The notes beneath the pieces were generated by a model. That model saw only the letters and a program-made list of their open reading frames with translations, was not told the origin of the DNA and did not search any database. Source: Streptomyces qaidamensis (GTDB lineage: Bacteria; Actinomycetota; Actinomycetes; Streptomycetales; Streptomycetaceae). Taken from it: a stretch of DNA of 64,000 nucleotides. The DNA lies in NCBI RefSeq assembly GCF_001611795.1, contig NZ_CP015098.1, positions 1,922,001 to 1,986,000 on the forward strand, written 5' to 3'. This document shows, piece after piece, positions 1 to 64,000 of this stretch (the first letter of the stretch is position 1; every line of letters starts with the position of its first letter). Position numbers and translations under genes: made by a program.

Positions 1-131
1 GGGCCGACCGGCATCTGTCCGTGGTGCACGGGGTGGAGCAGGCACTTGCCCGGGCCGTGGCCGAGGTTCCGGCGAAGCCGCGGACGACGCGGCTGCCGGT
101 GCTGCTCGCGCCGCAGATCAGCGGCACGTGA
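1..131 (+). CDS. C-terminal end of an unidentified protein (5' truncated)
   Basis: An open frame enters at the window edge (codons start at base 3) and ends with TGA at 129-131, giving 42 residues ending LLAPQISGT. Codon third positions are almost all G or C, as expected for Streptomyces coding DNA, and a strong hairpin follows immediately, which supports this being a real gene end. The visible part has no motif I recognise, so no function is proposed. Confidence 0.5.
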   Translation, partial: ADRHLSVVHGVEQALARAVAEVPAKPRTTRLPVLLAPQISGT

Positions 132-132
132 C

Positions 133-171
133 GGGGGTGGTCAGGGGCCCGGGCCCCTGACCACCACCCCC
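133..171 (+). terminator. Rho-independent-type hairpin between convergent genes
   Basis: Bases 139-150 and 151-162 form a perfect 12+12 bp inverted repeat with no unpaired loop, extended outward by a G run (133-138) and a C run (after 162). It follows the stop of the truncated upstream gene and faces the 3' end of the gene on the other strand, so it can serve both directions. There is no T tract, which is usual for Streptomyces terminators. Confidence 0.75.
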
Positions 172-206
172 AGGCCCATCACCAGCATGACTGCCGGCGT
201 GCGCGC

Positions 207-917
207 TCAGCGGCGGTCCGCGTCCAGCGGCTCCAGGTCCTCGTCCTCGTCGAGGTCGCTGGCGAGCTCGTCCTCGAGTCCGTCCCTGTCCTCGTCATCG
301 TCCTCGACGTCGTCGATCTCGTCGTCGAAGACGGCGCTGACGTCGAAGCGGCAGACCACCTGCTGCGGGTCGACCTGCTCGAACGGTGCTTCCAGCCACT
401 CGCCGGGCTCGGCCGGTTCGTCCGCCGCCGTCACCCAGAGCGTGGAGTCGCCCTCCTCCAGCCCGAACTCCTTGTGCCGGGAGGCGATCTCGTCGGGCTC
501 GAACTCTCCGAAGAGCAGCCCCAGCGCGCCGTGCACCGTCCCGGAGGCGGGGGCGCCGTCCTCGCCCTCCGCCGCCTCGATCCGCTGTGCCTGCGCCAGC
601 AGGCGCTGGGGTTCGGCGACGGCGTAGTCGCGGCGGATCAGTACGCTCAGCGCGTTCGGTTCCTCGGGACCCGCGTACGGCGGCAGCGCGTCCTCCGCAC
701 CGGGGATCTCGAAGGGGGTGACCTCGTCGTAGCGGTCGTAGAGCAGTTCGTCGTACACCTCTGCGGCCGCGGCGAGCTGGTTGAACGCCTCGTAGACGGC
801 CGGGTCGTCCTCTCCCGACCTGCGTTCGACCGCGGCCAGGTGGCGGTCGAGCGCGGTCTTGACCGCCTCGGCGGCGGCGCGTACCTCGGCAGCGGTGGAC
901 TGCGCAGCATCAGACAT
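207..917 (-). CDS. Unknown protein with a very acidic C-terminal tail
   Basis: 236 aa, starting at the ATG complementary to 915-917 (MSDAAQS); the open frame extends further upstream but would run into the divergent gene. The N-terminal two thirds are Ala/Glu-rich and helical in character. The last ~35 residues are dominated by Asp and Glu with an Arg-Arg end. No signal peptide, membrane segment or catalytic motif is visible. It reads divergently from the small DUF5703-type gene, sharing a 47-bp intergenic region. I do not recognise a characterised family. The acidic tail suggests a protein- or nucleoid-interaction role, but this is inference only. Confidence 0.8.
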   Translation of the reverse strand: MSDAAQSTAAEVRAAAEAVKTALDRHLAAVERRSGEDDPAVYEAFNQLAAAAEVYDELLYDRYDEVTPFEIPGAEDALPPYAGPEEPNALSVLIRRDYAVAEPQRLLAQAQRIEAAEGEDGAPASGTVHGALGLLFGEFEPDEIASRHKEFGLEEGDSTLWVTAADEPAEPGEWLEAPFEQVDPQQVVCRFDVSAVFDDEIDDVEDDDEDRDGLEDELASDLDEDEDLEPLDADRR

Positions 918-964
918 AGTGCAGACGCTATCCGTACCAGGCCCCGGCCCGCACAATAGATGCG

Positions 965-1153
965 ATGCCGGAATACGAATTTGTCGACGTGTACGTACCT
1001 CGCGGGGTCTCCCGCAAGGAAACAGCACGTCTGCTGACGGACCACGCGGAGTACGGACACTGGGAGTTGTACCGTCTGAGCCTGCTGCGCGACGGCAGCC
1101 GCAGGGTGCGGTTGCGCCGGCGGATCATCCGCCAGGTGCGGGCCACGTGGTGA
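965..1153 (+). CDS. Small DUF5703-family protein
   Basis: 62 aa, MPEYEFVDVYVPRG at the N-terminus, then a central helix and a very basic C-terminal segment with about eight arginines. This matches the short actinobacterial family annotated as DUF5703, which has no known function. The family's proteins are about this length, so the gene looks intact. No signal peptide or membrane segment. It lies between a divergent unknown gene and the convergent chpC, followed by a shared bidirectional terminator. Confidence 0.8.
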   Translation: MPEYEFVDVYVPRGVSRKETARLLTDHAEYGHWELYRLSLLRDGSRRVRLRRRIIRQVRATW

Positions 1154-1185
1154 GCTGGGACGGGGCACGGGAAGAAGGCGCATGA

Positions 1186-1219
1186 CGGAGCGGGCCTCGC
1201 ATCGGCGGGGCCCGCTCCG
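1186..1219 (-). terminator. Bidirectional terminator between DUF5703 gene and chpC
   Basis: An 11-bp perfect inverted repeat (1186-1196 with 1209-1219) with a 12-nt loop, followed on the plus strand by TTTG. It sits 12 nt beyond the chpC stop codon and 33 nt beyond the stop of the convergent small gene, so it probably ends both transcripts. Confidence 0.8.
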
Positions 1220-1231
1220 TTTGCGGGGGTG

Positions 1232-2065
1232 TCAGGCGGAGGCGCGTGCCTTGCGGTAGAGGATCGCGCCCGCGAGCAGCGCGCCCGCGCCGGCCGGGAG
1301 GGCGAAGCCGAGCGGCAGGTCGCTGCCGGTGCTGGCGAGCTGGGATTCACCTTCGGGCTGGGTGACGAACTGGGCGCCCGGCTTGTTGCCGTGCGAGGAG
1401 CCGCCCGAGGTCTCGCCACCGGTGGAGGGCGGGGTGCCCGGAGTGCCGCGGTGCCCGGGCTCACCGGGATCGCCGGGGTGGCCGGGCTTGCCGGGTTCAC
1501 CGGGGCTGCCGGGGTGACCGGGCTCGCCCGGATTTCCGGGGTTCCCCGGGTCGCCGGGGTCTCCGGGGTTCCCCGGCCGGCCCGGCTCGTGGCCCCCGGG
1601 CGGGGTGCCGTGCTGTCCGCCGCCGTTGGAGCACTCGTTGCCCGTGCTGGGGTTGCCCACGCCGATGACGTCGACGCTGTTGCCGCAGACGTTCACCGGC
1701 ACGTGGACCGGCGCCTGGACGTGGTTGCCCGAGCCGACGCCGGGTGAGTCGGTGGCGTGCCCGCCCGCGTGGGAGCCGCCCTTGCCGCCGTGTTCGCCGT
1801 ATCCCCCCGACGACGATCCACCGCCCCCGTTGGCGCACGAGTTACCCACCGACGGGTTGAGCACACCGACGACGTTGACCGTGTTCCCGCACACGTTGAC
1901 CGGTGCGTGCACCGGCGCCTGCACCGAGTTTCCGGACAGCACGCCGGGCGAGCCCGACGCCGAGCCCTGGGCGCCCGAGTCGGCGTGAGCGGAGCCGCCC
2001 GCGGCGGCGATCACGCCGGTCGCGGCCGCCACGGTCATCAGACCCTTGCGGGTGACCTGTCGCAT
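1232..2065 (-). CDS. chpC: Long chaplin ChpC, sortase-anchored hydrophobin-like surface protein
   Basis: 277 aa. Chaplins assemble into amyloid-like hydrophobic fibrils on aerial hyphae; long ones are covalently anchored to the wall and carry two chaplin domains. Seen here: signal peptide 1-28 (cut after AHA); chaplin domain 1 about 41-79 with Cys59 and Cys77; domain 2 about 109-147 with Cys127 and Cys145; a Gly-X-Pro repeat spacer at 162-212; the sorting signal LASTG at 243-247; a hydrophobic helix and a basic tail. LAxTG is the class E sortase type; that sortase is not in this window. The next gene is chpH in the same orientation, as in S. coelicolor. A terminator separates them, so they are probably transcribed separately. 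Confidence 0.95.
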   Translation of the reverse strand: MRQVTRKGLMTVAAATGVIAAAGGSAHADSGAQGSASGSPGVLSGNSVQAPVHAPVNVCGNTVNVVGVLNPSVGNSCANGGGGSSSGGYGEHGGKGGSHAGGHATDSPGVGSGNHVQAPVHVPVNVCGNSVDVIGVGNPSTGNECSNGGGQHGTPPGGHEPGRPGNPGDPGDPGNPGNPGEPGHPGSPGEPGKPGHPGDPGEPGHRGTPGTPPSTGGETSGGSSHGNKPGAQFVTQPEGESQLASTGSDLPLGFALPAGAGALLAGAILYRKARASA

Positions 2066-2127
2066 TTACTGAATACCTGCCTTCGACCGTGTCTCGAATT
2101 CTTCTCGAATTCCCCGAAAGAAGCGTT

Positions 2128-2162
2128 CGGTCCCGGAGCGCATGGCACGCGCTCCGGGACCG
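2128..2162 (-). terminator. chpH terminator
   Basis: A perfect 14-bp inverted repeat (2128-2141 with 2149-2162) around a 7-nt loop, placed 34 nt downstream of the chpH stop and upstream of the chpC start. It should insulate chpC from chpH transcription. Confidence 0.85.
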
Positions 2163-2196
2163 ATGGCTTTGGACTCCCCTCAGCGAGGGGGAAGCA

Positions 2197-2430
2197 TCAC
2201 TTGTTGATGCAGGTGTTGCCGAAGGCGGGGTTCAGCAGCCCGATCACGGAGACCGTGTTGCCGCAGACGTTCACCGGGACGTGAACGGGCACCTGGACAA
2301 CGTTGCCGGACAGGACGCCCGGGGAGTGCACGGCGGCACCCTGAGCACCCGAGTCGGCGACGGCCAGGCCCGCGCCCGCGAGAACCAGCCCACCGGTGGC
2401 AGCCGCAGCAGCGACGACCTTCTTGATCAT
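2197..2430 (-). CDS. chpH: Short chaplin ChpH
   Basis: 77 aa, the usual length of short chaplins. The start is fixed by the ATG at 2428-2430 with a strong AGGAGG (complement of 2434-2439) just upstream; an earlier in-frame start has no such site. Signal peptide 1-25 (cut after AVA), then a single chaplin domain with the conserved cysteine pair Cys56 and Cys74, ending CINK. Secreted short chaplins lower surface tension and polymerise into fibrils on aerial hyphae and spores; ChpH and ChpE are the two reported to be made by submerged and substrate mycelium as well. It is paired with chpC as in S. coelicolor. Confidence 0.96.
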   Translation of the reverse strand: MIKKVVAAAAATGGLVLAGAGLAVADSGAQGAAVHSPGVLSGNVVQVPVHVPVNVCGNTVSVIGLLNPAFGNTCINK

Positions 2431-2580
2431 TATTCCTCCTAGTTGGCAAAGCGACCCATCTTGCGATCGCATTACCTGTAACGAGGCTGGAGTAATGAGG
2501 CTACGAGCTTATGGTCGCATTCACTCTTCCCAGTCGATTCCGTACGCGCGACCGAATACCACCGTCCCGCTGGGGCGCTT

Positions 2581-3906
2581 TCAGGACGCGTCGATGAAGC
2601 GGTCGAGCACCCGCACACCGAACCGCAGGCCCTCCACCGGCACCCGTTCGTCCACGCCGTGGAACATGCCGGCGAAGTCCAGCTCCGGCGGCAGCTTCAG
2701 CGGCACGAAGCCGAAGCCGCGGATGCCCAGGTCGTCGAAGGACTTCGCGTCCGTCCCGCCGGAGAGCATGTAGGGGATCGCCTTGGCGGTCGGGTCCTCG
2801 GCCAGCAGCGCGGACTGCATCGCCCCGACGAGCGCACCGTCGAAGGTGGTCTCGACGGCCTTGTCGGCGTGGACGTCCTCGCGCCGCACGTTCGGGCCGA
2901 GGATCCGGTCGAGGTCGGCGAGGAACTCCTCCTCGTGTCCGGGCAGGAACCGTCCGTCGACGTGGGCGGTCGCCTCGCCGGGGATGACGTTGACCTTGTA
3001 ACCGGCACCGAGCTGCGTGGGGTTGGCCGTGTTGCTCAGCGTCGCGCCGATGAGCTTGGCGATGCCGCCGAGCCGCGCCAGGGTCGACTCCATGTCCTCC
3101 GGGTCGAGTTCGGTGCCGAGCGCGTCGCCGAGCTCGTCGAGGAAGGCGCGGGTGGTCTTGGTGACACGCACCGGGAACGTGTGCCGCCCCAGCCGCGCGA
3201 CGGCCTCCGACAGCTCGGTGATCGCGTTGTCCCGGTGGATCATCGACCCGTGCCCGGCCGTGCCGGCCACGGTGAGCTTCATCCAGTGCATGCCCTTCTC
3301 GGCCGTCTGGATCAGGTAGAGCCGGCGCTGCTCGCTCACGGTGAAGGAGAAGCCGCCCACCTCGCTGATCGCCTCGGTGACGCCCTCGAACAGGTCGGGG
3401 TGGTTGCGCACGAGGTGCTTGGCTCCGTACGTGCCGCCGGCCTCCTCGTCCGCGAGGAACGCGAGCACGATGTCGCGCGGGGGCTTGCGCCCGCTGCGCA
3501 GCCGGTCCCGGACGACCGCGAGGGTCATCGCGTCCATGTCCTTCATGTCGACGGCCCCGCGGCCCCACACGCAGCCGTCGGCGACCTCGCCGGAGAAGGG
3601 GTGGTGGGTCCAGTCGTCCGCGTTGGCCGGTACGACGTCGGTGTGGCCGTGGATGAGGAGCGCGGGCCGGGAGGGGTCCTCGCCCTCGATCCGGGCCACC
3701 GTGGAGGCCCGGCCCGGGTGGGACTCGAAGATCTGGGGGTCGAGCCCGACCTCGGCGAGCTTCTCGGCGACGTACTCGGCCGCCTTGCGCTCGCCCGGAC
3801 CCGAGTGGTCGCCGTAGTTGCTGGTGTCGATCTGGATCAGCTCGCGGCAGAGGTCCACGACCTCGTCCTCGCCGGTGACGCTCCTGGCCGTGTCCGTCTC
3901 GCTCAC
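2581..3906 (-). CDS. M20-family metallopeptidase (ArgE/DapE/carboxypeptidase type)
   Basis: 441 aa. M20 enzymes are cytoplasmic di-zinc hydrolases of peptide or acyl-amino-acid bonds. The zinc-binding signature is clear: GHTDVV at 87-92 (His88, catalytic Asp90), bridging Asp120 in GRGAVDMK, and catalytic/zinc Glu154-Glu155 in LADEEAG. The dimerisation/lid domain follows at about 210-330 (TAGHGSMIHRDNA). The length is normal for the family. No signal peptide. The substrate cannot be read from the sequence; peptidase, aminoacylase or succinyl-diaminopimelate desuccinylase-like activity are all possible. It stands alone, upstream of chpH in the same direction but 150 bp away. Confidence 0.9.
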   Translation of the reverse strand: MSETDTARSVTGEDEVVDLCRELIQIDTSNYGDHSGPGERKAAEYVAEKLAEVGLDPQIFESHPGRASTVARIEGEDPSRPALLIHGHTDVVPANADDWTHHPFSGEVADGCVWGRGAVDMKDMDAMTLAVVRDRLRSGRKPPRDIVLAFLADEEAGGTYGAKHLVRNHPDLFEGVTEAISEVGGFSFTVSEQRRLYLIQTAEKGMHWMKLTVAGTAGHGSMIHRDNAITELSEAVARLGRHTFPVRVTKTTRAFLDELGDALGTELDPEDMESTLARLGGIAKLIGATLSNTANPTQLGAGYKVNVIPGEATAHVDGRFLPGHEEEFLADLDRILGPNVRREDVHADKAVETTFDGALVGAMQSALLAEDPTAKAIPYMLSGGTDAKSFDDLGIRGFGFVPLKLPPELDFAGMFHGVDERVPVEGLRFGVRVLDRFIDAS

Positions 3907-4102
3907 GTGCTTCCTCCCGGTGTCACTGCTGGTGGGTCCCCCTCATCCTCCCTCTCCCCGGCCCGCTCCCCAAGAGCCGTCCCGGCCCGTCACACGCCGT
4001 TCACGCCCTCTCGGGGTGCGGGCGGGGGGTGATCGGCCACCCCTGAAAGCCTGGTAATGTTTACGTCGTCGCCGCGGGGAGAACCCGCGCGACAGACACC
4101 TT

Positions 4103-4187
4103 GTCCGGGTGGCGGAATGGCAGACGCGCTAGCTTGAGGTGCTAGTGCCCTTTATCGGGCGTGGGGGTTCAAGTCCCCCCTCGGACA
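4103..4187 (+). tRNA. tRNA-Leu (anticodon GAG)
   Basis: An 85-nt class II tRNA. The acceptor stem 4103-4109 pairs with 4180-4186 (one G-U pair), base 4187 is the discriminator, and CCA is not encoded. The anticodon stem ctagc/gctag encloses the loop TTGAGGT, giving anticodon GAG (reads CUC and CUU). The long variable arm typical of tRNA-Leu follows, then the T arm with GGTTCAA. A -10-like TAATGT lies at 4054-4059. Confidence 0.96.
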
Positions 4188-4192
4188 CATGA

Positions 4193-4230
4193 GCCTGAGG
4201 GCCGTGACCGCGAGGTCACGGCCCTCAGGC
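4193..4230 (+). terminator. tRNA-Leu terminator
   Basis: A perfect 17-bp inverted repeat (4193-4209 with 4214-4230) closed by a 4-nt loop, directly after the tRNA. It ends 20 nt before the next start codon, so the following gene needs its own promoter or read-through. Confidence 0.88.
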
Positions 4231-4250
4231 GTTGCCGCGGAGAGGTGACC

Positions 4251-4625
4251 ATGACCAGGCGTTCCTGCCCCTGCGGGATCCCCCAGGCCTACGAGGCCTG
4301 CTGCGGTCGTTTCCACTCCGGGGAGGCCGCCGCACCGACCGCCGAGGCGTTGATGCGGTCGCGGTACTGCGCCTTCGTGCAGGGGGACGCCGGGTATCTG
4401 CTGCGGACGTGGCATCCGCGGACGCGGCCGGGACAGCTGGAGCTGGACCCGGGGATGCGGTGGACCGGGCTGGAGATCCTGGGCGTGAGCGACGGGTCGG
4501 CGTTCCACTCCGCCGGGACCGTGGAGTTCCGGGCGTCGTACCGGGGTGGGTCCCTGCACGAGCGGAGCAGCTTCGAGCGGGTCGACGGGGCATGGGTCTA
4601 CGTCGACGGGGAGTTCCCGGTCTAG
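4251..4625 (+). CDS. YchJ-like (UPF0225) protein
   Basis: 124 aa. The N-terminus MTRRSCPCGIPQAYEACCGR carries the Cys-rich CPCG...CCGR motif typical of YchJ, probably a zinc site, followed by the NTF2-like fold segment (LMRSRYCAFVQGD, then TWHPRTRP). The second Cys motif found at the C-terminus of some YchJ proteins is absent. Function unknown in all organisms. The ATG at 4251 is chosen because it lies beyond the tRNA terminator; the open frame upstream passes through the tRNA and is not credible. Its stop lies 6 nt from the convergent gntR-type gene. Confidence 0.85.
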   Translation: MTRRSCPCGIPQAYEACCGRFHSGEAAAPTAEALMRSRYCAFVQGDAGYLLRTWHPRTRPGQLELDPGMRWTGLEILGVSDGSAFHSAGTVEFRASYRGGSLHERSSFERVDGAWVYVDGEFPV

Positions 4626-4631
4626 CCGTTG

Positions 4632-5333
4632 CTACGGCGCCAGGATGTCGAGTTCCTGTAGGGCGCCGACCGTGATCTCGCGGGTCAGTTCCTCCGCGCG
4701 GGTGGCGTCGCCCTCGCGGACCGCTTCGGCGACCTGGACGTGCAGGGTGACGGCGGCCGGGTCGGGGTCCTCGAACATCACGTCGTGCTCGGTGCGGCCG
4801 GTCAGGACCTCCGCGACGACGTCGCCGAGGCGGGCGAACATCTCGTTGCCGGAGGCCGCCAGGATGACGCGGTGGAAGGCCACGTCGTGCAGGAGGTACC
4901 CCTCCAGTTTGTGACCGCGTGAGTGGGCGACCATGCCGAGGGCGCACTCGGTGAGCTCCGCGCACTGCTCGGACGTGGCGTGCCGGGCGGCGAGGCCTGC
5001 CGCGACGGGTTCGATCGCCGAGCGCAGCACCGTGAGAGACCGCAGCTGCCGGGGGCGGTCGGCGCCGGCCAGCCGCCAGCGGATGACCTGCGGGTCGTAG
5101 ACGTTCCACTCGGACTTCGGGCGGACCGTCACGCCGACGCGGCGGCGGGACTCGACCAGGTACATGGACTCCAGGACGCGGACCGCCTCGCGCATCACGG
5201 AGCGCGACACATCGAAACGCTGGGCGAGCTCGTCGGTGCGCAGGACGCTGCCCGGGGGGTACTCCCCCGCCGTGATCTCGGGGCCGAGGGTGTCCAGTAC
5301 ATGGCCGTGCAGGCCCCGGCCCGGTGTGCTCAT
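4632..5333 (-). CDS. gntR: GntR-family (FadR/FCD subfamily) repressor of the gluconate locus
   Basis: 233 aa. N-terminal winged helix about 10-75 with the recognition region DELAQRFDVSRSVMREAVRVL, then an FCD effector domain about 95-225 with histidines suited to metal-assisted ligand binding (HDVAFHRVILAASGNEM). It reads divergently from gntK-gntP-idnO-idnD across a 138-bp region, the arrangement of the S. coelicolor gluconate regulator, whose product is known to repress gluconate genes. The effector is therefore probably gluconate or a phosphorylated derivative. The operator was not identified with confidence. Confidence 0.88.
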   Translation of the reverse strand: MSTPGRGLHGHVLDTLGPEITAGEYPPGSVLRTDELAQRFDVSRSVMREAVRVLESMYLVESRRRVGVTVRPKSEWNVYDPQVIRWRLAGADRPRQLRSLTVLRSAIEPVAAGLAARHATSEQCAELTECALGMVAHSRGHKLEGYLLHDVAFHRVILAASGNEMFARLGDVVAEVLTGRTEHDVMFEDPDPAAVTLHVQVAEAVREGDATRAEELTREITVGALQELDILAP

Positions 5334-5471
5334 GCACTCAGCGTACGGGGTAGATCACGGAGACAAAAAGTCAGACTTAATCGTCACGACCCCTTGAATT
5401 CGTCGTACCTAATGGGTTTCAGTTGCGTCGACATCACGTGTCGACCTCGGACAGCAGACAGTGAGGCAGCG

Positions 5472-5990
5472 ATGAACACCCCCCATGTCGTCGTGGTCAT
5501 GGGCGTAGCGGGCACCGGCAAGACCACCATCGGTCCCCTGCTCGCGGCCCGGCTCGGCGTTCCGTACGCCGAGGGCGACGACTTCCACCCGCCGGCCAAC
5601 ATCGCCAAGATGTCGGCCGGTACCCCGCTCACCGACGAGGACCGCATGCCCTGGCTCGACGCCATCGGCGCGTGGGCGCACGGGCGGGCCGGGCTCGGCG
5701 GAGTGGTCAGCTGCTCGGCACTGAAGCGGTCGTACCGCGACCGGCTGCGGGCCGCCGCGCCCGGCGTGGTCTTCGTGCACCTCACGGGTGACCGCGCGCT
5801 GATCGAGGACCGGATGTCGCACCGGCAGGGGCACTTCATGCCCACGGCGCTGCTCGACTCCCAGTTCGCCACGCTCCAGCCCCTCGCGGCGGACGAGGCC
5901 GGGGTCGGAGTGGACGTCGCGGGCGGCCCGGAGGAGATCACCGAGCGGGCGGCGCACGCCCTGCGGGATCTCCCCGAGCCCGTCCAGTAG
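5472..5990 (+). CDS. gntK: Gluconokinase
   Basis: 172 aa. ATP-dependent phosphorylation of D-gluconate to 6-phosphogluconate (EC 2.7.1.12), feeding the oxidative pentose phosphate pathway. Walker A GVAGTGKT at 11-18; EGDDFHPPANIAKM and SCSALKRSYRDRLR are hallmarks of the small GntK/IdnK family, and the length is typical. The ATG at 5472 follows a GAGGCAGCG-type ribosome site. First gene of a four-gene unit with the permease and two dehydrogenases; divergent from the GntR repressor. Confidence 0.95.
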   Translation: MNTPHVVVVMGVAGTGKTTIGPLLAARLGVPYAEGDDFHPPANIAKMSAGTPLTDEDRMPWLDAIGAWAHGRAGLGGVVSCSALKRSYRDRLRAAAPGVVFVHLTGDRALIEDRMSHRQGHFMPTALLDSQFATLQPLAADEAGVGVDVAGGPEEITERAAHALRDLPEPVQ

Positions 5991-6043
5991 CCCCGGCGGT
6001 TTCCCCTCCCCCTCCCCTTCTCCCCAACGCAAGGGAACCCACC

Positions 6044-7441
6044 GTGACCAGACCCAGCGTGGAGATGCTGGCAGCGGACGCACCCGAGCCGATCACCTCG
6101 GCCGGCCACGCTCAGCTGGGCATCGCCGTCCTGGCGGGCATCGCCGTCATCGTCCTGCTCATCACGAAGTTCAAGCTGCACGCCTTCCTGGCCCTGACCA
6201 TCGGGTCACTGACGCTCGGCGCGATCGCCGGGGCGCCGCTGGACAAGGTGCTCACCAGCTTCAGCGCCGGCCTCGGCACCACGGTCGCGGGCGTCGGTGT
6301 GCTGATCGCCCTCGGGGCGATCCTCGGCAAGATGCTCGCCGACTCCGGCGGCGCCGACCAGATCGTCGACACCATCCTGGACAAGGCCGGCGGGCGGTCG
6401 ATGCCGTGGGCGATGGTGCTGATCGCCTCCGTGATCGGACTGCCGCTGTTCTTCGAGGTCGGCATAGTGCTGCTGATCCCGGTCGTGCTGATGGTCGCCA
6501 AGCGCGGCAACTACTCGCTGATGCGCATCGGCATCCCGGCGCTCGCGGGCCTGTCCGTGATGCACGGCCTCGTGCCGCCGCACCCCGGTCCGCTGGTCGC
6601 GATCGACGCGGTCGGCGCCGACCTCGGCATCACCCTGGCGCTCGGTGTCCTCGTCGCCATCCCGACCGTGATCATCGCCGGTCCGGTGTTCTCGAAGTAC
6701 GCGGCCCGCTGGGTCGACGTCCCCGCCCCCGAGAAGATGATCCCGCAGCGCGCCTCCGAGGAGCTCGACAAGCGCCCCGGCTTCGGCGCCACGCTGTTCA
6801 CGGTCCTGCTGCCGGTCCTCCTCATGCTGGCCAAGGCGCTCGTCGACATCGTCATCGACGACCCCGAGAACCTCGTCCAGCGCGTCTTCGACGTGATCGG
6901 TGCGCCCATGATCGCGCTGCTGGCCTCGGTGCTGGTCGGCATCTTCACACTGTTGCGGCCCGCCGGGTTCTCGAAGGAGCGGATCTCGCCGCTCGTCGAG
7001 AAGAGCCTCATGCCGATAGCGGGCATCCTGCTGATCGTCGGCGCTGGCGGCGGCTTCAAGCAGACGCTGATCGACACCGGCGTGGGTCGGATGGTCCTGG
7101 ACATCTCCCAGGACTGGGCGATCCCCGCGCTGCTGCTGGCCTGGCTGATCGCGGTGGTGATCCGCCTCGCGACCGGTTCGGCGACGGTGGCCACGGTCTC
7201 GGCCGCCGGTCTGGTCGCCCCGCTCGCGGCGGACATGTCGAGCACGCACGCGGCCCTCCTCGTCCTGGCCATCGGCGCCGGCTCGCTCTTCTTCAGCCAT
7301 GTCAACGACGCCGGGTTCTGGATGGTGAAGGAGTACTTCGGGCTGAGCGTCGGCCAGAACATCAAGACCTGGTCCGTGATGGAGACGATCATCTCGGTGG
7401 TCGCCGGCGGCATCGTCCTGCTGTTGTCCCTCGTCATCTAG
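6044..7441 (+). CDS. gntP: Gluconate:H+ symporter (GntP family)
   Basis: 465 aa, GTG start at 6044 behind AAGGGA. About 12-14 hydrophobic segments run throughout; family landmarks include IALGAILGKMLADSGGADQI, the PLFFEVG motif, PPHPGP and the C-terminal HVNDAGFWMVKEYF. GntP proteins import gluconate and related sugar acids across the cytoplasmic membrane. It lies 53 bp after gntK and 13 bp before the SDR gene, so the genes are almost certainly cotranscribed. Confidence 0.95.
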   Translation: MTRPSVEMLAADAPEPITSAGHAQLGIAVLAGIAVIVLLITKFKLHAFLALTIGSLTLGAIAGAPLDKVLTSFSAGLGTTVAGVGVLIALGAILGKMLADSGGADQIVDTILDKAGGRSMPWAMVLIASVIGLPLFFEVGIVLLIPVVLMVAKRGNYSLMRIGIPALAGLSVMHGLVPPHPGPLVAIDAVGADLGITLALGVLVAIPTVIIAGPVFSKYAARWVDVPAPEKMIPQRASEELDKRPGFGATLFTVLLPVLLMLAKALVDIVIDDPENLVQRVFDVIGAPMIALLASVLVGIFTLLRPAGFSKERISPLVEKSLMPIAGILLIVGAGGGFKQTLIDTGVGRMVLDISQDWAIPALLLAWLIAVVIRLATGSATVATVSAAGLVAPLAADMSSTHAALLVLAIGAGSLFFSHVNDAGFWMVKEYFGLSVGQNIKTWSVMETIISVVAGGIVLLLSLVI

Positions 7442-7454
7442 GAGCGCTGCGGCG

Positions 7455-8219
7455 ATGACGGCTCATCCCCTCTTCGACATCGGCGGCCGCACGGCCCTGG
7501 TCACCGGCTCCAGCCGGGGCATCGGACTCGCGCTCGCGCGCGGTCTGGCGGAGGCCGGCTGCACGGTCGTGCTGAACGGTCGTGACAAGGACCGGCTCGC
7601 CGAGGCCGCCGCCGGGCTGCCGGGCGACCGGGTGCACACGGCCGCGTTCGACGTGACGGACGGACCCTCGGTGACCTCGGGGGTCGCCGAGGTCGAGGAG
7701 CGGGTGGGCCCGCTCGACATCCTCGTCAACAACGCGGGCATGCAACTGCGCGCCCCCCTGCTGGAGTTCACCGACTCCGACTGGCACCGGATCCTGGACA
7801 CCAATCTGACCAGTGCCTTCCTGGTCGGCCGTGAGGCGGCGCGCCGGATGACGGAACGCGGCCACGGGAAGATCATCAACATCTGCTCGCTGCAGAGCGA
7901 GGTGGTACGGCCCGGGATCGCGCCGTACGCCGCCACCAAGGGCGCGCTGAAGATGCTCACCAAGGGCATGTGCGCCGACTGGGGCCCGAGCGGTGTGCAG
8001 GTCAACGGGCTCGGCCCGGGCTATATCGAGACCGAGCTGACCCGGCCGCTGGTGGCGGACGAGGAGTTCAGCTCCTGGGTGCGGCGGCGGACGCCGGCCG
8101 GGCGCTGGGGCCGTACGCAGGACCTGGTGGGCGGGTTGCTGTTCCTCGCCTCGCCCGCGGCGGACTTCGTCAGCGGGCAGGTGCTGTATGTCGACGGCGG
8201 TATGACGAGCGTGCTGTGA
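7455..8219 (+). CDS. SDR oxidoreductase, gluconate 5-dehydrogenase (IdnO-like)
   Basis: 254 aa classical short-chain dehydrogenase. Cofactor motif TGSSRGIG at 17-24, NNAG at 92-95, catalytic Ser145, Tyr158 and Lys162 (YAATK). Arg21 after the glycine motif and Arg43 in NGRD favour NADP(H). The best functional match is reduction of 5-ketogluconate to gluconate (EC 1.1.1.69), which fits exactly between the gluconate permease and an idonate dehydrogenase-like enzyme. The substrate assignment rests on context. Confidence 0.88.
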   Translation: MTAHPLFDIGGRTALVTGSSRGIGLALARGLAEAGCTVVLNGRDKDRLAEAAAGLPGDRVHTAAFDVTDGPSVTSGVAEVEERVGPLDILVNNAGMQLRAPLLEFTDSDWHRILDTNLTSAFLVGREAARRMTERGHGKIINICSLQSEVVRPGIAPYAATKGALKMLTKGMCADWGPSGVQVNGLGPGYIETELTRPLVADEEFSSWVRRRTPAGRWGRTQDLVGGLLFLASPAADFVSGQVLYVDGGMTSVL

Positions 8220-8239
8220 CCTGCCGGGAGGCGGCTGTG

Positions 8240-9271
8240 ATGCTGGGGTGTGTGATCCACGGTCAGGGCGACCTGCGGGTGGCGGAGCTGCCGGTGCCGG
8301 AGCCCGGGCCGGGGCAGGCGCTGGTCGCCGTGCGGTACGGCGGGGTGTGCGGGTCCGATCTGCACTACTGGCGGCACGGCGGGGTCGGCGACTTCCGGCT
8401 GCGGGAGCCGATGGTGCCCGGGCACGAGGTCGTCGGGACGGTCGTGGAGTACGGCCCCGGTGCCGCGGGCCCGGCTCCGGGTACCGCCGTCGCCGTGCAT
8501 CCGGCGACCCCGTGCGGGGTGTGTCCGGAGTGCGGGGGCGGGCGGCGCAACGTGTGCCGGGACACGCGCTACCTCGGCAGCGCGGCCCGCTTCCCGCACG
8601 TCCAGGGCGGTTTCGCCGCCCGCGTCGTCGTACCCGCCGAGCAGGTGCGGCCTCTGCCGCCCGGCCTCGGCCTGCGGCGGGCAGCACTCGCCGAACCGCT
8701 GTCGGTGGCGCTGCACGCGGTGCGGCGGGCCGGGGACGTACGGGGCCGGCACGTTCTGGTCACCGGCGCCGGACCCATCGGCTGTCTGGTGGTCGCGGCG
8801 GCCAAGGCCGCGGGGGCCGCCCGGGTGACCGTGACGGACCTGCTCCCGGCCGCCCTGGCGTACGCCTCGGCCGCGGGCGCCGACACCCTCGTACGGGCTG
8901 ACGACCCCACGGACCCCGGATGGCCCGCGGAGGTCGACGCCGCCGTCGAGGCCTCCGGCGCCGCCGCCGGCCTCGACACCTGTCTGCGCCTGGTGCGGCG
9001 CGGCGGGGTCCTCGTCCAGCTCGGCATGCTGCCGCCGGGGCCGAGCCCCTTCGCCGGGAACCTTGTGGTGAGCCGGGAGATCGAGCTGCGGGGGGCGTTC
9101 CGCTTCGACACGGAGTTCGACGAGGCACTGGCGTTGCTGGCGGCGGAGTCGGCGTTCGACGGGCTTGTCAGTGCGGTGGTTGCCGTGAGGGATGCCGAGT
9201 CGGCTTTTGCCCTGGCCGCCGATCGGAGTCGGTCCTGCAAGGTGCTGTTGGATTTCGCCCCTTCGCCGTGA
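8240..9271 (+). CDS. Zinc-dependent alcohol dehydrogenase, L-idonate 5-dehydrogenase-like (IdnD)
   Basis: 343 aa medium-chain dehydrogenase. Catalytic zinc ligands Cys37 (GVCGSD) and His62-Glu63 (GHE); structural zinc cysteines 92, 95, 98 and 106; Rossmann motif GAGPIG in the second half. L-idonate 5-dehydrogenase makes 5-ketogluconate, the substrate of the preceding SDR, so the operon reads as idonate -> 5-ketogluconate -> gluconate -> 6-phosphogluconate. The start could be ATG 8240 or GTG 8237; the GGGAGG at about 8226-8231 suits either. Sorbitol/xylitol-type dehydrogenase is the main alternative. Confidence 0.86.
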   Translation: MLGCVIHGQGDLRVAELPVPEPGPGQALVAVRYGGVCGSDLHYWRHGGVGDFRLREPMVPGHEVVGTVVEYGPGAAGPAPGTAVAVHPATPCGVCPECGGGRRNVCRDTRYLGSAARFPHVQGGFAARVVVPAEQVRPLPPGLGLRRAALAEPLSVALHAVRRAGDVRGRHVLVTGAGPIGCLVVAAAKAAGAARVTVTDLLPAALAYASAAGADTLVRADDPTDPGWPAEVDAAVEASGAAAGLDTCLRLVRRGGVLVQLGMLPPGPSPFAGNLVVSREIELRGAFRFDTEFDEALALLAAESAFDGLVSAVVAVRDAESAFALAADRSRSCKVLLDFAPSP

Positions 9272-9303
9272 GGGGTCCGGTTCTCGGGCGGGTGCGGGTG
9301 CAT

Positions 9304-9335
9304 GGTGGTTGCTCGCGCAGTTCCCCGCGCCCCTG
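9304..9335 (-). repeat. Dispersed Streptomyces intergenic repeat, copy 1
   Basis: On the minus strand this matches the plus-strand sequence at 23793-23825 over the core AGGGGCGCGGGGAACTGCGC. I recognise this core as a common intergenic element in Streptomyces chromosomes; its function is not established. Here it lies between two convergent genes, where it may act in termination. A copy count across the genome would confirm it. Confidence 0.6.
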
Positions 9336-9347
9336 ATGGCGACGGGC

Positions 9348-9971
9348 CTACGGGCGCCACAAGGGGTGCTCCCGGTCCGCCCACTCTCTGCTCACGCTGC
9401 CCGTGCGCATGCCTTTCCTGGACTCCGGGTCCGCCAGGGCCATGCCGATGTGGCCGGCCAGGACGATGCCGATGGTGAGGGCCAGCCAGTCGTGGACGAA
9501 GGTGGCGCTGGTGCGCCAGAGCAGGGGGGTGAGGTGGGTGAACCACATCATCAGGCCCGTGGCGAGCATGACCAGCGTGGCGCCGGCGATCCAGGACGCG
9601 TAGAGCTTCTGCCCGGCGTTGAACTTGGCCGCGGGGCGGGACGCGTGGCGTTTGTCGCGGTGCAGGGCGGCGCGCAGCCAGGTGCGGTCGTGCGGGCCGA
9701 AGCGGTTGAGGCGGCCGAGGTCGGCGCGGAACGCCCGGGAGGCGAGCCCGGCCAGGACGGGGACGGGCAGGGCGAGGCCCGACCACTGGTGCAGGGTGAC
9801 GACCAGGGCGCGGCGGCCGACGAGTTCGGCGAGCTGGGGGACGTAGAGGCAGGCCGCCGTCACGACGCAGACGCCCATCAGGACGGCCGTGGTGCGGTGG
9901 GTCCAGCGCTGCAGTGGGGTGAAGCGGCGCACGCCGGCCGTGGCCGGTGGCGTGTCAGCTCGTAGGGTCAT
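9348..9971 (-). CDS. Cytochrome b561-type membrane subunit of a molybdoenzyme
   Basis: 207 aa with four hydrophobic segments and membrane histidines suited to haem b ligation: His in the first segment (WTHRTTAV), LHQWSG in the second, VHDWLAL and GHIGMAL in the fourth. Such small di-haem b proteins pass electrons between the quinone pool and a periplasmic or extracellular partner. The ATG at 9971 lies inside the 3' end of the molybdopterin gene (17-bp overlap), so the two are translationally coupled and probably form one complex. Confidence 0.86.
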   Translation of the reverse strand: MTLRADTPPATAGVRRFTPLQRWTHRTTAVLMGVCVVTAACLYVPQLAELVGRRALVVTLHQWSGLALPVPVLAGLASRAFRADLGRLNRFGPHDRTWLRAALHRDKRHASRPAAKFNAGQKLYASWIAGATLVMLATGLMMWFTHLTPLLWRTSATFVHDWLALTIGIVLAGHIGMALADPESRKGMRTGSVSREWADREHPLWRP

Positions 9972-10704
9972 CGTCGCGTCCGTTCGAGCGGCCCACCCAG
10001 GCGTCGACGTCGTAGCCGCGCTCCTCCCAGTAGCCCGGCCGGACCTTGTCGGTGACGGTGATGCCGGAGAGCCACTTGGCGGACTTGTAGAAGTACATGG
10101 GCGCCACGTAGAGGCGGACCGGGCCGCCGTGGGAGTGGCCGAGGTCCTTGTCCTGCATGCGCAGGGCGACCAGGACATCGGCGCGGCGGGCCTGGGCGAG
10201 GGTGAGGCTCTCGGTGTACGTGCCGTCGAAGCAGGTGAAGCGGATGGCCTTGGCCGTGGGACGGACCCGGGCGGCGTCCAGGAGCCGGGACAGGCGTACG
10301 CCCTCGAAGGGGGTGTCGGGGACGCGCCAGCCCGTGACGCACTGGACGTCGCGGACCATGCGGGTCTGGGGCAGGGCCTTGAGGTCGTCGAGGGTGTACG
10401 TGGTGGGGCGGTCGACCAGGCCGTCCACGGTGAGGCGGTAGCTGTCGGCGTTCTTGCGCGGGACGGACGAGGCGACCGAGTAGTAGCGGAAGCCGCCGCC
10501 GTTGGGAAGCAGGCCGGTCAGGCCCGTGGGGTCGTTGTCGGCCGCTCCGCCCAGGAAGGCCTCCAGGCCGCGTTGCAGCGGGGGCGCGGCGACCACGCCC
10601 GCGGCGCCCAGGGCGAGGGTGCCGAGGAAGACGCGGCGGCCGATCGGGGTGCCCCGCTCTTCGGGGCGTTCGTCGTTCACACCCTGGTGTACGTCCTCGT
10701 TCAC
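9955..10704 (-). CDS. Tat-exported molybdopterin-dependent oxidoreductase (sulfite oxidase/YedY fold)
   Basis: 249 aa. Twin-arginine signal with Arg23-Arg24 in IGRRVFLGTLALG, then the molybdopterin-binding fold. Cys122 in RDVQCVTGW is the expected molybdenum thiolate ligand of the sulfite-oxidase superfamily. GGPVRLYVAPMYFYKSAKW is a family landmark. YedY/MsrP repairs oxidised methionines in exported proteins; this shorter actinobacterial form could do that or act on another S- or N-oxide. GTG start at 10704; an internal GTG at 10680 is an alternative. The overlapping cytochrome b gene is its likely electron donor. Confidence 0.87.
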   Translation of the reverse strand: MNEDVHQGVNDERPEERGTPIGRRVFLGTLALGAAGVVAAPPLQRGLEAFLGGAADNDPTGLTGLLPNGGGFRYYSVASSVPRKNADSYRLTVDGLVDRPTTYTLDDLKALPQTRMVRDVQCVTGWRVPDTPFEGVRLSRLLDAARVRPTAKAIRFTCFDGTYTESLTLAQARRADVLVALRMQDKDLGHSHGGPVRLYVAPMYFYKSAKWLSGITVTDKVRPGYWEERGYDVDAWVGRSNGRDDDPTS

Positions 10705-10717
10705 GTACTCATTCGAA

Positions 10718-10752
10718 CACCCGCGGCCCCGGCAGGACAGGGATCGCGGGTG
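10718..10752 (-). terminator. Weak hairpin between permease gene and molybdoenzyme gene
   Basis: An 8-bp inverted repeat (10718-10725 with 10745-10752) with a 19-nt GC-rich loop, 40 nt downstream of the permease stop and 13 nt upstream of the molybdoenzyme start. It could attenuate read-through from the permease, or act as an operator. The stem is short, so confidence is low. Confidence 0.35.
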
Positions 10753-10791
10753 CTCGTCAGACTTCCGTAACCACTTCTTACGCGGAGCGCG

Positions 10792-12327
10792 TCAGGAGGA
10801 GGCCGCCTTGTCCAGCTGGAACGCCTCGTTGCCGAGGCCGATCCGGGCGTGCTTCTCGGGGGCGCGGGCGCGCAGCACCAGGCCGAGGACGACGCCGGCG
10901 AGCGCGGCGAGACCGATGGTGCCGGGCAGCACCCAGCTCAGCGACGAGTCGGGGCCGGCGCCGACCAGCACCTCGAAGTCCTTCACCGTGTAGCCGGCGA
11001 TGACCAGCAGGGCGATGCCCGCCAGCGCGGACGTGACCAGCCGCCAGGCCTGGGTGCCGGCGGCGCCGCGGCGGACGAAGAAGACGACGACGGACAGGGA
11101 CGCCGCCGCCATCAGCACGATCACGCCGAGGGCGCCGATGTTGCCGAACCAGGTGAACAACTGCAGGACGGGCGCGGTCGGGTCGCCGGCCGGCTTGTCG
11201 TCGGCGATCGCGAAGGCGACCACGACCACCACGGCCACGACGGTCTGGAGCAGCGAGCCGGTGCCCGGGGCGCCGCTGCTGCCGCTGGTGCGGCCGAAGG
11301 CGGCGGGCAGCAGGCCTTCGCGGCCCATGGCGAAGGCGTAGCGGGCGACGACGTTGTGGAAGCTGAGCAGCGCGGCGAACATGCCGGTGACGAACAGGAC
11401 GTGCAGGACGTCCGTGACAGTGCCGCCGAGGCGGGACTCGGTGAGGAAGAACAGCAGCCCGGCGCTCTGCTTCTGGGACGTGCCGACGATGGCGGAGGGG
11501 CCGGTGGCCACGGTGAGGGCCCAGCTGCTCAGCGCGAAGAAGACGGCGACCCCGCCGACGGCGAGGAACATCACGCGCGGCACCAGGACGTGCGGGCGGC
11601 TGGTCTCCTCGGCGTACACCGGGGCCTGCTCGAAGCCGAGGAACGCGGCGATGCAGAAGCACAGCGCGGTGCCGACGCCCGCGCCGGTGAGGGTGTCGGG
11701 GTTGAAGGCGTGCAGCGACAGGCCCTCCTTGCCGGGGTCGGCGATCGCGGCGATGTCGAAGACGACGACGAGGAGCACCTCGATGACCAGCAGCACGCCG
11801 AGCACACGGGCGTTGACGTCGATCTTGAGCCAGCCCAGCAGCCCGACGGCGAGCGCGGCCACGAGCGCCGGTATCCACCAGGCGATCTCCACGTCGGCGT
11901 AGGTGGCGAGGAGTCCGGAGACCTCGAAGCCGAAGATGCCGTAGATGCCGACCTGGAGCGCGTTGTAGGCGACGAGGGCCACCAGGGCTGCGCTCGCGCC
12001 GGCGGTGCCGCCGAGGCCCCGGGAGATGTACGCGTAGAAGGCGCCCGCGTTGTGGACGTGGCGGCTCATCTCGGCGTATCCGATGCTGAACAGGATCAGG
12101 ACGACGCCGAGGACGACGAAGAGCAGCGGCTGGCCGACGATGCCCATCACCGCGAATGTCGTGGGCATGACACCCGCGACGACCATGAGCGGGGCGGTCG
12201 CGGCGAGAACGGAGAGCAGCAGTCCCCCGGTGCCGAGCCGGTCGGCGCGCAGGGCACGCTCCTCCCCCTTGAACGTACTGATGCCGCCGGAGGCGGTCGT
12301 GCCCGTTCTCGAACTGTCCGTGGTCAT
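10792..12327 (-). CDS. APC-family amino acid/amine permease
   Basis: 511 aa with 12 or more membrane segments. The N-terminal consensus (LLLSVLAATAPLMVVAGVMP), AGAFYAYISRGLG and FLGFEQAPVYAEE are characteristic of amino acid-polyamine-organocation transporters. The substrate is not predictable. The upstream gene ends 34 bp away, so this is probably the second gene of a two-gene unit. Confidence 0.9.
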   Translation of the reverse strand: MTTDSSRTGTTASGGISTFKGEERALRADRLGTGGLLLSVLAATAPLMVVAGVMPTTFAVMGIVGQPLLFVVLGVVLILFSIGYAEMSRHVHNAGAFYAYISRGLGGTAGASAALVALVAYNALQVGIYGIFGFEVSGLLATYADVEIAWWIPALVAALAVGLLGWLKIDVNARVLGVLLVIEVLLVVVFDIAAIADPGKEGLSLHAFNPDTLTGAGVGTALCFCIAAFLGFEQAPVYAEETSRPHVLVPRVMFLAVGGVAVFFALSSWALTVATGPSAIVGTSQKQSAGLLFFLTESRLGGTVTDVLHVLFVTGMFAALLSFHNVVARYAFAMGREGLLPAAFGRTSGSSGAPGTGSLLQTVVAVVVVVAFAIADDKPAGDPTAPVLQLFTWFGNIGALGVIVLMAAASLSVVVFFVRRGAAGTQAWRLVTSALAGIALLVIAGYTVKDFEVLVGAGPDSSLSWVLPGTIGLAALAGVVLGLVLRARAPEKHARIGLGNEAFQLDKAASS

Positions 12328-12361
12328 CGCGGGAGCGTCCTCACTCTTCGGGTCGGGGGTG

Positions 12362-13312
12362 TCAGGCCGTGCCGAGCGCGGCGGCGCGGGCGGCGGCGAA
12401 GGCGGTGTGCGGGTCGCGGTCCGGGTACGACCAGGGCGCCGGGGTGGCGTGGCGGCCGATCCGGTGGAACAGGGCGGCGGCCTCGGCGCCCCGCCCCTCG
12501 CAGAACTTGGCGTGGGCGAGGAAGTTCAGGTCGATCAGCCGCCGCGGGTGCCCCTCCAGCTCCCACTCCAGCCACCAGTCGAAGGCGGCCTTCATGACCT
12601 GCCTGGCGCGGCGGCCCGTCCAGTGGCCGGAGGCGGCCGGGTCGGCGGGTTCGTGTCCGGCGGCGGCCAGCACGCGGTAGCGCTCGGCGTGTGCGATGAC
12701 CGGCAGGATCGCGAGGGGTGAGTCGGCCGGTGCCTGTTCGGCGGCCCAGGTGGCGAAGTCGTAGACCTCGTGCAGCGGGTCAGGACCGGCCTCGGCGCGG
12801 CGGCCGGCGAGCCGGGCGACCATCAGGTGGTGGGCGTGGTGGTGGTCGGCGTACCGGCCCCGGACCGCCTCGAAGGTGCGGACCACGTCCTGGTCGCCGC
12901 CGGCCGCGCACTCCAGCAGGAGCAGGCCGAGCCAGGGGGTGGGGTCGGCCGGGGCACGGGCCGCGGCCGCCTGGCAGGCCTCGCGGGCACGGTCCGGCTT
13001 GGCCCCGCCGTGCAGGGCGCGCCGGACCTGGGCGAGGGCGAGCAGTACGGAGGCGTCGGCGGACTCGGGTTCGGCGAGCAGCCACTCCCGGGCCCACGCG
13101 GCGCAGGAGGACTCCCGCGCGAGGACGGTGACGCGGTGGCCCCGCCGGTCCCAGTCGTCCCCGGTGTGCACCAGCAGGGACCGGGCGTTCTGCCAGCGGC
13201 CCTGCGCCAGGGCGGTGCGCGCGGCCATGAGGTCGGCGTCGTCGAGGGCCTCGTCGAAGGCCTGCGCGGCACGTCTGCGGCCACGGCCGAGGGGAGGCGG
13301 GGGTGGGGACAC
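12362..13312 (-). CDS. Unknown Ala-rich helical-repeat (TPR-like) protein
   Basis: 316 aa from the GTG at 13312. It is Ala/Arg-rich with repeated helical hairpins of TPR or SEL1 character (AREWLLAEPESADASVLLALAQV, then DPTPWLGLLLLECAAGG) and several His and Trp residues in the C-terminal half (YADHHHAHH, FDWWLEWELEG). No signal peptide or membrane segment. I do not recognise a characterised family. It lies 34 bp upstream of the permease and is probably cotranscribed with it. The start is uncertain because the first 13 residues are Pro/Arg-rich. Confidence 0.65.
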   Translation of the reverse strand: MSPPPPPLGRGRRRAAQAFDEALDDADLMAARTALAQGRWQNARSLLVHTGDDWDRRGHRVTVLARESSCAAWAREWLLAEPESADASVLLALAQVRRALHGGAKPDRAREACQAAAARAPADPTPWLGLLLLECAAGGDQDVVRTFEAVRGRYADHHHAHHLMVARLAGRRAEAGPDPLHEVYDFATWAAEQAPADSPLAILPVIAHAERYRVLAAAGHEPADPAASGHWTGRRARQVMKAAFDWWLEWELEGHPRRLIDLNFLAHAKFCEGRGAEAAALFHRIGRHATPAPWSYPDRDPHTAFAAARAAALGTA

Positions 13313-13677
13313 CGCAGGACTTCCTCACGCGCTCTTCTGGTGTTTCGGCTCACGGCGGCAGAGGGAGCGCGGATGTGCGCACTGCCATGAACTGATCACA
13401 CACAGCCAACCCCCCGCCCATGGTCGTCGTCAAGGGACGTCAGGGCGTTACACGCGTCAACTCCCGCCACTTGTGAGGATTTTGTGATCTGAGAGTCAGA
13501 ATGAGGCCCGTGTGAGCGGCATCCGATTTTTCCGTTTCGCCCTTTGTGGCGTACGTCATAGCGTGGGCTGCCACCGCCCCCGACGATGGCATGACGTACG
13601 GGCACGCCGGGCGGAGCCGGCCGGTACTGTCGGCCCCTACGCAACCGTGACCCGACCTGACGATCGAGGTACACCGC
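13313..13677. promoter_or_regulatory. 365-bp divergent intergenic region with a 10-bp inverted repeat
   Basis: No credible gene. It holds the promoters of the divergent TPR-like/permease unit and the DMT transporter. The only strong structure is an inverted repeat, CGTACGTCAT (13550-13559) and ATGACGTACG (13591-13600), with a 31-nt spacer. The local A+T content is higher at about 13480-13560. No consensus -35/-10 pair could be assigned. Confidence 0.5.
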
Positions 13678-14583
13678 GTGTCGGTTCCTGTACTGGCGCT
13701 CGCCCTGGGCGCCGCCTGCTGTCTGGGCTTCGGCTTCGTCCTCCAGCAGAACGCGGCACAGCGTGCCCCGCTGAGCGACTTCCTGTCCTTCCGTCTGCTG
13801 ATCGACCTCGTGAAGGTGCCGCGCTGGGTCGGCGGCATCGCACTGATGGTGGTCGGCATGGGGCTCGGCGCCGCCGCGCTGGGGCAGGGCGAGCTGTCGC
13901 TGGTGGAGCCGCTGCTGGCGACGAACCTGCTCTTCGCCCTCGCGCTCTCCCGTCGGCAGACCCGGCAGCCACTGGGCCGCCAGGGCTGGGCGGGCCTGAT
14001 CCTGCTGGCCGGCGGGGTCACGGCGTTCATCGTGGCGGGCCGGCCGGAGGGCGGAGCCGCGGGAGGCGGTCCGGTGCGGCAGTGGGTGATCATCGGGGTC
14101 ATGATCGGGCTCGCCCTGCTGCTCACGGCGCACGGCAGGCGGACCCGGCTCGGCTCGGGCCCGGTCCTGCTCGCCCTGGCCGCCGGACTGCTCTACGGCG
14201 TGCAGGACGCGCTGACCCGGGTCAGCGGCCAGAAGGTCTCCGAAGGCGGTCTCGCCGAGCTGCTCACCGGCTGGGAGCCGTACGCGGTCCTCGCGCTGGG
14301 CGTCACGGGGCTGATCCTCGTGCAGAGCGCGTTCGAGACCGCGTCCCTGCGCAAGTCGCTTCCCGCCCTGACGGCGGCGCAGCCGCTCGCCGGGATCGTC
14401 TGCGGCGTCGGCTTCCTGGGCGACCGGCTGCGCACCGACGCGATGGCCCTGGGCTGGGAGGCCGGTGGTCTGCTGGCCGTCGTGGCCGGAATCGTGCTGC
14501 TCGGGCTGCACCCGGCGATGCCGCAGGGGGCGACGGAGCGGGCACGGGTGGCCGCACCCGCGGTGAGCCCGGCCTCGCCCTGA
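13678..14583 (+). CDS. DMT-superfamily transporter (EamA/NIPA-like)
   Basis: 301 aa, GTG start at 13678. About nine to ten hydrophobic segments, beginning VLALALGAACCLGFGFVLQQ. The inverted-repeat topology of drug/metabolite transporters is visible, with related segments near 50-70 (LGQGELSLVEPLLATNLLF) and 210-245 (LRKSLPALTAAQPLAGIVCG). Magnesium transport (NIPA-like) or metabolite export are both possible. It has its own promoter region and is followed 45 bp later by a NUDIX gene. Confidence 0.85.
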   Translation: MSVPVLALALGAACCLGFGFVLQQNAAQRAPLSDFLSFRLLIDLVKVPRWVGGIALMVVGMGLGAAALGQGELSLVEPLLATNLLFALALSRRQTRQPLGRQGWAGLILLAGGVTAFIVAGRPEGGAAGGGPVRQWVIIGVMIGLALLLTAHGRRTRLGSGPVLLALAAGLLYGVQDALTRVSGQKVSEGGLAELLTGWEPYAVLALGVTGLILVQSAFETASLRKSLPALTAAQPLAGIVCGVGFLGDRLRTDAMALGWEAGGLLAVVAGIVLLGLHPAMPQGATERARVAAPAVSPASP

Positions 14584-14628
14584 CGGGCCCTGCCCCGGCG
14601 GGGGCGCGCGCCCTGCTTGGATGAGGGC

Positions 14629-15171
14629 ATGAGCGCTGCCGACGAGATCCTCGACATCGTGGACGAGCACGACCAGGTCATCGGGCAGTTGCCCCGCGGC
14701 GAGGTCTACGCCCGGGGACTGCGCCACCGCTGCGTGTTCATCCAGGCCCGGGACGCCGAGGGCCGCGTCTTCGTGCACCGGCGCACCCCGACCAAGCTGG
14801 TCTTCCCCTCCCTCTACGACATGTTCGTCGGCGGGGTCGTCGGCGCGGGCGAGTCCTACGGGACAGCGGCCCTGCGCGAGGCCGAGGAGGAACTGGGCGT
14901 GAGCGGCCTGCCGCAGCCGCGGCACCTCTTCACGTTCCTCTACGACAACGGCTCCGGCCGGAGCTGGTGGTCGGCGGTTTACGAGGTGCGCTGCGAGCTG
15001 CCCGTGCGGCCGCAGGCCGAGGAGGTGGCCTGGTACGACTTCCTGCCCGAGGCCGAGGTCGAGCGGCGCCTCGGCGACTGGGAGTGGGTGCCGGACGGGC
15101 TGGCGGCGTACGAGCGGCTCAAGGTGTTCCGGTCGGACGGCTCGGGCGGAGCCGGACGGGACGCCGGGTAG
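14629..15171 (+). CDS. NUDIX hydrolase
   Basis: 180 aa. A complete Nudix box runs from Gly69 to Val91: Gly69, Glu75, Arg83-Glu84, Glu87-Glu88 and Gly90. These proteins cleave nucleoside diphosphates linked to another moiety. N-terminal features (ILDIVDEHDQVIGQLPRGEV and HRCVFI) resemble the isopentenyl-diphosphate isomerase-like/YfcD group. The ATG at 14629 is preferred over a TTG four codons upstream. It ends 10 bp before the first DUF202 gene. Confidence 0.92.
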   Translation: MSAADEILDIVDEHDQVIGQLPRGEVYARGLRHRCVFIQARDAEGRVFVHRRTPTKLVFPSLYDMFVGGVVGAGESYGTAALREAEEELGVSGLPQPRHLFTFLYDNGSGRSWWSAVYEVRCELPVRPQAEEVAWYDFLPEAEVERRLGDWEWVPDGLAAYERLKVFRSDGSGGAGRDAG

Positions 15172-15181
15172 GGTCGCGCCC

Positions 15182-15574
15182 GTGATCGAGTTCGTACGGA
15201 ACGTCCGGCTGTGGTTCGTGCCGGCGCAGGTCCGGGAGGACGGCGAGACGCCCGACTACCGGTTCTCGCTGGCCAATGAACGCACCTTCCTGGCCTGGCT
15301 GCGCACCGCGCTCGCGCTGATCGGCGGCGGCTTCGCCGTGGACCAGTTCCTGCCGGGCCTGCGCTGGGCCTGGCGGGTCGGGCTGGCACTCGCGCTGCTG
15401 GGCGCGGGCGTGCTGTGCTCGCTGCGGGCCGTCAACCACTGGATGCGCTGCGAGCGGGCCATGCGCCGGGGCGAGGACCTGCCGGTGTCCAGGTTCCCGG
15501 CACTGCTGAGCCTCGTCGTGGCGGTCGTGGCCGTGGCCATGGTCTTGGTGGTGCTGGTGGGGTGGGAGGGGTGA
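15182..15574 (+). CDS. DUF202 (YidH-type) membrane protein
   Basis: 130 aa, GTG start. The DUF202 signature LANERTFLAWLRTALALIGG is at about 31-50, followed by two more membrane segments. The family is small integral membrane proteins of unknown role. The stop overlaps the start of a 41-codon ORF by GTGA, which in turn overlaps a second DUF202 gene, giving a coupled pair as is common for this family. Confidence 0.9.
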   Translation: MIEFVRNVRLWFVPAQVREDGETPDYRFSLANERTFLAWLRTALALIGGGFAVDQFLPGLRWAWRVGLALALLGAGVLCSLRAVNHWMRCERAMRRGEDLPVSRFPALLSLVVAVVAVAMVLVVLVGWEG

Positions 15575-15696
15575 GCGCGCCGGCTGCCGGCCGGCGGCAG
15601 GACCCCGGCCGCGAGTCCGGCCCGCAGCCTTTGTGGACCCGGCGCACGACGCCGTCGGACACGGACGCCGTCGGACGCGCGGGGAGCCGGCTGTGA
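15571..15696 (+). pseudogene. 41-codon ORF: decayed tandem copy of the following DUF202 gene's N-terminus
   Basis: GTG at 15571 overlaps the previous stop (GTGA), and its own TGA at 15694-15696 overlaps the next gene's GTG (GTGA). The peptide begins MSAPAAGRRQDPGRESGPQP and continues with RTTPSDT; the next protein begins MSNPAPRPRDPDRDPGLQP and continues with RRTTLSGT. The two align with only small gaps, mainly loss of the LAWR part of the DUF202 motif. This is best read as a partial tandem duplication whose coding frame and coupling have been retained. It may be only a translational bridge. Confidence 0.6.
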
Positions 15697-16028
15697 GCAA
15701 CCCGGCACCCCGGCCGCGCGACCCCGACCGCGACCCCGGGCTGCAGCCCGAGCGGACCCGGCTCGCGTGGCGGCGGACGACGCTGTCGGGCACCGTCGTC
15801 GCCGTGCTCGCGGTGAAGACCGTGCTGCACGGCGGGGCGTCGGCGGCCGGAATCACCGCGGGCGCGCTGTGCTGTGTGCTCTGGCTGGGCTTCCTGAGCG
15901 TCGCCCACCGGCGCATCCGCACCCTCGCGGCCACGCCGAGCCCCGTGGCCTTCGCACCGCGGCATGCCGCGGCCGCGGTGCTGTGCACGGTGGCGATGGC
16001 GGCGTGCGGGGCCGCCCTCGTCCTCTAG
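15693..16028 (+). CDS. Second DUF202 membrane protein
   Basis: 111 aa, GTG start at 15693 overlapping the preceding TGA. A Pro/Arg/Asp-rich N-terminus, the DUF202 motif QPERTRLAWRRTTLSGT at about 19-35, and three hydrophobic segments. It is shorter than the first DUF202 protein and probably its partner in the membrane. Followed at once by a long hairpin. Confidence 0.87.
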   Translation: MSNPAPRPRDPDRDPGLQPERTRLAWRRTTLSGTVVAVLAVKTVLHGGASAAGITAGALCCVLWLGFLSVAHRRIRTLAATPSPVAFAPRHAAAAVLCTVAMAACGAALVL

Positions 16029-16080
16029 GAGGGTGCAGAAGACCTCGGCCGGGCTCCCGGCCAAGATCTTCAGCACCCTC
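16029..16080. terminator. Bidirectional terminator after the DUF202 pair
   Basis: A 25-bp imperfect stem: GAGGGTGC (16029-16036) pairs with GCACCCTC (16073-16080), and the inner arms GGCCGGG/CCCGGCC close a 2-nt loop. It lies between two convergent genes, starting right after the TAG at 16026-16028 and ending 18 nt from the stop of the minus-strand reductase gene. Confidence 0.85.
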
Positions 16081-16098
16081 CTGGGACGACTCCCCCGC

Positions 16099-17043
16099 TC
16101 AGGCGCGCTCGCCCTCCCAGTCCACCGTCACGACGATCTTGCCGCGGGTGCGGCCTTCCTGGTTCAGCCGGTGCGCGTCCGCCGCCCGCTCCAGGGGGAA
16201 CGTCGCGTCGACGTGCACGCTCACCACGCCCTGCTCCGCGAGGTCGGCCAGACGCTGGAGGTCCTGAGCGTCGGGACGGACGAAGTAGTAGCGGCCGCCG
16301 TATTCCACGACGTCGTTGTCGGCGATCGACACCAGGCGGCCCTCGGGGGCCAGCAGGTTCGCCGACACCTTCAGCGCGTCGCCGCCGACGGTGTCGAACA
16401 CGGCGTCCACGCCCTCCGGAGCCAGTCCGCGCACCCGCTCGCCCAGGCCCTCGCCGTACACCACCGGCTCCCCGCCGAGGCCCCGTACGAAGTCGTGGTT
16501 GGACTCGCTCGCCGTACCGATCACCCGGGCGCCGAGGTGGACGCCGAGCTGCACGGCGATCGAACCGACACCCCCGGCCGCGGCGTGCACCAGGACGGTC
16601 TCGCCCCGCTTCACCTGGAGCACGTTGATCAGCACCTGGTAGGCGGTGAGCCCGACCAGCGGCAGCCCGGCCGCCTCCTCGAAGGAGAGGTTGCGCGGCT
16701 TGCGCGCGAGGGTGCGCAGGGGCGCGGCCACGTACTCGGCGAAGGTGCCGCGGGAGAGGAAGTCCTCGCGCACGTACCCGATGACCTCGTCCCCGACGTC
16801 GAACTCCGAGACGGCCACGCCGGGCCGTACGACGACGCCCGAGACGTCCCAGCCGGGCACCACGGGGAACACGGGGGCGAGGATCCCGTCGAGGTATCCC
16901 TCACGGGCCTTCCAGTCGACGGGGTTCACGGACGCCGCCCGCACCTTCACCAGCACCGCGTCGGGGCCGACCTTCGGTTCGCGGACCTCCCCGAACGCCA
17001 GCACCTCGGGTCCGCCGTAGCGTGAGTAGCTGATGGCCTTCAT
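16099..17043 (-). CDS. NADP-dependent quinone reductase-like oxidoreductase (zinc-free MDR)
   Basis: 314 aa, ATG at 17041-17043. Medium-chain reductase of the QOR type: ASVNPVDWKAREG, VPGWDVSGVV and the nucleotide motif HAAAGGVGSIAVQLG. No zinc-binding cysteines. Such enzymes reduce quinones or alpha,beta-unsaturated carbonyls with NADPH. It is divergent from the phosphotransferase/acyl-CoA dehydrogenase unit, with about 200 bp between them carrying a TetR-type operator. Confidence 0.88.
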   Translation of the reverse strand: MKAISYSRYGGPEVLAFGEVREPKVGPDAVLVKVRAASVNPVDWKAREGYLDGILAPVFPVVPGWDVSGVVVRPGVAVSEFDVGDEVIGYVREDFLSRGTFAEYVAAPLRTLARKPRNLSFEEAAGLPLVGLTAYQVLINVLQVKRGETVLVHAAAGGVGSIAVQLGVHLGARVIGTASESNHDFVRGLGGEPVVYGEGLGERVRGLAPEGVDAVFDTVGGDALKVSANLLAPEGRLVSIADNDVVEYGGRYYFVRPDAQDLQRLADLAEQGVVSVHVDATFPLERAADAHRLNQEGRTRGKIVVTVDWEGERA

Positions 17044-17184
17044 GGGTCCGACCTTCCGGGCTCGTCGCACGGCACGCAAGCCGGATGGCCTGAACGAACC
17101 GGCCGGAAACCTCCCCACCGCCTCGCAGGGAGCGTCGTCGGCCTATCGTGGCTCCGATCACGTTTCGGTCCCGCTCTGGACGAC

Positions 17185-17202
17185 ATACCGACCGGTCGGC
17201 AT
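17185..17202. promoter_or_regulatory. TetR-type palindromic operator, ACCGACCGGT family (site A)
   Basis: The 18-mer ATACCGACCGGTCGGCAT is palindromic except at one symmetric pair. It lies 41 bp upstream of the phosphotransferase start, between divergent genes. Closely related sequences occur at 23745-23760, 50161-50178 and, more weakly, 38503-38518. The likely binder is the TetR protein encoded at 20653-21246, whose operon carries site B. Confidence 0.65.
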
Positions 17203-17243
17203 CATGAGTCGGGAACTGTCCACCCTGCCCGTAGGAGCGACGC

Positions 17244-18278
17244 ATGAGCCCCGACCATCCGCCCGGACTGGATCTCGACCGGTTGCGCGGTCTGCTCGAC
17301 CGCGAGCGGCCAGGCCTGGTGAACGGCCCGCTGTCCGGCCGGCTGATCGAGGGCGGACGGTCGAACCTCACCTACGCGGTCTCCGACGGCGCCTCCCGGT
17401 GGGTCGTGCGCCGGCCCCCGCTCGGTCATGTCCTGGCCACCGCGCACGACATGAAGCGCGAGCACCGGGTGATCAGCGCGCTGCACCCGACGGCCGTACC
17501 CGTGCCGGAACCGGTGCTGCTGTGCGAGGACGAGGAGGTGCTCGGGTCGCCCTTCTACGTCATGGAGTTCGTCGACGGCACCCCCTACCGCACCGCCGAC
17601 CAGCTCGTCCCGCTCGGTCCGGAGCGGACCCGGGGCGCGGTGCTGAACCTGGTCGACACGCTGGTGGAGCTGCACGCGGTCGACCCGGGCGAGGTGGGCC
17701 TGGCGGACTTCGGCCGGCCCGAGGGCTTCCTGGACCGGCAGCTGCGGCGCTGGGGCAAGCAGCTGGACGCCTCGCGCAACCGCGACCTGGACGGCATCGA
17801 CGAGCTGCACGCGGCCCTCGGGCGCGAGCTGCCCGGCTCCCCCGCCCCGGCCGTCGTGCACGGCGACTACCGGCTGGACAACGTGCTGATCGGCGAGGAC
17901 GACTCGATCCGGGCGATCCTCGACTGGGAGATGTCGACGCTGGGCGACCCGCTCACCGACCTGGGCCTGCTGGTGATGTACAGCATGCCGCTCGGCATGC
18001 CCGAGTCCCCCGTCTCCACGACCGCCGAGGCCCCCGGGCATCCGGCGCCGTCGGAACTCATCGAGCGGTACGCCGCGCGCTCCGGGCGCGACGTCTCCGC
18101 GGTCTCCTGGTACACGGCGTTCGCCTGGTTCAAGCTCGCCGTGATCCTCGAGGGCATCCACTACCGCTACACGCTGGGCCAGACGGTCGGGCGCGGCTTC
18201 GACCGCATCGGCGACCTCGTCCCCGTCTTCGTCCGGCACGGACTGACCACGCTCCACGAAGGCCTCCAGGAGGGCTGA
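17244..18278 (+). CDS. Aminoglycoside-phosphotransferase-fold kinase (ACAD10/11-like)
   Basis: 344 aa, with GTAGGAG just upstream of the ATG. APH kinase fold: catalytic loop HGDYRLDN at 206-213 (Asp208) and the metal motif DWE at 227-229. Proteins of this type next to, or fused with, acyl-CoA dehydrogenases (human ACAD10/ACAD11) phosphorylate 4-hydroxy acids during their breakdown. Here the acyl-CoA dehydrogenase gene starts 5 bp after the stop, so a joint role in hydroxy-acyl-CoA catabolism is likely. The operator upstream ties it to fatty acid regulation. Confidence 0.88.
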   Translation: MSPDHPPGLDLDRLRGLLDRERPGLVNGPLSGRLIEGGRSNLTYAVSDGASRWVVRRPPLGHVLATAHDMKREHRVISALHPTAVPVPEPVLLCEDEEVLGSPFYVMEFVDGTPYRTADQLVPLGPERTRGAVLNLVDTLVELHAVDPGEVGLADFGRPEGFLDRQLRRWGKQLDASRNRDLDGIDELHAALGRELPGSPAPAVVHGDYRLDNVLIGEDDSIRAILDWEMSTLGDPLTDLGLLVMYSMPLGMPESPVSTTAEAPGHPAPSELIERYAARSGRDVSAVSWYTAFAWFKLAVILEGIHYRYTLGQTVGRGFDRIGDLVPVFVRHGLTTLHEGLQEG

Positions 18279-18283
18279 TCCAG

Positions 18284-19498
18284 ATGGACTTCGCTTTCGA
18301 CGCGCGCACCGAAGAGCTGCGCGCCAAGCTCCTCGCCTTCATGGACGAGTACGTCTACCCGGCCGAGGCGGTCGCGCACGAGCAGCGCGAGCGGCTGGCG
18401 TCGCCCTGGGAGACCGTGCCCGTGGTGGAGGAGCTCAAGGCAGAGGCACGCCGGCAGGGCCTGTGGAACCTCTTCCTGCCGGACTCCGAGTACGGGGCGG
18501 GGCTGACGAACCTCCAGTACGCGCCGCTCGCCGAGATCATGGGCCGCTCCCCGCAGCTGGCGCCGACGGTGACGAACTGCGCGGCGCCCGACACCGGGAA
18601 CATGGAGGTGCTCACCCAGTTCGGCGACGAGCGGCAGCAGAAGCAGTGGCTTGAGCCGCTGCTGGCCGGGGAGATCCGCTCGGCGTTCGCGATGACCGAG
18701 CCGGACGTGGCCTCTTCGGACGCCACCAACATCACCACGCACATCGAGCGGGACGGCGACGAGTACGTCATCACCGGCCGCAAGTGGTACATCTCCGGGG
18801 CGATGCACCCCGACTGCAAGATCTTCATCGTGATGGGCAAGACCGACCCGGACGGGGAGGACATCCGCCGCCAGCAGTCGATGGTGCTGGTGCCGCGCGA
18901 CACCCCGGGCGTCACCGTCAAGCGGGCCATGCAGGTGTTCGGGTACGAGGACCACTACCACGGTGGTCACGCCGAGGTGATCTTCGACCACGCGCGCGTG
19001 CCGGTGTCGAACCTGGTCGGTGAGGATGGTGGCGGTTTCGCCATCGCGCAGGCGCGGCTCGGCCCCGGGCGGATCCACCACTGCATGCGGCTGATCGGCA
19101 TGGCGGAGCGGGCGATCGAGCTCATGTGCCGGCGGGCGGTGTCCCGGAACGCGTTCGGGAAGTCGCTGGCGCAGCAAGGCGTGGTGCACAACTGGATCGC
19201 GGACGCGCGGGTGACGGTGGAGCAGCTTCGGCTCCTGGTGCTGAAGACCGCGTGGCTGATGGACACGGTGGGGAACCGGGGCGCGCACACCGAGATCCAG
19301 TCGATCAAGATCGCCACGCCACGGGCGGTGGTGGACATCCTCGACCGGGCGATCCAGCTGCACGGCGCCGGCGGAGTGAGCCAGGACTTCCCGCTGGCGG
19401 AGCTGTACGCCGGGGCGCGGACGCTGATGATCGCGGACGGGCCGGACGAGGTGCACCAGCGGTCGCTGGCGCGACGGGAGTTGAAGCGGTACCTGTGA
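18284..19498 (+). CDS. Acyl-CoA dehydrogenase (ACAD10/11-like)
   Basis: 404 aa. N-terminal helical domain, the FAMTEPDVASSDATNI flavin/substrate loop, the beta domain (GRKWYISGAMHPDCK) and the C-terminal domain with RNAFGKSLAQQGVVHNWIAD and LHGAGGVSQDFPLA. These residues place it with the ACAD11-type long dehydrogenases. It oxidises acyl-CoA to 2-enoyl-CoA with FAD and an electron-transfer flavoprotein. It is coupled with the upstream kinase and followed by a terminator. Confidence 0.93.
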   Translation: MDFAFDARTEELRAKLLAFMDEYVYPAEAVAHEQRERLASPWETVPVVEELKAEARRQGLWNLFLPDSEYGAGLTNLQYAPLAEIMGRSPQLAPTVTNCAAPDTGNMEVLTQFGDERQQKQWLEPLLAGEIRSAFAMTEPDVASSDATNITTHIERDGDEYVITGRKWYISGAMHPDCKIFIVMGKTDPDGEDIRRQQSMVLVPRDTPGVTVKRAMQVFGYEDHYHGGHAEVIFDHARVPVSNLVGEDGGGFAIAQARLGPGRIHHCMRLIGMAERAIELMCRRAVSRNAFGKSLAQQGVVHNWIADARVTVEQLRLLVLKTAWLMDTVGNRGAHTEIQSIKIATPRAVVDILDRAIQLHGAGGVSQDFPLAELYAGARTLMIADGPDEVHQRSLARRELKRYL

Positions 19499-19506
19499 TG
19501 CGGTGC

Positions 19507-19536
19507 GGGCGGTGGGGGTGTTCGCCCCCGCCGCCC
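19507..19536 (+). terminator. Terminator of the kinase/acyl-CoA dehydrogenase unit
   Basis: A 12-bp stem (19507-19518 with 19525-19536, one G-T pair) with the 6-nt loop TGTTCG, 8 nt after the dehydrogenase stop. Confidence 0.75.
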
Positions 19537-19841
19537 CGGCTGCCCCCGCTGCCCGCGCCGCCCACGCGTTCCGGTGGGCGGACGGCCGCCCCGGGTTGTG
19601 GGCGGGATGTGAAACTTCGCATGGTCTCGTGACCGGCCATCGGGGCAGGGAGCCGTTTTCGGGGGTGGCCGGCCCGGGAATCGTCCTTCTCCGCACCCCG
19701 GGCAAGGCCGGTGGTTGCACCGCACACCCGGTCTGCGGGACCGTGCAGCGAGAACAGTCCCGTCTTCGCACAGTGAGGTGTGGGTCGCGCGTAGGGGCCC
19801 CGTACCTGACTTCTTCCCCGGCCAGGCCCCGCACCGGTGCG
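19537..19841. other. 305-bp region before the PAS-domain gene, no gene seen
   Basis: The open frame of the PAS gene extends back through here, but the translation is Ala/Gly/Arg-rich low-complexity sequence without homologous character and it begins just after a terminator, so it is treated as noncoding leader. A promoter for the PAS gene must lie here; no consensus hexamers could be assigned. Confidence 0.4.
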
Positions 19842-20714
19842 GTGAGCACGGTGAGCGTCGCCTCCGCCCCCTGCCCGGTGGTGGTCCTGGACGCGGACGG
19901 GCACATCGCGGAGCTCAACGACGCGGCCGGTGCCCTGCTGCCCGCCGCCCGCCTCGGGCAGCCGCTGTCGTCCCCGGCCTGGCTCGCCGCCGCTGACCGG
20001 ACCCGGCCCGTCCCGGTCAGCGGGGAGGTGGCCGACCGGTCGTTCTCGGCGCGGCCGTCCGTCCTGGCGGCCGGGACCCCGGTCATGGCCGGCGGCCTCG
20101 CCTTTGGTGCCGACGGCCGCTACGCCCGCCTGCTGGGGGCCGACGCAGGCGGGGCGGGGGACCGGCTCGCGGCCGGTCCGCCGGCCCGGCCGGGCCCAGC
20201 CCATCAGGCGATCGACGGTCTGCCGCATCGGGGCGACCAGGAGTACACACTGGTCGCCAGGTCCTCCACCCGGCTGGTGCGGGACACCTTCCAGCGCCTG
20301 GAGCGGCACATTCCCGCGCTGCGGGCCTACAGCGACGAGCAGCGCGAGCGCACCGCCGAGGACATCGCCCACATCGTGGGCTTCCTGACGGCCGCCCTGT
20401 ACGTCGACGCCGACGACGTCTTCACCGGCTTCCTCGTGTGGACCACCGAGGTGCTCACCGCCCGCCGGGTGCCGGCGCGCTCGCTGCCGCCGTGCCTGGA
20501 CCTGCTGGAGGAGCAGCTGCACGACTTCCCGCGCGCCCGCCGGATCCCCGACGCCGGGCGTACGGCGCTCGCCTCCTGCCCCTGCCCCCGAGACGCCGGA
20601 CGAACCCGTGACCGGCGGTCCGGGCCGCCCGGTACCGAGGAGGGGGCGGCCGCTACGGGCGCAGGGCGCGCAGCAGTAGGTCGGCCAGGTGGTCCGCGAC
20701 CTGCTGGGGCGTGA
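19842..20714 (+). CDS. PAS-domain sensory/regulatory protein with a C-terminal helical domain
   Basis: 290 aa from GTG 19842 (a second GTG at 19851 is possible). An N-terminal PAS-like segment (PVVVLDADGHIAELNDAAG) is followed by a variable region and then a helical domain of about 90 residues (RDTFQRLERHIPALRAYSD, EDIAHIVGFLTAALYVDAD). The helical domain resembles sensory domains of Streptomyces PAS proteins, but I cannot name its ligand. No DNA-binding or kinase domain is visible. The last 62 bp are antisense to the 3' end of the TetR gene on the other strand, so the C-terminus is Arg/Gly/Ala-rich and may not be functional. Confidence 0.65.
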   Translation: MSTVSVASAPCPVVVLDADGHIAELNDAAGALLPAARLGQPLSSPAWLAAADRTRPVPVSGEVADRSFSARPSVLAAGTPVMAGGLAFGADGRYARLLGADAGGAGDRLAAGPPARPGPAHQAIDGLPHRGDQEYTLVARSSTRLVRDTFQRLERHIPALRAYSDEQRERTAEDIAHIVGFLTAALYVDADDVFTGFLVWTTEVLTARRVPARSLPPCLDLLEEQLHDFPRARRIPDAGRTALASCPCPRDAGRTRDRRSGPPGTEEGAAATGAGRAAVGRPGGPRPAGA

Positions 20715-21246
20715 GGGGGCCGTCGGGGCGGTACCACGTCGACAGGTGGTGGACCGAGCCGAAGTGGTAGTCGACCACGAGGTCCGCCGGAGTCGCCCGG
20801 GAGAAGACGCCCGACTCCTGGCCCTCCTCCACGAGCGCGCGGAAGCGCTCGTGGTAGCGGCGGCGTTCGGCGCGGACCTGCTTGTCCTTCTCGGGGCTGA
20901 GGTGGTGCATCGAACGCCAGAAGATCATGGCGTCGTCGAGGTTCTCGATGGTCGTCACCACGACGTCCGCTGCGGCGTGCCGCAGCCGCTTCTCGACCGG
21001 CTGGTCGGCACCGGCCACGGCGTCCAGCCGCTCCTGCTGGATGCGCAGCACGCGCGCGTACACCTCGTGCAGCAGGTCGTCCTTGGATCCGAAGTAGTGG
21101 TACAGCGCTCCCTTGGTGACGCCGGCCGCCTCGACGATCTCCTGCACCGAGGTACGGTCGTAGCCCTGCTCGGCGAAGAGCCGGGTGGCGGCGGCGAGGA
21201 GCCGCTGAGGCACGGGCGTGCCGTCCGAGTCCGTGGTCCTGGGCAC
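20653..21246 (-). CDS. TetR-family regulator of acyl-CoA metabolism
   Basis: 197 aa, GTG start at 21246. N-terminal helix-turn-helix (FAEQGYDRTSVQEIVEAAGV, then TKGALYHYFGSKDDLL) and a ligand domain with YHFGSVHHLSTWYRPDGPLT. It is the third gene of an SDR-ligase-tetR operon, 28 bp after the ligase. The palindrome upstream of that operon (23745-23760) and the matching one before the kinase/ACAD unit (17185-17202) are its most likely targets; the ligand is probably an acyl-CoA. Confidence 0.87.
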   Translation of the reverse strand: MPRTTDSDGTPVPQRLLAAATRLFAEQGYDRTSVQEIVEAAGVTKGALYHYFGSKDDLLHEVYARVLRIQQERLDAVAGADQPVEKRLRHAAADVVVTTIENLDDAMIFWRSMHHLSPEKDKQVRAERRRYHERFRALVEEGQESGVFSRATPADLVVDYHFGSVHHLSTWYRPDGPLTPQQVADHLADLLLRALRP

Positions 21247-21274
21247 TGCCGCCACCTGCCTTTCCGTTCTGTTG

Positions 21275-22939
21275 TCAGTCGCCGTGCGTACGGGAACGAA
21301 GTTCCCGTCGGAGGATCTTCCCACTGGCCGTTTTCGGCAAGTCCGGCAGGATCTCCACCTGACGCGGATATTTGTAGGCGGCCAGTCTCTCCTTGCAGTA
21401 GGCGGCGAGTGCATCCGGGTCCGTGTCGGCGTCCGGCCGCAGGCTGATGTAGGCCTTGACCGTCTCCCCGCGATACCCGTCGGGCACCCCCACGACGGCG
21501 GCCTCGCGTACCGCCGGGTGCGTGTAGAGGACGTCCTCGACCTCGCGCGGCCACACCTTGAAGCCGGACGCGTTGATCATGTCCTTCTTGCGGTCGACGA
21601 CGTAGAGCCAGCCCTGCTCGTCCATGAAGCCGATGTCGCCGGTGCGCAGTTCGGTGCCGGGGAACGTGGCGGCGGTGGCGTCGGGGCGGCGCCAGTAGCC
21701 GGGCACGACCTGCGGGCCGGCGACGACGATCTCGCCCTGCTCGCCGAAGGGCACCTCCGCGCCGGCGTCGTCGACGATCCGCACGACCGTGTCGGGGCCG
21801 GGCAGTCCCACGGCGAGGGTCCCGGACTCGGGGTCGACCGGCGCCTCCAGATGGGGCGGCACCGAGGCGCAGGGCGCGGTGCACTCGGTCAGCCCGTAGC
21901 CGTTGCGAATGTACGGTCCGAAACCGGCCCGGAACTTCTCCACCAGTGCGGGCGGCAGCGGGGCGCCGCCGGAGGAGATCACCCGGAAGGAGGAGAAGTG
22001 GTCGCGGGTGACGGAGGGGTGGGCCGCCAGCGCCATGAAGGCCGTGGACGGACCGACGGTGTAGTGCGGGCGGTGCTCGGCGAACGCGTCCAGCACGACG
22101 CCCGACTCGAAGCGGTAGGCCAGCACGAGGGTGCCCGCGCTGTTCAGGCAGGCTCCGAGCTGGCAGACCATGCCGGTGATGTGGAACAGCGGCGCCAGCG
22201 CGAAGTACACCGGCCGCTCGGGCAGTCCGAGCCCGGTCCGCTGGCGCTCGGCGTTGTACATGATGTTGCCGTGCGTGTTGGTGGCGCCCTTGGGCGTGCC
22301 GCTCGTGCCCGAGGTGTAGCTGATCAGCGCGACCTCGGCAGGGTCGAGGTCCCGGTCCTCGGGCGCCTGGTGTCCGGCCCGCGCGACGGTTGTCAGGTCG
22401 TCGGCGTCCGGGGCCTGCGGCAGGCGTTCGAAGGTGAGCACGCGCGTGTCGCCGCGGCTCTGGAAGTCCAGTTCGCACCCGGTGAGCACGATCCGCACGG
22501 GCGAGTCCGCCGCCGTCTCGCGCAGATACGACTCCCAGGCCCGGTCCGAGCAGATGAGCGCGGCGACCTCTCCGTCGCGCAGGACGTGGGCCACCTCGCC
22601 CGACTTGTACATGGGATTGACGGGCACGACGACCGCGCCCGCCTTCCACGCGCCCAGCAGGGCGAGCACGAAGTGCGGGGAGTTCTGCAGTAGTACCGCG
22701 ACCCGGTCGCCGCGCCGGAGGCCGCGGGCCGCCAGGTGCCCGGCGACGGAGTCGCTGAGCTCGTCGGCCTCCCGGTAGGTCAGCCGGCCGTCGAAGTAGG
22801 CCAGGAAGTCGCTGTCGGGCGTCTCGGCCACGGCGGCGCGCAGGGCGTGCACGAGGGAGGCGGCCGGGCTGATCGCGCCCTTCTGGGCGTCGCTGAGCAG
22901 GCCGAGCCAGGGCTTGGCCGCGTAACGGGACTCGGTCAC
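21275..22939 (-). CDS. Acyl-CoA synthetase (AMP-forming)
   Basis: 554 aa. ANL-superfamily ligase: phosphate-binding loop YTSGTSGTPKG at 208-218, NGYGLTECTAP, the hinge VVDRKKDMINASGFKVWP, and the catalytic lysine in KTASGKILRREL. It activates a carboxylic acid to acyl-AMP and then acyl-CoA. The GTG at 22939 overlaps the SDR stop (GTGA) and has GAGGAGG upstream. The operon partners SDR and TetR and the shared operator with an ACAD unit point to fatty or aryl acid catabolism. Confidence 0.93.
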   Translation of the reverse strand: MTESRYAAKPWLGLLSDAQKGAISPAASLVHALRAAVAETPDSDFLAYFDGRLTYREADELSDSVAGHLAARGLRRGDRVAVLLQNSPHFVLALLGAWKAGAVVVPVNPMYKSGEVAHVLRDGEVAALICSDRAWESYLRETAADSPVRIVLTGCELDFQSRGDTRVLTFERLPQAPDADDLTTVARAGHQAPEDRDLDPAEVALISYTSGTSGTPKGATNTHGNIMYNAERQRTGLGLPERPVYFALAPLFHITGMVCQLGACLNSAGTLVLAYRFESGVVLDAFAEHRPHYTVGPSTAFMALAAHPSVTRDHFSSFRVISSGGAPLPPALVEKFRAGFGPYIRNGYGLTECTAPCASVPPHLEAPVDPESGTLAVGLPGPDTVVRIVDDAGAEVPFGEQGEIVVAGPQVVPGYWRRPDATAATFPGTELRTGDIGFMDEQGWLYVVDRKKDMINASGFKVWPREVEDVLYTHPAVREAAVVGVPDGYRGETVKAYISLRPDADTDPDALAAYCKERLAAYKYPRQVEILPDLPKTASGKILRRELRSRTHGD

Positions 22940-23709
22940 CGGGCCTCCTCCCACTGCTGCTGGATGCGGTTCATGCCGGACAGCCAGCGGTCGGGATCAC
23001 CGGCCCGGGCCTGGTGGTAGGCGGCGACCTCGGGGTGCGGCAGGATCAGGAACCGGTCCTCCTCGATGCCCTGGAGCAGGGCGTCCGCGACGGCCTCCGG
23101 CTCGATGGCGGTCGGCTGGAGCACCAGGTCGCCCGCGCTGCCGGTGGCGGCCAGCATGTCGGTGCGCACGCCCTGCGGGCAGATCGCGTGGACCTTCACG
23201 CCCCGGTGCCGGTAGGTCAGGGACAGCCACTCGGCGAAGGCGAGCGCGCCGTGCTTGGTGACGGCGTAGGGCGCCGCCCCGATCATGGTGAGCAGCCCGG
23301 CGGCGGACACGGTGGAGACGAACCGGCCGCTGCCGCGCTCCAGCCAGGCGGGCAGCAGGGCGTGGGCGGCCCGGACGTGTGCCATCACGTTCACGTCCCA
23401 GGAGGCGGCCCAGGCCGTCTCGTCCAGCGGCCCGCCGGCCGTCCCGCCCTCGAAGGCGACACCGGCGTTGGCGCAGTAGACGTCGACGGTGCCGCCGAGT
23501 GCGTCCCGGGCGTCATCGACGATCGCGGAGGCGTCGCCGGGCAGGGCGATGCCGTCGATCTCGTCCGCGACGCCCTTGGCCCGCCCGGAGTCCAGGTCGT
23601 TCACCACGACCCGGGCGCCTTCCGCGGCGAAGCGCCGGGCGAGCGCGGCCCCGATCCCGCCTCCGGCCCCCGTGACAACGACTCCGGCCCCTTGAAAGGC
23701 TCCCACCAT
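22936..23709 (-). CDS. Short-chain dehydrogenase/reductase
   Basis: 257 aa. TGAGGGIG at 13-20, NAG at 81-83, catalytic Ser135, Tyr148 and Lys152 (YAVTK). Asp38 at the end of strand 2 (VVVNDLD) favours NAD. The ATG at 23709 follows GAGGAGA. First gene of the SDR-ligase-tetR operon; likely a 3-hydroxyacyl-CoA or hydroxy-acid dehydrogenase, by context only. Confidence 0.92.
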   Translation of the reverse strand: MVGAFQGAGVVVTGAGGGIGAALARRFAAEGARVVVNDLDSGRAKGVADEIDGIALPGDASAIVDDARDALGGTVDVYCANAGVAFEGGTAGGPLDETAWAASWDVNVMAHVRAAHALLPAWLERGSGRFVSTVSAAGLLTMIGAAPYAVTKHGALAFAEWLSLTYRHRGVKVHAICPQGVRTDMLAATGSAGDLVLQPTAIEPEAVADALLQGIEEDRFLILPHPEVAAYHQARAGDPDRWLSGMNRIQQQWEEAR

Positions 23710-23744
23710 CGGTCTCCTCATTCGCGGATCGGCTACGGCGCCAG

Positions 23745-23760
23745 ACTAACCGGTCGGTAT
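23745..23760. promoter_or_regulatory. TetR-type operator, ACCGACCGGT family (site B)
   Basis: ACTAACCGGTCGGTAT (plus strand), whose complement ATACCGACCGGTTAGT matches site A at 17185-17202 in 12 of the first 13 positions. It lies 36 bp upstream of the SDR start, in the promoter region of the operon that encodes the TetR regulator, as expected for autoregulation. Confidence 0.65.
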
Positions 23761-23792
23761 GTTTCAAGGAAGGGGCAATCGCAACAGGCCTT

Positions 23793-23825
23793 AGGGGCGC
23801 GGGGAACTGCGCGATCGGCCACCAC
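23793..23825 (+). repeat. Dispersed Streptomyces intergenic repeat, copy 2
   Basis: Shares the core AGGGGCGCGGGGAACTGCGC with the minus-strand copy at 9304-9335, then diverges. Here it lies between divergent genes, so it is not simply a terminator element. Confidence 0.6.
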
Positions 23826-23858
23826 GTAGCGGCACAAACCGGATCACGGAGGCCACTC

Positions 23859-25088
23859 ATGCGCCCTTCCAGACGGACCTTACTCACAGCGGCCACTGCG
23901 GCAGCCGCATCGCTCACCCCCACCACCGCCGAAGCCCGGCGCCACCGGCGAACCGGCTTCGAGAACCTCGCCGCGTCCGGTTACGAACCCCTGCGCGGGC
24001 AGCGCATCGGCATCGTCACCAACCCCACCGGCATCACCCGCGACGCCCGGCACATCGTCGACGTCATGCACGCGGACACCCGAGTGGATCTGAGGGCCGT
24101 CTTCGGCCCCGAGCACGGCTTCCGCGGCACCGCCCAGGCCGGCGGTTCCGAGGGCCGTCACGACGACCCGGCGACCGGCCTGCCGGTCTACGACACGTAC
24201 CTCAAGAGCGGCCGGCCGCTCGCCGACGTCTTCACCGCGTCCGGCGTCGACACGGTCGTCTTCGACATCCAGGACGTCGGCGCCCGCTTCTACACGTACA
24301 TCTGGACGCTGTACGACTGCATGGAGGCAGCCCGGCTCGCCGGCAAGCGGTTCGTCGTGCTGGACCGGCCCAACCCGGTGACCGGCCGGGCGGCCCTCGG
24401 CCCGGTCCTGCACAAGGAGTTCGCCACCTTCGTCGGGCGGCAGCCCATCGCCCAGGCCCACGGGATGACCGTCGCCGAGCTGGCGCGGCTGTTCAACGGG
24501 GAGTTCCTGACCGAGCCCGTGCCGCTGGAGACCGTGCCGATGTCGGGCTGGAAACGGTCGGACTTCTACGACGCCTCCGGACTGCCCTGGGTGCCGCCGA
24601 GCCCCAACATGCCGACGCCGGAGACGGCCCTGGTGTACTCGGGGACGTGCCTGTTCGAGGGCACGAACCTGTCGGAGGGGCGCGGCACGACCCGGCCGTT
24701 CGAACTGCTGGGCGCGGAGGGCGTCGACCGGCGCTGGGCGGCCGCCGCGAACGAACTCGCCCTGCCCGGGGTGCGGTTCAGGGAGGCCTACTTCGCGCCC
24801 ACGTTCTCGAAGTTCCAGGGGAAGACGGTCGGCGGTGTGCAGGTGCATGTGCACGACCGGGCCGCGTTCGATCCGGTCCGCACGGGGATCGCCCTGCTCG
24901 TCACCGCCAAGCGGGTCTGGAGCGGCTTCGCCTGGCGCCCGGACAACTGGATCGACAAGCTCACCGGCTCCGCGCGCGTGCGCACGATGATCGACGCGGG
25001 TGCGGACACCGACGAGGTGGTGGCCGGGTGGCAGGAGGACCTGGCGGCGTTCCGGAGGATGCGGCGGAAGTACCTCCACTACCGCTGA
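23859..25088 (+). CDS. Exo-beta-N-acetylmuramidase NamZ-like (DUF1343), Tat-exported
   Basis: 409 aa. An N-terminal export signal with a twin arginine (PSRRTLLTAATAAAAS). The DUF1343 domain then covers almost the whole protein: GIVTNPTGI, FGPEHGFRG, FDIQDVGARFYTYIWTL, LDRPNP, PPSPNMPT and EGTNLSEGRGTTRPFE. Members of this family (GH171, NamZ) remove N-acetylmuramic acid from the non-reducing end of peptidoglycan fragments. Role here: wall turnover or recycling outside the cell. It precedes a serine hydrolase gene and lies near a secreted penicillin acylase. Confidence 0.92.
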   Translation: MRPSRRTLLTAATAAAASLTPTTAEARRHRRTGFENLAASGYEPLRGQRIGIVTNPTGITRDARHIVDVMHADTRVDLRAVFGPEHGFRGTAQAGGSEGRHDDPATGLPVYDTYLKSGRPLADVFTASGVDTVVFDIQDVGARFYTYIWTLYDCMEAARLAGKRFVVLDRPNPVTGRAALGPVLHKEFATFVGRQPIAQAHGMTVAELARLFNGEFLTEPVPLETVPMSGWKRSDFYDASGLPWVPPSPNMPTPETALVYSGTCLFEGTNLSEGRGTTRPFELLGAEGVDRRWAAAANELALPGVRFREAYFAPTFSKFQGKTVGGVQVHVHDRAAFDPVRTGIALLVTAKRVWSGFAWRPDNWIDKLTGSARVRTMIDAGADTDEVVAGWQEDLAAFRRMRRKYLHYR

Positions 25089-25180
25089 GCCGAATGCGCC
25101 CGTGACGTATGGCCAAGCTCCCCCGTTGGCAGGACGATGCGCCCACATCGTGGCGTCACCCGGGGACCAGGGGGCCTGTC

Positions 25181-26497
25181 ATGGCAGATCCGGCGATGAG
25201 TGTGACTCCCTACTGGGAGGTGGCCTTCGACGCGGACGGGGACCCGGAGGGCCGCCGGCGCGACCGGCTGCTCGCCGGGGTGACCGAGCGGGGCGTGCGC
25301 GACCTGATCGTCTTCGCGCACGGCTGGAACACCGACCGCTCGGGCGCGACCCGTCTCTACGACCGCTTCTTCGCGCCCCTGCCGCGGCTGGCCCCGGCGG
25401 CCCGGATCGGCTACGTCGGCGTGCTGTGGCCGGCGATGCGGTTCTCCGACGAGCCGATCCCGGACTTCCCCAGGGCCGTGGCGGCCGAGCCGCCGAGGCG
25501 CCCGGTGCTGGACAAGGACACGCGTCACGCCCTGCTGGACACCTTCCCGGGCCGGGCGATCCTGGTCGACCAGATCGCCCGGCTGCTGGAGCAGCAGCCG
25601 CCGGAGGAGGCCGAGCTGGAGGAGTTCGGGCGGCTGGTGCGGACACTGGTGGAGGTGGTGGCGCCCGGGCCGCAGGCGTTGTTCGCCGCGGACACGGTGG
25701 CGGAGGGCGTGCCGCAGAGCGAGCCGGAGATGTTCGCCGGGTCGTCGGCGGCGGCCTGCGAGGAGTTCGCGCGGGCACTGGCGGAGCTGGAGGCGCCCGG
25801 GCCGCGGCAGGGGTTCAGGATCCCCAACCCCTGGGACGGTGCGCACGAACTGCTGCGGCAGGCCACGTACTACGCGATGAAGCGGCGCGCGGGGACCGTC
25901 GGGGAGCGCGGGCTCGGCCGGGTCGTCGGACAGCTCGCTCAGGCGGCGCCGGAGGTGCGGGTGCACCTGGTCGGGCACAGCTTCGGCGCGCGGCTGGTGT
26001 CGTTCGCGCTGCGGGGCCTGCCCGAGGGCGTGCGCACGGTGAAGTCGGTGACGCTGCTCCAAGGCGCCTTCTCGCACTACGCGTTCGCGGCCCGGCTGCC
26101 GCACGACGCCCGGGCGGGAGGGGTGCTCCAGGGACAGCAGAACCGCGTCGACGGGCCCCTGGTGTGCTGCCACTCCCGGCACGACGCGGCCCTGGGGACG
26201 ATGTATCCGCTGGCCTCGCGGATGGCGGGCGACAGCCGCTCGGCTGCGGAGCCGGTCATGGGGCGGGTCCTGGGCGCCAAGTGGGGCGCTATGGGTTACG
26301 ACGGAGTGCAGGCCGTGCCGGGCACGCGCACTTACACCCTCGCCGAGGCCCTGGAAGCGAAGCTGCCCGCCTCGGGGTGCGTGAACGTCGACGCGGCGGC
26401 GGTGGTCAGACGCGGCGGGCCGCCGGCCGGCGCGCACAGCGACATCCTGCACGCGGAACTGGCCCGGCTGGTCCTGGCGGCGGGCCGGGTTCGCTGA
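25181..26497 (+). CDS. Serine hydrolase of the alpha/beta-hydrolase fold
   Basis: 438 aa from ATG 25181 (AGGGGG upstream); an earlier in-frame ATG at 25109 lacks a site. Nucleophile elbow GHSFG at 265-269 (Ser267), oxyanion segment FAHGWN at 45-50, and a possible catalytic His in CCHSRHD. The middle (about 90-230) is a long helical insert with acidic and Ala-rich stretches. No signal peptide, so it is cytoplasmic. The substrate is unknown; lipase, esterase or peptidase-like roles are possible. Its stop codon lies inside the first unit of a 38-bp tandem repeat. Confidence 0.8.
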   Translation: MADPAMSVTPYWEVAFDADGDPEGRRRDRLLAGVTERGVRDLIVFAHGWNTDRSGATRLYDRFFAPLPRLAPAARIGYVGVLWPAMRFSDEPIPDFPRAVAAEPPRRPVLDKDTRHALLDTFPGRAILVDQIARLLEQQPPEEAELEEFGRLVRTLVEVVAPGPQALFAADTVAEGVPQSEPEMFAGSSAAACEEFARALAELEAPGPRQGFRIPNPWDGAHELLRQATYYAMKRRAGTVGERGLGRVVGQLAQAAPEVRVHLVGHSFGARLVSFALRGLPEGVRTVKSVTLLQGAFSHYAFAARLPHDARAGGVLQGQQNRVDGPLVCCHSRHDAALGTMYPLASRMAGDSRSAAEPVMGRVLGAKWGAMGYDGVQAVPGTRTYTLAEALEAKLPASGCVNVDAAAVVRRGGPPAGAHSDILHAELARLVLAAGRVR

Positions 26498-26723
26498 CCC
26501 GCCGCCGGGCAAGGCGCCACCGGTACGAGGCGAGACCCGCCGCCGGGCAAGGCGTCACCGGTGTGAGGTGAGACCCGCCGCCAGGCAGCGCGTCACCGGT
26601 GTGAGCTGAGACCCACCGCCAGGCAGCGCGTCACCGGTGTGAGCTGAGACCCACCGCCAGGCAGCGCGTCACCGGTGTGAGGTGAGACCCGCCGCCAGGC
26701 AGGGCGTCACCGGTGTGAGGTGA
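26496..26723. repeat. Six tandem 38-bp units between convergent genes
   Basis: Units start at 26496, 26534, 26572, 26610, 26648 and 26686, each exactly 38 bp, beginning GACCC and containing the core GTCACCGG. Units 3-5 are closest to one another; units 1-2 carry GGGCAAGG where the others have AGGCAG. The hydrolase stop (26495-26497) is at the left edge, and the last codons plus stop of the penicillin acylase (26707-26709) are inside unit 6, so the array replaces the whole intergenic region. Each unit has a small dyad (TCACC/GGTGA) but no strong terminator stem. There are no spacers, so it is not CRISPR. Confidence 0.95.
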
Positions 26724-29505
26724 ACTCCACGACCTGCTGGTAGGTCGGCCGGTTCTGCCAGCCGATCTTGCCGTGCTTGATGCCGCCGAGGGTGCGGTGG
26801 TTGATCGAGTCGGCGCACCACTGGTCGCCCGCCGGGCACACGTCGTCGCCGGGGTAGACCTGGGCCGCCGTCTTGCCGGCCGCCGCCTTCAGGGTGCTGA
26901 CGAGGGTGTCCCGGCAGGCGGCGAGGCTGCCGTCGCCGCAGTAGGTGCGCGCCAGCGGTCCCTTCACCTGCTCACCGAGGACCGCGCGGACGTCCTTGTC
27001 GACGTAGCTCCACCAGCCGTACTGGAAGGAGCTTCCCGCGTGCGATCCGGTCGGGCCGTGGGCGGCCGACGGGGACTCGTCGACGGGGAGGTTGGCGGTC
27101 ATGGCCTCGTAGAGCCCGCTGCCGAGGCCGGGTTCGAACTCGGCCTTGACCAGCAGCGGCCACCAGGCGTCGAGGATGCGGATCGCGTCGGCGTCGGCGT
27201 ACTTCTTCGAGCCGGCGGCGGTCTCCGTACGCTTGCCCCCCGCGGCGGCCCAGGCCTGGAGTCTGCTCACGGCGGCCGCGACGGCGGGGTCGGTGACGGG
27301 CGAGCTGTTGACGACCTTCAGGAGCTTGGGCAGGACGTCCTCGGCCCGCAGGTCCGTCAGTCCGGCGTCGGCCATGGCCTTCACGAGAGCGGCCCGGGTC
27401 ACCCCGCCCTGCTGGACGAGCTTCTTCACCCGGTCCTCCAGGAGGTTGCCGCGGTGCACGGACCCGTTGCCCCAGGGGGCGGTCGTGTAGTCCCTGGCCT
27501 GCTTGTTGTTCCAGGAGACGTAGTAGTCCTGGTCGACGGAGTTCGGGTGCGCGGAGGGCGGGGTGTAGTCGGCCGTGTTGGTCGCCGGGTCCCAGCCGCG
27601 CCACTCGTACGCCGGCCGGGCCCACGCCGGGAACTCGGCGTCCACGCCGGCCGCGCGCACCGGGTTGTCGCCGCTGTTGTAGTACGCGGTGTGCTCGGAG
27701 TCGGCGTAGAACCAGTTGAAGGTGTAGTTGATGTGCTGCACGGCCTTCTGGAAGGTGTCCGGGCCCTTGACGTAGTCCGGGTCGTTCAGCATCTGGAAGC
27801 CGATGATGGAGTCGGCCTCGTGCAGGAAGGACGAGCGCAGCGTGGTGTAGGCGACCTTCTTGCCGCCGACCGTCGCGCGGTACTCGACGGGTCCGTACTT
27901 CGTGCGCCAGACGCGCATGGTGTACGAGCCCGCGGCGGTGCCGTCGGCGACCGTGGGCTTCCAGGTGTTCTTCTGCTCGATCTTCTCCATCGGCGTGCAG
28001 GTGCCGCGGTACAGGTAGTGGTAGTCGTCCTGGCACAGTTCGACGGCGTAGGAGTCGATGATGTCCTGGCCGGAGGTCGTGGCGCTCCACGCGTAGTCCT
28101 GGCCGCGACCGAGCTCGACGTACATGCTCAAGCCCGCGAAGGAGGCGCCGCGGGCGCTGATGCCCGGGCCCTGGATCTCCTGGAGGAGCAGCAGCTGGGG
28201 GGCGAAGTAGCCGGTCTGCGGGCCGAACACGGCGACGGGGTGGCCGCTCGCGGTGTGCTTGCCGCTGACGACGAGGGCGTTGGACATGCCGCGCTTGGCG
28301 GACGACGTGGCGGTCTTGGCGGCTTCGCCGGACGCGCCGGTCGCGGAGGCCGTGGTGGCGCTGCCGGTGCGGTCGTACACGAGCGGCTCCGGCTTCACCG
28401 AGCCCGCGTCGGGCAGGGCCGTGCCCTGCGGGTCGGCGGGCTTGGTCCCGTACGGGAAGCTGCCGGCGTGCTGGGTGAGGACGGCCTCCGGGTCGTTGCG
28501 CATCCGGAAGGACTCCCAGACCTTGGTGCCCTCGGCGACGCCGTACTTGTCCTGGGCGGCCATGAGCGAGAGGGCGTTGTTCACCTCGCCGCCTCCGCCC
28601 GAGCCGAACAGCGCGCCGATGACGGAGGCCAGCGCGACCAGGTCGGTGATCTTGAAGTGCTCGATCGTGCCGGCGTTGGTGACTGAGTCCTTGTGGCCGG
28701 TGAGTACGTATTCACCCGGGAAGGTACGCCCCTTGTCGGAGGCGTCGATGTAGGCGTTGATGCCGTCGAGGTAGGCCTTGACGTCGGCGAGGGCCTGCTT
28801 GCCGCGCTCGCCGTTGGTGGCGACGGCGTTGTCGATCTGCGCCTGAAGATCGGCCTCGGTGTACGGGGCGTGCCGCCAGAACTGCTGTTCCAGGCCCTGG
28901 TTGGAGGGCGCACCGCCCGCGAAGGAGGTCAGCTGCCCGCGCCCGACGTGCCGGAAGACGTCCATCAGCCACAGCCGGTCCTGGGCCGCCGCGTAGCCGG
29001 CGCCGAACTCCGTGCCGTACCGGGTGGTACCGGTGATGTGCGGCACACCGGTCTTCTTGTCCCGGACGATCGTCACGTCACCGCGTCCGGCGGGCTTGAG
29101 GCTGGAGGCGACCTGGTCGGCGGGGACGCCGAAGGAGGCGTCGTTGAAGAAGGTGTTGATCTTGTCGTTGGTGAGGCCGGGGTAGCCCTTGGCGAGGTTG
29201 GCGTAGGGCCCGAGCTGGTCCTCGGCGTGCTCGGGCTGGGTGCCGAAGGCCTGGTTGAGGAGGATCTGGGCGAGGGTGGCGTTGCCGTTCTGGCCGGGCG
29301 GGAGGATGTCCGAACACTGGTTTCCGCAGTGGTCGTTCGCCGCGGCCGTGGCCTGCGCGGTCGCTGTTTCCGAGGCGGCGGCCGGGGCAAGCGGCGACAA
29401 GAGACCTGCAATCAGTGCGCATACCGAAGCTGTCTTCAGGAACCCGGGGATTCCGCTGGGAGTTCTCATTCTGTCGAGAACGGTGCGTGGGGCACGCCGT
29501 GGCAT
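26707..29505 (-). CDS. Secreted penicillin acylase-family Ntn hydrolase
   Basis: 932 aa from ATG 29505, chosen for the GGGAGGAG 7 nt upstream. A signal peptide lies in the first ~45 residues (hydrophobic core VCALIAGLLSPLAPAAA). The proenzyme is expected to self-cleave before Ser408 in RGMSNALVVSGKHT, giving alpha and beta chains with Ser408 as N-terminal nucleophile. Downstream family landmarks: VFGPQTGYFAPQ, GRGQDYAWSATTSGQDIID and FQKAVQHINYTFNWFYAD. Family members cleave amides such as penicillins, acyl-homoserine lactones or lipopeptides. It is longer than classic penicillin G acylase (~850). The last six codons lie in a 38-bp repeat unit. Confidence 0.92.
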   Translation of the reverse strand: MPRRAPRTVLDRMRTPSGIPGFLKTASVCALIAGLLSPLAPAAASETATAQATAAANDHCGNQCSDILPPGQNGNATLAQILLNQAFGTQPEHAEDQLGPYANLAKGYPGLTNDKINTFFNDASFGVPADQVASSLKPAGRGDVTIVRDKKTGVPHITGTTRYGTEFGAGYAAAQDRLWLMDVFRHVGRGQLTSFAGGAPSNQGLEQQFWRHAPYTEADLQAQIDNAVATNGERGKQALADVKAYLDGINAYIDASDKGRTFPGEYVLTGHKDSVTNAGTIEHFKITDLVALASVIGALFGSGGGGEVNNALSLMAAQDKYGVAEGTKVWESFRMRNDPEAVLTQHAGSFPYGTKPADPQGTALPDAGSVKPEPLVYDRTGSATTASATGASGEAAKTATSSAKRGMSNALVVSGKHTASGHPVAVFGPQTGYFAPQLLLLQEIQGPGISARGASFAGLSMYVELGRGQDYAWSATTSGQDIIDSYAVELCQDDYHYLYRGTCTPMEKIEQKNTWKPTVADGTAAGSYTMRVWRTKYGPVEYRATVGGKKVAYTTLRSSFLHEADSIIGFQMLNDPDYVKGPDTFQKAVQHINYTFNWFYADSEHTAYYNSGDNPVRAAGVDAEFPAWARPAYEWRGWDPATNTADYTPPSAHPNSVDQDYYVSWNNKQARDYTTAPWGNGSVHRGNLLEDRVKKLVQQGGVTRAALVKAMADAGLTDLRAEDVLPKLLKVVNSSPVTDPAVAAAVSRLQAWAAAGGKRTETAAGSKKYADADAIRILDAWWPLLVKAEFEPGLGSGLYEAMTANLPVDESPSAAHGPTGSHAGSSFQYGWWSYVDKDVRAVLGEQVKGPLARTYCGDGSLAACRDTLVSTLKAAAGKTAAQVYPGDDVCPAGDQWCADSINHRTLGGIKHGKIGWQNRPTYQQVVEFTSHR

Positions 29506-29776
29506 GGGGGGGCTCCTCCCGACGGGGGTGGGCCGGATGTTACCGCCGGTATCCCCCGGCTTGAAGATGAACAAGCGTCACTTTTTGAAGTCGGCACAAC
29601 AGACACACGGACCACGGCAGTCGGTTCGCGAGCCTCTCGGGGCCGCTTATGGAGGCCATTTGAAATCGGATGGAGCCGATTCGCTTGTCGATACGTCTAT
29701 TCGGCGACGTCCGTTCGACGACGCCGAAGTGACCGGATTACAGGTGCAGGTGCAGGTGTGACGGAGGTGCAGGACG

Positions 29777-30379
29777 ATGGCCGGTTTCCGGAGTCTGGCG
29801 AGACAGGTCCGCGATCCGCGGTGCGATCTGGCCTTGCGGCGCTATTCGCTGCGTAAGTGCCTTGAGAGGTTCGCCCCTTACGGACACAGGGCGACCTGGG
29901 ACCATCTGTGCTCCCGGGCAGGGTTCGGTCCCGAGGACCGCTCCCCCGATCCGGTGCGGCTCGTGGCCGCACTGGACGAGCTGGAGGAGGCACGGGCGGT
30001 CTGGCTGGCCTACGAGGTCGAGTTCGCCGAGCGCCGCAAGAAGGAGAAGCACGACGGGCTGCGCAGGCCGGGCAGCGTGGACGACTGGCACCGGATGACC
30101 TGGGGCGGCTTCGGTGTGGCGTGGTGCGACGATCCGGCGGTCCATCCCCGTGAACCGCTGGCCGAGGTGCTGCGCCGGCTGATCGCCGCACTGGAGCGCG
30201 AGCCGGGCTCGGCCTGCCCGGTGTGCGGCGGGGAGCAGCTCATGTGGAGGTACGACCTGGACCACGAACCCTCGTCCGGTCCGGTCTGCACGGACTGCGG
30301 AATTCTGGTGCCGCGTCCCGTGCTCACGCCCGAGTCCCTGGCGTACGCCCGGCGGGCGAGGCTGCTGGTGTCGGCTTGA
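29777..30379 (+). CDS. Unknown protein with a C-terminal C4 zinc ribbon
   Basis: 200 aa, ATG at 29777 behind GGAGGTG. The first 130 residues are helical, charged and His/Trp-containing. Cys147-Cys150 (CPVC) and Cys171-Cys174 (CTDC) form a C4 zinc ribbon near the end. No signal peptide. No family I can name. The 271-bp upstream region also drives the divergent acylase gene. Confidence 0.75.
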   Translation: MAGFRSLARQVRDPRCDLALRRYSLRKCLERFAPYGHRATWDHLCSRAGFGPEDRSPDPVRLVAALDELEEARAVWLAYEVEFAERRKKEKHDGLRRPGSVDDWHRMTWGGFGVAWCDDPAVHPREPLAEVLRRLIAALEREPGSACPVCGGEQLMWRYDLDHEPSSGPVCTDCGILVPRPVLTPESLAYARRARLLVSA

Positions 30380-30454
30380 CGGATGCGGGTGCGCGGGGGG
30401 TGCGCCGGGGATGCCGCACCCCCACTGTCGGTGGTGACTGGCACCATCGACGCC

Positions 30455-31219
30455 ATGATGCAGGTGTGCCTGAACGGTTCGCGGACGGCCGCTGACGGTG
30501 TGGCCGTGCCGCTGACACCCGAGTCGATGGCCGGCTCGGCCGCCGGGGCCGTGGCCGCCGGGGCGAGGGACCTCCACGTCCATCCCAAGACCCCGTGCGG
30601 GCAGGACACGTTGTCGCCGCGGGTGCTCGCGGTGACGCTGTCGGCGATCCGGGCACGGGTGCCGGTGCCGGTCGGTGTGACCACGGGCGCGTGGGCGGAG
30701 CCGGACCCCGCCGCCCGGCTGGAGCGGATACGCGCGTGGACGGTGCTGCCCGACCACGCCTCGGTCAACTGGCACGAGCCGGGGGCGGAGGAGACGGCCG
30801 CGCTGCTCATGGAGCGCGGAGTGGGTGTGGAGGCCGGCATCTGGTCCGGGACGGACGGCGCGGAGCGGTTCGCCGCCTCGCCGCTCGGGCCGAAGGTGCT
30901 GCGGGTCCTGGCGGAGGTGACGGACACGGATCCGCAGGGCGCCGTGTCGTCCGCGCACGCGCTGCTGTCCGGCATCGGGACCGCCCACGGCCGGCCTGTC
31001 CTGCTGCACGGCGAGGACGGGGGCGCCTGGCCGGTGCTGCGCCTCGCGGGCCGGCTGGGCCTGGCCACCCGGATCGGACTGGAGGACGTCCTGGTCCTGC
31101 CGGGAGGGGAACCGGCGAGGTCGAACGGAGAACTGGTCGCGGCCGGGCTGGCGGAGTACGAGACGGCCCGGTCGGGCGTTACCGACCGCCCCGGTCGACC
31201 ATCAGGCGCGAGCCCGTGA
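30455..31219 (+). CDS. BKACE (DUF849) beta-keto acid cleavage enzyme-like protein
   Basis: 254 aa, shorter than the usual 270-310. TIM-barrel family that condenses beta-keto acids with acetyl-CoA using zinc. The zinc pair HVHPKT near residue 42 and the later NWHEPG segment are visible; the conserved Glu/Asp and substrate-loop residues cannot be checked without alignment. The start is ATG 30455 (or 30458). Its last 41 bp overlap the 3' end of soxR on the other strand. The physiological substrate is unknown. Confidence 0.8.
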
Positions 31220-31643
31220 GGCGTTCGCCGAAGACGTCGTCCGGGTTGGACAGGACGCAGTTGTCCAGGGAGAGACACCCGCAGCCGATGCAGTCGGTGA
31301 GGTGGTCCCGGAGGCGGTTCAGCTGATTGATGCGTTCTTCCAGTTCGGTGCGCCAGACCTCGGAGAGGTGCGCCCAGTCCTCCCGGGTGGGGGTGCGCTC
31401 CTCGGGAAGTTCGGCGAGTGCGTCGCGAATCGTCGCCAGAGGGATGCCGACCCGTTGCGCGGCCCGGATGAAGGCGACCCGGCGGAGCGTGTCGCGGGAG
31501 TAGCGACGCTGGTTGCCCGCGGTCCGGCGGCTGCTGATCAGGCCCTTGGACTCGTAGAAGTGCAGGGCGGAAACGGCGGCGCCGCTGCGCGCCGCGAGCT
31601 GGCCGACCGTGAGCTCATGGATCTTCTCTGGGATCTGGGGCAC
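31179..31643 (-). CDS. soxR: SoxR, redox-sensing MerR-family regulator
   Basis: 154 aa, GTG start at 31643. MerR helix-turn-helix ([20 protein letters not shown]), a dimerisation helix, then the [2Fe-2S] motif C-x2-C-x-C-x5-C with Cys118, Cys121, Cys123 and Cys129. In Streptomyces, SoxR responds to redox-active secondary metabolites (for example actinorhodin) rather than serving a general superoxide response, and has no SoxS partner. I found no convincing SoxR box next to this gene, so its targets are probably elsewhere. Confidence 0.95.
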
Positions 31644-31665
31644 CCCTCGAACCCTACCGAGTCCG

Positions 31666-31708
31666 TTGACACAGCTCGCACGGCCGACCATGCTAAGCAG
31701 TCGCTTAG
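31666..31708 (+). promoter_or_regulatory. maoC promoter with overlapping TetR operator (TAAGC-N4-GCTTA, site 1)
   Basis: A perfect -35 TTGACA at 31666-31671 with a candidate -10 at 31689-31694 (CATGCT, poor). The palindrome CTAAGCAGTCGCTTAG at 31693-31708 has 6-bp perfect arms and overlaps or follows the -10, so a bound repressor would block transcription of the maoC gene at 31753. A second copy of the motif precedes the nearby tetR (32913-32928). Confidence 0.6.
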
Positions 31709-31752
31709 ACAGTGAGCGCGCAGACCCCCTGCACACGAGAGGCCTGGAAGAC

Positions 31753-32214
31753 ATGGCAGAGCCGAGGATCTTCACGTCCGTCGACGACCTGAAGTCGGCG
31801 GTGGGCGAACAACTGGGGTACACCGACTGGCTCGACATCGACCAGAAGCGGATCGACCTCTTCGCGGAGGCCACCGGTGACCACCAGTGGATCCACGTCG
31901 ACCCGGAGAAGGCCGCCGCCGGCCCCTTCGGCACCACCATCGCGCACGGCTATCTGACCCTGTCGCTGCTGCCCCTCTTCGGACCGCAGCTGATCGCCGT
32001 CGAGGGCGTGAAGATGGGCGTCAACTACGGCACGAACAAGGTGCGTTTCCCCGCCCCGGTCCCCGTCGGCTCCCGCCTGCGCGCCACCGCGGCGATCAGC
32101 GCCGTCGAGGAGGTGCCGGGCGGCGTCCAGGTGGCCGTCGCCTTCAGCGTCGAGCGCGAGGGCGGCGACAAGCCGGTCTGCGTCGCCGAGTCGGTGGCGC
32201 GCTACTACCTCTGA
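31753..32214 (+). CDS. MaoC-like acyl-CoA hydratase/dehydratase
   Basis: 153 aa single hot-dog domain. Motif [18 protein letters not shown] contains the catalytic Asp/His pair of R-specific enoyl-CoA hydratases, and [18 protein letters not shown] is the second conserved block. Such enzymes hydrate 2-enoyl-CoA to (R)-3-hydroxyacyl-CoA. It is convergent with the TetR gene whose product probably controls it. Confidence 0.93.
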
Positions 32215-32231
32215 GGCGGGGCCGCCGGACC

Positions 32232-32867
32232 TCAGACCGCCGGGCCCTGGGCCCCGACCATGCGCAGCACCAGCTCGGCGTACAGCTCGCCGACCTGCTC
32301 CGGCGTGCGGGGCCCGTCGACGTTGAACCACCGCGCGACGTCGATGCAGAGCGACAGCACGGCCAGCGTGGTGCCGTGCACGTCGATGACCTCGAACTCG
32401 CCGGACCGCGCGCCCTCCTCGATGATCCCGCGCACCTCGCCGTCGACCTGGCGGCGCAGTGCGAGGATCTCGGCGCGGGCGTCGGGCCCGAGGGACTCCA
32501 GCTCGTACTGCACGACCCGCGCGGTGGTCCGCCCGCCCGCGTGCCAGCGGACGAAGGAGCTCACCGCGTCGGCGAGCCGCTCGGTGGCGCTGCCCTCGCG
32601 GCGGGACGCCGTCCGCAGGATCTCCAGGGCCTTCTCGTGCCCGATCCTGCTGATGCGGTGCAGCAGCTCTTCCTTGGTCTTGTAGTGGATGTAGAGCGCG
32701 GCCGGGCTCATCCCGGCGCGACCCGCGATGTCGCGGGTCGTCGTGGCGTGGTAGCCGCGCTCGGCGAAGGCCTCCACCGCGGCGATCAGCAGCCGCCGCG
32801 CCGCGTCGGGCGTGACCTCGCCCCACGCCTGCGCCTCGCCGCCGGCCGTATCCTCCGCCGTACTCAT
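32232..32867 (-). CDS. TetR-family regulator, probable repressor of maoC
   Basis: 211 aa. HTH FAERGYHATTTRDIAGRAGM, then SPAALYIHYKTKEELLHRI; the C-terminal domain includes CIDVARWFNVDGPRTPEQVG, typical of fatty-acid-related TetR proteins. A TAAGC-N4-GCTTA-like palindrome lies 46 bp upstream of its start and another at the maoC promoter, so autoregulation plus maoC repression is the simplest reading. Confidence 0.9.
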   Translation of the reverse strand: MSTAEDTAGGEAQAWGEVTPDAARRLLIAAVEAFAERGYHATTTRDIAGRAGMSPAALYIHYKTKEELLHRISRIGHEKALEILRTASRREGSATERLADAVSSFVRWHAGGRTTARVVQYELESLGPDARAEILALRRQVDGEVRGIIEEGARSGEFEVIDVHGTTLAVLSLCIDVARWFNVDGPRTPEQVGELYAELVLRMVGAQGPAV

Positions 32868-32912
32868 CGCTCGCCCCTCTCCACTGGCAGGAGGAACACC
32901 ATACCGCCGAAG

Positions 32913-32928
32913 GTGAGCGAGCGCTTAG
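32913..32928. promoter_or_regulatory. TetR operator, TAAGC-N4-GCTTA family (site 2)
   Basis: GTGAGCGAGCGCTTAG: the right arm GCTTAG is identical to site 1 and the left arm differs at two bases, with the same 4-nt spacer. It lies upstream of tetR (32232-32867). Confidence 0.5.
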
Positions 32929-32937
32929 TGTGGCCGC

Positions 32938-33183
32938 TCAGCGCTTCTCGAAGGGGGCGTACGAGGGGGCCGCACCGTCCTGCCGGTCCCGGATCACCTT
33001 GGCCAGGGTGAAGGAGGACGTGACCAGGTACAGGACGGCGATCGCGAGGAAGGCCCGCACCCAGGCGTCGGCGCTGAGCTGGTAGATGCCGATCGCGGTG
33101 GCCGCCATGGCGACGGCGAAGGAGGCGACGGCCTGGCCGTAGAAGGCGGCCGTGTTCTGCTGCTTGCCCGGTGTGTCACTCAT
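32938..33183 (-). CDS. YiaA/YiaB-family two-helix membrane protein
   Basis: 81 aa from ATG 33183. Two membrane segments (AVASFAVAMAATAIGIYQL and FLAIAVLYLVTSSFTLAKVI) joined by a short polar loop, matching the YiaA/B two-helix domain. Function unknown. It lies between an acyl-CoA dehydrogenase gene upstream in the same direction and the tetR downstream. Confidence 0.87.
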   Translation of the reverse strand: MSDTPGKQQNTAAFYGQAVASFAVAMAATAIGIYQLSADAWVRAFLAIAVLYLVTSSFTLAKVIRDRQDGAAPSYAPFEKR

Positions 33184-33243
33184 GGGGGAAAGCATCGGCG
33201 GACGTGGCCCGCGCCACATCCGCCGAAGTACTCAGACACGTAC

Positions 33244-34398
33244 TCAGAACGCCGAGACGCCGGTCAGCGCCCGCCCGATGACCAGCTTCTGGATCTGGCT
33301 CGTGCCCTCGTAGAGGGTCATGACGCGGGCGTCCCGCAGCAGCTTGCCCGCCGGGTACTCGTCGATGTAGCCGTAGCCGCCGAACACCTGGAGCGCGTTG
33401 TTGGCGGCGCGGACGGCGGCCTCCGAGGCGAACAGTTTGGCCTTGGACGACTCGACGGCGAACGGCTGCCCCCGGTCGATCAGGTCGGCGACCCGCCAGG
33501 TGAGCAGGCGCGCGGCGTCCACGTCGAGGGCGATGTCGCTGAGCAGCTCCTGGACCAGCTGGTGATGGGCGATGGTCCTGCCGAACTGCTCGCGCTCCCC
33601 CGCGTAGCGCACGGCCGCGTCGAGGGCGGCCTGGGCTATGCCGACACAGCCCGCTGCGACCGACATCCGGCCCTTGGCGAGAGCCGACATGGCGATGGAG
33701 AAGCCCTTGCCCTCCTCCCCCAGCAGGGCGGAGGCCGGCACGCGTACGTCTTCCAGGGCGAGTTCGGCCGTGGCCTGGCCGCGCAGCCCGAGCTTGCCGT
33801 GGATGGTGCGGCGGGTCAGGCCGGGCGTCTCGGCCGGGACGAGAAAGGCGGAGACGCCCTTGTGGCCCGGGGCGTCCGTGGAGCGGGCGAAGAGCAGGAC
33901 GACGTCGGCCCAGGTGCCGTTGGTGATGAACGTCTTGGTGCCGTTGAGGACGTAGTCGTCGCCGTCCCGTACGGCCCGGGTCACCAGGTTGCCCGCGTCC
34001 GAGCCCGTGCCCGGCTCGGTCAGGCCGAAGCAGCCGATCGACGCGCCGGAGGTCAGCCCGGGCAGCCAGCGCCGCTTCTGCTCCTCGCTCCCCCAGGCGG
34101 CGACGGTCTTGGCGACCAGCCCGAGGGAGACGGAGACGATGCCGCGCACGGACGAGTCGCCCCGGCCCAGCTCCTCCGTGACCAGGCAGTACGCAAGGTG
34201 GTCACCCCCGGAGCCGCCGTACTCCTCGTCGATCGTCAGGCCCAGGAAACCGACCTCCCCGAGCTTCTTGACGATCGCCCGGTCGACCTCCTCGGCGCGG
34301 TCCCAGGCGATGACGTGCGGGGTGATCTCGCGCTCCACGAAGTCCCGCGCGAGCTGCCGGACAGCGCTCTGCTCCTCGCTGAGCTCCAGATTCACCAC
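33244..34398 (-). CDS. Acyl-CoA dehydrogenase
   Basis: 384 aa, a standard length. GTG start (34398 or 34395). FGLTEPGTGSDAGN and KTFITNGTWADV form the flavin/substrate site; the C-terminal REQFGRTIAHHQLVQELLSD and FGGYGYIDEYPAGKLLRDARVMTLYEGTSQ-type block (split here) carries the catalytic base Glu in YEGTSQIQ. Oxidises short/medium acyl-CoA. Divergent from a TetR gene, with a palindromic operator between them. Confidence 0.94.
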   Translation of the reverse strand: MVNLELSEEQSAVRQLARDFVEREITPHVIAWDRAEEVDRAIVKKLGEVGFLGLTIDEEYGGSGGDHLAYCLVTEELGRGDSSVRGIVSVSLGLVAKTVAAWGSEEQKRRWLPGLTSGASIGCFGLTEPGTGSDAGNLVTRAVRDGDDYVLNGTKTFITNGTWADVVLLFARSTDAPGHKGVSAFLVPAETPGLTRRTIHGKLGLRGQATAELALEDVRVPASALLGEEGKGFSIAMSALAKGRMSVAAGCVGIAQAALDAAVRYAGEREQFGRTIAHHQLVQELLSDIALDVDAARLLTWRVADLIDRGQPFAVESSKAKLFASEAAVRAANNALQVFGGYGYIDEYPAGKLLRDARVMTLYEGTSQIQKLVIGRALTGVSAF

Positions 34399-34426
34399 AG
34401 GTCACCCCATTGAAAGCCGGACATTT

Positions 34427-34445
34427 AAATTAGCACTGCTAGTTT
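34427..34445. promoter_or_regulatory. TetR operator, AAA-TAGC-TAGTTT family (site 1)
   Basis: AAATTAGCACTGCTAGTTT, palindromic around 34436 except for one symmetric pair. It lies between the divergent acyl-CoA dehydrogenase and tetR genes. A 19-mer matching it at 14 positions and with the same symmetry precedes the aldehyde dehydrogenase operon at 41162-41180. Confidence 0.7.
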
Positions 34446-34461
34446 ACAGCGTAGCCCTACT

Positions 34462-35112
34462 ATGTGCGCCATGGCCCGACCGCGCAAGCCCCTGCTCAGC
34501 ACCGACCGGATCGTCGAGGCGGCCCGCGCGCTCGTGGACGCGGAGGGTCTGGCCGCCGTCTCCACACGGCGGCTCGCCGCCGAACTGGGGGTCAGCGGGC
34601 CCTCTCTGTACAACCACTTCCGCACCAAGGACGAGATCCTGGAGGCGGTCGCCGACTCGGTGAGCGGCCAGGTGGACCTGTCGATGTTCCAGGACGGCCG
34701 GGACTGGCGGACCGCGCTGCACGACTGGGCCGTCTCCTACCGGGCCGCCCTGCGCGACCACCCGAACATCGTCCCGGTGCTGGCCCGCGGCCCCGGCCGC
34801 CGCCCGGCCGGACTGCGCCTGGCGGACGCCGTCTACGGCGCGATGGTCGCCGCGGGATGGCCGCCCGCGCAGGCCACGTCCATCGGCGCGCTGATGCGCT
34901 ACTTCGTGATGGGCTCCGCCCTCGGCTCCTTCGCCGGGGGATTCGTGGACGACGCGAGCGCCTACGACCCCGCCGACTACCCCCATCTCCAGCAGGCCCA
35001 CCTCCTCGCCGAGCAGCAGGAGAAGATCGACGAGCGCGCCTTCGAGACCGGTCTGACGGCCCTGCTGGACGGGCTGGCGCGGCAGTACGAGCAGGTGCGG
35101 CGTACGGCGTAG
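34462..35112 (+). CDS. TetR-family regulator
   Basis: 216 aa from ATG 34462; ATG 34471 (MARPRKP) is an equally good start. HTH region LVDAEGLAAVSTRRLAAELG and SGPSLYNHFRTKDEILEAV, with a TetR_C-type helical ligand domain. The operator 17 bp upstream and the divergent acyl-CoA dehydrogenase indicate autoregulation plus control of that gene; the same operator type 6.7 kb away suggests the ALDH/ADH operon is also a target. Confidence 0.9.
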   Translation: MCAMARPRKPLLSTDRIVEAARALVDAEGLAAVSTRRLAAELGVSGPSLYNHFRTKDEILEAVADSVSGQVDLSMFQDGRDWRTALHDWAVSYRAALRDHPNIVPVLARGPGRRPAGLRLADAVYGAMVAAGWPPAQATSIGALMRYFVMGSALGSFAGGFVDDASAYDPADYPHLQQAHLLAEQQEKIDERAFETGLTALLDGLARQYEQVRRTA

Positions 35113-35158
35113 CGACGCTTCGGCGACCGCCGAACCGTCCGTGTCCCATGCTGGGGAC

Positions 35159-35869
35159 ATGACGACGAGGGATCCCCGGGCCACGGCCCTGGCCCGGTTC
35201 GCCGCGCTGTTCGCGGACGAGACCCGGGCCGCCTGCCTGCTGGCGCTGCTCGACGGCCGGGCCTGGACCGCGGGCGAGCTGGCACGGCACGCGGGGGTGG
35301 CCGCCTCGACGCTGAGCGAGCACCTGGGCCGGCTCGTCACGGGTGGGCTGCTCACCGAGGATCGGCAGGGCCGGCACCGCTACGTCCGGCTGGCCGACGC
35401 CCGGATCGCCCAGCTGGTGGAGGATCTCGCCTCCCAGGTCCCGCCGGGCACCGCCGTACGGCCGCGGAACCTGCGGGAGTCGAACGCAGGGTCGGCGATG
35501 GCCCGGGGCCGCACGTGTTACGACCATCTCGCCGGGCGGCTCGGCATCGCGGTCACCGACGCGCTGACGGCCCGCGGGCTGCTGCAGCAGGAGACGGGGT
35601 TCGCGCTCACCGACGCGGGGACGGCGTGGTTCGTCTCGGCCGGTATCGCCCTCGACCGGCAGAGTCGGCGGCCGCTCGCCCGGGCCTGTCTCGACTGGAC
35701 CGAACGCCGGCCCCATCTCGCGGGCGTCGCGGGCGCGGCGCTGTGCCGGCACGCCCTGGACACGGGCTGGTGCGTGCGCATCGGCTCGGAACGGGCCGTG
35801 AAGGTGACGGCGGCCGGCGAGCGCGCCCTGTGGGACCTGCTGGGGGTGGAGGCGATGGCGTTGCGGTAG
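35159..35869 (+). CDS. ArsR-type winged-helix regulator
   Basis: 236 aa. N-terminal ArsR fold (FAALFADETRAACLLALLDG; ELARHAGVAASTLSEHLGRL; the wing DRQGRHRYVRLAD), without the metal-binding CxC motif. A C-terminal domain of ~130 residues follows, with several Cys and His (GRTCYDHLAGRLG; GAALCRHALDTGWCVRIG), as in ArsR proteins annotated as DNA-binding thiol or ligand sensors. The ligand is unknown. Target probably itself or the nearby EamA exporter. Confidence 0.85.
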   Translation: MTTRDPRATALARFAALFADETRAACLLALLDGRAWTAGELARHAGVAASTLSEHLGRLVTGGLLTEDRQGRHRYVRLADARIAQLVEDLASQVPPGTAVRPRNLRESNAGSAMARGRTCYDHLAGRLGIAVTDALTARGLLQQETGFALTDAGTAWFVSAGIALDRQSRRPLARACLDWTERRPHLAGVAGAALCRHALDTGWCVRIGSERAVKVTAAGERALWDLLGVEAMALR

Positions 35870-35933
35870 CCGCGCACGCCGCCCCTCCGACCGGGCACTG
35901 CGCCCTGGGACCGCGCCCGGCACTTCCTACCCG

Positions 35934-36038
35934 GCACGACACCCCGGCCAACCCGCACCGCACCCATCCGACCCAGCACGACACCCCGGCCAACCCGCAC
36001 CGCACCCATCCGACCCAGCACGACACCCCGGCCAACCC
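35934..36038. repeat. 42-bp direct repeat, 2.5 copies
   Basis: Copies start at 35934, 35976 and 36018; the third breaks off after about 21 bp. Each begins GCACGACACCCCGGCCAACC. It fills much of the 254-bp gap between the ArsR and EamA genes. The period is a multiple of three, so the reading frame through it stays open, but the translation is low complexity and I treat it as noncoding. Confidence 0.85.
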
Positions 36039-36123
36039 GGCACGGCGCCCCTGCGGCCGCGCAAGGCGCCCCCGTCCGAAATCCGCGAGCCTTCGGGGCC
36101 CTTCCCCTCCTAGCCTCTGGAGC

Positions 36124-37089
36124 ATGATGTCGAACAACTCCCCGTCCCGTCCCGGCCGCCGGGCGGAGCTGCTCGCCGCCGGCGCGGCGGCGGTCACCGT
36201 CGTGCTGTGGGCGTCCGCCTTCGTCTCGATCCGCAGCGCCGGTGACGCGTACTCACCCGGCGCGCTGGCGCTCGGGCGGCTGCTGGCCGGGGCGCTGACG
36301 CTGGGGGTGATCTGCCTGCTGCGGCGGGAAGGGGTGCCGCCGCGCTCGGCCTGGCGCGGGATCGCGATATCGGGAGTGCTGTGGTTCGGCTTCTACATGG
36401 TCGCCCTCAACTGGGGCGAGCAGCAGGTCGACGCGGGTACGGCCGCCCTGGTCGTGAACACCGGGCCGATCCTGATCGCGCTGCTCGGTGCCCGGCTGCT
36501 CGGCGACCCGATGCCGCCGCGGCTGCTGGCGGGGATGGCCGTGTCGTTCGCCGGAGCCGTGACGGTGGGCCTGTCGATGTCGGGCGAGGGCGGGTCCTCG
36601 GTGCTCGGGGTGGTGCTGTGCCTGCTGGCGGCGATCGCGTACGCCGGTGGCGTCGTGGCGCAGAAGCCGGCGCTGGGCTCGGCGAGCCCCTTGCAGGTGA
36701 CGACGTTCGGGTGCCTGGTCGGCGCGGTGCTGTGCCTGCCGTTCGCGGGGCAGCTCGTCCAGGAGGCCGGTGACGCCCCGGCTTCCGCGACGCTCAACAT
36801 GCTCTACCTGGGCGTCTTCCCGACCGCCCTCGCCTTCACGACGTGGGCGTACGCGCTGTCCCGGACGACCGCGAGCCGGATGGGCGCGACGACGTACGCG
36901 GCGCCCGCACTGGTCGTCCTGATGTCGTGGCTGTTCCTCGGCGAGGTACCGGGGCTGCTCACGCTGGTGGGCGGGGTGCTGTGCCTGGCCGGGGTGGCGG
37001 TGTCGCGGTCGCGGGCCGCGGCCCGGAACGCGGCTCCGGGAGCGGTTCCGGAGCCGCGGTCCGAGCAGGCCGGGGACTCAGCTCGTTGA
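36124..37089 (+). CDS. EamA-family (DMT) metabolite exporter
   Basis: 321 aa with ten hydrophobic segments in two EamA repeats (first ending near GLSMSGEGG, second from VLGVVLCLLAAIAYAGG). AFTTWAYALSRTTASRMGA is the usual second-repeat landmark. Start ATG 36124 or 36127. Exports amino acids or other metabolites; substrate unknown. Overlaps the convergent MFS gene by 12 bp at the stop codons. Confidence 0.9.
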   Translation: MMSNNSPSRPGRRAELLAAGAAAVTVVLWASAFVSIRSAGDAYSPGALALGRLLAGALTLGVICLLRREGVPPRSAWRGIAISGVLWFGFYMVALNWGEQQVDAGTAALVVNTGPILIALLGARLLGDPMPPRLLAGMAVSFAGAVTVGLSMSGEGGSSVLGVVLCLLAAIAYAGGVVAQKPALGSASPLQVTTFGCLVGAVLCLPFAGQLVQEAGDAPASATLNMLYLGVFPTALAFTTWAYALSRTTASRMGATTYAAPALVVLMSWLFLGEVPGLLTLVGGVLCLAGVAVSRSRAAARNAAPGAVPEPRSEQAGDSAR

Positions 37090-38439
37090 CCCGGCCTTCG
37101 TCTCCGGCCCGGTCTGTGCCTCCGCCGCACGTGCCCGGTCCGCGAGGATCTTGATCGACATCAGTGCGATCACCGAGAGCACGATGATGTACCCGGACAC
37201 GGCCATCGACGTGCCCGTCGCCTCCAGGAGCAGCACCATCATGAAGGGCGCGAGCCCGCCGCCCGCGACGGCCGCGATCTGGTAGCCGAGGGAGGCGCCG
37301 GTGTAGCGCATCTCGGGCGTGAACAGCTCGGCGAACAGGGCGGCCTGGGGGCCGTACATGATGCTCAGGAAGCAGCTGGCGACGAACGTGCCGACCGCGA
37401 GCCACAGCAGTGATCCGGTGTCGATCAGCAGGAAGAGCGGTACGGCCCACAGCGCGATGCCCACGGCACCGAGGGCGTAGATGCGGATGCGGCCGACGCG
37501 GTCGGAGAGCGCGGCGGAGGCCGGGATCAGCACCAGCTGGGTGAGGCTGACGCAGAGCGAGACGGTGAGCACCGCGCTCTTCTTCATGTCCAGCTCGCGG
37601 GTCGTGTAGTCGAGGACGCCGGTGATGAGGATGTAGAAGGTGGCGGTGTTCACGGCGAAGGAGCCGCCGGCCAGGAACACCGTGCCCAGGTGGCCGCGCA
37701 GGATCGTACGCAGGGGCGAGTTCTGCTCGGACTTCTCCTTCTCGGCGAGCGCCCGTTCGGCCTCCCGGAACGCCGGGGTCTCCTCGACGCGCGTGTGGAT
37801 GTACCAGGCGAGCCCCAGGACCAGCAGGCCGACCAGGAACGGCACGCGCCAGCCCCAGGACGCGAACGCCGAGTCGGTGGTGAGGGCGCCGGCCAGCAGG
37901 AAGACGGTGTTGGCGGTGACCACGCCGATGGGGACGCCGAGCTGGACGACGCTGCCGTAGACGCCGCGCTTGCCCTCCGGGGCGTACTCGGTGGCCAGGA
38001 GCATCGCGCCGCCCCACTGGGCGCCGACGGCGACGCCCTGGGCGACGCGCAGCAGGACGAGCAGGATCGGGGCGGCGACGCCGATGGTTTCGTAGGTGGG
38101 CAGCAGGCCGATGCCGGTGGTGGCGACGCCCATCAGGGTGAGCGCGAGGACGAGCATCGGCTTGCGGCCGCGCTTGTCGCCGAGGTGTCCGGCGACGATG
38201 CCGCCGATGGGCCGGGCGAGGAAGCCGACGGCGAAGGTGGCGAACGAGGCGAGGACGCCTGCCGTGGTGCTGCCGGCGGGGAAGTAGAGGTCGCCGAGCA
38301 CGAGGGCGGCGGCGATGCCGAAGACGAAGTAGTCGTACCACTCGACGGCCGAGGCGAGCGCCGCCGCGGTGGCCACGCGACGGCGGTTGCCGACGGCGGG
38401 CGTGGTCGTGGCGGGCTGAGCGGAAGGTGCCGTGTCCAT
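37078..38439 (-). CDS. MFS transporter of the metabolite:H+ symporter (MHS) type
   Basis: 453 aa from ATG 38439, preferred over GTG 38448 because the GGAG site is correctly spaced only for the ATG. Twelve membrane segments; ASAVEWYDYFVFG and RPIGGIVAGHLGDKRGRK are hallmarks of the MHS (ShiA/ProP) family, which imports carboxylates, betaines or shikimate. A weak ACCGACCGGT-like operator lies about 65 bp upstream. Confidence 0.92.
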   Translation of the reverse strand: MDTAPSAQPATTTPAVGNRRRVATAAALASAVEWYDYFVFGIAAALVLGDLYFPAGSTTAGVLASFATFAVGFLARPIGGIVAGHLGDKRGRKPMLVLALTLMGVATTGIGLLPTYETIGVAAPILLVLLRVAQGVAVGAQWGGAMLLATEYAPEGKRGVYGSVVQLGVPIGVVTANTVFLLAGALTTDSAFASWGWRVPFLVGLLVLGLAWYIHTRVEETPAFREAERALAEKEKSEQNSPLRTILRGHLGTVFLAGGSFAVNTATFYILITGVLDYTTRELDMKKSAVLTVSLCVSLTQLVLIPASAALSDRVGRIRIYALGAVGIALWAVPLFLLIDTGSLLWLAVGTFVASCFLSIMYGPQAALFAELFTPEMRYTGASLGYQIAAVAGGGLAPFMMVLLLEATGTSMAVSGYIIVLSVIALMSIKILADRARAAEAQTGPETKAGSTS

Positions 38440-38502
38440 GCGGTGCACGCTCCGGGGGGTGCGGGGGACGGAACGGGGGGTGGCTTGAGTTCCGGGGAAC
38501 GT

Positions 38503-38518
38503 ACTGACCGGACGGTAT
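38503..38518. promoter_or_regulatory. Weak member of the ACCGACCGGT operator family (site D)
   Basis: ACTGACCGGACGGTAT; the complement ATACCGTCCGGTCAGT differs from the family consensus at the centre and one arm. Positioned upstream of the MHS transporter gene. Offered as a candidate only. Confidence 0.35.
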
Positions 38519-38591
38519 GTACGTCAACGGGTCGCGCACCAGGACTTTTGCCTGTACTTGGCATTGACCACGGGCCCGGGCATGCCGAAGA

Positions 38592-38614
38592 CCCCGGCCG
38601 CGCGGGGGCCGGGG
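38592..38614 (-). terminator. Terminator of the ALDH-ADH operon
   Basis: CCCCGGCC (38592-38599) and GGCCGGGG (38607-38614) form an 8-bp perfect stem with a 7-nt loop, 17 nt downstream of the alcohol dehydrogenase stop. Confidence 0.75.
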
Positions 38615-38631
38615 TACCGGACGATTCGGGC

Positions 38632-39714
38632 CTAGAAGACGACCAGGGCCCGGCCGCCCTTGCCCGCCAGCATGTTCTCGAAGGCCGCCGGAATGCCGTC
38701 CAGGGAGATGTGTTCCGTCACCAGCGCGCTCAGGTCGAGGCGGCCCGCCCGGATGTGTTCGGCCAGGACGGGGAGGTCCCGGGCCGGGTCGGAGTTGCCG
38801 TAGACGCAGCCGGAGAGGGTGCGGCCCCAGTGGAAGATCTCCAGGGCGTTGAAGGTGACCTGCTGGTCCTTGCCGCCGATGCCGACGACCGTGGTGCGGC
38901 CGCCGCGGCGGGTGGAGTCCCAGGCCGTGCGGATGGTGACCGCGCGGCCGGCGCACTCCACGGCGACGTCGACGCCCTGCTTGCCGGTGAGGCCGCGGAT
39001 CTCGCGGGCGGTGGTGTCGGAGGCGACGACGTAGTCGGTGGCGCCGGCCGCCTTGGCCAGTTCCTCCTTCTCGGCGGACACGTCCACCGCGACGATCTTC
39101 GAGGCACCCGCGATCCGGGCGGCCTGGAGGGCGGCGAGGCCCACTCCCCCGACGCCGAACACCGCGACGGTCTCACCCCGCCGGACCCGGGCCGAGTGGT
39201 GGACGGCGCCGTAGCCGGTGAGGACGGCGCAGCCGAGCAGGGCCGCGTCGGTGAGCGGGACGCCGTCGGGGACGGGCAGCACGCAGGAGGCGTAGACGAC
39301 CGTCTCCTCGGCGAACGCGGCGACGTTCAGGCCGGGGTGGAGGTCGGTGCCGTCCGTGGTGCGGGCGTAGACGTCGGCGGCGCCGCTGAGGGCGTTGGCG
39401 CACAGCCACACCTCGCCGAGCGAGCAGGCGTGGCAGGCGCCGCAGGAGGGGGCCCAGTTGAGGACGACGCCGTCGCCGGGTGAGACATGGTCGACGCCCT
39501 CCCCGACGGAGACGACCGTGCCGGCACCCTCGTGCCCGAGGACGGCCGGGACGGGCACGCGCATGGTGCCGTCGGACAGGGACAGGTCGGAGTGGCAGAC
39601 CCCGGCGGCGGCGAGCCGGACGCGGACCTGGCCGGGCCCGGGGTCGGGCAGGTCGATGCCGGTGATCTCCAGCGGGGAGCCGATGGCGGGCAGGACGGCG
39701 GCGCGGACAGCCAT
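38632..39714 (-). CDS. Zinc-dependent class III-type alcohol dehydrogenase
   Basis: 360 aa from ATG 39714. Catalytic zinc: Cys40 (GVCHSD) and His61-Glu62; structural zinc: Cys91, Cys94, Cys97, Cys105; Rossmann motif GVGGVG. Close to the mycothiol/glutathione-type or benzyl-alcohol dehydrogenase group of actinobacteria. It starts 19 bp after the aldehyde dehydrogenase stop, so the two form an alcohol -> aldehyde -> acid pathway. Confidence 0.93.
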   Translation of the reverse strand: MAVRAAVLPAIGSPLEITGIDLPDPGPGQVRVRLAAAGVCHSDLSLSDGTMRVPVPAVLGHEGAGTVVSVGEGVDHVSPGDGVVLNWAPSCGACHACSLGEVWLCANALSGAADVYARTTDGTDLHPGLNVAAFAEETVVYASCVLPVPDGVPLTDAALLGCAVLTGYGAVHHSARVRRGETVAVFGVGGVGLAALQAARIAGASKIVAVDVSAEKEELAKAAGATDYVVASDTTAREIRGLTGKQGVDVAVECAGRAVTIRTAWDSTRRGGRTTVVGIGGKDQQVTFNALEIFHWGRTLSGCVYGNSDPARDLPVLAEHIRAGRLDLSALVTEHISLDGIPAAFENMLAGKGGRALVVF

Positions 39715-39733
39715 GACGGAAGGGACTCCCTGA

Positions 39734-41122
39734 CTAGAACTGGAGGGACTTGGTCTGGAGGTACTCGGCCAGTCCGTGCACGCCGAGTTCGCGGCCCACA
39801 CCCGACTGCTTGTAGCCGCCGAAAGGCGCGAGGGGGTTGAAGCGACCGCCGTTGATGTCGACCTGGCCGGTCTCCATCCGGCGCGCGAACGCCACCGCCT
39901 CGGCCTCGTCGCCGGCCCAGACGGCGCCGGCCAGGCCGTACACCGTGCCGTTGGCGATGCGCAGGGCGTCGTCCTCGTCCTCGTACTTCAGGATCGACAG
40001 GACCGGGCCGAAGATTTCCTCCTGCGCGATGGTCATGTCCTCGGTGACGTCGGCGAAGACGGTCGGGCTGACGAAGTAGCCCTGTTCGCGGGGGGCTTCG
40101 GGACCGCCGGCGACCAGGCGGGCGCCCTCGGCGACGCCCTTCTCGATGTAGCCGCGCACCCGGTCCTGCTGCTTGGCGTTGACGACCGGGCCGATGCGGT
40201 CGCCGTACTTGGCGGCGGCGGCAGCGGCGAGTTCGACGGCTTCGTCGTACCGGTCGCGGTGGACGAGCATCCGGGTCCAGGCGCTGCAGGTCTGCCCGGA
40301 GTTGGACATGACGTTGGCGACCCCGACGTTGACCGCCTTGGCCAGGTCGGCGCTCGGGAGGATGACGTTGGCGGACTTGCCGCCCAGTTCGAGGGCGACC
40401 TTCTTGACCTGCCCGGCGGCGACCGCGGCGATCTGCCGGCCCACGGCGGTGGAGCCGGTGAAGGAGACCAGGTCGACGCCGGGGTGCTCGGCGAGGGCCT
40501 GTCCCGCGACCGGGCCGAGGCCGGTGACCAGGTTGAAGACGCCCGCCGGGAGCCCGGCCTCGTGCACCGCGTCGGCGAACAGCCGGGCGACCAGCGGGGT
40601 GTCCTCGGCGGGCTTCACCACGACCGTGCAGCCGGCCGCGAGGGCCGGGGCGACCTTGGCGACGATCTGGTGCAGCGGGTAGTTCCAGGGCGTGATCGCG
40701 GCCACGACACCGATCGGTTCGTGGTGCACGACCGAGTTGCCGGTCTTCTCCTCGAAGGCGTACGCGGCCGCCAGTTCGGCGTACGAGCCCGCCACCGCGA
40801 TCGGCACGCCCGCGTGGACGGCCTGCGAGAACTTCAGCGGCGAGCCGAGCTCGGCCGTGACGGTCTCGGCGATCTCGTCGGCTCGGGTCACGAGCACGTC
40901 CCGCAGGGCGGCCAGACGCGCCGCGCGCTCGGCGGGCGGGGTCGCGGCCCAGTCCGGCAGGGCGGCGCGGGCGGCCCGTACGGCGGCGTCGACGTCCTCG
41001 GCGGTACCGGCCGGGACCGTGCCGATGACCTGCTCGTCGACCGGGTTCACGACCTCGATCACGTCCTGGCCGGCGGCGGGGCGCCAGGCACCCTCGATGT
41101 ACATGCCGTCGTATGCCTTCAT
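39734..41122 (-). CDS. NAD(P)-dependent aldehyde dehydrogenase
   Basis: 462 aa from ATG 41122 (GAGGAAG upstream). Catalytic Glu245 (LELGGKS) and Cys279 (SGQTCSAW); cofactor motif [19 protein letters not shown]. Normal length. First gene of the operon with the alcohol dehydrogenase, under an operator at 41162-41180 that matches the one between tetR (34462) and the acyl-CoA dehydrogenase. Confidence 0.95.
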
Positions 41123-41161
41123 CGCGCTTCCTCCGGGGCGGGGCGTCATCGTCCGACACAT

Positions 41162-41180
41162 AAACTAGCGACGATAGTTT
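41162..41180. promoter_or_regulatory. TetR operator, AAA-TAGC-TAGTTT family (site 2)
   Basis: AAACTAGCGACGATAGTTT, palindromic around 41171 except one pair, 39 bp upstream of the aldehyde dehydrogenase ATG. Same length and arms as site 1 at 34427-34445. Confidence 0.7.
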
Positions 41181-41243
41181 TCTGGCGCCAGACACCACCG
41201 GTCATCAGAGCACGCGGACGGCCACGTCCCGATGTGCCGCTCC

Positions 41244-42578
41244 TCACTCCCCCAGGTCGGGCAGGCGGTCCGGGTGCGGACAGATCCGGTCGCCGTGCTG
41301 GTCGAAGACGAAGAGGTGGGCGAGGTCCACGAGGAGCGGTACCTGCATGCCGTGCCGGAGGGCCAGGTCCGGGGTGGTACGGACGATGAGATCGCCGGGC
41401 AGGCGCGCGTCGGCGGTCGCGGGGGCGGCGGCCTCCGGGTGGTCCAGGGCGATCACGGGTCCGGCCCGCCCTGCCCCTGACCGCTCCCGGAGCCTCGTGA
41501 GGACCGAGCCGTCGCGGCGGCGGCGCCGGGCGGGGCGGCCGGGCCGGGGGCGTGGGGCTTCCAGGTCGGGGACGACGGCGGGGCTGGAGCCGGTGCTGAA
41601 GTGGACCAGGATCTCGTGCCCCTGGAACTCCACGTGCTCGACCAGGCCGGTGATCGGCACCTCGCCGGGGCGGGCCGCGCTGTGCTTCGCGATCCGGACG
41701 GCCTCCGAGCGCAGACCCACGATGACCTCACGACCCTGCTGGACCCGCAGCAACTGGTGGTCCAGGGAGAGCGGTTCGGGCAGGCGGAGGAACTGCTTGC
41801 CCAGGCTGATGGTCATCGCCCCGTCGAGCGGAGCCCGCACCAGGCCGCGCACCAAATTGATGCGCGGGGTGCCGATGAAGGCCGCGACGAAGACGTTGCG
41901 GGGCAGCGCGTAGACCGCGCGGGGGCTGTCGACCTGCTGGAGGACGCCGCCGCGCAGCACCGCGACCCGGTCGCCGAGCGACATGGCCTCGGCCTGGTCG
42001 TGGGTGACGTAGATCGTGGTGACGCCCAGTTCCCGGGTGAGCCGGGAGATCTCGGCCCGCAGATGGGTGCGGAGTTTGGCGTCGAGGTTGGACAGGGGCT
42101 CGTCCATCAGGAAGGCGGAAGGATGGCGGGCGATGGCCCGGCCCATGGCCACGCGCTGGCGTTCGCCGCCGGAGAGCTGGCCGGGCAGGCGGTCCAGGAG
42201 GTCCTCGATGCCGAGCATGCGGGCGGTGGCGTCGACGCGGGGGCGGGGGTCGGTGCCCGGGGCCTCGATGCGCAGCGGGAAGCCGATGTTGGCGCGGCTC
42301 GTCATGTTCGGGTAGAGGGCGAAGTTCTGGAAGACCATCGCCATGTCCCGGCCGGAGGGCGGCAGGTCGTTGGCGTACTCGCCGTCGAGCAGCAGCTGGC
42401 CCTCGTCGATCTCCTCCAGCCCCGCGATCATCCTGAGCACGGTCGATTTGCCGCAGCCGGACGGCCCGAGCAGCACGAGGAACTCGCCGGGCGAGATGTC
42501 CAGCGACAGCCGGTCCACCACGCGGGGGCCGCGCGGATAGGCCTTGCTCACGTCGTGCAGGGAGATGGCGCGTGTCAT
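41244..42578 (-). CDS. ABC transporter ATP-binding protein, carbohydrate type (MsiK/UgpC-like), orphan
   Basis: 444 aa. Walker A GPSGCGKST at 38-46, Q-loop FQNFALYP, signature LSGGE at 135-139, Walker B FLMDE at 156-160, THDQAEAM H-loop, then the MalK-type C-terminal regulatory domain (IGTPRINLVRG, VGLRSEAVRI). It is longer than MsiK (~378 aa) because of a Pro/Arg-rich insert near residue 350 (PRPRPGRPARRRRRDGS). No permease or binding-protein gene is nearby. In Streptomyces one such ATPase can serve several sugar importers, so a shared role is plausible. Confidence 0.9.
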   Translation of the reverse strand: MTRAISLHDVSKAYPRGPRVVDRLSLDISPGEFLVLLGPSGCGKSTVLRMIAGLEEIDEGQLLLDGEYANDLPPSGRDMAMVFQNFALYPNMTSRANIGFPLRIEAPGTDPRPRVDATARMLGIEDLLDRLPGQLSGGERQRVAMGRAIARHPSAFLMDEPLSNLDAKLRTHLRAEISRLTRELGVTTIYVTHDQAEAMSLGDRVAVLRGGVLQQVDSPRAVYALPRNVFVAAFIGTPRINLVRGLVRAPLDGAMTISLGKQFLRLPEPLSLDHQLLRVQQGREVIVGLRSEAVRIAKHSAARPGEVPITGLVEHVEFQGHEILVHFSTGSSPAVVPDLEAPRPRPGRPARRRRRDGSVLTRLRERSGAGRAGPVIALDHPEAAAPATADARLPGDLIVRTTPDLALRHGMQVPLLVDLAHLFVFDQHGDRICPHPDRLPDLGE

Positions 42579-42748
42579 GAGGTGCCCCCGAGGGGTCTTC
42601 AGGGCGCTGGTGCTCCGCGGTCGGAAGCCCCGTGCGGGTCGTACGGGGCTCTGGGTCACGGAAGTTAACGGACTGTGTGCGGCCTGGGGAAGACACCGGA
42701 CAAGATCGGGGGCTTCGGTCCATCTGGCGAGAAGGCGGACGGCCCGGT

Positions 42749-44302
42749 TCAGCGGATGCCGGTGAGGTGGGCGAAGACGACCACGTTGCCGGAGTAGCCC
42801 TTCCTGCGGTCGTAGCTGCCGCCGCAGGTGATCAGACGCAGCTCGGGGCGGCCCCGGGCGCCGTACACCTCCTGGCTGGGGAAGTGCGCCTTCTCGTACG
42901 ACTTGATCTTGTCGACCGTGTAGACGGCGATCCGCCCGTCGACGCGGCGGGCCTTGACGATCCGGCCCCGTTTCAGCTCGGTCAGCCCCGCGAAGACGGC
43001 GGGCCCGCTGTCCGTGTCCAGGTGCCCTACGGCCACGGCGGTGCCCTGCTCGCCGGGTGAGGCGCCGTGCTGGTACCAGCCGACGAGCCTGGGGTCGTCG
43101 TCCGGCGGCGCGGTGAGGCGGCGGTCGCGGTCGAGGCCGAGGCCCATGACCGGGGCATCGACGCGGAGGTAGGGGATGAGGAGCCGGGTGGCCCGGGAGC
43201 GGGGCAGGGGACGGGGGCCGGGCGGGGAGTGGGGCTTCCGGGCGGCCGGGGCGGGGACCCGGGCGGCGGGCCTGGGAGGAGCGGGGCGCGGGGTGGCGAC
43301 CGCGGGACGGCTGTGCGGCGCGGCGGGGTTGCCCTTGCGGGCCCCGGGGGGGGGGGAACTGGGGATGGGGGGATGGGGGGCTACGCGAGGGCCTTGGGTG
43401 CGGGCGCCGTTGGGGACGGGGCGGGGGGCGGGGGGGGCGTCGGTGGCGGGCCCCGGGGCGCGGGGGGTGGCCGCGGAGGCGGCCGTCCGGGGTGGGCCGG
43501 TGCGCGGGCTGGGGGCGGTGGAGGCGGCCGTGCGGGCAGCGGTGCCGGTGCGGGCGCCGGAGGCTCCCGGCGAGGCGGTCGCACGGGGACCTGGAGATGG
43601 GGGCAGGGCAGCGGTGCCCGTGCCGGAGCCGGCCGGGTGGGCGGCCGTCGTGAGGTCCGGCGGGAGGGCCGTGACCGTCGAGCCGGGCTCTTCGCCCCGG
43701 TCCCAGCAGACCCCGGCCACGAGCAGCATGGCGACGGCTACCACGACCGTCCTGGTCAGCCGATAGGCACGCGTCCGGTACCGGGGCCTACGGCCTCGCC
43801 CGGACCACCCGTCAGGGACGCCGGCGGCCATCGCGTACCGCCCGCCCGGGCCGGCGCCGGAACCACGCCGCCCGACGGGGGCCGCAGCGGACCTGCCCCC
43901 ACGCCGGGCCCCCGGGGCCCGAGCGGACCCGGCCCCACGCCGACCCTCTGGCGCCGCGGCAACGCCGCCCCCACGCCGCCCCACTGCAGCACCGGCAGAC
44001 CCCGAACCCGACCGAGACCCCGAACCGCCGACCACTCCCCGCCGAACCTCCGAAGCCCCGGCAGAACCAGCCCCGCCCCCACGCCGCCCCGACGACACGC
44101 GAGCGGCACCAGTACCACCCCCGCTCCGCCCCGGCGGCACACCGAAGGAACCGGCGTCCGCCGCTCGCCGAACCGCCGGGGCGGCGCCGGGCCGGGCGCC
44201 GCCTGCACGTCGCCTCACCGGCCCGGCGCCGGACCCCAGCGCGTCTCCGCCCCGCCCCAGCGGGGCGGAGCGATCCGCGGAACGTGGCTTACGCGGCGCC
44301 AT
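42749..44302 (-). CDS. Class F-type sortase with a long low-complexity N-terminal region
   Basis: 517 aa. Catalytic domain in the last ~150 residues: His427 in AVGHLDT, Cys493 in LITCGGS, with Arg499/Arg500 as the likely third member and YSGNVVVFAHL at the end. One membrane anchor near 180-197 (VVVAVAMLLVAGVCW). The N-terminal ~170 residues (cytoplasmic) are Arg/Gly/Ala-rich and the extracytoplasmic linker (about 200-370) is Pro/Ala/Thr-rich, much longer than in typical sortases. Its start lies 14 bp inside the 3' end of the upstream secreted-protein gene, so it is translationally coupled to its likely substrate. Confidence 0.88.
   Translation of the reverse strand: MAPRKPRSADRSAPLGRGGDALGSGAGPVRRRAGGARPGAAPAVRRAADAGSFGVPPGRSGGGTGAARVSSGRRGGGAGSAGASEVRRGVVGGSGSRSGSGSAGAAVGRRGGGVAAAPEGRRGAGSARAPGARRGGRSAAAPVGRRGSGAGPGGRYAMAAGVPDGWSGRGRRPRYRTRAYRLTRTVVVAVAMLLVAGVCWDRGEEPGSTVTALPPDLTTAAHPAGSGTGTAALPPSPGPRATASPGASGARTGTAARTAASTAPSPRTGPPRTAASAATPRAPGPATDAPPAPRPVPNGARTQGPRVAPHPPIPSSPPPGARKGNPAAPHSRPAVATPRPAPPRPAARVPAPAARKPHSPPGPRPLPRSRATRLLIPYLRVDAPVMGLGLDRDRRLTAPPDDDPRLVGWYQHGASPGEQGTAVAVGHLDTDSGPAVFAGLTELKRGRIVKARRVDGRIAVYTVDKIKSYEKAHFPSQEVYGARGRPELRLITCGGSYDRRKGYSGNVVVFAHLTGIR
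43346..43356 (-). repeat. 11-bp C homopolymer (coding strand) inside the sortase gene
   Basis: Eleven consecutive G on the plus strand, i.e. C11 in the coding strand within the Pro-rich linker (SSPPPGARK). More G runs of 6-8 follow at about 43367-43436. Such tracts can slip during replication and switch the frame before the catalytic domain. Confidence 0.8.
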
Positions 44303-44876
44303 CGGGGCGGCGGCGGAGCCGGAACCAGACCGTCCCGGCCACGGCGGCCAGGCCGACCGCGGCCGCGCCGGTGACCGGCGTGAAGGCCTCACCGCGGGCG
44401 ATGCCGCCACCGCCCGCCGGCGGGCCGCCGACCGGCGTCGTCGGCTTGGAGGTCGGGCAGTCGACCTTGAACACCTTGAACTTGCCCGCACCGTGGGCCT
44501 GGTCGGTGAGCCACGTCAGCTTGTACTGCCCGTTGGGCAGGTCGACGGCCGCGGTACGCCCCGCGCCGGTCGCGTCGGCGGTGAAGCTGCCCGTGCGGGT
44601 GGCGCCGCCCGGGACCTCGGGCTGGGTCTGGATGGTCCAGTTGACCTTCTCGCCCGCGTCGAAGTTGAACGCGGCGAGGTAGAAGTCGCAGACCTTCGGG
44701 TCGTTGCGCTGGTTGGCCGCGGCCGTCGTGCTGGCGTGGATCTTGACGTCTCCGTTGTCCCCCGGAATGGGGGCGGCGACGGCGGACACCCCGCTCAGGG
44801 TGGTCCCTGCGAGGGTGAGGGCGGCGACGACGGCGGTGCGGGTGCCGGCACGACGCGCGAGGGGTACGACGGGCAT
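44289..44876 (-). CDS. Secreted protein with a TPVTG-type sorting signal (probable sortase substrate)
   Basis: 195 aa. ATG 44876 is chosen because GGAGG (44884-44888) is 7 nt upstream of it and only 1 nt from the earlier ATG 44882. Signal peptide 1-~35 (RTAVVAALTLAGTTLSGVSAVAA). The mature part has two Cys (CDFYLAAFNF; FKVDCPTSKPTT) that could form a disulfide. C-terminal sorting-like signal: TPVTG at 166-170, hydrophobic stretch 171-185, RLRRR at 186-190. The downstream overlapping sortase is the obvious partner. Function of the displayed domain unknown. Confidence 0.85.
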   Translation of the reverse strand: MPVVPLARRAGTRTAVVAALTLAGTTLSGVSAVAAPIPGDNGDVKIHASTTAAANQRNDPKVCDFYLAAFNFDAGEKVNWTIQTQPEVPGGATRTGSFTADATGAGRTAAVDLPNGQYKLTWLTDQAHGAGKFKVFKVDCPTSKPTTPVGGPPAGGGGIARGEAFTPVTGAAAVGLAAVAGTVWFRLRRRPDGAA

Positions 44877-44888
44877 GAACATGCCTCC

Positions 44889-44929
44889 AAGTCAGATGAT
44901 TTACATACAAACACCTCGTCACCTGACTT
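44889..44929. promoter_or_regulatory. Inverted repeat in the promoter of the secreted-protein/sortase unit
   Basis: AAGTCAG (44889-44895) and CTGACTT (44923-44929) with a 27-nt A+T-rich spacer containing TTTACATAC. It overlaps the ribosome-binding region of the secreted-protein gene and could be an operator or a transcript hairpin. Confidence 0.4.
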
Positions 44930-44976
44930 TCTGTCACCTCAGCACCCAAGAGGGCGCAGCACCGCCCAACGACGCG

Positions 44977-46260
44977 TCAGATATCGCTCTTCCGGCGCAG
45001 CGGCACCCGGCACCGGAAGCCCCTCCGCGCACCGCGGACCTCACCATCAGCCTCCTGCACCGGCTCCGACTCCCCCGGCTCCCCCCGCGACCGTACGGCG
45101 ACCCCCGACGACAGCAGCAACAGCACTCCCAGCATCACGAACGGCGCCGCCACACCCGCGACCCCGGCGATCAGCCCCGCCGCGGCGGGCGCGGCGACCT
45201 GGCCGAGCCGGTTGCCGGTGAGGCGCAGGGCCAGGGCCGTGGAACGGGCGTCGTCGGGGGCGGCTTGGACGACCGTCGTCATGGACAGCGGCTGGCCGAC
45301 CCCGAGGCAGAAGCCCAGCGCGACCAGCAGCAGCCCGAGCGCCCACACCGGCAGCGGCAGGGCGATGCCCGCGCACAGCAGGGCCGCCAGCAGACAGGTG
45401 ACCGTCAGCAGCAGGGTCCGCCCGAGCAGCCGCAGCAGGGGGGTCAGCACCAGGCGGCAGGCGATCGTGGCCGCCGCGCGCAGACTCAGCAGGATGCCGA
45501 TCACGGACGGCGCGATGCCCCGGTGCTCGCCGACCACCGGGAGGTAGGCGGTCAGGATGTCCGTCGCGGACAGCACGGCGAGGCTGGTGAAGATGCCCGC
45601 CGGCACTCCCCGGGTGCGCAGGATGCCCCGGACCGGGACCCGGTCGCCCTTGTCCGCGCGGGACGTGGACGCCGTGCGGCGATCCTCGATGCGCCACAGC
45701 GAGGTGAACGCCACCGCCGCCGTGGCACCCGCCACGATCAGGGCGAGCGCGCTGCTGCCGGCCAGGTCCTCGCCGCCGATCAGCACGCCCGCGGCGATGG
45801 GGCCGACGAGCTGCCCGAGGGCGGCGCCGATGGTGAAGTGACCGAAGTTGCGGTCCTGTTCGTGCGGCGCGGACTGGCGGGCGACGAGGGACTGGGAGCC
45901 GATGACGAAGCACAGGTGCCCGAGGCCCATCACCCCGCTCCACAGGGCCATCGTCCCCAGGGAACCGGCGACCCCGCTGAGGGCGCAGCCACCTGATATG
46001 AGGACCACGCCGACCGGCAGCAGGGGCGCGCAGCGGCCGTGGTCGGTGCGGCGGCCGAGGGGGACGGCGGCGAAGAGGGGCAGCAGGGCGTACACACCGG
46101 CGATCACGCCGATCGCGCGCTCGTCCGCACCCAGCGCGAGGGCCCGGTAGGAGACGGCGGGCCGGGCCATCGACACCGCCCCCTGCGCGAAGCCGAAGGC
46201 GATGACGAGGCGGAGCAGCCAGCCGCGGTTCCCACCGGGCCTCACGATGACGTCGTCCAT
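44977..46260 (-). CDS. MFS efflux-type transporter
   Basis: 427 aa, ATG 46260. Twelve hydrophobic segments; PLGRRTDHGRCAPLLPVG is the loop 2-3 motif of drug/metabolite MFS proteins and ALRLTGNRLGQVAAPAAAGL is in the second half. The C-terminal ~30 residues are charged. Starts 8 bp after the citrate transporter stop, so cotranscribed. Substrate unknown. Confidence 0.9.
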   Translation of the reverse strand: MDDVIVRPGGNRGWLLRLVIAFGFAQGAVSMARPAVSYRALALGADERAIGVIAGVYALLPLFAAVPLGRRTDHGRCAPLLPVGVVLISGGCALSGVAGSLGTMALWSGVMGLGHLCFVIGSQSLVARQSAPHEQDRNFGHFTIGAALGQLVGPIAAGVLIGGEDLAGSSALALIVAGATAAVAFTSLWRIEDRRTASTSRADKGDRVPVRGILRTRGVPAGIFTSLAVLSATDILTAYLPVVGEHRGIAPSVIGILLSLRAAATIACRLVLTPLLRLLGRTLLLTVTCLLAALLCAGIALPLPVWALGLLLVALGFCLGVGQPLSMTTVVQAAPDDARSTALALRLTGNRLGQVAAPAAAGLIAGVAGVAAPFVMLGVLLLLSSGVAVRSRGEPGESEPVQEADGEVRGARRGFRCRVPLRRKSDI

Positions 46261-46268
46261 GGAGTGGT

Positions 46269-47711
46269 TCAGATGATCCCGAACAGCATGCCTGCGCCGA
46301 GGATGACCAGGCAGGTGAGGGCGGCCCACTTCACGACGAACCTGGTGTGGTCGCCGAACTCCACCTTGGCCATGCCGACCAGGACGTAGACCGCCGGGAC
46401 GAGCGGGCTGGACATGTGCAGCGGCTGGCCGACCAGGGAGGCGCGGGCCATCTCCAGCGGGGTGACCCCGTGGGCGGCTCCCGCCTCGGCGAGGACGGGC
46501 AGGACACCGAAGTAGAAGCCGTCGTTCGACATGAAGTAGGTGAGCGGCAGGCTCAGGATGCCGGTGACGAGGGCCATGTGCGGGCCCATGCTGGCGGGGA
46601 TGACGTCCACCATCCACTTGGCCATGTGGTCGACCATGCCGGTGCCCTGGAGGACGCCGGTGAAGACGGCGGCGGCGAAGACCATGCCGGAGACGTTCAG
46701 GACGTTGTCGGCGTGGGCGGCCAGACGGGCCCTCTGGTCGGGGATGTGCGGGAAGTTCACGGAGAGGACGAGCGCGGCACCGATCAGGAACAGCACCGGG
46801 ATCGGCAGCCACTCCATGATCATGGCGGTGAGCAGGCCGACCGTGAGCAGCGCGTTGAACCAGTAGAGCTTGGGACGCAGGGTGGGCCGGTTCGGGTCGA
46901 GGCCCTGGAAGCCGTCGCCGTCCCCGGAGTCCGCGGAGCCGGCGGAGCCCGTGGCGCTCTCGGGAGCGTCCGTGCCGGAGCCGGCGCCGCCCGTGCCGCC
47001 CTTGCGCATCGAGACCTTGCCGTCGCCGGAGCCGCCGGACCCGACGAGGACCGTCTCGGTCTCCTTCTCCTCCTCCAGCACCTCGTCCAGGGTCAGCACA
47101 CCCAGCCGCCGGCGCTCGCGCACGCCGAGCACGTAGGAGAGGACGAAGACGAAGGCCAGGCCGACCAGGAGCGCCGGGATCATCGGGACGAAGATGTCAC
47201 TCGCGTCGAGCTTCAGCGCGGTCGCGGCGCGGGCGGTCGGGCCGCCCCACGGCAGGGTGTTCATCACGCCGTTGGCCATGGCGGCGACACCGGTCATCAC
47301 GACCAGGCTCATCTTCAGGCGCTTGTACAGCGGGTACATCGCCGAGACGGTGATCATGAAGGTGGTCGAGCCGTCGCCGTCCAGCGACACGATCGCGGCG
47401 AGCAGGGCGGTGCCCACGACGATCCGCATCGGGTCGGCTTTGCAGAATTTGAGAATGCCGCGGACGATCGGGTCGAAGAGACCGACATCGATCATCACGC
47501 CGAAGTAGACGATCGCGAACATGAGCATCGCCGCGGTGGGGGCGAGGTCGGTCACGCCGTCGAGGACGTAGTCGCCGAGCTCGGCGCCCTTGCCGACGAA
47601 CACGCAGAACAGCGCGGGAATCAGCACGAGCGCCGCGATCGGCGACATCTTCTTCATCATGATCAGGACCAGGAAGGTCGCGATCATGGCGAAGCCGAGG
47701 ATGGTCAGCAT
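46269..47711 (-). CDS. Citrate:metal/H+ symporter (CitMHS family)
   Basis: 480 aa, ATG 47711. The CitMHS landmarks are VSLDGDGSTTFMITVSAMYPLYKRL, NTLPWGGPTARAATAL, MSNDGFYFGVLPVL and GQPLHMSSPLVPAVYVLVG (given in part). These transporters import citrate complexed with Mg2+ or Ca2+/Fe. A Gly/Ser-rich cytoplasmic loop (about 230-280) is longer than usual. Weak ribosome site; the leader carries two crossing inverted repeats. Confidence 0.94.
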   Translation of the reverse strand: MLTILGFAMIATFLVLIMMKKMSPIAALVLIPALFCVFVGKGAELGDYVLDGVTDLAPTAAMLMFAIVYFGVMIDVGLFDPIVRGILKFCKADPMRIVVGTALLAAIVSLDGDGSTTFMITVSAMYPLYKRLKMSLVVMTGVAAMANGVMNTLPWGGPTARAATALKLDASDIFVPMIPALLVGLAFVFVLSYVLGVRERRRLGVLTLDEVLEEEKETETVLVGSGGSGDGKVSMRKGGTGGAGSGTDAPESATGSAGSADSGDGDGFQGLDPNRPTLRPKLYWFNALLTVGLLTAMIMEWLPIPVLFLIGAALVLSVNFPHIPDQRARLAAHADNVLNVSGMVFAAAVFTGVLQGTGMVDHMAKWMVDVIPASMGPHMALVTGILSLPLTYFMSNDGFYFGVLPVLAEAGAAHGVTPLEMARASLVGQPLHMSSPLVPAVYVLVGMAKVEFGDHTRFVVKWAALTCLVILGAGMLFGII

Positions 47712-47719
47712 GAGTTGAT

Positions 47720-47785
47720 ACCTAACGTTCGCCCTTGAACATCCCACCAGGGCCGGCGGTGTCCGAGACGTTAGGTGCGTTCAAG
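47720..47785 (-). promoter_or_regulatory. citrate transporter leader with two crossing inverted repeats
   Basis: ACCTAACGT (47720-47728) pairs with ACGTTAGGT (47768-47776), and CTTGAAC (47734-47740) pairs with GTTCAAG (47779-47785). The order A-B-A'-B' would form a pseudoknot in RNA, or two operators in DNA. It ends 9 bp from the transporter start. Confidence 0.45.
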
Positions 47786-47846
47786 CAGCGTTAACAAGAC
47801 GTTGACGTGCGAGCAATAAGCGCAAAACTGCTGGTCACAGCTTTGC

Positions 47847-50114
47847 TCAGGTCAGAGCGGTGAGCTTTTCGGTCACGGCGGACGCTTCCGGGTCCGTCTC
47901 GGGGGCGACCTCGACCGGCACTCCGTTGAGGACCGCGTTGCCCGACAGCGGGTCGAGCAGACGGCCGTCGAGGAGCTGGTTGACGTTGACGCCGGGGTCC
48001 GTGGACGCGTGGCTGAGGCGGGTGCCGGGACGGTTGTGGCCCCAGCCGTGCGGCAGGCTCACCACGCCCCGGCGGATCGCGTCGGTGACCTCCGCGGGTG
48101 CGGTGACCTCTCCCCCGGCGCCCTTGACGCGCACGGCGGCCCCGTCCTCGATGCCCAGCCGTTCGGCGTCCTCGGGGTGGATGTGCAGGGTGCAGCGGTT
48201 GGAGCCCCCGGTGAGGGCGGGCACGTTGTGCATCCAGCTGTTGTTGGAGCGCAGATGGCGGCGGCCGACCAGGACGAGCCCTTCGGGGCGTTCGGCCAGG
48301 GCCGCGCGCAGGCGGGGCAGGTCGTCCGCGATCGGGCCGGGCAGCAGCTCCACCCGGCCACTGCGGGTCTTCAGGGGCTGCGGCAGGCGGGGCTCCAGCG
48401 GCCCGAGGTCGATGCCGTGGGGGTGTGCGAGCAGCTTGTCCAGGCTGAGGCCGTCCGGCCGCACGCCGAAGCCGTCGCCGTAGGGGCCGAGGCGCAGCAT
48501 CATGTCGAGCCGTCGCTCGGGGCCGGTGTCGCCGCTGAGCCGGGCGGCGAGCTCGCGCGGATCACCGCCGTGGACCGGCGAGTGCGGCTCGGTGACCGCC
48601 TTGCCGAGGGTCTGGTCGATGACCATCCGGTCGACGGCTGCCGGGTCCGTTCCGTGCATGCCCGTGACCGCCAGGATCAGCCGCGCCAGGATCTCCGTCT
48701 CCGCCATGCGGCCCGGCTCCAGCGGGACGGCCGGGCGGGTGTAGCGGACCTGGTTGCGTACGGCGAGGGTGTTGAAGGCGAAGTCGTGGTGCGGGCTCTG
48801 GGAGGGCGGGGGCGGGGGCAGGACGACGTCGGCGTGGCGCGAGGTCTCGTTGAGGTACGGGTCGACGCTGACCATGAAGTCGAGCGAGGCGAGGGCCTTG
48901 TCGAGCCGGTCGCCGTCGGGCGCGGACAGCACGGGGTTGGCGGCGACGGCGATCAGCGCGCGCACCGGTTCCCCTTCCTCGGTGGCGGTGTCGATCTCCT
49001 CGGCGAGGGCCGACAGGGGCAGTTCGCCCTTCGCCTCGGGGTGCCGGCTCACCCGGGAGTGCCAGCGCCCGAGGGCGAAGCCGCGGCCCGGTCCGGCGGG
49101 GCGCGGGGTCTTGTCGGTGGCCGCCTGCGGGAAAAGCGCGCCGCCGGGCCGGTCGAGGTTGCCGGTGAGGATGTTGAGGACGTCGACGAGCCAGCTGGCC
49201 AGGGTGCCGTGCGGGACGGTGCAGCTGCCGATGCGGCCGTACACGGCGGCGGCCGGGGCGGCGGCCAGGTCGCGGGCGAGGGCGCGGATCGCGTCGGCCT
49301 CGACGTCGCAGGCCTCGGCGACGGCTTCGGGGGTGAACTCCCGGATGGCGTCGGACAGTTCCTCGACGCCCTGGACGTGCGGGGCCGGCTCGACGAGCCT
49401 CTCCTCGAAGAGCACCTGTGCCATCGCGGCCAGCAGCAGCGCGTCGGTGCCGGGGCGGACGGCGATGTGCCGGTCGGCGAGCTTCGCGGTGCGGGTGCGC
49501 CGCGGGTCGATCACGACGAGGGTGCCGCCCCGGGCCTTGAGCGCCTTCAGCTTGCCCGGGAAGTCGGGGGCGGTGCACAGACTGCCGTTGGACTCCAGCG
49601 GGTTGGCGCCGATCAGGAGCAGATGTCCGGTGCGGTCGAGGTCGGGCACGGGGATGGCGTTCGCGTCGCCGAAGAGCAGGCCGCTGGAGACGTGCTTGGG
49701 CATCTGGTCGACCGTGGACGCGGTGAAGACGCTGCGGGTGCCGAGCCCGGCGAGCAGGACGGGCGGGTAGAGGGCACCGGCCATGGTGTGCACGTTGGGG
49801 TTGCCGAGGACGACTCCGACGGAGTTCGGGCCATGGCGTTCCAGGACGGGCCGGATGCCGGCGGCGACCGCGTCGAAGGCCTCCTCCCAGGTGGCCTCGC
49901 GCAGCTCGCCGTCCCTCCGTACGAGCGGCGTGCGCAGCCGGTCGGGGTCGGAGTCGACTGCTCCGAAGGAGGCGCCCTTGGGGCAGATGAATCCCTGGCT
50001 GAACACGTCGTCGCGGTCACCTCGGGCGTGGGTGACGCGCGTCCCCTCGATGGTGAGCGTCAGGCCGCAGGTGGCCTCGCACAGGGGACAGATACGCAGG
50101 GCGGTGCGGGACAC
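47847..50114 (-). CDS. Molybdopterin oxidoreductase with [4Fe-4S] cluster (DMSO reductase family)
   Basis: 755 aa, GTG start at 50114. Cys9, Cys12, Cys16 and Cys44 (C-x2-C-x3-C-x27-C) bind a 4Fe-4S cluster, followed by the molybdopterin domain (RRTRTAKLADRHIAVRPGTD; NILTGNLDRPGGALF) and the C-terminal dinucleotide domain (WMHNVPALTGGSNRC; VSLPHGWGHN). No Tat signal, so it is cytoplasmic, like assimilatory nitrate reductase or formate dehydrogenase-like enzymes. Substrate not determined. A palindromic operator lies 47-64 bp upstream, with a TetR gene beyond it. Confidence 0.93.
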   Translation of the reverse strand: MSRTALRICPLCEATCGLTLTIEGTRVTHARGDRDDVFSQGFICPKGASFGAVDSDPDRLRTPLVRRDGELREATWEEAFDAVAAGIRPVLERHGPNSVGVVLGNPNVHTMAGALYPPVLLAGLGTRSVFTASTVDQMPKHVSSGLLFGDANAIPVPDLDRTGHLLLIGANPLESNGSLCTAPDFPGKLKALKARGGTLVVIDPRRTRTAKLADRHIAVRPGTDALLLAAMAQVLFEERLVEPAPHVQGVEELSDAIREFTPEAVAEACDVEADAIRALARDLAAAPAAAVYGRIGSCTVPHGTLASWLVDVLNILTGNLDRPGGALFPQAATDKTPRPAGPGRGFALGRWHSRVSRHPEAKGELPLSALAEEIDTATEEGEPVRALIAVAANPVLSAPDGDRLDKALASLDFMVSVDPYLNETSRHADVVLPPPPPSQSPHHDFAFNTLAVRNQVRYTRPAVPLEPGRMAETEILARLILAVTGMHGTDPAAVDRMVIDQTLGKAVTEPHSPVHGGDPRELAARLSGDTGPERRLDMMLRLGPYGDGFGVRPDGLSLDKLLAHPHGIDLGPLEPRLPQPLKTRSGRVELLPGPIADDLPRLRAALAERPEGLVLVGRRHLRSNNSWMHNVPALTGGSNRCTLHIHPEDAERLGIEDGAAVRVKGAGGEVTAPAEVTDAIRRGVVSLPHGWGHNRPGTRLSHASTDPGVNVNQLLDGRLLDPLSGNAVLNGVPVEVAPETDPEASAVTEKLTALT

Positions 50115-50160
50115 GGGTCCTCCCGGGGCGGCGGCTACGGTGACGCACTGACGCGCCCGA

Positions 50161-50178
50161 GCATACCGACCGGTATGC
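50161..50178. promoter_or_regulatory. TetR-type operator, ACCGACCGGT family (site C)
   Basis: GCATACCGACCGGTATGC has perfect 8-bp arms (50161-50168, 50171-50178) around AC. It lies between the TetR gene (50209-50829) and the molybdopterin oxidoreductase, so the local TetR or the one at 20653 could bind. Confidence 0.65.
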
Positions 50179-50208
50179 ATCTCGGGGAGGGCCTGGCGGG
50201 GACGGAGG

Positions 50209-50829
50209 TCAGTCGAGGGCGCGGGCCAGATAGGCGCGCAGCATCTCCCTGGCCTCCGCGATGACCCGCTCGTCCCCCTCCGGTGCGACCCGGAACGCCA
50301 GGTGCACGAGGGTGTCGGCGGTCTCGACGGCGACGAGGAAGACCCGGCGCAGATCCTCGTCCGGTTCGCGGTCGAGGTAGCCGGAGAGGAGTTCGGTGAG
50401 GCGGTCGGCGACGCGGTGGTTGGGTTCGGTGTGGCGGGCACCGACCGGGATCTGGTTGCCGAAGTCGACGAGCGAGAAGCCGGGCGCGGTGCGCTTCATC
50501 TCCAGGTACTCGTCGAGCACGGCGTCCATGGCCGTGCGCCAGCCCCCGTCCTCGCCGGCCTGCCGCAGGCGCTGGGTGACGCGCTCGGAGTACCGCTCCA
50601 GGTTGCGCTGCGCCAGCGCGTCGGCCATCTGGCGTTTGTTGCCGAAGAAGCGGTAGACCGAGCCGATCGGGACCGCGGCCCGCTGGGCGACGGCACGGGT
50701 ACTCAGGGCGTCGTAACCGACCTCGTCGAGGAGGTCGGCGCACGCGTCGAGGATCCTGGTCAGGCGTTCGGCGCTGCGCCGCTGCACGGGCGCACGACGG
50801 AGCGATGTCGCGTGGGGCACGGGCTTCAT
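50209..50829 (-). CDS. TetR-family regulator, probable controller of the oxidoreductase
   Basis: 206 aa. HTH LLDEVGYDALSTRAVAQRAA and VPIGSVYRFFGNKRQMADAL; the C-terminal domain has EYLEMKRTAPGFSLVDFGNQ and a charged tail. Its ATG overlaps the upstream lipoprotein stop (ATGA), so the two are coupled; the palindrome downstream precedes the oxidoreductase. Confidence 0.9.
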   Translation of the reverse strand: MKPVPHATSLRRAPVQRRSAERLTRILDACADLLDEVGYDALSTRAVAQRAAVPIGSVYRFFGNKRQMADALAQRNLERYSERVTQRLRQAGEDGGWRTAMDAVLDEYLEMKRTAPGFSLVDFGNQIPVGARHTEPNHRVADRLTELLSGYLDREPDEDLRRVFLVAVETADTLVHLAFRVAPEGDERVIAEAREMLRAYLARALD

Positions 50830-51422
50830 GATGCCCCTTGGGGGCGGTCCGGTGAACCTCGCCCCCCGCTGTCCTCGCCCTGCGTGCGGGCCTTGCGCCG
50901 GGAGGACGCGTCCGGCGTCGTCCCCGGTCCGGGCTCCGACGCGGTGATGTCGGCCGTGCCCTCCACGGGCTTGCCGTCCACGGCCCACACGGTGCCGTCG
51001 TCGGCGTAGAGGCGGGCCGTGACGCGGTGCGTGCCGCGCGGGACGAGGCGGGCGTCGAGCCGGTGGGCGGGGGTGTGGAGCCGGGCGACGGGACGGCCGT
51101 CGACATAGAGGCGCGCGAGCCCCCGCCCGGCCACCGCGCGTGCTGCCGCGCCGGCCGGTGAGAAGCGGAAGTTGCGCACGGCCAGGCGTACGTCCCAGCC
51201 GCCGGCCGCGTCGGGCTGTACCTCGATGCCGACGCCGGGGGCGTCCTCCTGGCCGACCTCACGAAAGGGCCGCCCCTCCGGGTCCCGGTCCTCCAGGATC
51301 TTGCCCACCGGGGCGGGCGACGCACCGCCCTCCCGGGCGTCATCGGTGCCACAGCCCGCGGATCCGGCCAGAAGGAGGACACAGACCGCGAGCGCGGCCA
51401 GAGGTTTCCGTGTCCACGACAT
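50826..51422 (-). CDS. Predicted lipoprotein of unknown function
   Basis: 198 aa from ATG 51422. Lipobox LLAGSAGC with Cys24 as the lipidation site. The mature part is beta-rich (DVRLAVRNFRFSPAG; RLYVDGRPVARLHTPAHRLD; GTHRVTARLYADDGTVWAVDG), suggesting an immunoglobulin-like or copper-chaperone-like sandwich. The last 35 residues are Pro/Ser/Arg-rich. Overlaps the TetR gene by ATGA. Confidence 0.85.
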   Translation of the reverse strand: MSWTRKPLAALAVCVLLLAGSAGCGTDDAREGGASPAPVGKILEDRDPEGRPFREVGQEDAPGVGIEVQPDAAGGWDVRLAVRNFRFSPAGAAARAVAGRGLARLYVDGRPVARLHTPAHRLDARLVPRGTHRVTARLYADDGTVWAVDGKPVEGTADITASEPGPGTTPDASSRRKARTQGEDSGGRGSPDRPQGAS

Positions 51423-51509
51423 GTCTGCGAGCGTAGAACACACGTCCGCCTCCGCGGATCATTCTCAAGTCGGGTTCAGGTCATCCGTCGAGAGGATGGG
51501 CGCGCCCCT

Positions 51510-51562
51510 CTTGCGTCGGGGAAATCGCAATCCTACGGTGCTCCATAGGAATCGAACGCAAG
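51510..51562. promoter_or_regulatory. Nested inverted repeats upstream of hmgA
   Basis: CTTGCGT (51510-51516) pairs with ACGCAAG (51556-51562), enclosing TCCTA (51531-51535) and TAGGA (51546-51550). It ends 12 bp before hmgA. It may be an operator for the GntR protein encoded downstream or a leader hairpin. Confidence 0.4.
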
Positions 51563-51574
51563 GGAGCAGCGATC

Positions 51575-52927
51575 ATGGGCGATGGGGGTACCTCCCGCGC
51601 GAGCGGGTTCGGGCGTGGGGAAGCGCGGAAGACCGCCGAAGCGCTGACCTACCTCTCCGGCTTCGGCAACGAGCACAGCTCGGAGGCCGTCCCGGGCGCA
51701 TTGCCCGAGGGCCGCAACTCGCCGCAGCGTGCCCCGCTCGGGCTCTACGCGGAGCAGCTGAGCGGTTCGGCGTTCACCGAGCCGCGGGCGCACAACCGCC
51801 GTTCGTGGCTGTACCGGATCCGCCCGTCGGCCGCGCACCCGGCGTTCACCCGGACCCACAACGGCTCGGTCCGCACCGCCCCCTTCAACCAGACCGTGCC
51901 CGACCCCAACCGCCTGCGCTGGAACCCGCTGCCCGACCCGGCGCCCGAGACGGACTTCCTGGCGGGCCTGTGGACCCTGGGCGGCAACGGCGACGCCACT
52001 CAGCGCACCGGTATCGCCGTGCACCTCTACGCGGCCAACGCCTCGATGGACCGGGTGTTCAGCGACGCCGACGGCGAGCTGCTGATCGTCCCGGAGCGCG
52101 GCGGGCTGCTGCTGCGCACGGAGTTCGGTCTGCTGCATGTGGAGCCGGGACACGTGGCGTTGATTCCGCGTGGGGTCCGCTTCCGTGTGGAGCTGCTCGA
52201 TGCGTCCGCCCGCGGTTATGTGTGCGAGAACTACGGCGCGCCCTTCCGTCTCCCCGACCTGGGCCCGATCGGCGCCAACGGGCTCGCCAACCCCCGGGAC
52301 TTCCGCGCCCCGGTCGCCGCGTACGAGGACGTCGAGGGACCGGTGGAGGTGGTGAACAAGTTCTGCGGCAACCTGTGGACGGCCCACTACGACCACTCCC
52401 CCCTCGACGTGGTGGCCTGGCACGGCAACCACGTGCCGTACGTCTACGACCTGCGCCGCTTCAATGCGCTCGGCACCATCACCTACGACCACCCGGACCC
52501 GTCGATCTTCACGGTGCTGACCTCCCCGTCGGACACCCCGGGGCTGGCGGGTGTCGACTTCGTGGTGTTCGCGCCGCGCTGGCTCGTGGGCGAGGACACG
52601 TTCCGGCCGCCGTACTTCCACCGGAACGTGATGAGCGAGTACATGGGCCTGATCGAGGGCGCGTACGACGCGAAGGCGGAGGGCTTCGTGCCGGGCGGCG
52701 GCTCGCTGCACAACATGATGTCGGCACACGGCCCGGACCGGGAGACGTTCGACCGGGCGAGCGCCGCCGAGCTGAAGCCGCAGAAGATCGACGACGGCCT
52801 GGCGTTCATGTTCGAGACGCGCTGGCCGGTGACCCTCACCCCGCACGCGGCCCGGGCCGAGCACCTCCAGCAGCGCTACGACGACGTCTGGCAGGGCCTT
52901 CAGCGTCACTTCCGTCCCTTGCACTGA
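51575..52927 (+). CDS. hmgA: Homogentisate 1,2-dioxygenase
   Basis: 450 aa. Iron-dependent ring cleavage of homogentisate to maleylacetoacetate (EC 1.13.11.5) in tyrosine/phenylalanine breakdown. By comparison with the human enzyme, iron ligands are His349 and Glu355 ([14 protein letters not shown]) and His385 (SAHGPD), with His306 (YDHPDPS) as the base. The N-terminus [20 protein letters not shown] is a family hallmark. The first ~20 residues are an extra Gly/Arg-rich extension. The rest of the pathway is not in this window. Confidence 0.96.
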
Positions 52928-52953
52928 TCATTTCCTACCGGTACGGATGACCC

Positions 52954-53703
52954 GTGACCTCCTTCGCCCCGGACTCCATCGTCCTGAACCGCAAGCTGCC
53001 GCTCTGGTACCAGGTCTCGCAGTCGCTGCGCGCCTCGATCCTCGGCCGCTCGCCCCAGGACCCGCTGCGGCTGCCCACGGAGGAGCAGCTGGCGGGGCAC
53101 TACGGGGTGAGCGTGCTGACGATGCGGCAGGCGCTGAAGGAGCTGGAGGACGAGGGGCTGATCACGCGCCACCGGCGGCGGGGCACGTTCATCGAGCCGC
53201 ACGCGCGCAGGGGCTCCCCGGTGCGGCTGCTCGGCTCGGTGGACGCGATCGTGGCCCAGCAGTCCGGCATGACGACCGAACTGCTGGACCACGGCAGTGC
53301 GCCCGTACCGGCCGGCCTCGCCGAGTTCTTCCCGGACGTGCGGGAGGTCGCGACGTACCACCGGCTGCGGAGCGACGAGAAGACCGGTGAGCCGACGAAT
53401 CACGCCCGCAACTACGTGCGGCCCGAACTGGCCGCGCGGATCGATCCGGACGACCTCGTCCGGTGGCCCATGACGAAGGTGCTGCGGGACGTGGTGGGGG
53501 CGGACATCAGCCGCATCACGGACACGGTGGAGGCGCGGCTGGCCGACCCGGAGACCTCGAAACTGCTCCAAGTCCCCCTGCTGAGCCCGATCCTGCACTA
53601 CACGGGCGTGACCTACGACGCCGCGGGGCGGGTCCTCGACGCCGCGGTCATCCACTACCGGGGGGACCGGTTCTCCTTCACGGTAACCCTGGAAGCCACC
53701 TGA
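52954..53703 (+). CDS. GntR-family (HutC/UTRA) regulator
   Basis: 249 aa, GTG start 26 bp after hmgA. N-terminal winged helix (PLWYQVSQSLRASIL; LAGHYGVSVLTMRQALKELE; RHRRRGTFIEPHA) and a C-terminal UTRA ligand domain (ATYHRLRSDEKTGEPTNHA; VTYDAAGRVLDAAVIHYRGD). Its position makes it the likely regulator of hmgA and of itself; homogentisate or a related acid could be the effector. Confidence 0.9.
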   Translation: MTSFAPDSIVLNRKLPLWYQVSQSLRASILGRSPQDPLRLPTEEQLAGHYGVSVLTMRQALKELEDEGLITRHRRRGTFIEPHARRGSPVRLLGSVDAIVAQQSGMTTELLDHGSAPVPAGLAEFFPDVREVATYHRLRSDEKTGEPTNHARNYVRPELAARIDPDDLVRWPMTKVLRDVVGADISRITDTVEARLADPETSKLLQVPLLSPILHYTGVTYDAAGRVLDAAVIHYRGDRFSFTVTLEAT

Positions 53704-53729
53704 CCCGCGGGCCGTCGTCAGGTCGTACG

Positions 53730-54884
53730 ATGCCCAGCGTGACGCACGACGACGCTCCGCTGCTGGCGGACCTCATGCCGTGGTCCGTCGCACCGCCGCG
53801 GCTCGGCCGGGGCTGGCCGGCGGCGCCCGACGCGGCGTCCCTCAGGGCCCGCTGGGACGCCTTGCTGAAGGCCGAGGGACCCGACCGCGAGACCCTGTTC
53901 GAACCGACCCGCTCGCGCACGCTGCACACGGCGGTCGGGCAGCTGCCCGGCCGGACCGGCAGCGGCACGCAGAAGCTGGTGCGCGCCTCGGGACCCTGCC
54001 CGGAGCCGGAACGCGTCCTGCTCGCGCCCTACGACGAGCAGTGGCTGATCCCCGACCAGCGGCTGATCGACGCGGCCCGCCCGGAGCTGTGGCGGGTGGC
54101 GGACGAACGGCAGGTCTTCGTGGTGGAGACGCCCGAGGCCACCCCGCCCCTGTTCGTCACCTCACTGCTCCCGCTGCTCCGCCCCGGCCGGATCCGCCCT
54201 CTGTTCCGGCGCCCGGGCGGCCACGAGCCGAACCTGGCCCCCGGTCTGCTGGAGCACCTCGGCACCCGTCTGGGCGGCACCCCGGCGCCGCTGGACGTAC
54301 TGGCCTGGATCACGGCCACGGCCCGCCCGGACCTCACCGTCCCGCTCACCAGGGACGCCGACGAATGGGAGCGGGGCCTGGAGCGGGGCCACCGGATGCT
54401 GTGGCTGATGCGCCGCGACGGCGAACGCCCGAAGCTCCCCGGCGGCCGCCGCCCCTACGTCCGCGCCCCCCTGCCCTCCCGACCCGTGACGCTGCACTAC
54501 GACCGGGACGAGGAGGCCCTGTTCCTGGACGAGGGCCGCATCTCCCCGGTGCCGCCGGAGGCCTGGGACTTCGAAGCGGGCGGAGTGCGCGTCCTGGAGC
54601 AGTGGTTCGCCACCCGCGTCGCCGTCGCCGAGCCGGGCACGCTGGCGGCGATCCGCCCCGCGACCTGGCCCCAGCCCTGGACCTCGGAGCTGCTGGAGCT
54701 GATCACCGTCCTCGCGCTCCTCGCCGAACTGAGGCCCCTGGAGGAGCTCGAACTCCCCGACCCGGTCACGGCGGCGGAGCTGCGCACGGCAGGCGTCCTC
54801 CCGGTGCCGGGCACGGCCCGCCGGCCCGCTTCGGTACTGGAGGGCCCCGAGGAGGGCCCGGAGGGTCAACTGGCTCTGCTCTAG
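53730..54884 (+). CDS. Orphan protein resembling the type ISP restriction enzyme specificity domain
   Basis: 384 aa. Sequence blocks PLLADLMPWSVAPPRLGRGW, LAPYDEQWLIPDQRLIDAAR and FVTSLLPLLRPGRIRPLF match Streptomyces proteins commonly labelled type ISP restriction/modification enzyme, which correspond to its C-terminal DNA-recognition domain. No methyltransferase motif, helicase or nuclease is present here or next door, so it cannot be a complete R-M enzyme. It may bind DNA alone or be misnamed by a fold match. Stop codons of this gene and the convergent tetR abut. Confidence 0.7.
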   Translation: MPSVTHDDAPLLADLMPWSVAPPRLGRGWPAAPDAASLRARWDALLKAEGPDRETLFEPTRSRTLHTAVGQLPGRTGSGTQKLVRASGPCPEPERVLLAPYDEQWLIPDQRLIDAARPELWRVADERQVFVVETPEATPPLFVTSLLPLLRPGRIRPLFRRPGGHEPNLAPGLLEHLGTRLGGTPAPLDVLAWITATARPDLTVPLTRDADEWERGLERGHRMLWLMRRDGERPKLPGGRRPYVRAPLPSRPVTLHYDRDEEALFLDEGRISPVPPEAWDFEAGGVRVLEQWFATRVAVAEPGTLAAIRPATWPQPWTSELLELITVLALLAELRPLEELELPDPVTAAELRTAGVLPVPGTARRPASVLEGPEEGPEGQLALL

Positions 54885-55601
54885 CTAGCGGAGGTCGGGG
54901 TCGAAGGCGTCCAGGATGCGTTCGAGGGCCCGTCTGAACACCGCCTCCAGGTCGACGGGTCCGCTCTGCTCCGTGAAGGACGCGGTCAGCCGCGGATACG
55001 CGCCGGTGGCGATCTGGCTGCCCAGATAGGCCATGCGGACCGCGTTCTCCTCCTCCGCCGACCACGGCATGGCGCGGGTGCGTTCGGCGGTCGCGATCTC
55101 GTTGCCCGTGTACGTCGTCACCACCCCGTTGAGCAGCGCGATCAGCTCCGTCTTCGTGCCCGCCGGCACATCGAGCGGTTCGAGGCAGGCCAGGCAGTGC
55201 TCCAGGTAGCGCAGGGTGTTGGGGCTGAAGCCGAACACCCCCGGCATCAGGCGCGGCACCCAGGTGTGGCGGTACATGATGGCGCGCGTCTCCTCCGCGT
55301 TGCGGAGCATGTCGGCGCGCCAGTCGCCCGAGGGTTCGAACATCTCGTGCTCGGCACCGATGGCGTCGATCATCAGCTCGTACAGGTCCTCCTTGCGGGG
55401 GACGTAGTTGTACAGCGACATCGTGCCGCAGCCCAGCTCCGCTGCGACCTGCCGCATGGTGACCCCGTCCAGCCCCGACGCGTCGGCGATCCGCACCGCC
55501 GCCGCCGCGATGTCGGCGCGGGTGAACGCCGGTTTCGGCCCACGGCCGGTGCGCTCGGGGCGCGCCCAGATCACTTCGGGTACGGCCGCTCGGTCCGCCA
55601 T
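54885..55601 (-). CDS. TetR-family repressor of the DrrAB-type exporter
   Basis: 238 aa. An N-terminal extension (MADRAAVPEVIWARPER), then HTH ASGLDGVTMRQVAAELGCGT and MSLYNYVPRKEDLYELMID, and a TetR_C-type domain typical of drug-responsive TetR (TVPTG-less). Divergent from the ABC genes; two matching palindromes lie in and just beyond the intergenic region. Confidence 0.92.
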   Translation of the reverse strand: MADRAAVPEVIWARPERTGRGPKPAFTRADIAAAAVRIADASGLDGVTMRQVAAELGCGTMSLYNYVPRKEDLYELMIDAIGAEHEMFEPSGDWRADMLRNAEETRAIMYRHTWVPRLMPGVFGFSPNTLRYLEHCLACLEPLDVPAGTKTELIALLNGVVTTYTGNEIATAERTRAMPWSAEEENAVRMAYLGSQIATGAYPRLTASFTEQSGPVDLEAVFRRALERILDAFDPDLR

Positions 55602-55629
55602 CGATCATCACCTCGGCCACCATCCTAGT

Positions 55630-55646
55630 TACGTACAGCGTACGTA
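55630..55646. promoter_or_regulatory. TetR operator O1 of the exporter
   Basis: TACGTACAGCGTACGTA: perfect 7-bp arms around AGC, in the 63-bp gap between tetR and the ABC ATPase gene. Confidence 0.75.
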
Positions 55647-55664
55647 GTGAGCTATGGTCATGCC

Positions 55665-56639
55665 ATGACTTCTACGTACGCTGTACTTAGTGAAGGTCTG
55701 GAGAAGCGGTTCGGGCAGGTCCACGCCCTGCGAGGGCTGGATCTCGCGGTCGCCGAGGGGACGGTCTGCGGGGTCCTCGGGCCGAACGGGGCCGGGAAGA
55801 CGACGGCCGTCGGGCTGTTGACCACGCTCCTGCGGCCGGACGCGGGCTCCGCCCGGGTCGCGGGGCACGACCTCGTCCGCGAAGCCGCCGCCGTCCGCGG
55901 CCGGATCTCCGTCACCGGGCAGGACACCTCGATCGACGGAGACCTCACCGGACGCCAGAACCTCCGGTTGTTCGGCCGGCTGCACCGGGTGCGCGGTCCG
56001 GCCGACCGGACCGCGGAGCTCCTCGACCGCTTCGGCCTGACCGAGGCCGCCGACCGCCCCGCGTCCACCTACTCCGGCGGCATGCGCCGCCGCCTGGACC
56101 TCGCGGCGAGCCTGGTCCGCCGCCCCGACGTGCTGTTCCTGGACGAGCCGACGACCGGCCTCGACCCGGTCAGCCGCACCCTCATCCGGGACGTCGTGCG
56201 CGGCCTGACCGCCGAGGGCACGACCGTGCTGCTCACCACGCAGTACCTGGAGGAGGCCGACCAGCTGGCCGACGACATCGCCCTGGTGGACCGCGGCCGG
56301 GTCACCCACACCGGTTCTCCGGCGCAGCTCAAGTCGCTCGTCGGGGCACAGGCCGAGGTCGTCGTGCCGGACGCGGACCTCCTCACCGGGGCGGCGGCCG
56401 TACTGGACCGGCTGACGGGCGCGCAGCCGTCGTTCGACCACGAGCGCAACGCCGTCGGCGCGGTCAGCAAGGACCCGACCCTCACGATCCCGCTGCTGGT
56501 GCGCGCCCTGGACACGGCGGGCGTCCCGCTGCTCGACGTGAGCCTGCGCCCGCCGACCCTCGACGACGTGTTCCTGCGCCTGACGGAGACCGCACCCGAG
56601 CCGACCGAGACGACCCGAGACAAGGAGCGTGCCGCATGA
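55665..56639 (+). CDS. ABC exporter ATPase (DrrA-type)
   Basis: 324 aa, ATG 55665. Walker A GPNGAGKTT at 39-47, signature TYSGGMRRRLD, Walker B VLFLDEPTTGLDP, and the DrrA-type C-terminal block (PTLDDVFLRLTE). Pairs with the next gene as a two-component drug/lipid exporter. The first codons contain operator O2. An in-frame GTG 18 bp upstream is a less likely start. ATGA overlap with the permease. Confidence 0.94.
   Translation: MTSTYAVLSEGLEKRFGQVHALRGLDLAVAEGTVCGVLGPNGAGKTTAVGLLTTLLRPDAGSARVAGHDLVREAAAVRGRISVTGQDTSIDGDLTGRQNLRLFGRLHRVRGPADRTAELLDRFGLTEAADRPASTYSGGMRRRLDLAASLVRRPDVLFLDEPTTGLDPVSRTLIRDVVRGLTAEGTTVLLTTQYLEEADQLADDIALVDRGRVTHTGSPAQLKSLVGAQAEVVVPDADLLTGAAAVLDRLTGAQPSFDHERNAVGAVSKDPTLTIPLLVRALDTAGVPLLDVSLRPPTLDDVFLRLTETAPEPTETTRDKERAA
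55673..55689. promoter_or_regulatory. TetR operator O2 inside the ATPase coding region
   Basis: TACGTACGCTGTACTTA, the same 7-3-7 layout as O1 (one arm base differs; the centre GCT is the complement of O1's AGC). It encodes residues 4-9 of the ATPase (Thr-Tyr-Ala-Val-Leu-Ser), 43 bp centre to centre from O1, so a bound repressor could span the start codon. Confidence 0.7.
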
Positions 56640-57418
56640 GCATGCTGGCGTACGACGGAACCGCGATGCTGGGCCGCCAGCTGCTGCGGCTGCGCAACAA
56701 CCCGGGGCTGCTCATCCTCACCCAGACGATGCCGATCAGCATGCTGCTGTTCTTCGGCTACGTCTTCGGCAGCGCGCTGGCGGTGCCGGGCGAGGCGTAC
56801 CGGGCCTTCCTCGTGCCGGGCCTGCTGGTGGCGACCGCCTCGGGCGGGATCATGGCCGGCATGTTCCAGGCGGCCCAGGACACGCACCGGGGCGTGACGA
56901 ACCGCTTGCGTACGCTGCCGGTGAGCCGGGCGGCCGTACCGCTGGGGCAGGCCGCGGCGGACCTCGCGGCCACGGCCGTCGGGACGGTGCCGTTCCTGCT
57001 GGTGGGGCTCGCGGTGGGCTGGCGGGTCGAGGGGAGCCTGCCCGAAGCGGCGGGGGCGTTCGCGCTGCTGATGCTGTTCCGCTGCGCGTGCACCTGGGCC
57101 GGGATCTACCTCGGCCTGCTCACCCGCAACGAGGAGGCGGCCGGCCAGCTGGGCGGGGCGACGTTCCTGTTGCCGCTGCTGTCCAGCGCGTACATCCCGA
57201 CGGGCGGGCTGCCGGGCTGGCTGCGGACGGTCGCCGAGTGGAATCCGATCAGCGCGGTGGCGACGGCCCTGCGGGACCTCTTCGGCAACGCGCCGGTACC
57301 CGACGGGGCGGCCTGGCCGGTGGCCCACCCCGTCGCGGGGTCGCTCGTGTGGTGCGCCGTGCTGCTCGGGGTGTTCGTGCCGCTGGCCGTGCGTCAGTAC
57401 GCGCACGGCCAGCGGTGA
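56636..57418 (+). CDS. ABC exporter permease (DrrB-type)
   Basis: 260 aa, six membrane segments (PISMLLFFGYVFGSAL; FLVPGLLVATASGGIMAGM; VGTVPFLLVGLAVGW). ABC-2 family: RTLPVSRAAVPLGQAAADL and SSAYIPTGGLPGWLRTVAEWNP-type block (in part). Translationally coupled with the ATPase. Likely exports a drug or metabolite sensed by the divergent TetR. Confidence 0.94.
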   Translation: MSMLAYDGTAMLGRQLLRLRNNPGLLILTQTMPISMLLFFGYVFGSALAVPGEAYRAFLVPGLLVATASGGIMAGMFQAAQDTHRGVTNRLRTLPVSRAAVPLGQAAADLAATAVGTVPFLLVGLAVGWRVEGSLPEAAGAFALLMLFRCACTWAGIYLGLLTRNEEAAGQLGGATFLLPLLSSAYIPTGGLPGWLRTVAEWNPISAVATALRDLFGNAPVPDGAAWPVAHPVAGSLVWCAVLLGVFVPLAVRQYAHGQR

Positions 57419-57588
57419 ACGGGCGGTCGCGGACGTCACCCCCGGTCACTGCCGGGCGGGGATGAGGCACCGACAGGGGGCGGGCCGCGCTCGGGAACGC
57501 ACCTGGCGCCGCTGCGTGCCGCGGGGATGACGGACGACGGGTGTCGCAGCGCCGGCGCGGGGCGGTGTGACCGCCCGAGCGCGGACCC

Positions 57589-57855
57589 CTACCTGCTGCC
57601 GAAGAGCGAGCGGCGCAGCCGGCGCAGCGGCGCGAAGAGCGAGACGCGACGCACGCGCGCACCCCTGCCACTGCGGTCGTGCGGCCGACGCGCGGTCAGT
57701 TCCTGCATCAGCGAGGTCGCCTCGACCGTCTCCCGCTGGGGGACGGCGGGGCCGCCCAGCACCGAGAGGTGGCGGTCGAGGCGCGAACTGGTCGCGCTGC
57801 TCCCGCAGGTGATCGCAGGGACCCTGGCCCTGCTGCGCACTGTTATCTGTTCCAT
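57589..57855 (-). CDS. Small Arg-rich protein of unknown function
   Basis: 88 aa from ATG 57855 (MEQITVRSRARVPAIT). Arg/Ser-rich, with LDRHLSVLGGPAVPQRETVE in the middle and a basic end (FAPLRRLRRSLFGSR) that could bind membrane or nucleic acid. Not recognised. It lies downstream of the anti-sigma gene in the same direction, after a weak hairpin at about 57951-57965, and might be in the same regulon. Confidence 0.65.
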   Translation of the reverse strand: MEQITVRSRARVPAITCGSSATSSRLDRHLSVLGGPAVPQRETVEATSLMQELTARRPHDRSGRGARVRRVSLFAPLRRLRRSLFGSR

Positions 57856-57981
57856 GTCACTCCCCACCCGTACGAGTCCACCCGGCCCGGGCAGGTTAAC
57901 CCTATCGCCCCGTCCGGGCACGCGTGTATCTCGGTCACAGGATTCACCTTCCCCATAAGGGGGTTGACGATGTATCTCCGA

Positions 57982-58800
57982 TTACTCTCCGAATCCAACA
58001 GATTTCAGGGCGAGTTGGACGATCGGCTGGGTAGTGGGCTGCGGCGATCCCCCGGCGGGCTCGACGGTCACGGCCAGTGACGTCGCGGAGGTACCCAAAC
58101 CCGTTGCCACCAGGGGCGTGTCGCCCTCGAAGAGCCCGAGGGAGCGTGGTTGCGCGCCCGGGCGCATGAGCCACAACTGGTGCACACGGCCGCCCGTCGG
58201 GGCACCGTATCCGCCGAGGGTGACCACCGCACTCCCCTCCGTGGCGGAAGCGACCACTCCGATCGTGCGGCCCCGCCCGTCCCGGCCACTTCCCGCCCGG
58301 GCGTCCGGAGCCGCCAGAACGTGGGCGATCTCACGTGACCGATCTTGCTCGGCGGTCAGCCGGTCCTGGGCCCGGTCCGCCTGCACGGCGAAGAGCGACG
58401 CGACGACGAGGGCCGCGGCGGCGGTGGCCGTCGCGAAGGGCACGAACAGCGGGATCCGGCGCCGCTGCCGCTGCCGCGGCGGCGGCTGGGCGCCCCACAC
58501 ATGCGGCGGCAGCTGCGTGGCGCGCGCCCGGGCCGGCGCGTGCGAGGCGCCCTGCGGTGCCGGGTCCTGCGGAGTCGTCCGCACGGCGAGCATGACCCGG
58601 TCGCGCATCGCGGCCGGGGGCGGGGCCGCCGTGGACCAGGCGAGCCGGACGGCGTCCTCGGTCAGGGCGCGCACCTCGGCGGCACAGCGGTCGCAGTCCC
58701 TGAGGTGCTTCTCGAAACGGACGCGCTCCGGGGGTTCCAGGGCGTCGAGCGCGTAGGGCGCGGCGAGCGAGTGCGGATCCTCGCGGCGGAAGAGGCTCAT
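57982..58800 (-). CDS. RskA-type zinc anti-sigma factor
   Basis: 272 aa, ATG overlapping the sigma stop (ATGA). N-terminal zinc anti-sigma motif His32-x3-Cys36-x2-Cys39 (KHLRDCDRC), a cytoplasmic linker, one membrane segment (IPLFVPFATATAAAALVV) and an extracytoplasmic RskA domain (GAPTGGRVHQLWLMRPGAQP). It holds the sigma factor inactive until an envelope or redox signal triggers proteolysis. Confidence 0.92.
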   Translation of the reverse strand: MSLFRREDPHSLAAPYALDALEPPERVRFEKHLRDCDRCAAEVRALTEDAVRLAWSTAAPPPAAMRDRVMLAVRTTPQDPAPQGASHAPARARATQLPPHVWGAQPPPRQRQRRRIPLFVPFATATAAAALVVASLFAVQADRAQDRLTAEQDRSREIAHVLAAPDARAGSGRDGRGRTIGVVASATEGSAVVTLGGYGAPTGGRVHQLWLMRPGAQPRSLGLFEGDTPLVATGLGTSATSLAVTVEPAGGSPQPTTQPIVQLALKSVGFGE

Positions 58801-59339
58801 GCCACACCTCCCAGGCACTCGCGCATACGGGTCAGCCCGTCCCGCATCCGGGTCTTGACGGTGCCCAGCGGAAGGGAGAGCTGCTCTGCCACCTCACGGT
58901 ACGTGTAGCCCTCGTAGTAGGCGAGGGTCACCGACTGGCGCTGCAGAACCGTGAGCCGGTCCAGGCAGCGGCGCACCCACTCGCGCTCCAGGCCGGCCTC
59001 GACCTCCTCGGTGACCTGGTCGAAGGCGGGCTGGTTCGCGCGGAGCGCCTCGCGCTGCTCACGCTCCCCGGCCGCCCGGGCGCTGCGGACCCGGTCGACG
59101 GCGCGGCGGTGGGCGAGGGTGAGGATCCACGACATCGCGCTGCCCCGGCCCGGGTCGAACTTCGCCGCGGAGCGCCACAGTTCGAGCAGCACCTCCTGAG
59201 CCACCTCCTCCGACTGGGCGGGGTCGCGCACCACGCGCCGTACGAGGCCGAACACCGGTCCGGACACCACTCCGTACAACTCCTCGAAGGCCTTCTGGTC
59301 CCCACCTGCCACGAGCAGCAGCAGCTCGTCCGCCTCCAC
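58797..59339 (-). CDS. ECF-family RNA polymerase sigma factor (SigK-like)
   Basis: 180 aa from GTG 59339, preceded by GAGGGGGA; ATG 59390 or 59405 would add 17-22 residues. Sigma region 2 (FEELYGVVSGPVFGLVRRVV; QEVLLELWRSA), then region 4 (LQRQSVTLAYYEGYTYREVA, LSLPLGTVKTRMRDGL). Coupled with its anti-sigma by ATGA. The 226-bp gap to the divergent DUF4331 gene probably carries a promoter it recognises, but the motif was not identified. Confidence 0.92.
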   Translation of the reverse strand: MEADELLLLVAGGDQKAFEELYGVVSGPVFGLVRRVVRDPAQSEEVAQEVLLELWRSAAKFDPGRGSAMSWILTLAHRRAVDRVRSARAAGEREQREALRANQPAFDQVTEEVEAGLEREWVRRCLDRLTVLQRQSVTLAYYEGYTYREVAEQLSLPLGTVKTRMRDGLTRMRECLGGVA

Positions 59340-59565
59340 TCGGTCCCCCTCTCCGAGGCCGCACCGGGCCTGTCCCCTCGCACGAGGCATTCGCAACGCA
59401 CACACCTCCGGACGGTGTTACGGATCAGCGCGCCGAAAACGCGGGTCCCCAGCGGTGAAACAACTTTCCCGACTCCCCGTAAGAACGTTTGAGATTCGAC
59501 CAATCCGCTTCGCCGACCGCTCCGAATGGCGTGTGTCAGGCAAGTTGGCACGGAGGACGGACGGC

Positions 59566-61098
59566 ATGACACCTACTTCCAGGACCGGCGCGGGACGCAC
59601 GAGCATCGCGACCGTGATCTGTGGCGCACTGGCCGCCGGCGGGCTCGCAGCCGCCGGTGTGACCGTGCTGGAACCCGAGGCGGCCTCCGCCTCCAGCCAC
59701 CGCGAGGCCCCGCTGATCTCGGGGACCCCGCAGTACGACAACACCGACGTGTACGCGTTCGTCAGCCCGGACAAGCCGGACACGACGACCATCGTCGCGA
59801 ACTGGATCCCCTTCGAGGAACCGGCCGGCGGCCCCAACTTCTTCACGTTCGCCGAGGACGCCCAGTACGACCTGCGCATCGACAGCAACGGTGACGCGAA
59901 GGAGGACCTGCTCTTCCGGTACACGTTCAAGACTCATGTGAAGAACGACAAGACGTTCCTGTACAACACGGGCCCGGTCGAGAGCCTCGACGACCCCGAC
60001 CTGAACATCACGCAGACGTACGACCTCGAACTGATCAAGCTGCGGAACCTGAAGGCCGTGTCGAAGACCAAGGTCGCCGACGACGTGCCGGTGGCGCCGT
60101 CGAACGTCGGCAAGGCGTCGATGCCGGACTACAACGCCCTGCGCAAGCAGGCGATCCACAAGCTCGCCGGGGGCGCCCAGACGTTCGCCGGGCAGGCCGA
60201 CGACCCGTTCTTCCTCGACCTGCGCGTCTTCGACCTGCTGTACGGCGGGAACCTCTCCGAGGTCGGCAACGACACCCTCAAGGGCTACAACGTCAACTCG
60301 ATCGCCCTGCAGGTCCCCAACAGCTTCATCGCCGAGTCGCACGAGCAGCCGGTCGTCGGCATCTGGTCGACGACCCAGCGCAAGAATGCCAAGGGCTACT
60401 TCACGCAGGTCTCGCGCCTGGGCAACCCGCTGGTCAACGAGGTCGTCAACCCGCTGAAGGACAAGGACAAGTTCAACGCGTCCACGCCGCGGGACGACGG
60501 CGCGTTCCTGAAGAACGTCACCAACCCGGAGCTGCCCAAGCTCATCGAGGCGATCTACAAGATCCCGGCGCCGGCCGAGCCGCGCAACGACCTGGTCGAC
60601 GTCTTCCTCAAGGGCGTCAAGGACCTCAACCAGCCCCCGCACGTGACGCCTTCGGAGCAGCTGCGGCTCAACACCTCGATCAAGCCGGCCGCGAAGCCCA
60701 AGCGGCTGGGTGTCCTCGACGGTGACAACGCCGGCTTCCCCAACGGCCGTCGCCTCACCGACGACGTGATCGACGCCTCGCTCCAGGTCGTCGAGGGCGA
60801 GCTGCTGGGTGCGAAGAACGACCTCGGTGACGCGGTCGACAAGAACGACAAGAAGTTCGAGAAGTCCTTCCCGTACGTCGCCCTGCCGACGGAGGGTTCG
60901 CGCGGCCCGCTCGCCAAGGGCGTCGACGGCGGCAACGACGTGCGCAGCCAGCTGGGCGACGCGCTCCAGCCGGCCGGCGCGCAGGGTTCGGACGACATGC
61001 GCCTGATCGCCGCGTCCGCGGGGGCCGGGGCGGGCGGCATCGTCCTGATCGGCGCGGCCCTGATGTGGTGGCGCCGCATGCGGAACCGGGCGTACTGA
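59566..61098 (+). CDS. DUF4331 secreted, membrane-anchored protein
   Basis: 510 aa, ATG 59566 behind GGAGGA. A signal peptide (SIATVICGALAAGGLAAAG), the DUF4331 domain over most of the length, starting SSHREAPLISGTPQYDNTDV, and a C-terminal membrane anchor (GAGAGGIVLIGAALMWWRRM). The N-terminal SHREAP motif is strongly conserved in the family. Function unknown; its placement with a sigma/anti-sigma pair, TPR protein and metal transporter suggests an envelope metal-handling or stress role. Confidence 0.93.
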   Translation: MTPTSRTGAGRTSIATVICGALAAGGLAAAGVTVLEPEAASASSHREAPLISGTPQYDNTDVYAFVSPDKPDTTTIVANWIPFEEPAGGPNFFTFAEDAQYDLRIDSNGDAKEDLLFRYTFKTHVKNDKTFLYNTGPVESLDDPDLNITQTYDLELIKLRNLKAVSKTKVADDVPVAPSNVGKASMPDYNALRKQAIHKLAGGAQTFAGQADDPFFLDLRVFDLLYGGNLSEVGNDTLKGYNVNSIALQVPNSFIAESHEQPVVGIWSTTQRKNAKGYFTQVSRLGNPLVNEVVNPLKDKDKFNASTPRDDGAFLKNVTNPELPKLIEAIYKIPAPAEPRNDLVDVFLKGVKDLNQPPHVTPSEQLRLNTSIKPAAKPKRLGVLDGDNAGFPNGRRLTDDVIDASLQVVEGELLGAKNDLGDAVDKNDKKFEKSFPYVALPTEGSRGPLAKGVDGGNDVRSQLGDALQPAGAQGSDDMRLIAASAGAGAGGIVLIGAALMWWRRMRNRAY

Positions 61099-61199
61099 CC
61101 CGCTCCGCTCCCACCGACCGGCGCGGCCCGTTCCCCGTCCCCCACGGCGCGGGCCGCGCCTTCGACTCCCGCACCAGCACATCCGACCGAGGAGAGGTC

Positions 61200-62900
61200 A
61201 TGCCTCCGCGTACGACCGACAGCACACCGGAGAGGCGCGACGACGACCGAGCGCCGTCGACGGACCCGGAGCCCGAGACCACCGGAGCGCGGGAGGGCGA
61301 CGAGGCTGCCGGGACGGACCCGACCGGGTCACGGGGTGAGGCGGCCGAGGCCGGCCAGGACCAGCGTCTGGAAGCCGGCGACGCCGGAACCCGGGCGGAC
61401 ACCGCCCGTGCGGAGGCCGGAGAAGCCGGTCACCCGGCCGAATCCCGCCCTGGGGACCGGCCCGGCCTCTCGGAGCTCGCCCGCGACGGCAGCGGCGGCA
61501 CCACCGACGGGGACGACGCCGGTCAGCGGGTCGCCGCGTTGCGGCGGGCCGCAGACGGGGGGCGGCGGTGGCGGGCCCTGCATCTGGCCGGGTGTGCCGT
61601 GCTGCTGGCGGTCGCGGTGACGGGTGGGGCCGTCGCGGTCGGCGGCGGGCAGGACGGCGGGGCCGGCGTCGGCGCCGTGTCGGCGGCCGGGGCGTTGTCG
61701 CCCGGCGATCTCGCCCGGGGAGACCTCGACGCGGGGATCGCGTCCCTGCAGCAGCACCTCCGCGCCCAGCCGAGGGACTTCGGCGGTTGGTCCACCCTCG
61801 GGGTGGCCTACGTCGAGCAGGCCCGCACGAAGGGCGACCCCTCCCGGTATCCGCAGGCCGAGCGCGCCCTGCGGCGGTCCCTCGACCTGGAACCCGGCAA
61901 CGACCAGGCCCTGGCCGGGCAGGCCGCCCTCGCCGCGGCCCGGCACGACTTCCCCGGCGCCCTGGACCACGCCGACCGGGCCCTGAAGCAGAACCCCTAC
62001 AACGAACGCGCCCTGTGCACCCGTGTCGACGCCCTCGTCGAACTCGGCCGGTACGACGACGCCGCGAAGGCCGCCGACACCGCCGACGACAGGCGCCCCG
62101 GCGTCCCGGTCTTCACGCGCTACGCGTACGTGCACGAGCTGCGCGGCGACGTCCGCACGGCCCGGTCCGTGCTGGAGCGCGCCCTGGGCTCTGCGAGCGC
62201 CCCCGCCGACGTCGCGTACGTCGCCACCGCCCTGGGGCAACTCGCCTGGAACCAGGGCGAGTACAAGACGGCCCTCGGCCACTACGCCCGTGCCCTCGCC
62301 GCCGATGACGCGTACCTGCCCGCCCTGGAGGGCCGCGCCCGCGCCCAGGCCGCGAGCGGTGACCGGGCCGCTGCCGTGACCGGTCTTGAGCAGGTCGTCG
62401 CCCGGTTCCCGCTGCCCGGTCCGCTCGTCGCCCTCGGCGAGCTGTACGAGGACCGCGGCGCCGACGGCGACCGGGCCAAGGCCGGTGACCAGTACGCCCT
62501 CGTCGACGCCTGGACGGCCCTCGCCCGTGCAGGCGGCGCCAACACCGACCTGGAGACGGCCCTGGCCGCCGCCGACCACGGCGACAAGAAGGAGGCCCTG
62601 CGCTCCGCCCGCGCCGAGTGGGACCGCCGCCAGAGCGTGCACACCGCCGACGCCCTCGCCTGGGCCCTGCACGTCAACGGCCGCGACGAGGAAGCCCTGC
62701 CGTACGCCCGCCGGGCGACGGCGACCGGCTACCGCAACGCCGTCTTCCTCTACCACCGCGGTGTCATCGAGCACGCCACCGGCGCCGAGCGCGAGGCCCG
62801 CACGCATCTGAAGGCCGCGCTGGACCTGAACCCCGGCTTCTCGCCCCTCGGCGCGCGCGAGGCCCGCACCGCACTCAAGGACCTGGAGGGGAACCGGTGA
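61200..62900 (+). CDS. Membrane-anchored TPR protein
   Basis: 566 aa, ATG 61200 behind GAGGAGAGG. The first ~120 residues are acidic, Gly/Asp/Glu-rich (cytoplasmic), then one membrane segment (ALHLAGCAVLLAVAVTGGAV), and ~400 residues of TPR helices on the outside (LGVAYVEQARTKGDPSRYPQ; ALKQNPYNERALCTRVDALV; LGQLAWNQGEYKTALGHYAR). Probably a scaffold for its neighbours. Overlaps the transporter gene by GTGA. Confidence 0.92.
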   Translation: MPPRTTDSTPERRDDDRAPSTDPEPETTGAREGDEAAGTDPTGSRGEAAEAGQDQRLEAGDAGTRADTARAEAGEAGHPAESRPGDRPGLSELARDGSGGTTDGDDAGQRVAALRRAADGGRRWRALHLAGCAVLLAVAVTGGAVAVGGGQDGGAGVGAVSAAGALSPGDLARGDLDAGIASLQQHLRAQPRDFGGWSTLGVAYVEQARTKGDPSRYPQAERALRRSLDLEPGNDQALAGQAALAAARHDFPGALDHADRALKQNPYNERALCTRVDALVELGRYDDAAKAADTADDRRPGVPVFTRYAYVHELRGDVRTARSVLERALGSASAPADVAYVATALGQLAWNQGEYKTALGHYARALAADDAYLPALEGRARAQAASGDRAAAVTGLEQVVARFPLPGPLVALGELYEDRGADGDRAKAGDQYALVDAWTALARAGGANTDLETALAAADHGDKKEALRSARAEWDRRQSVHTADALAWALHVNGRDEEALPYARRATATGYRNAVFLYHRGVIEHATGAEREARTHLKAALDLNPGFSPLGAREARTALKDLEGNR

Positions 62901-64000
62901 CCCTGCGCCGGCTGTTCGCGTCCGGCGCCGCCGTCCTCACGGCCGCCTGCGCGCTCACCCTGCTGCCCGCCGCCACGGCGAGCGCCCACCCGCTGGGCAA
63001 CTTCACCGTCAACCGCTACGACGGCCTGGTCGCCGCCCCCGGCGAGCTGCGGGTCCACCACGTCGAGGACCTCGCCGAGATCCCGGCGACCCAGGCGGGG
63101 CCGGACATCGAGCGGCTGGGCATCGCCATGTGGGCCCGCGAGCGGTGTGCCACGGCCGCCGAGGACAGCCGCGCTACCGTCGACGGACGCGAGGTGGCCC
63201 TCACCACCGAGCGCAGCCACGCGCGCGTGCGGCCCGGGCAGGCGGGGCTCGACACCCTGCGGGTGGAGTGCGAGCTGACCGCTGCTCTCCCGGCGGGCGA
63301 GAAGACCGTGTCCCTCGGCTTCCGCGGTGCGGGGGCCTCCGGCGGCCCGGGCTGGCGGGAGATCACGGCGCGGGGCGACCGTATGACGCTCGCCGCCTCG
63401 GACGTGCCGGAGAAGTCGATATCGGCCGAACTCACCCGCTACCCGGAGGAGTTGCTGGCCTCCCCGGCCGACACCGGGTCGGCCGCCCTGCGGGTGCGCC
63501 CCGGCGGCTCGGCCCTGGCCGAGGAGGAGTCGGACGCCCCTGCCGCCTCGGTGCTCCCGCGCGGCGCGGACCGCTGGACGCGTGCCCTGGACGACCTGGT
63601 GGCCCGGCAGGACCTCAGCGCCGGCTTCGCCGCGCTGGCCCTGCTCATCGCCGTCGTCCTGGGTGCGATGCACGCGCTCGCACCGGGCCACGGCAAGACC
63701 ATCATGGCCGCCACGGCGGCGGCCCGGGGCGGGCAGGCCCGGATGAAGGACGTCCTGCCCATGGCCGCCTCGGTGACCGTCACCCACACCCTGGGCGTGG
63801 TCGCCCTGGGCCTGCTGGTCACGGCCGGCTCGGCGGCGGCGCCGTCGGTGATCGCCTGGCTCGGTGTCGCCAGCGGCATCCTGGTGACCCTGGCGGGCGC
63901 GAGCCTGGTCCGCCGCGCCCTGCGCAACCGCGCGCACACTCCCCACCCGCACGGTCATCACGGCCACCATCACGGCCACGGAAGCCACACCCACGACCAC
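62897..64000 (+). CDS. NicO-type nickel/cobalt transporter with an extracytoplasmic domain (3' truncated)
   Basis: 368 codons before the window ends. GTG at 62897 overlaps the TPR stop. Signal peptide 1-30 (cut ASA|HPLG), a mature ~200-residue extracytoplasmic domain beginning HPLGNFTVNRYDG, then the membrane domain with H-A-x2-P-G-H-G-K at 259-267 (HALAPGHGKT), the NicO/RcnA metal-transport motif, and a His-rich cytoplasmic loop at the window edge. Efflux or uptake of Ni/Co or another metal; direction not determinable. Confidence 0.9.
   Translation, partial: MTLRRLFASGAAVLTAACALTLLPAATASAHPLGNFTVNRYDGLVAAPGELRVHHVEDLAEIPATQAGPDIERLGIAMWARERCATAAEDSRATVDGREVALTTERSHARVRPGQAGLDTLRVECELTAALPAGEKTVSLGFRGAGASGGPGWREITARGDRMTLAASDVPEKSISAELTRYPEELLASPADTGSAALRVRPGGSALAEEESDAPAASVLPRGADRWTRALDDLVARQDLSAGFAALALLIAVVLGAMHALAPGHGKTIMAATAAARGGQARMKDVLPMAASVTVTHTLGVVALGLLVTAGSAAAPSVIAWLGVASGILVTLAGASLVRRALRNRAHTPHPHGHHGHHHGHGSHTHDH

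Follow-up and report, generated by a model that had tools for sequence, protein, structure and literature searches.

Sortases of class F are numerous and widespread in the Actinomycetota, and no role has been assigned to them in the literature that we found (PMC6998099, PMC13251363). Biochemical study has been confined to one class F enzyme, sortase F of Cutibacterium acnes, which reportedly recognises LPXTG and has a housekeeping function (cited in PMC13257024). In Actinoplanes, a mutant without any of its four class F sortases showed no visible phenotype, and the search for substrates with an LPXTG-like pattern passed over proteins adjoining these enzymes (PMC13251363). Two proteins of Actinoplanes missouriensis beside class F sortases, AMIS_11010 and AMIS_36440, are secreted and have a C-terminal helix and a basic tail; they were suspected as substrates yet discarded because they have no known pentapeptide, and the authors recognised no motif in them (PMC13251363). 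By this description they resemble the protein described below. The model GVDTG_CTERM (NF058571) shows that NCBI curators have recognised a core form of the proposed class F signal; in the literature searched, which excludes most subscription journals, we found neither GVDTG named together with a sortase nor a description of class F signals in Actinomycetota.

Here we describe a locus in a 64,000-nt stretch (the window; NZ_CP015098.1, positions 1,922,001 to 1,986,000) of the 9.08-Mb chromosome of Streptomyces qaidamensis, where the genes for a secreted protein, the putative substrate, and a class F sortase overlap.

Gene pair and class F sortase

Both genes lie on the minus strand. The substrate gene (44289..44876), delimited by its reading frame and its homologues, encodes 195 aa from ATG 44876 or 197 aa from ATG 44882, and we favor the former start because GGAGG precedes it and the orthologues start with MPT or MPA. 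The sortase gene (42749..44302) encodes 517 aa with a PF04203 domain, and because its frame opens at ATG 44302, the 14 nt ATGGCGCCGCGTAA (44289..44302, minus strand), comprising the sortase start and the substrate stop, are common to both genes, in agreement with the overlap stated in an earlier sequence-only reading of this DNA. Among 79 pairs of AGGGG-type substrates and sortases, 59 overlap, and the shared length is usually 14 or 11 nt. The sortase start region also encodes the C-terminal GAA that is conserved among the substrates; the conservation of this GAA need not, therefore, reflect protein function, and it arises at least in part from the sortase start codon.

The assignment of the enzyme to class F was borne out by the model NF033748 (201.1 bits, E 7e-60; curated cut-off 166); the class E model gave 13.5 bits against a cut-off of 160. 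An N-terminal hydrophobic segment VVVAVAMLLVAGVCW (43703..43747, minus strand) is, by its pattern, a predicted membrane anchor, and the catalytic domain with His427 and Cys493 (42752..43195, minus strand) was delineated by alignment, structural model and fold search. The catalytic His and Cys are invariant in 109/109 class F domains, and in 106 of these the catalytic Arg is replaced by an Asn that aligns with the class E Arg; in the present enzyme Asn506 occupies this site, and a conserved Arg489 lies four residues before the Cys. Since this replacement has already been published for class F of Actinobacteria (PMC6998099), we claim no novelty for the loss of the Arg. The catalytic domain was modelled with pLDDT 95.6 and has a sortase fold, the best PDB matches being at E 7e-9; among solved structures, the full-length sortase sequence found no match, and the class F profile found distant sortases only. 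The genome contains ten sortase-domain genes; the class F model recognises seven of them, and six score above its cut-off. The nearest named sortases belong to S. iakyrus, S. massasporeus, S. lomondensis, S. coeruleorubidus and S. tibetensis.

The N-terminal 175 residues of the sortase (43760-44302, minus strand) consist of low-complexity RRGxGSA repeats, with 36-nt repeats and atypical codon GC in the DNA. The same ORF reaches 1027 aa in S. tibetensis (L235), and this region is possibly a fast-evolving repeat.

Putative substrate and proposed position of its sorting signal

Homologues of the substrate in Streptomyces are 96-38% identical to it. A signal peptide ARRAGTRTAVVAALTLAGTTLSGVSAVAA (44772..44876, minus strand), predicted by pattern, is followed by an ectodomain (44457..44753, minus strand) for which the AlphaFold model, the invariant columns of the alignment, including C65 and C142, and weak fold matches point to an Ig-like beta-sandwich. 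The pLDDT exceeds 90 for most of residues 45-140, and the fold search gave only weak Ig/Fn3-like matches (TM 0.2-0.37), so that a function was not assigned; the substrate sequence likewise had no match among solved structures. The description of the substrate as a probably anchored protein of unknown function stands, with a predicted fold added.

Between the ectodomain and the membrane segment lies a Pro/Gly-rich stretch that contains GGPPAGGGG (residues 152-160; 44403..44429, minus strand). The 21-residue hydrophobic run FTPVTGAAAVGLAAVAGTVWF (residues 167-187; 44322..44384, minus strand) starts with TPVTG (residues 168-172 of the 197-aa reading; 44367-44381, minus strand) and is followed by the basic tail RLRRR (44307..44321, minus strand); the structural model has a helix at 179-189 with low confidence. 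The LPXTG anchor model PF00746 gave 11.6 bits on this protein, under the gathering cut-off of 20, and inspection of the sequence found no LAXTG before the membrane helix. Elsewhere in the window, as the earlier reading had noted, a long chaplin with ChpA-C domains (1232-2065, minus strand; E 2e-50) ends with LASTG, a signal of the class E type; it also has a collagen-like stretch scoring just under its cut-off.

The sequence-only reading had proposed TPVTG, the hydrophobic stretch and RLRRR as a sorting signal. All three elements are present, and TPVTG resembles motifs of the SPXTG or PPXTG type, but the C-terminal alignment of orthologues shows that it is not conserved. It occurs in 3/64 members of the substrate family; at its position the others have TPVAG (14), TTVAG (9), GPVAG (8), APVAG (5), SPVAG (4) or forms found in one or two members each. 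The element AGGGG, which starts 12 residues ahead of TPVTG, is conserved in the family. In addition, TPVTG lies 15 residues from the Arg tail, where the rule among class F partners is 27-42 (mean about 32) and Gly157 of GPPAG is 30 residues from the first tail Arg. Because TPVTG is inside the hydrophobic run, an extracellular enzyme would need to cut at or within the membrane. We have thus rejected TPVTG as the sorting motif and regard a cut between Thr171 and Gly172 as extremely improbable. On the sequence evidence, the signal would be the upstream GGPPAGGGG, with a predicted cut after Ala156.

Survey of class F sortase loci

We collected class F sortases with their surroundings from this genome, Streptomyces and 148 genomes of the class. 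A neighbor with a C-terminal helix and a basic tail was found for 169 of 189 class F sortase ORFs, and 13 of the 20 ORFs without one had little upstream sequence. The motif was initially sought with a loose regular expression, but this also hit arbitrary ORFs (17%) and other ORFs having a helix and a basic tail (36%), and we therefore turned to a position-specific profile and to the independent model of NCBI.

The motif can be written as G-[GA]-[VPA]-x-[T/A]-G-x-G-[GSA]. By inspection, it or a near form is present in 71/74 non-redundant class F partners; in two loci that seemed exceptional (L219, L210) the motif sits in an ORF skipped by the script and in another (L234) in a disrupted frame. 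In the 67 partners passing the profile threshold, positions -4 and -3 are mostly G and position -2 is V, P or A; the residue before the predicted cut is Ala in 35, Thr in 29 and Gly in 3, and Gly is found at +1 in 67/67 and at +3 in 66/67. The ectodomains of the partners form about 30 clusters that show no similarity to one another, which indicates that the motif was not inherited together with one domain. Outside the class, in other classes of the phylum, a neighbor with the motif or a near form is present at 17 of 20 class F loci, and both the Thr and the Ala type occur there. A glycine-rich tag therefore adjoins nearly every class F sortase examined in actinobacteria.

These data bear on the view that the substrate is an uncleaved single-span membrane protein, whose glycine stretch is a flexible linker and whose neighboring sortase does something else. 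The Gly/Pro-rich composition of the stretch and the Asn found in place of the catalytic Arg (PMC6998099) would fit this view, but a linker does not readily account for two nearly invariant glycines at fixed spacing behind unrelated ectodomains, nor for a pairing of motif and class F sortase that is kept across the phylum, and we consider it quite improbable.

Three loci showed peculiar arrangements. At one (L140; G000:C1:8147500-8157500), a single class F sortase has two motif partners, GGVRGGIGG in a divergent gene and KGVHAGEGG in a codirectional one, so that one enzyme may serve two substrates. At another (L141; G000:C1:1161500-1171500), the partner of the sortase at 1165989 has GGMHTGGGAL with a His/Lys-rich flank and three more ectodomain copies, and these repeats look like an amplification of the signal itself. 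At the third (L142), a LARTG-ending protein belongs to the cluster of a class F sortase and a partner with APVRAGGGG; the end of its gene lies some 2.4 kb upstream of the stop of that sortase.

Independent model and natural contrasts

The model NF058571 was made by others, and a test with it avoids circularity, as does the set of loci from outside the class. Residues 149-188 of the substrate align with model positions 1-42 of 44 (19.6 bits, E 8e-4), which is under the curated cut-off of 29 bits, and the order and spacing of motif, helix and basic tail, with a class F sortase adjoining, agree with the model. The five best matches in the genome (2963912, 8153369, 4751180, 1966319, which is the window substrate, and 1166831) all adjoin class F sortases; one match in this genome passes the curated cut-off. 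In 118 genomes, 45 of the 50 matches with E <=1e-4 lie beside a class F sortase: 40 within about 2 kb of a listed one, the coordinates being compared by eye, four further ones on inspection of the DNA, and one (G400) that counts only if its contig is circular. Of the other five, two are at contig ends and three, which are partial matches or a LAETG protein, are not beside a class F sortase.

In the sortase tree, where many forks lack resolution, the residue before the predicted cut follows the clade, with six Thr/Ala changes in all; some Gly-rich members of the window's clade, wrongly labelled 'G' on the tree, were left out of the Thr/Ala count. The clade of the window's enzyme has the Ala form (PPAGGGG, PVGAGGGG, VPAGGGG), and other clades mostly have Thr. 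A paralogue of the substrate in this genome, at 3762724 and 42% identical, ends with the class E signal LAETG, and no gene for a class F sortase lies within about 4.5 kb of it; at ten loci in other genomes a LAETG paralogue is likewise without a class F sortase nearby. Of 49 loci with an AGGGG-type substrate, the sortase is present at 39, contig ends truncate nine, and one (L063; G168:C1:1069500-1079000) keeps the substrate with the catalytic domain of the sortase deleted, the frame entering an aldehyde dehydrogenase gene; this locus is a natural loss of the sortase.

The genome encodes three sortases besides the seven of class F, so that the glycine-rich signal could be real while another enzyme, of class E or class F, does the anchoring and the adjacent one is redundant or unspecific; the Actinoplanes quadruple mutant without phenotype (PMC13251363) would agree with this. 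It is rather unlikely, however, considering that the motif type tracks the clade of the adjacent sortase, that the overlap of the substrate gene with that sortase gene is conserved, and that class E signals are LAXTG.

Discussion

We consider that a dedicated class F sortase probably cleaves GPPA|GGGG and attaches the Ig-like protein to the cell wall. The locus would be a translationally coupled operon of two genes, for one wall-anchored protein and its own sortase. The signal peptide would export the substrate, and the C-terminal helix with the Arg tail would hold it in the membrane, where the membrane-bound sortase may recognise the motif, here GPPAG-GGG, cut at the predicted bond Ala156/Gly157 and transfer the ectodomain to a presumed acceptor in the wall. 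A dedicated pair with a noncanonical signal had been proposed in the earlier reading; such a pair is well supported by the near-universal adjacency and the recurrent overlap, and the proposed signal is a different one from TPVTG. That the enzyme may serve this substrate exclusively, as was also proposed, is suggested by the gene position.

In favor of this pairing of enzyme and signal we count the AGGGG kept in the family, the motif in 71/74 partners and about 30 ectodomains, the 17/20 loci outside the class, the 45/50 matches of NF058571, the Thr/Ala residue following the clade, the LAETG paralogues and the conserved gene overlap. Against it we count the NF058571 score below its cut-off, the frequency of the loose motif in high-GC ORFs, the quadruple Actinoplanes mutant without phenotype, and the reported LPXTG specificity of the C. 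acnes enzyme.

On a wider scale, we lean slightly toward the view that class F forms a branch of its own among the sortases, distinct in mechanism, in which one enzyme serves one or two neighbors through a glycine-rich motif without Leu-Pro or Leu-Ala, with Ala or Thr as the scissile residue and Asn in place of Arg, the window's clade having the Ala form PPA|GGGG. If the glycine-rich motif is the signal, a list of substrates can be drawn up for each genome and the activity becomes testable with short peptides; an enzyme accepting Ala at the cleavage residue would, if true, also give protein ligation a tool of a different kind.

Compared with known systems, the locus shares with NF058571 the order of motif (G-V-D-T-G in the model), Gly-rich stretch, helix, Arg tail and adjoining class F sortase; unlike the consensus of that model, the window substrate reads GPPAG, in which position 2 is Pro and Ala replaces Thr. 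With SrtE1/SrtE2 and the LAXTG chaplins of Streptomyces it has in common the sortase fold and a C-terminal signal with a helix and a basic tail, but the class E enzymes retain the Arg, use LAXTG and have many substrates (PMC5148588), whereas the window sortase has Asn and belongs to another class. With the C. acnes sortase F (5UUS) it shares the label class F of the literature, and the 5UUS sequence matches the class F profile at E 0.0055, no closer than sortases of class C or D.
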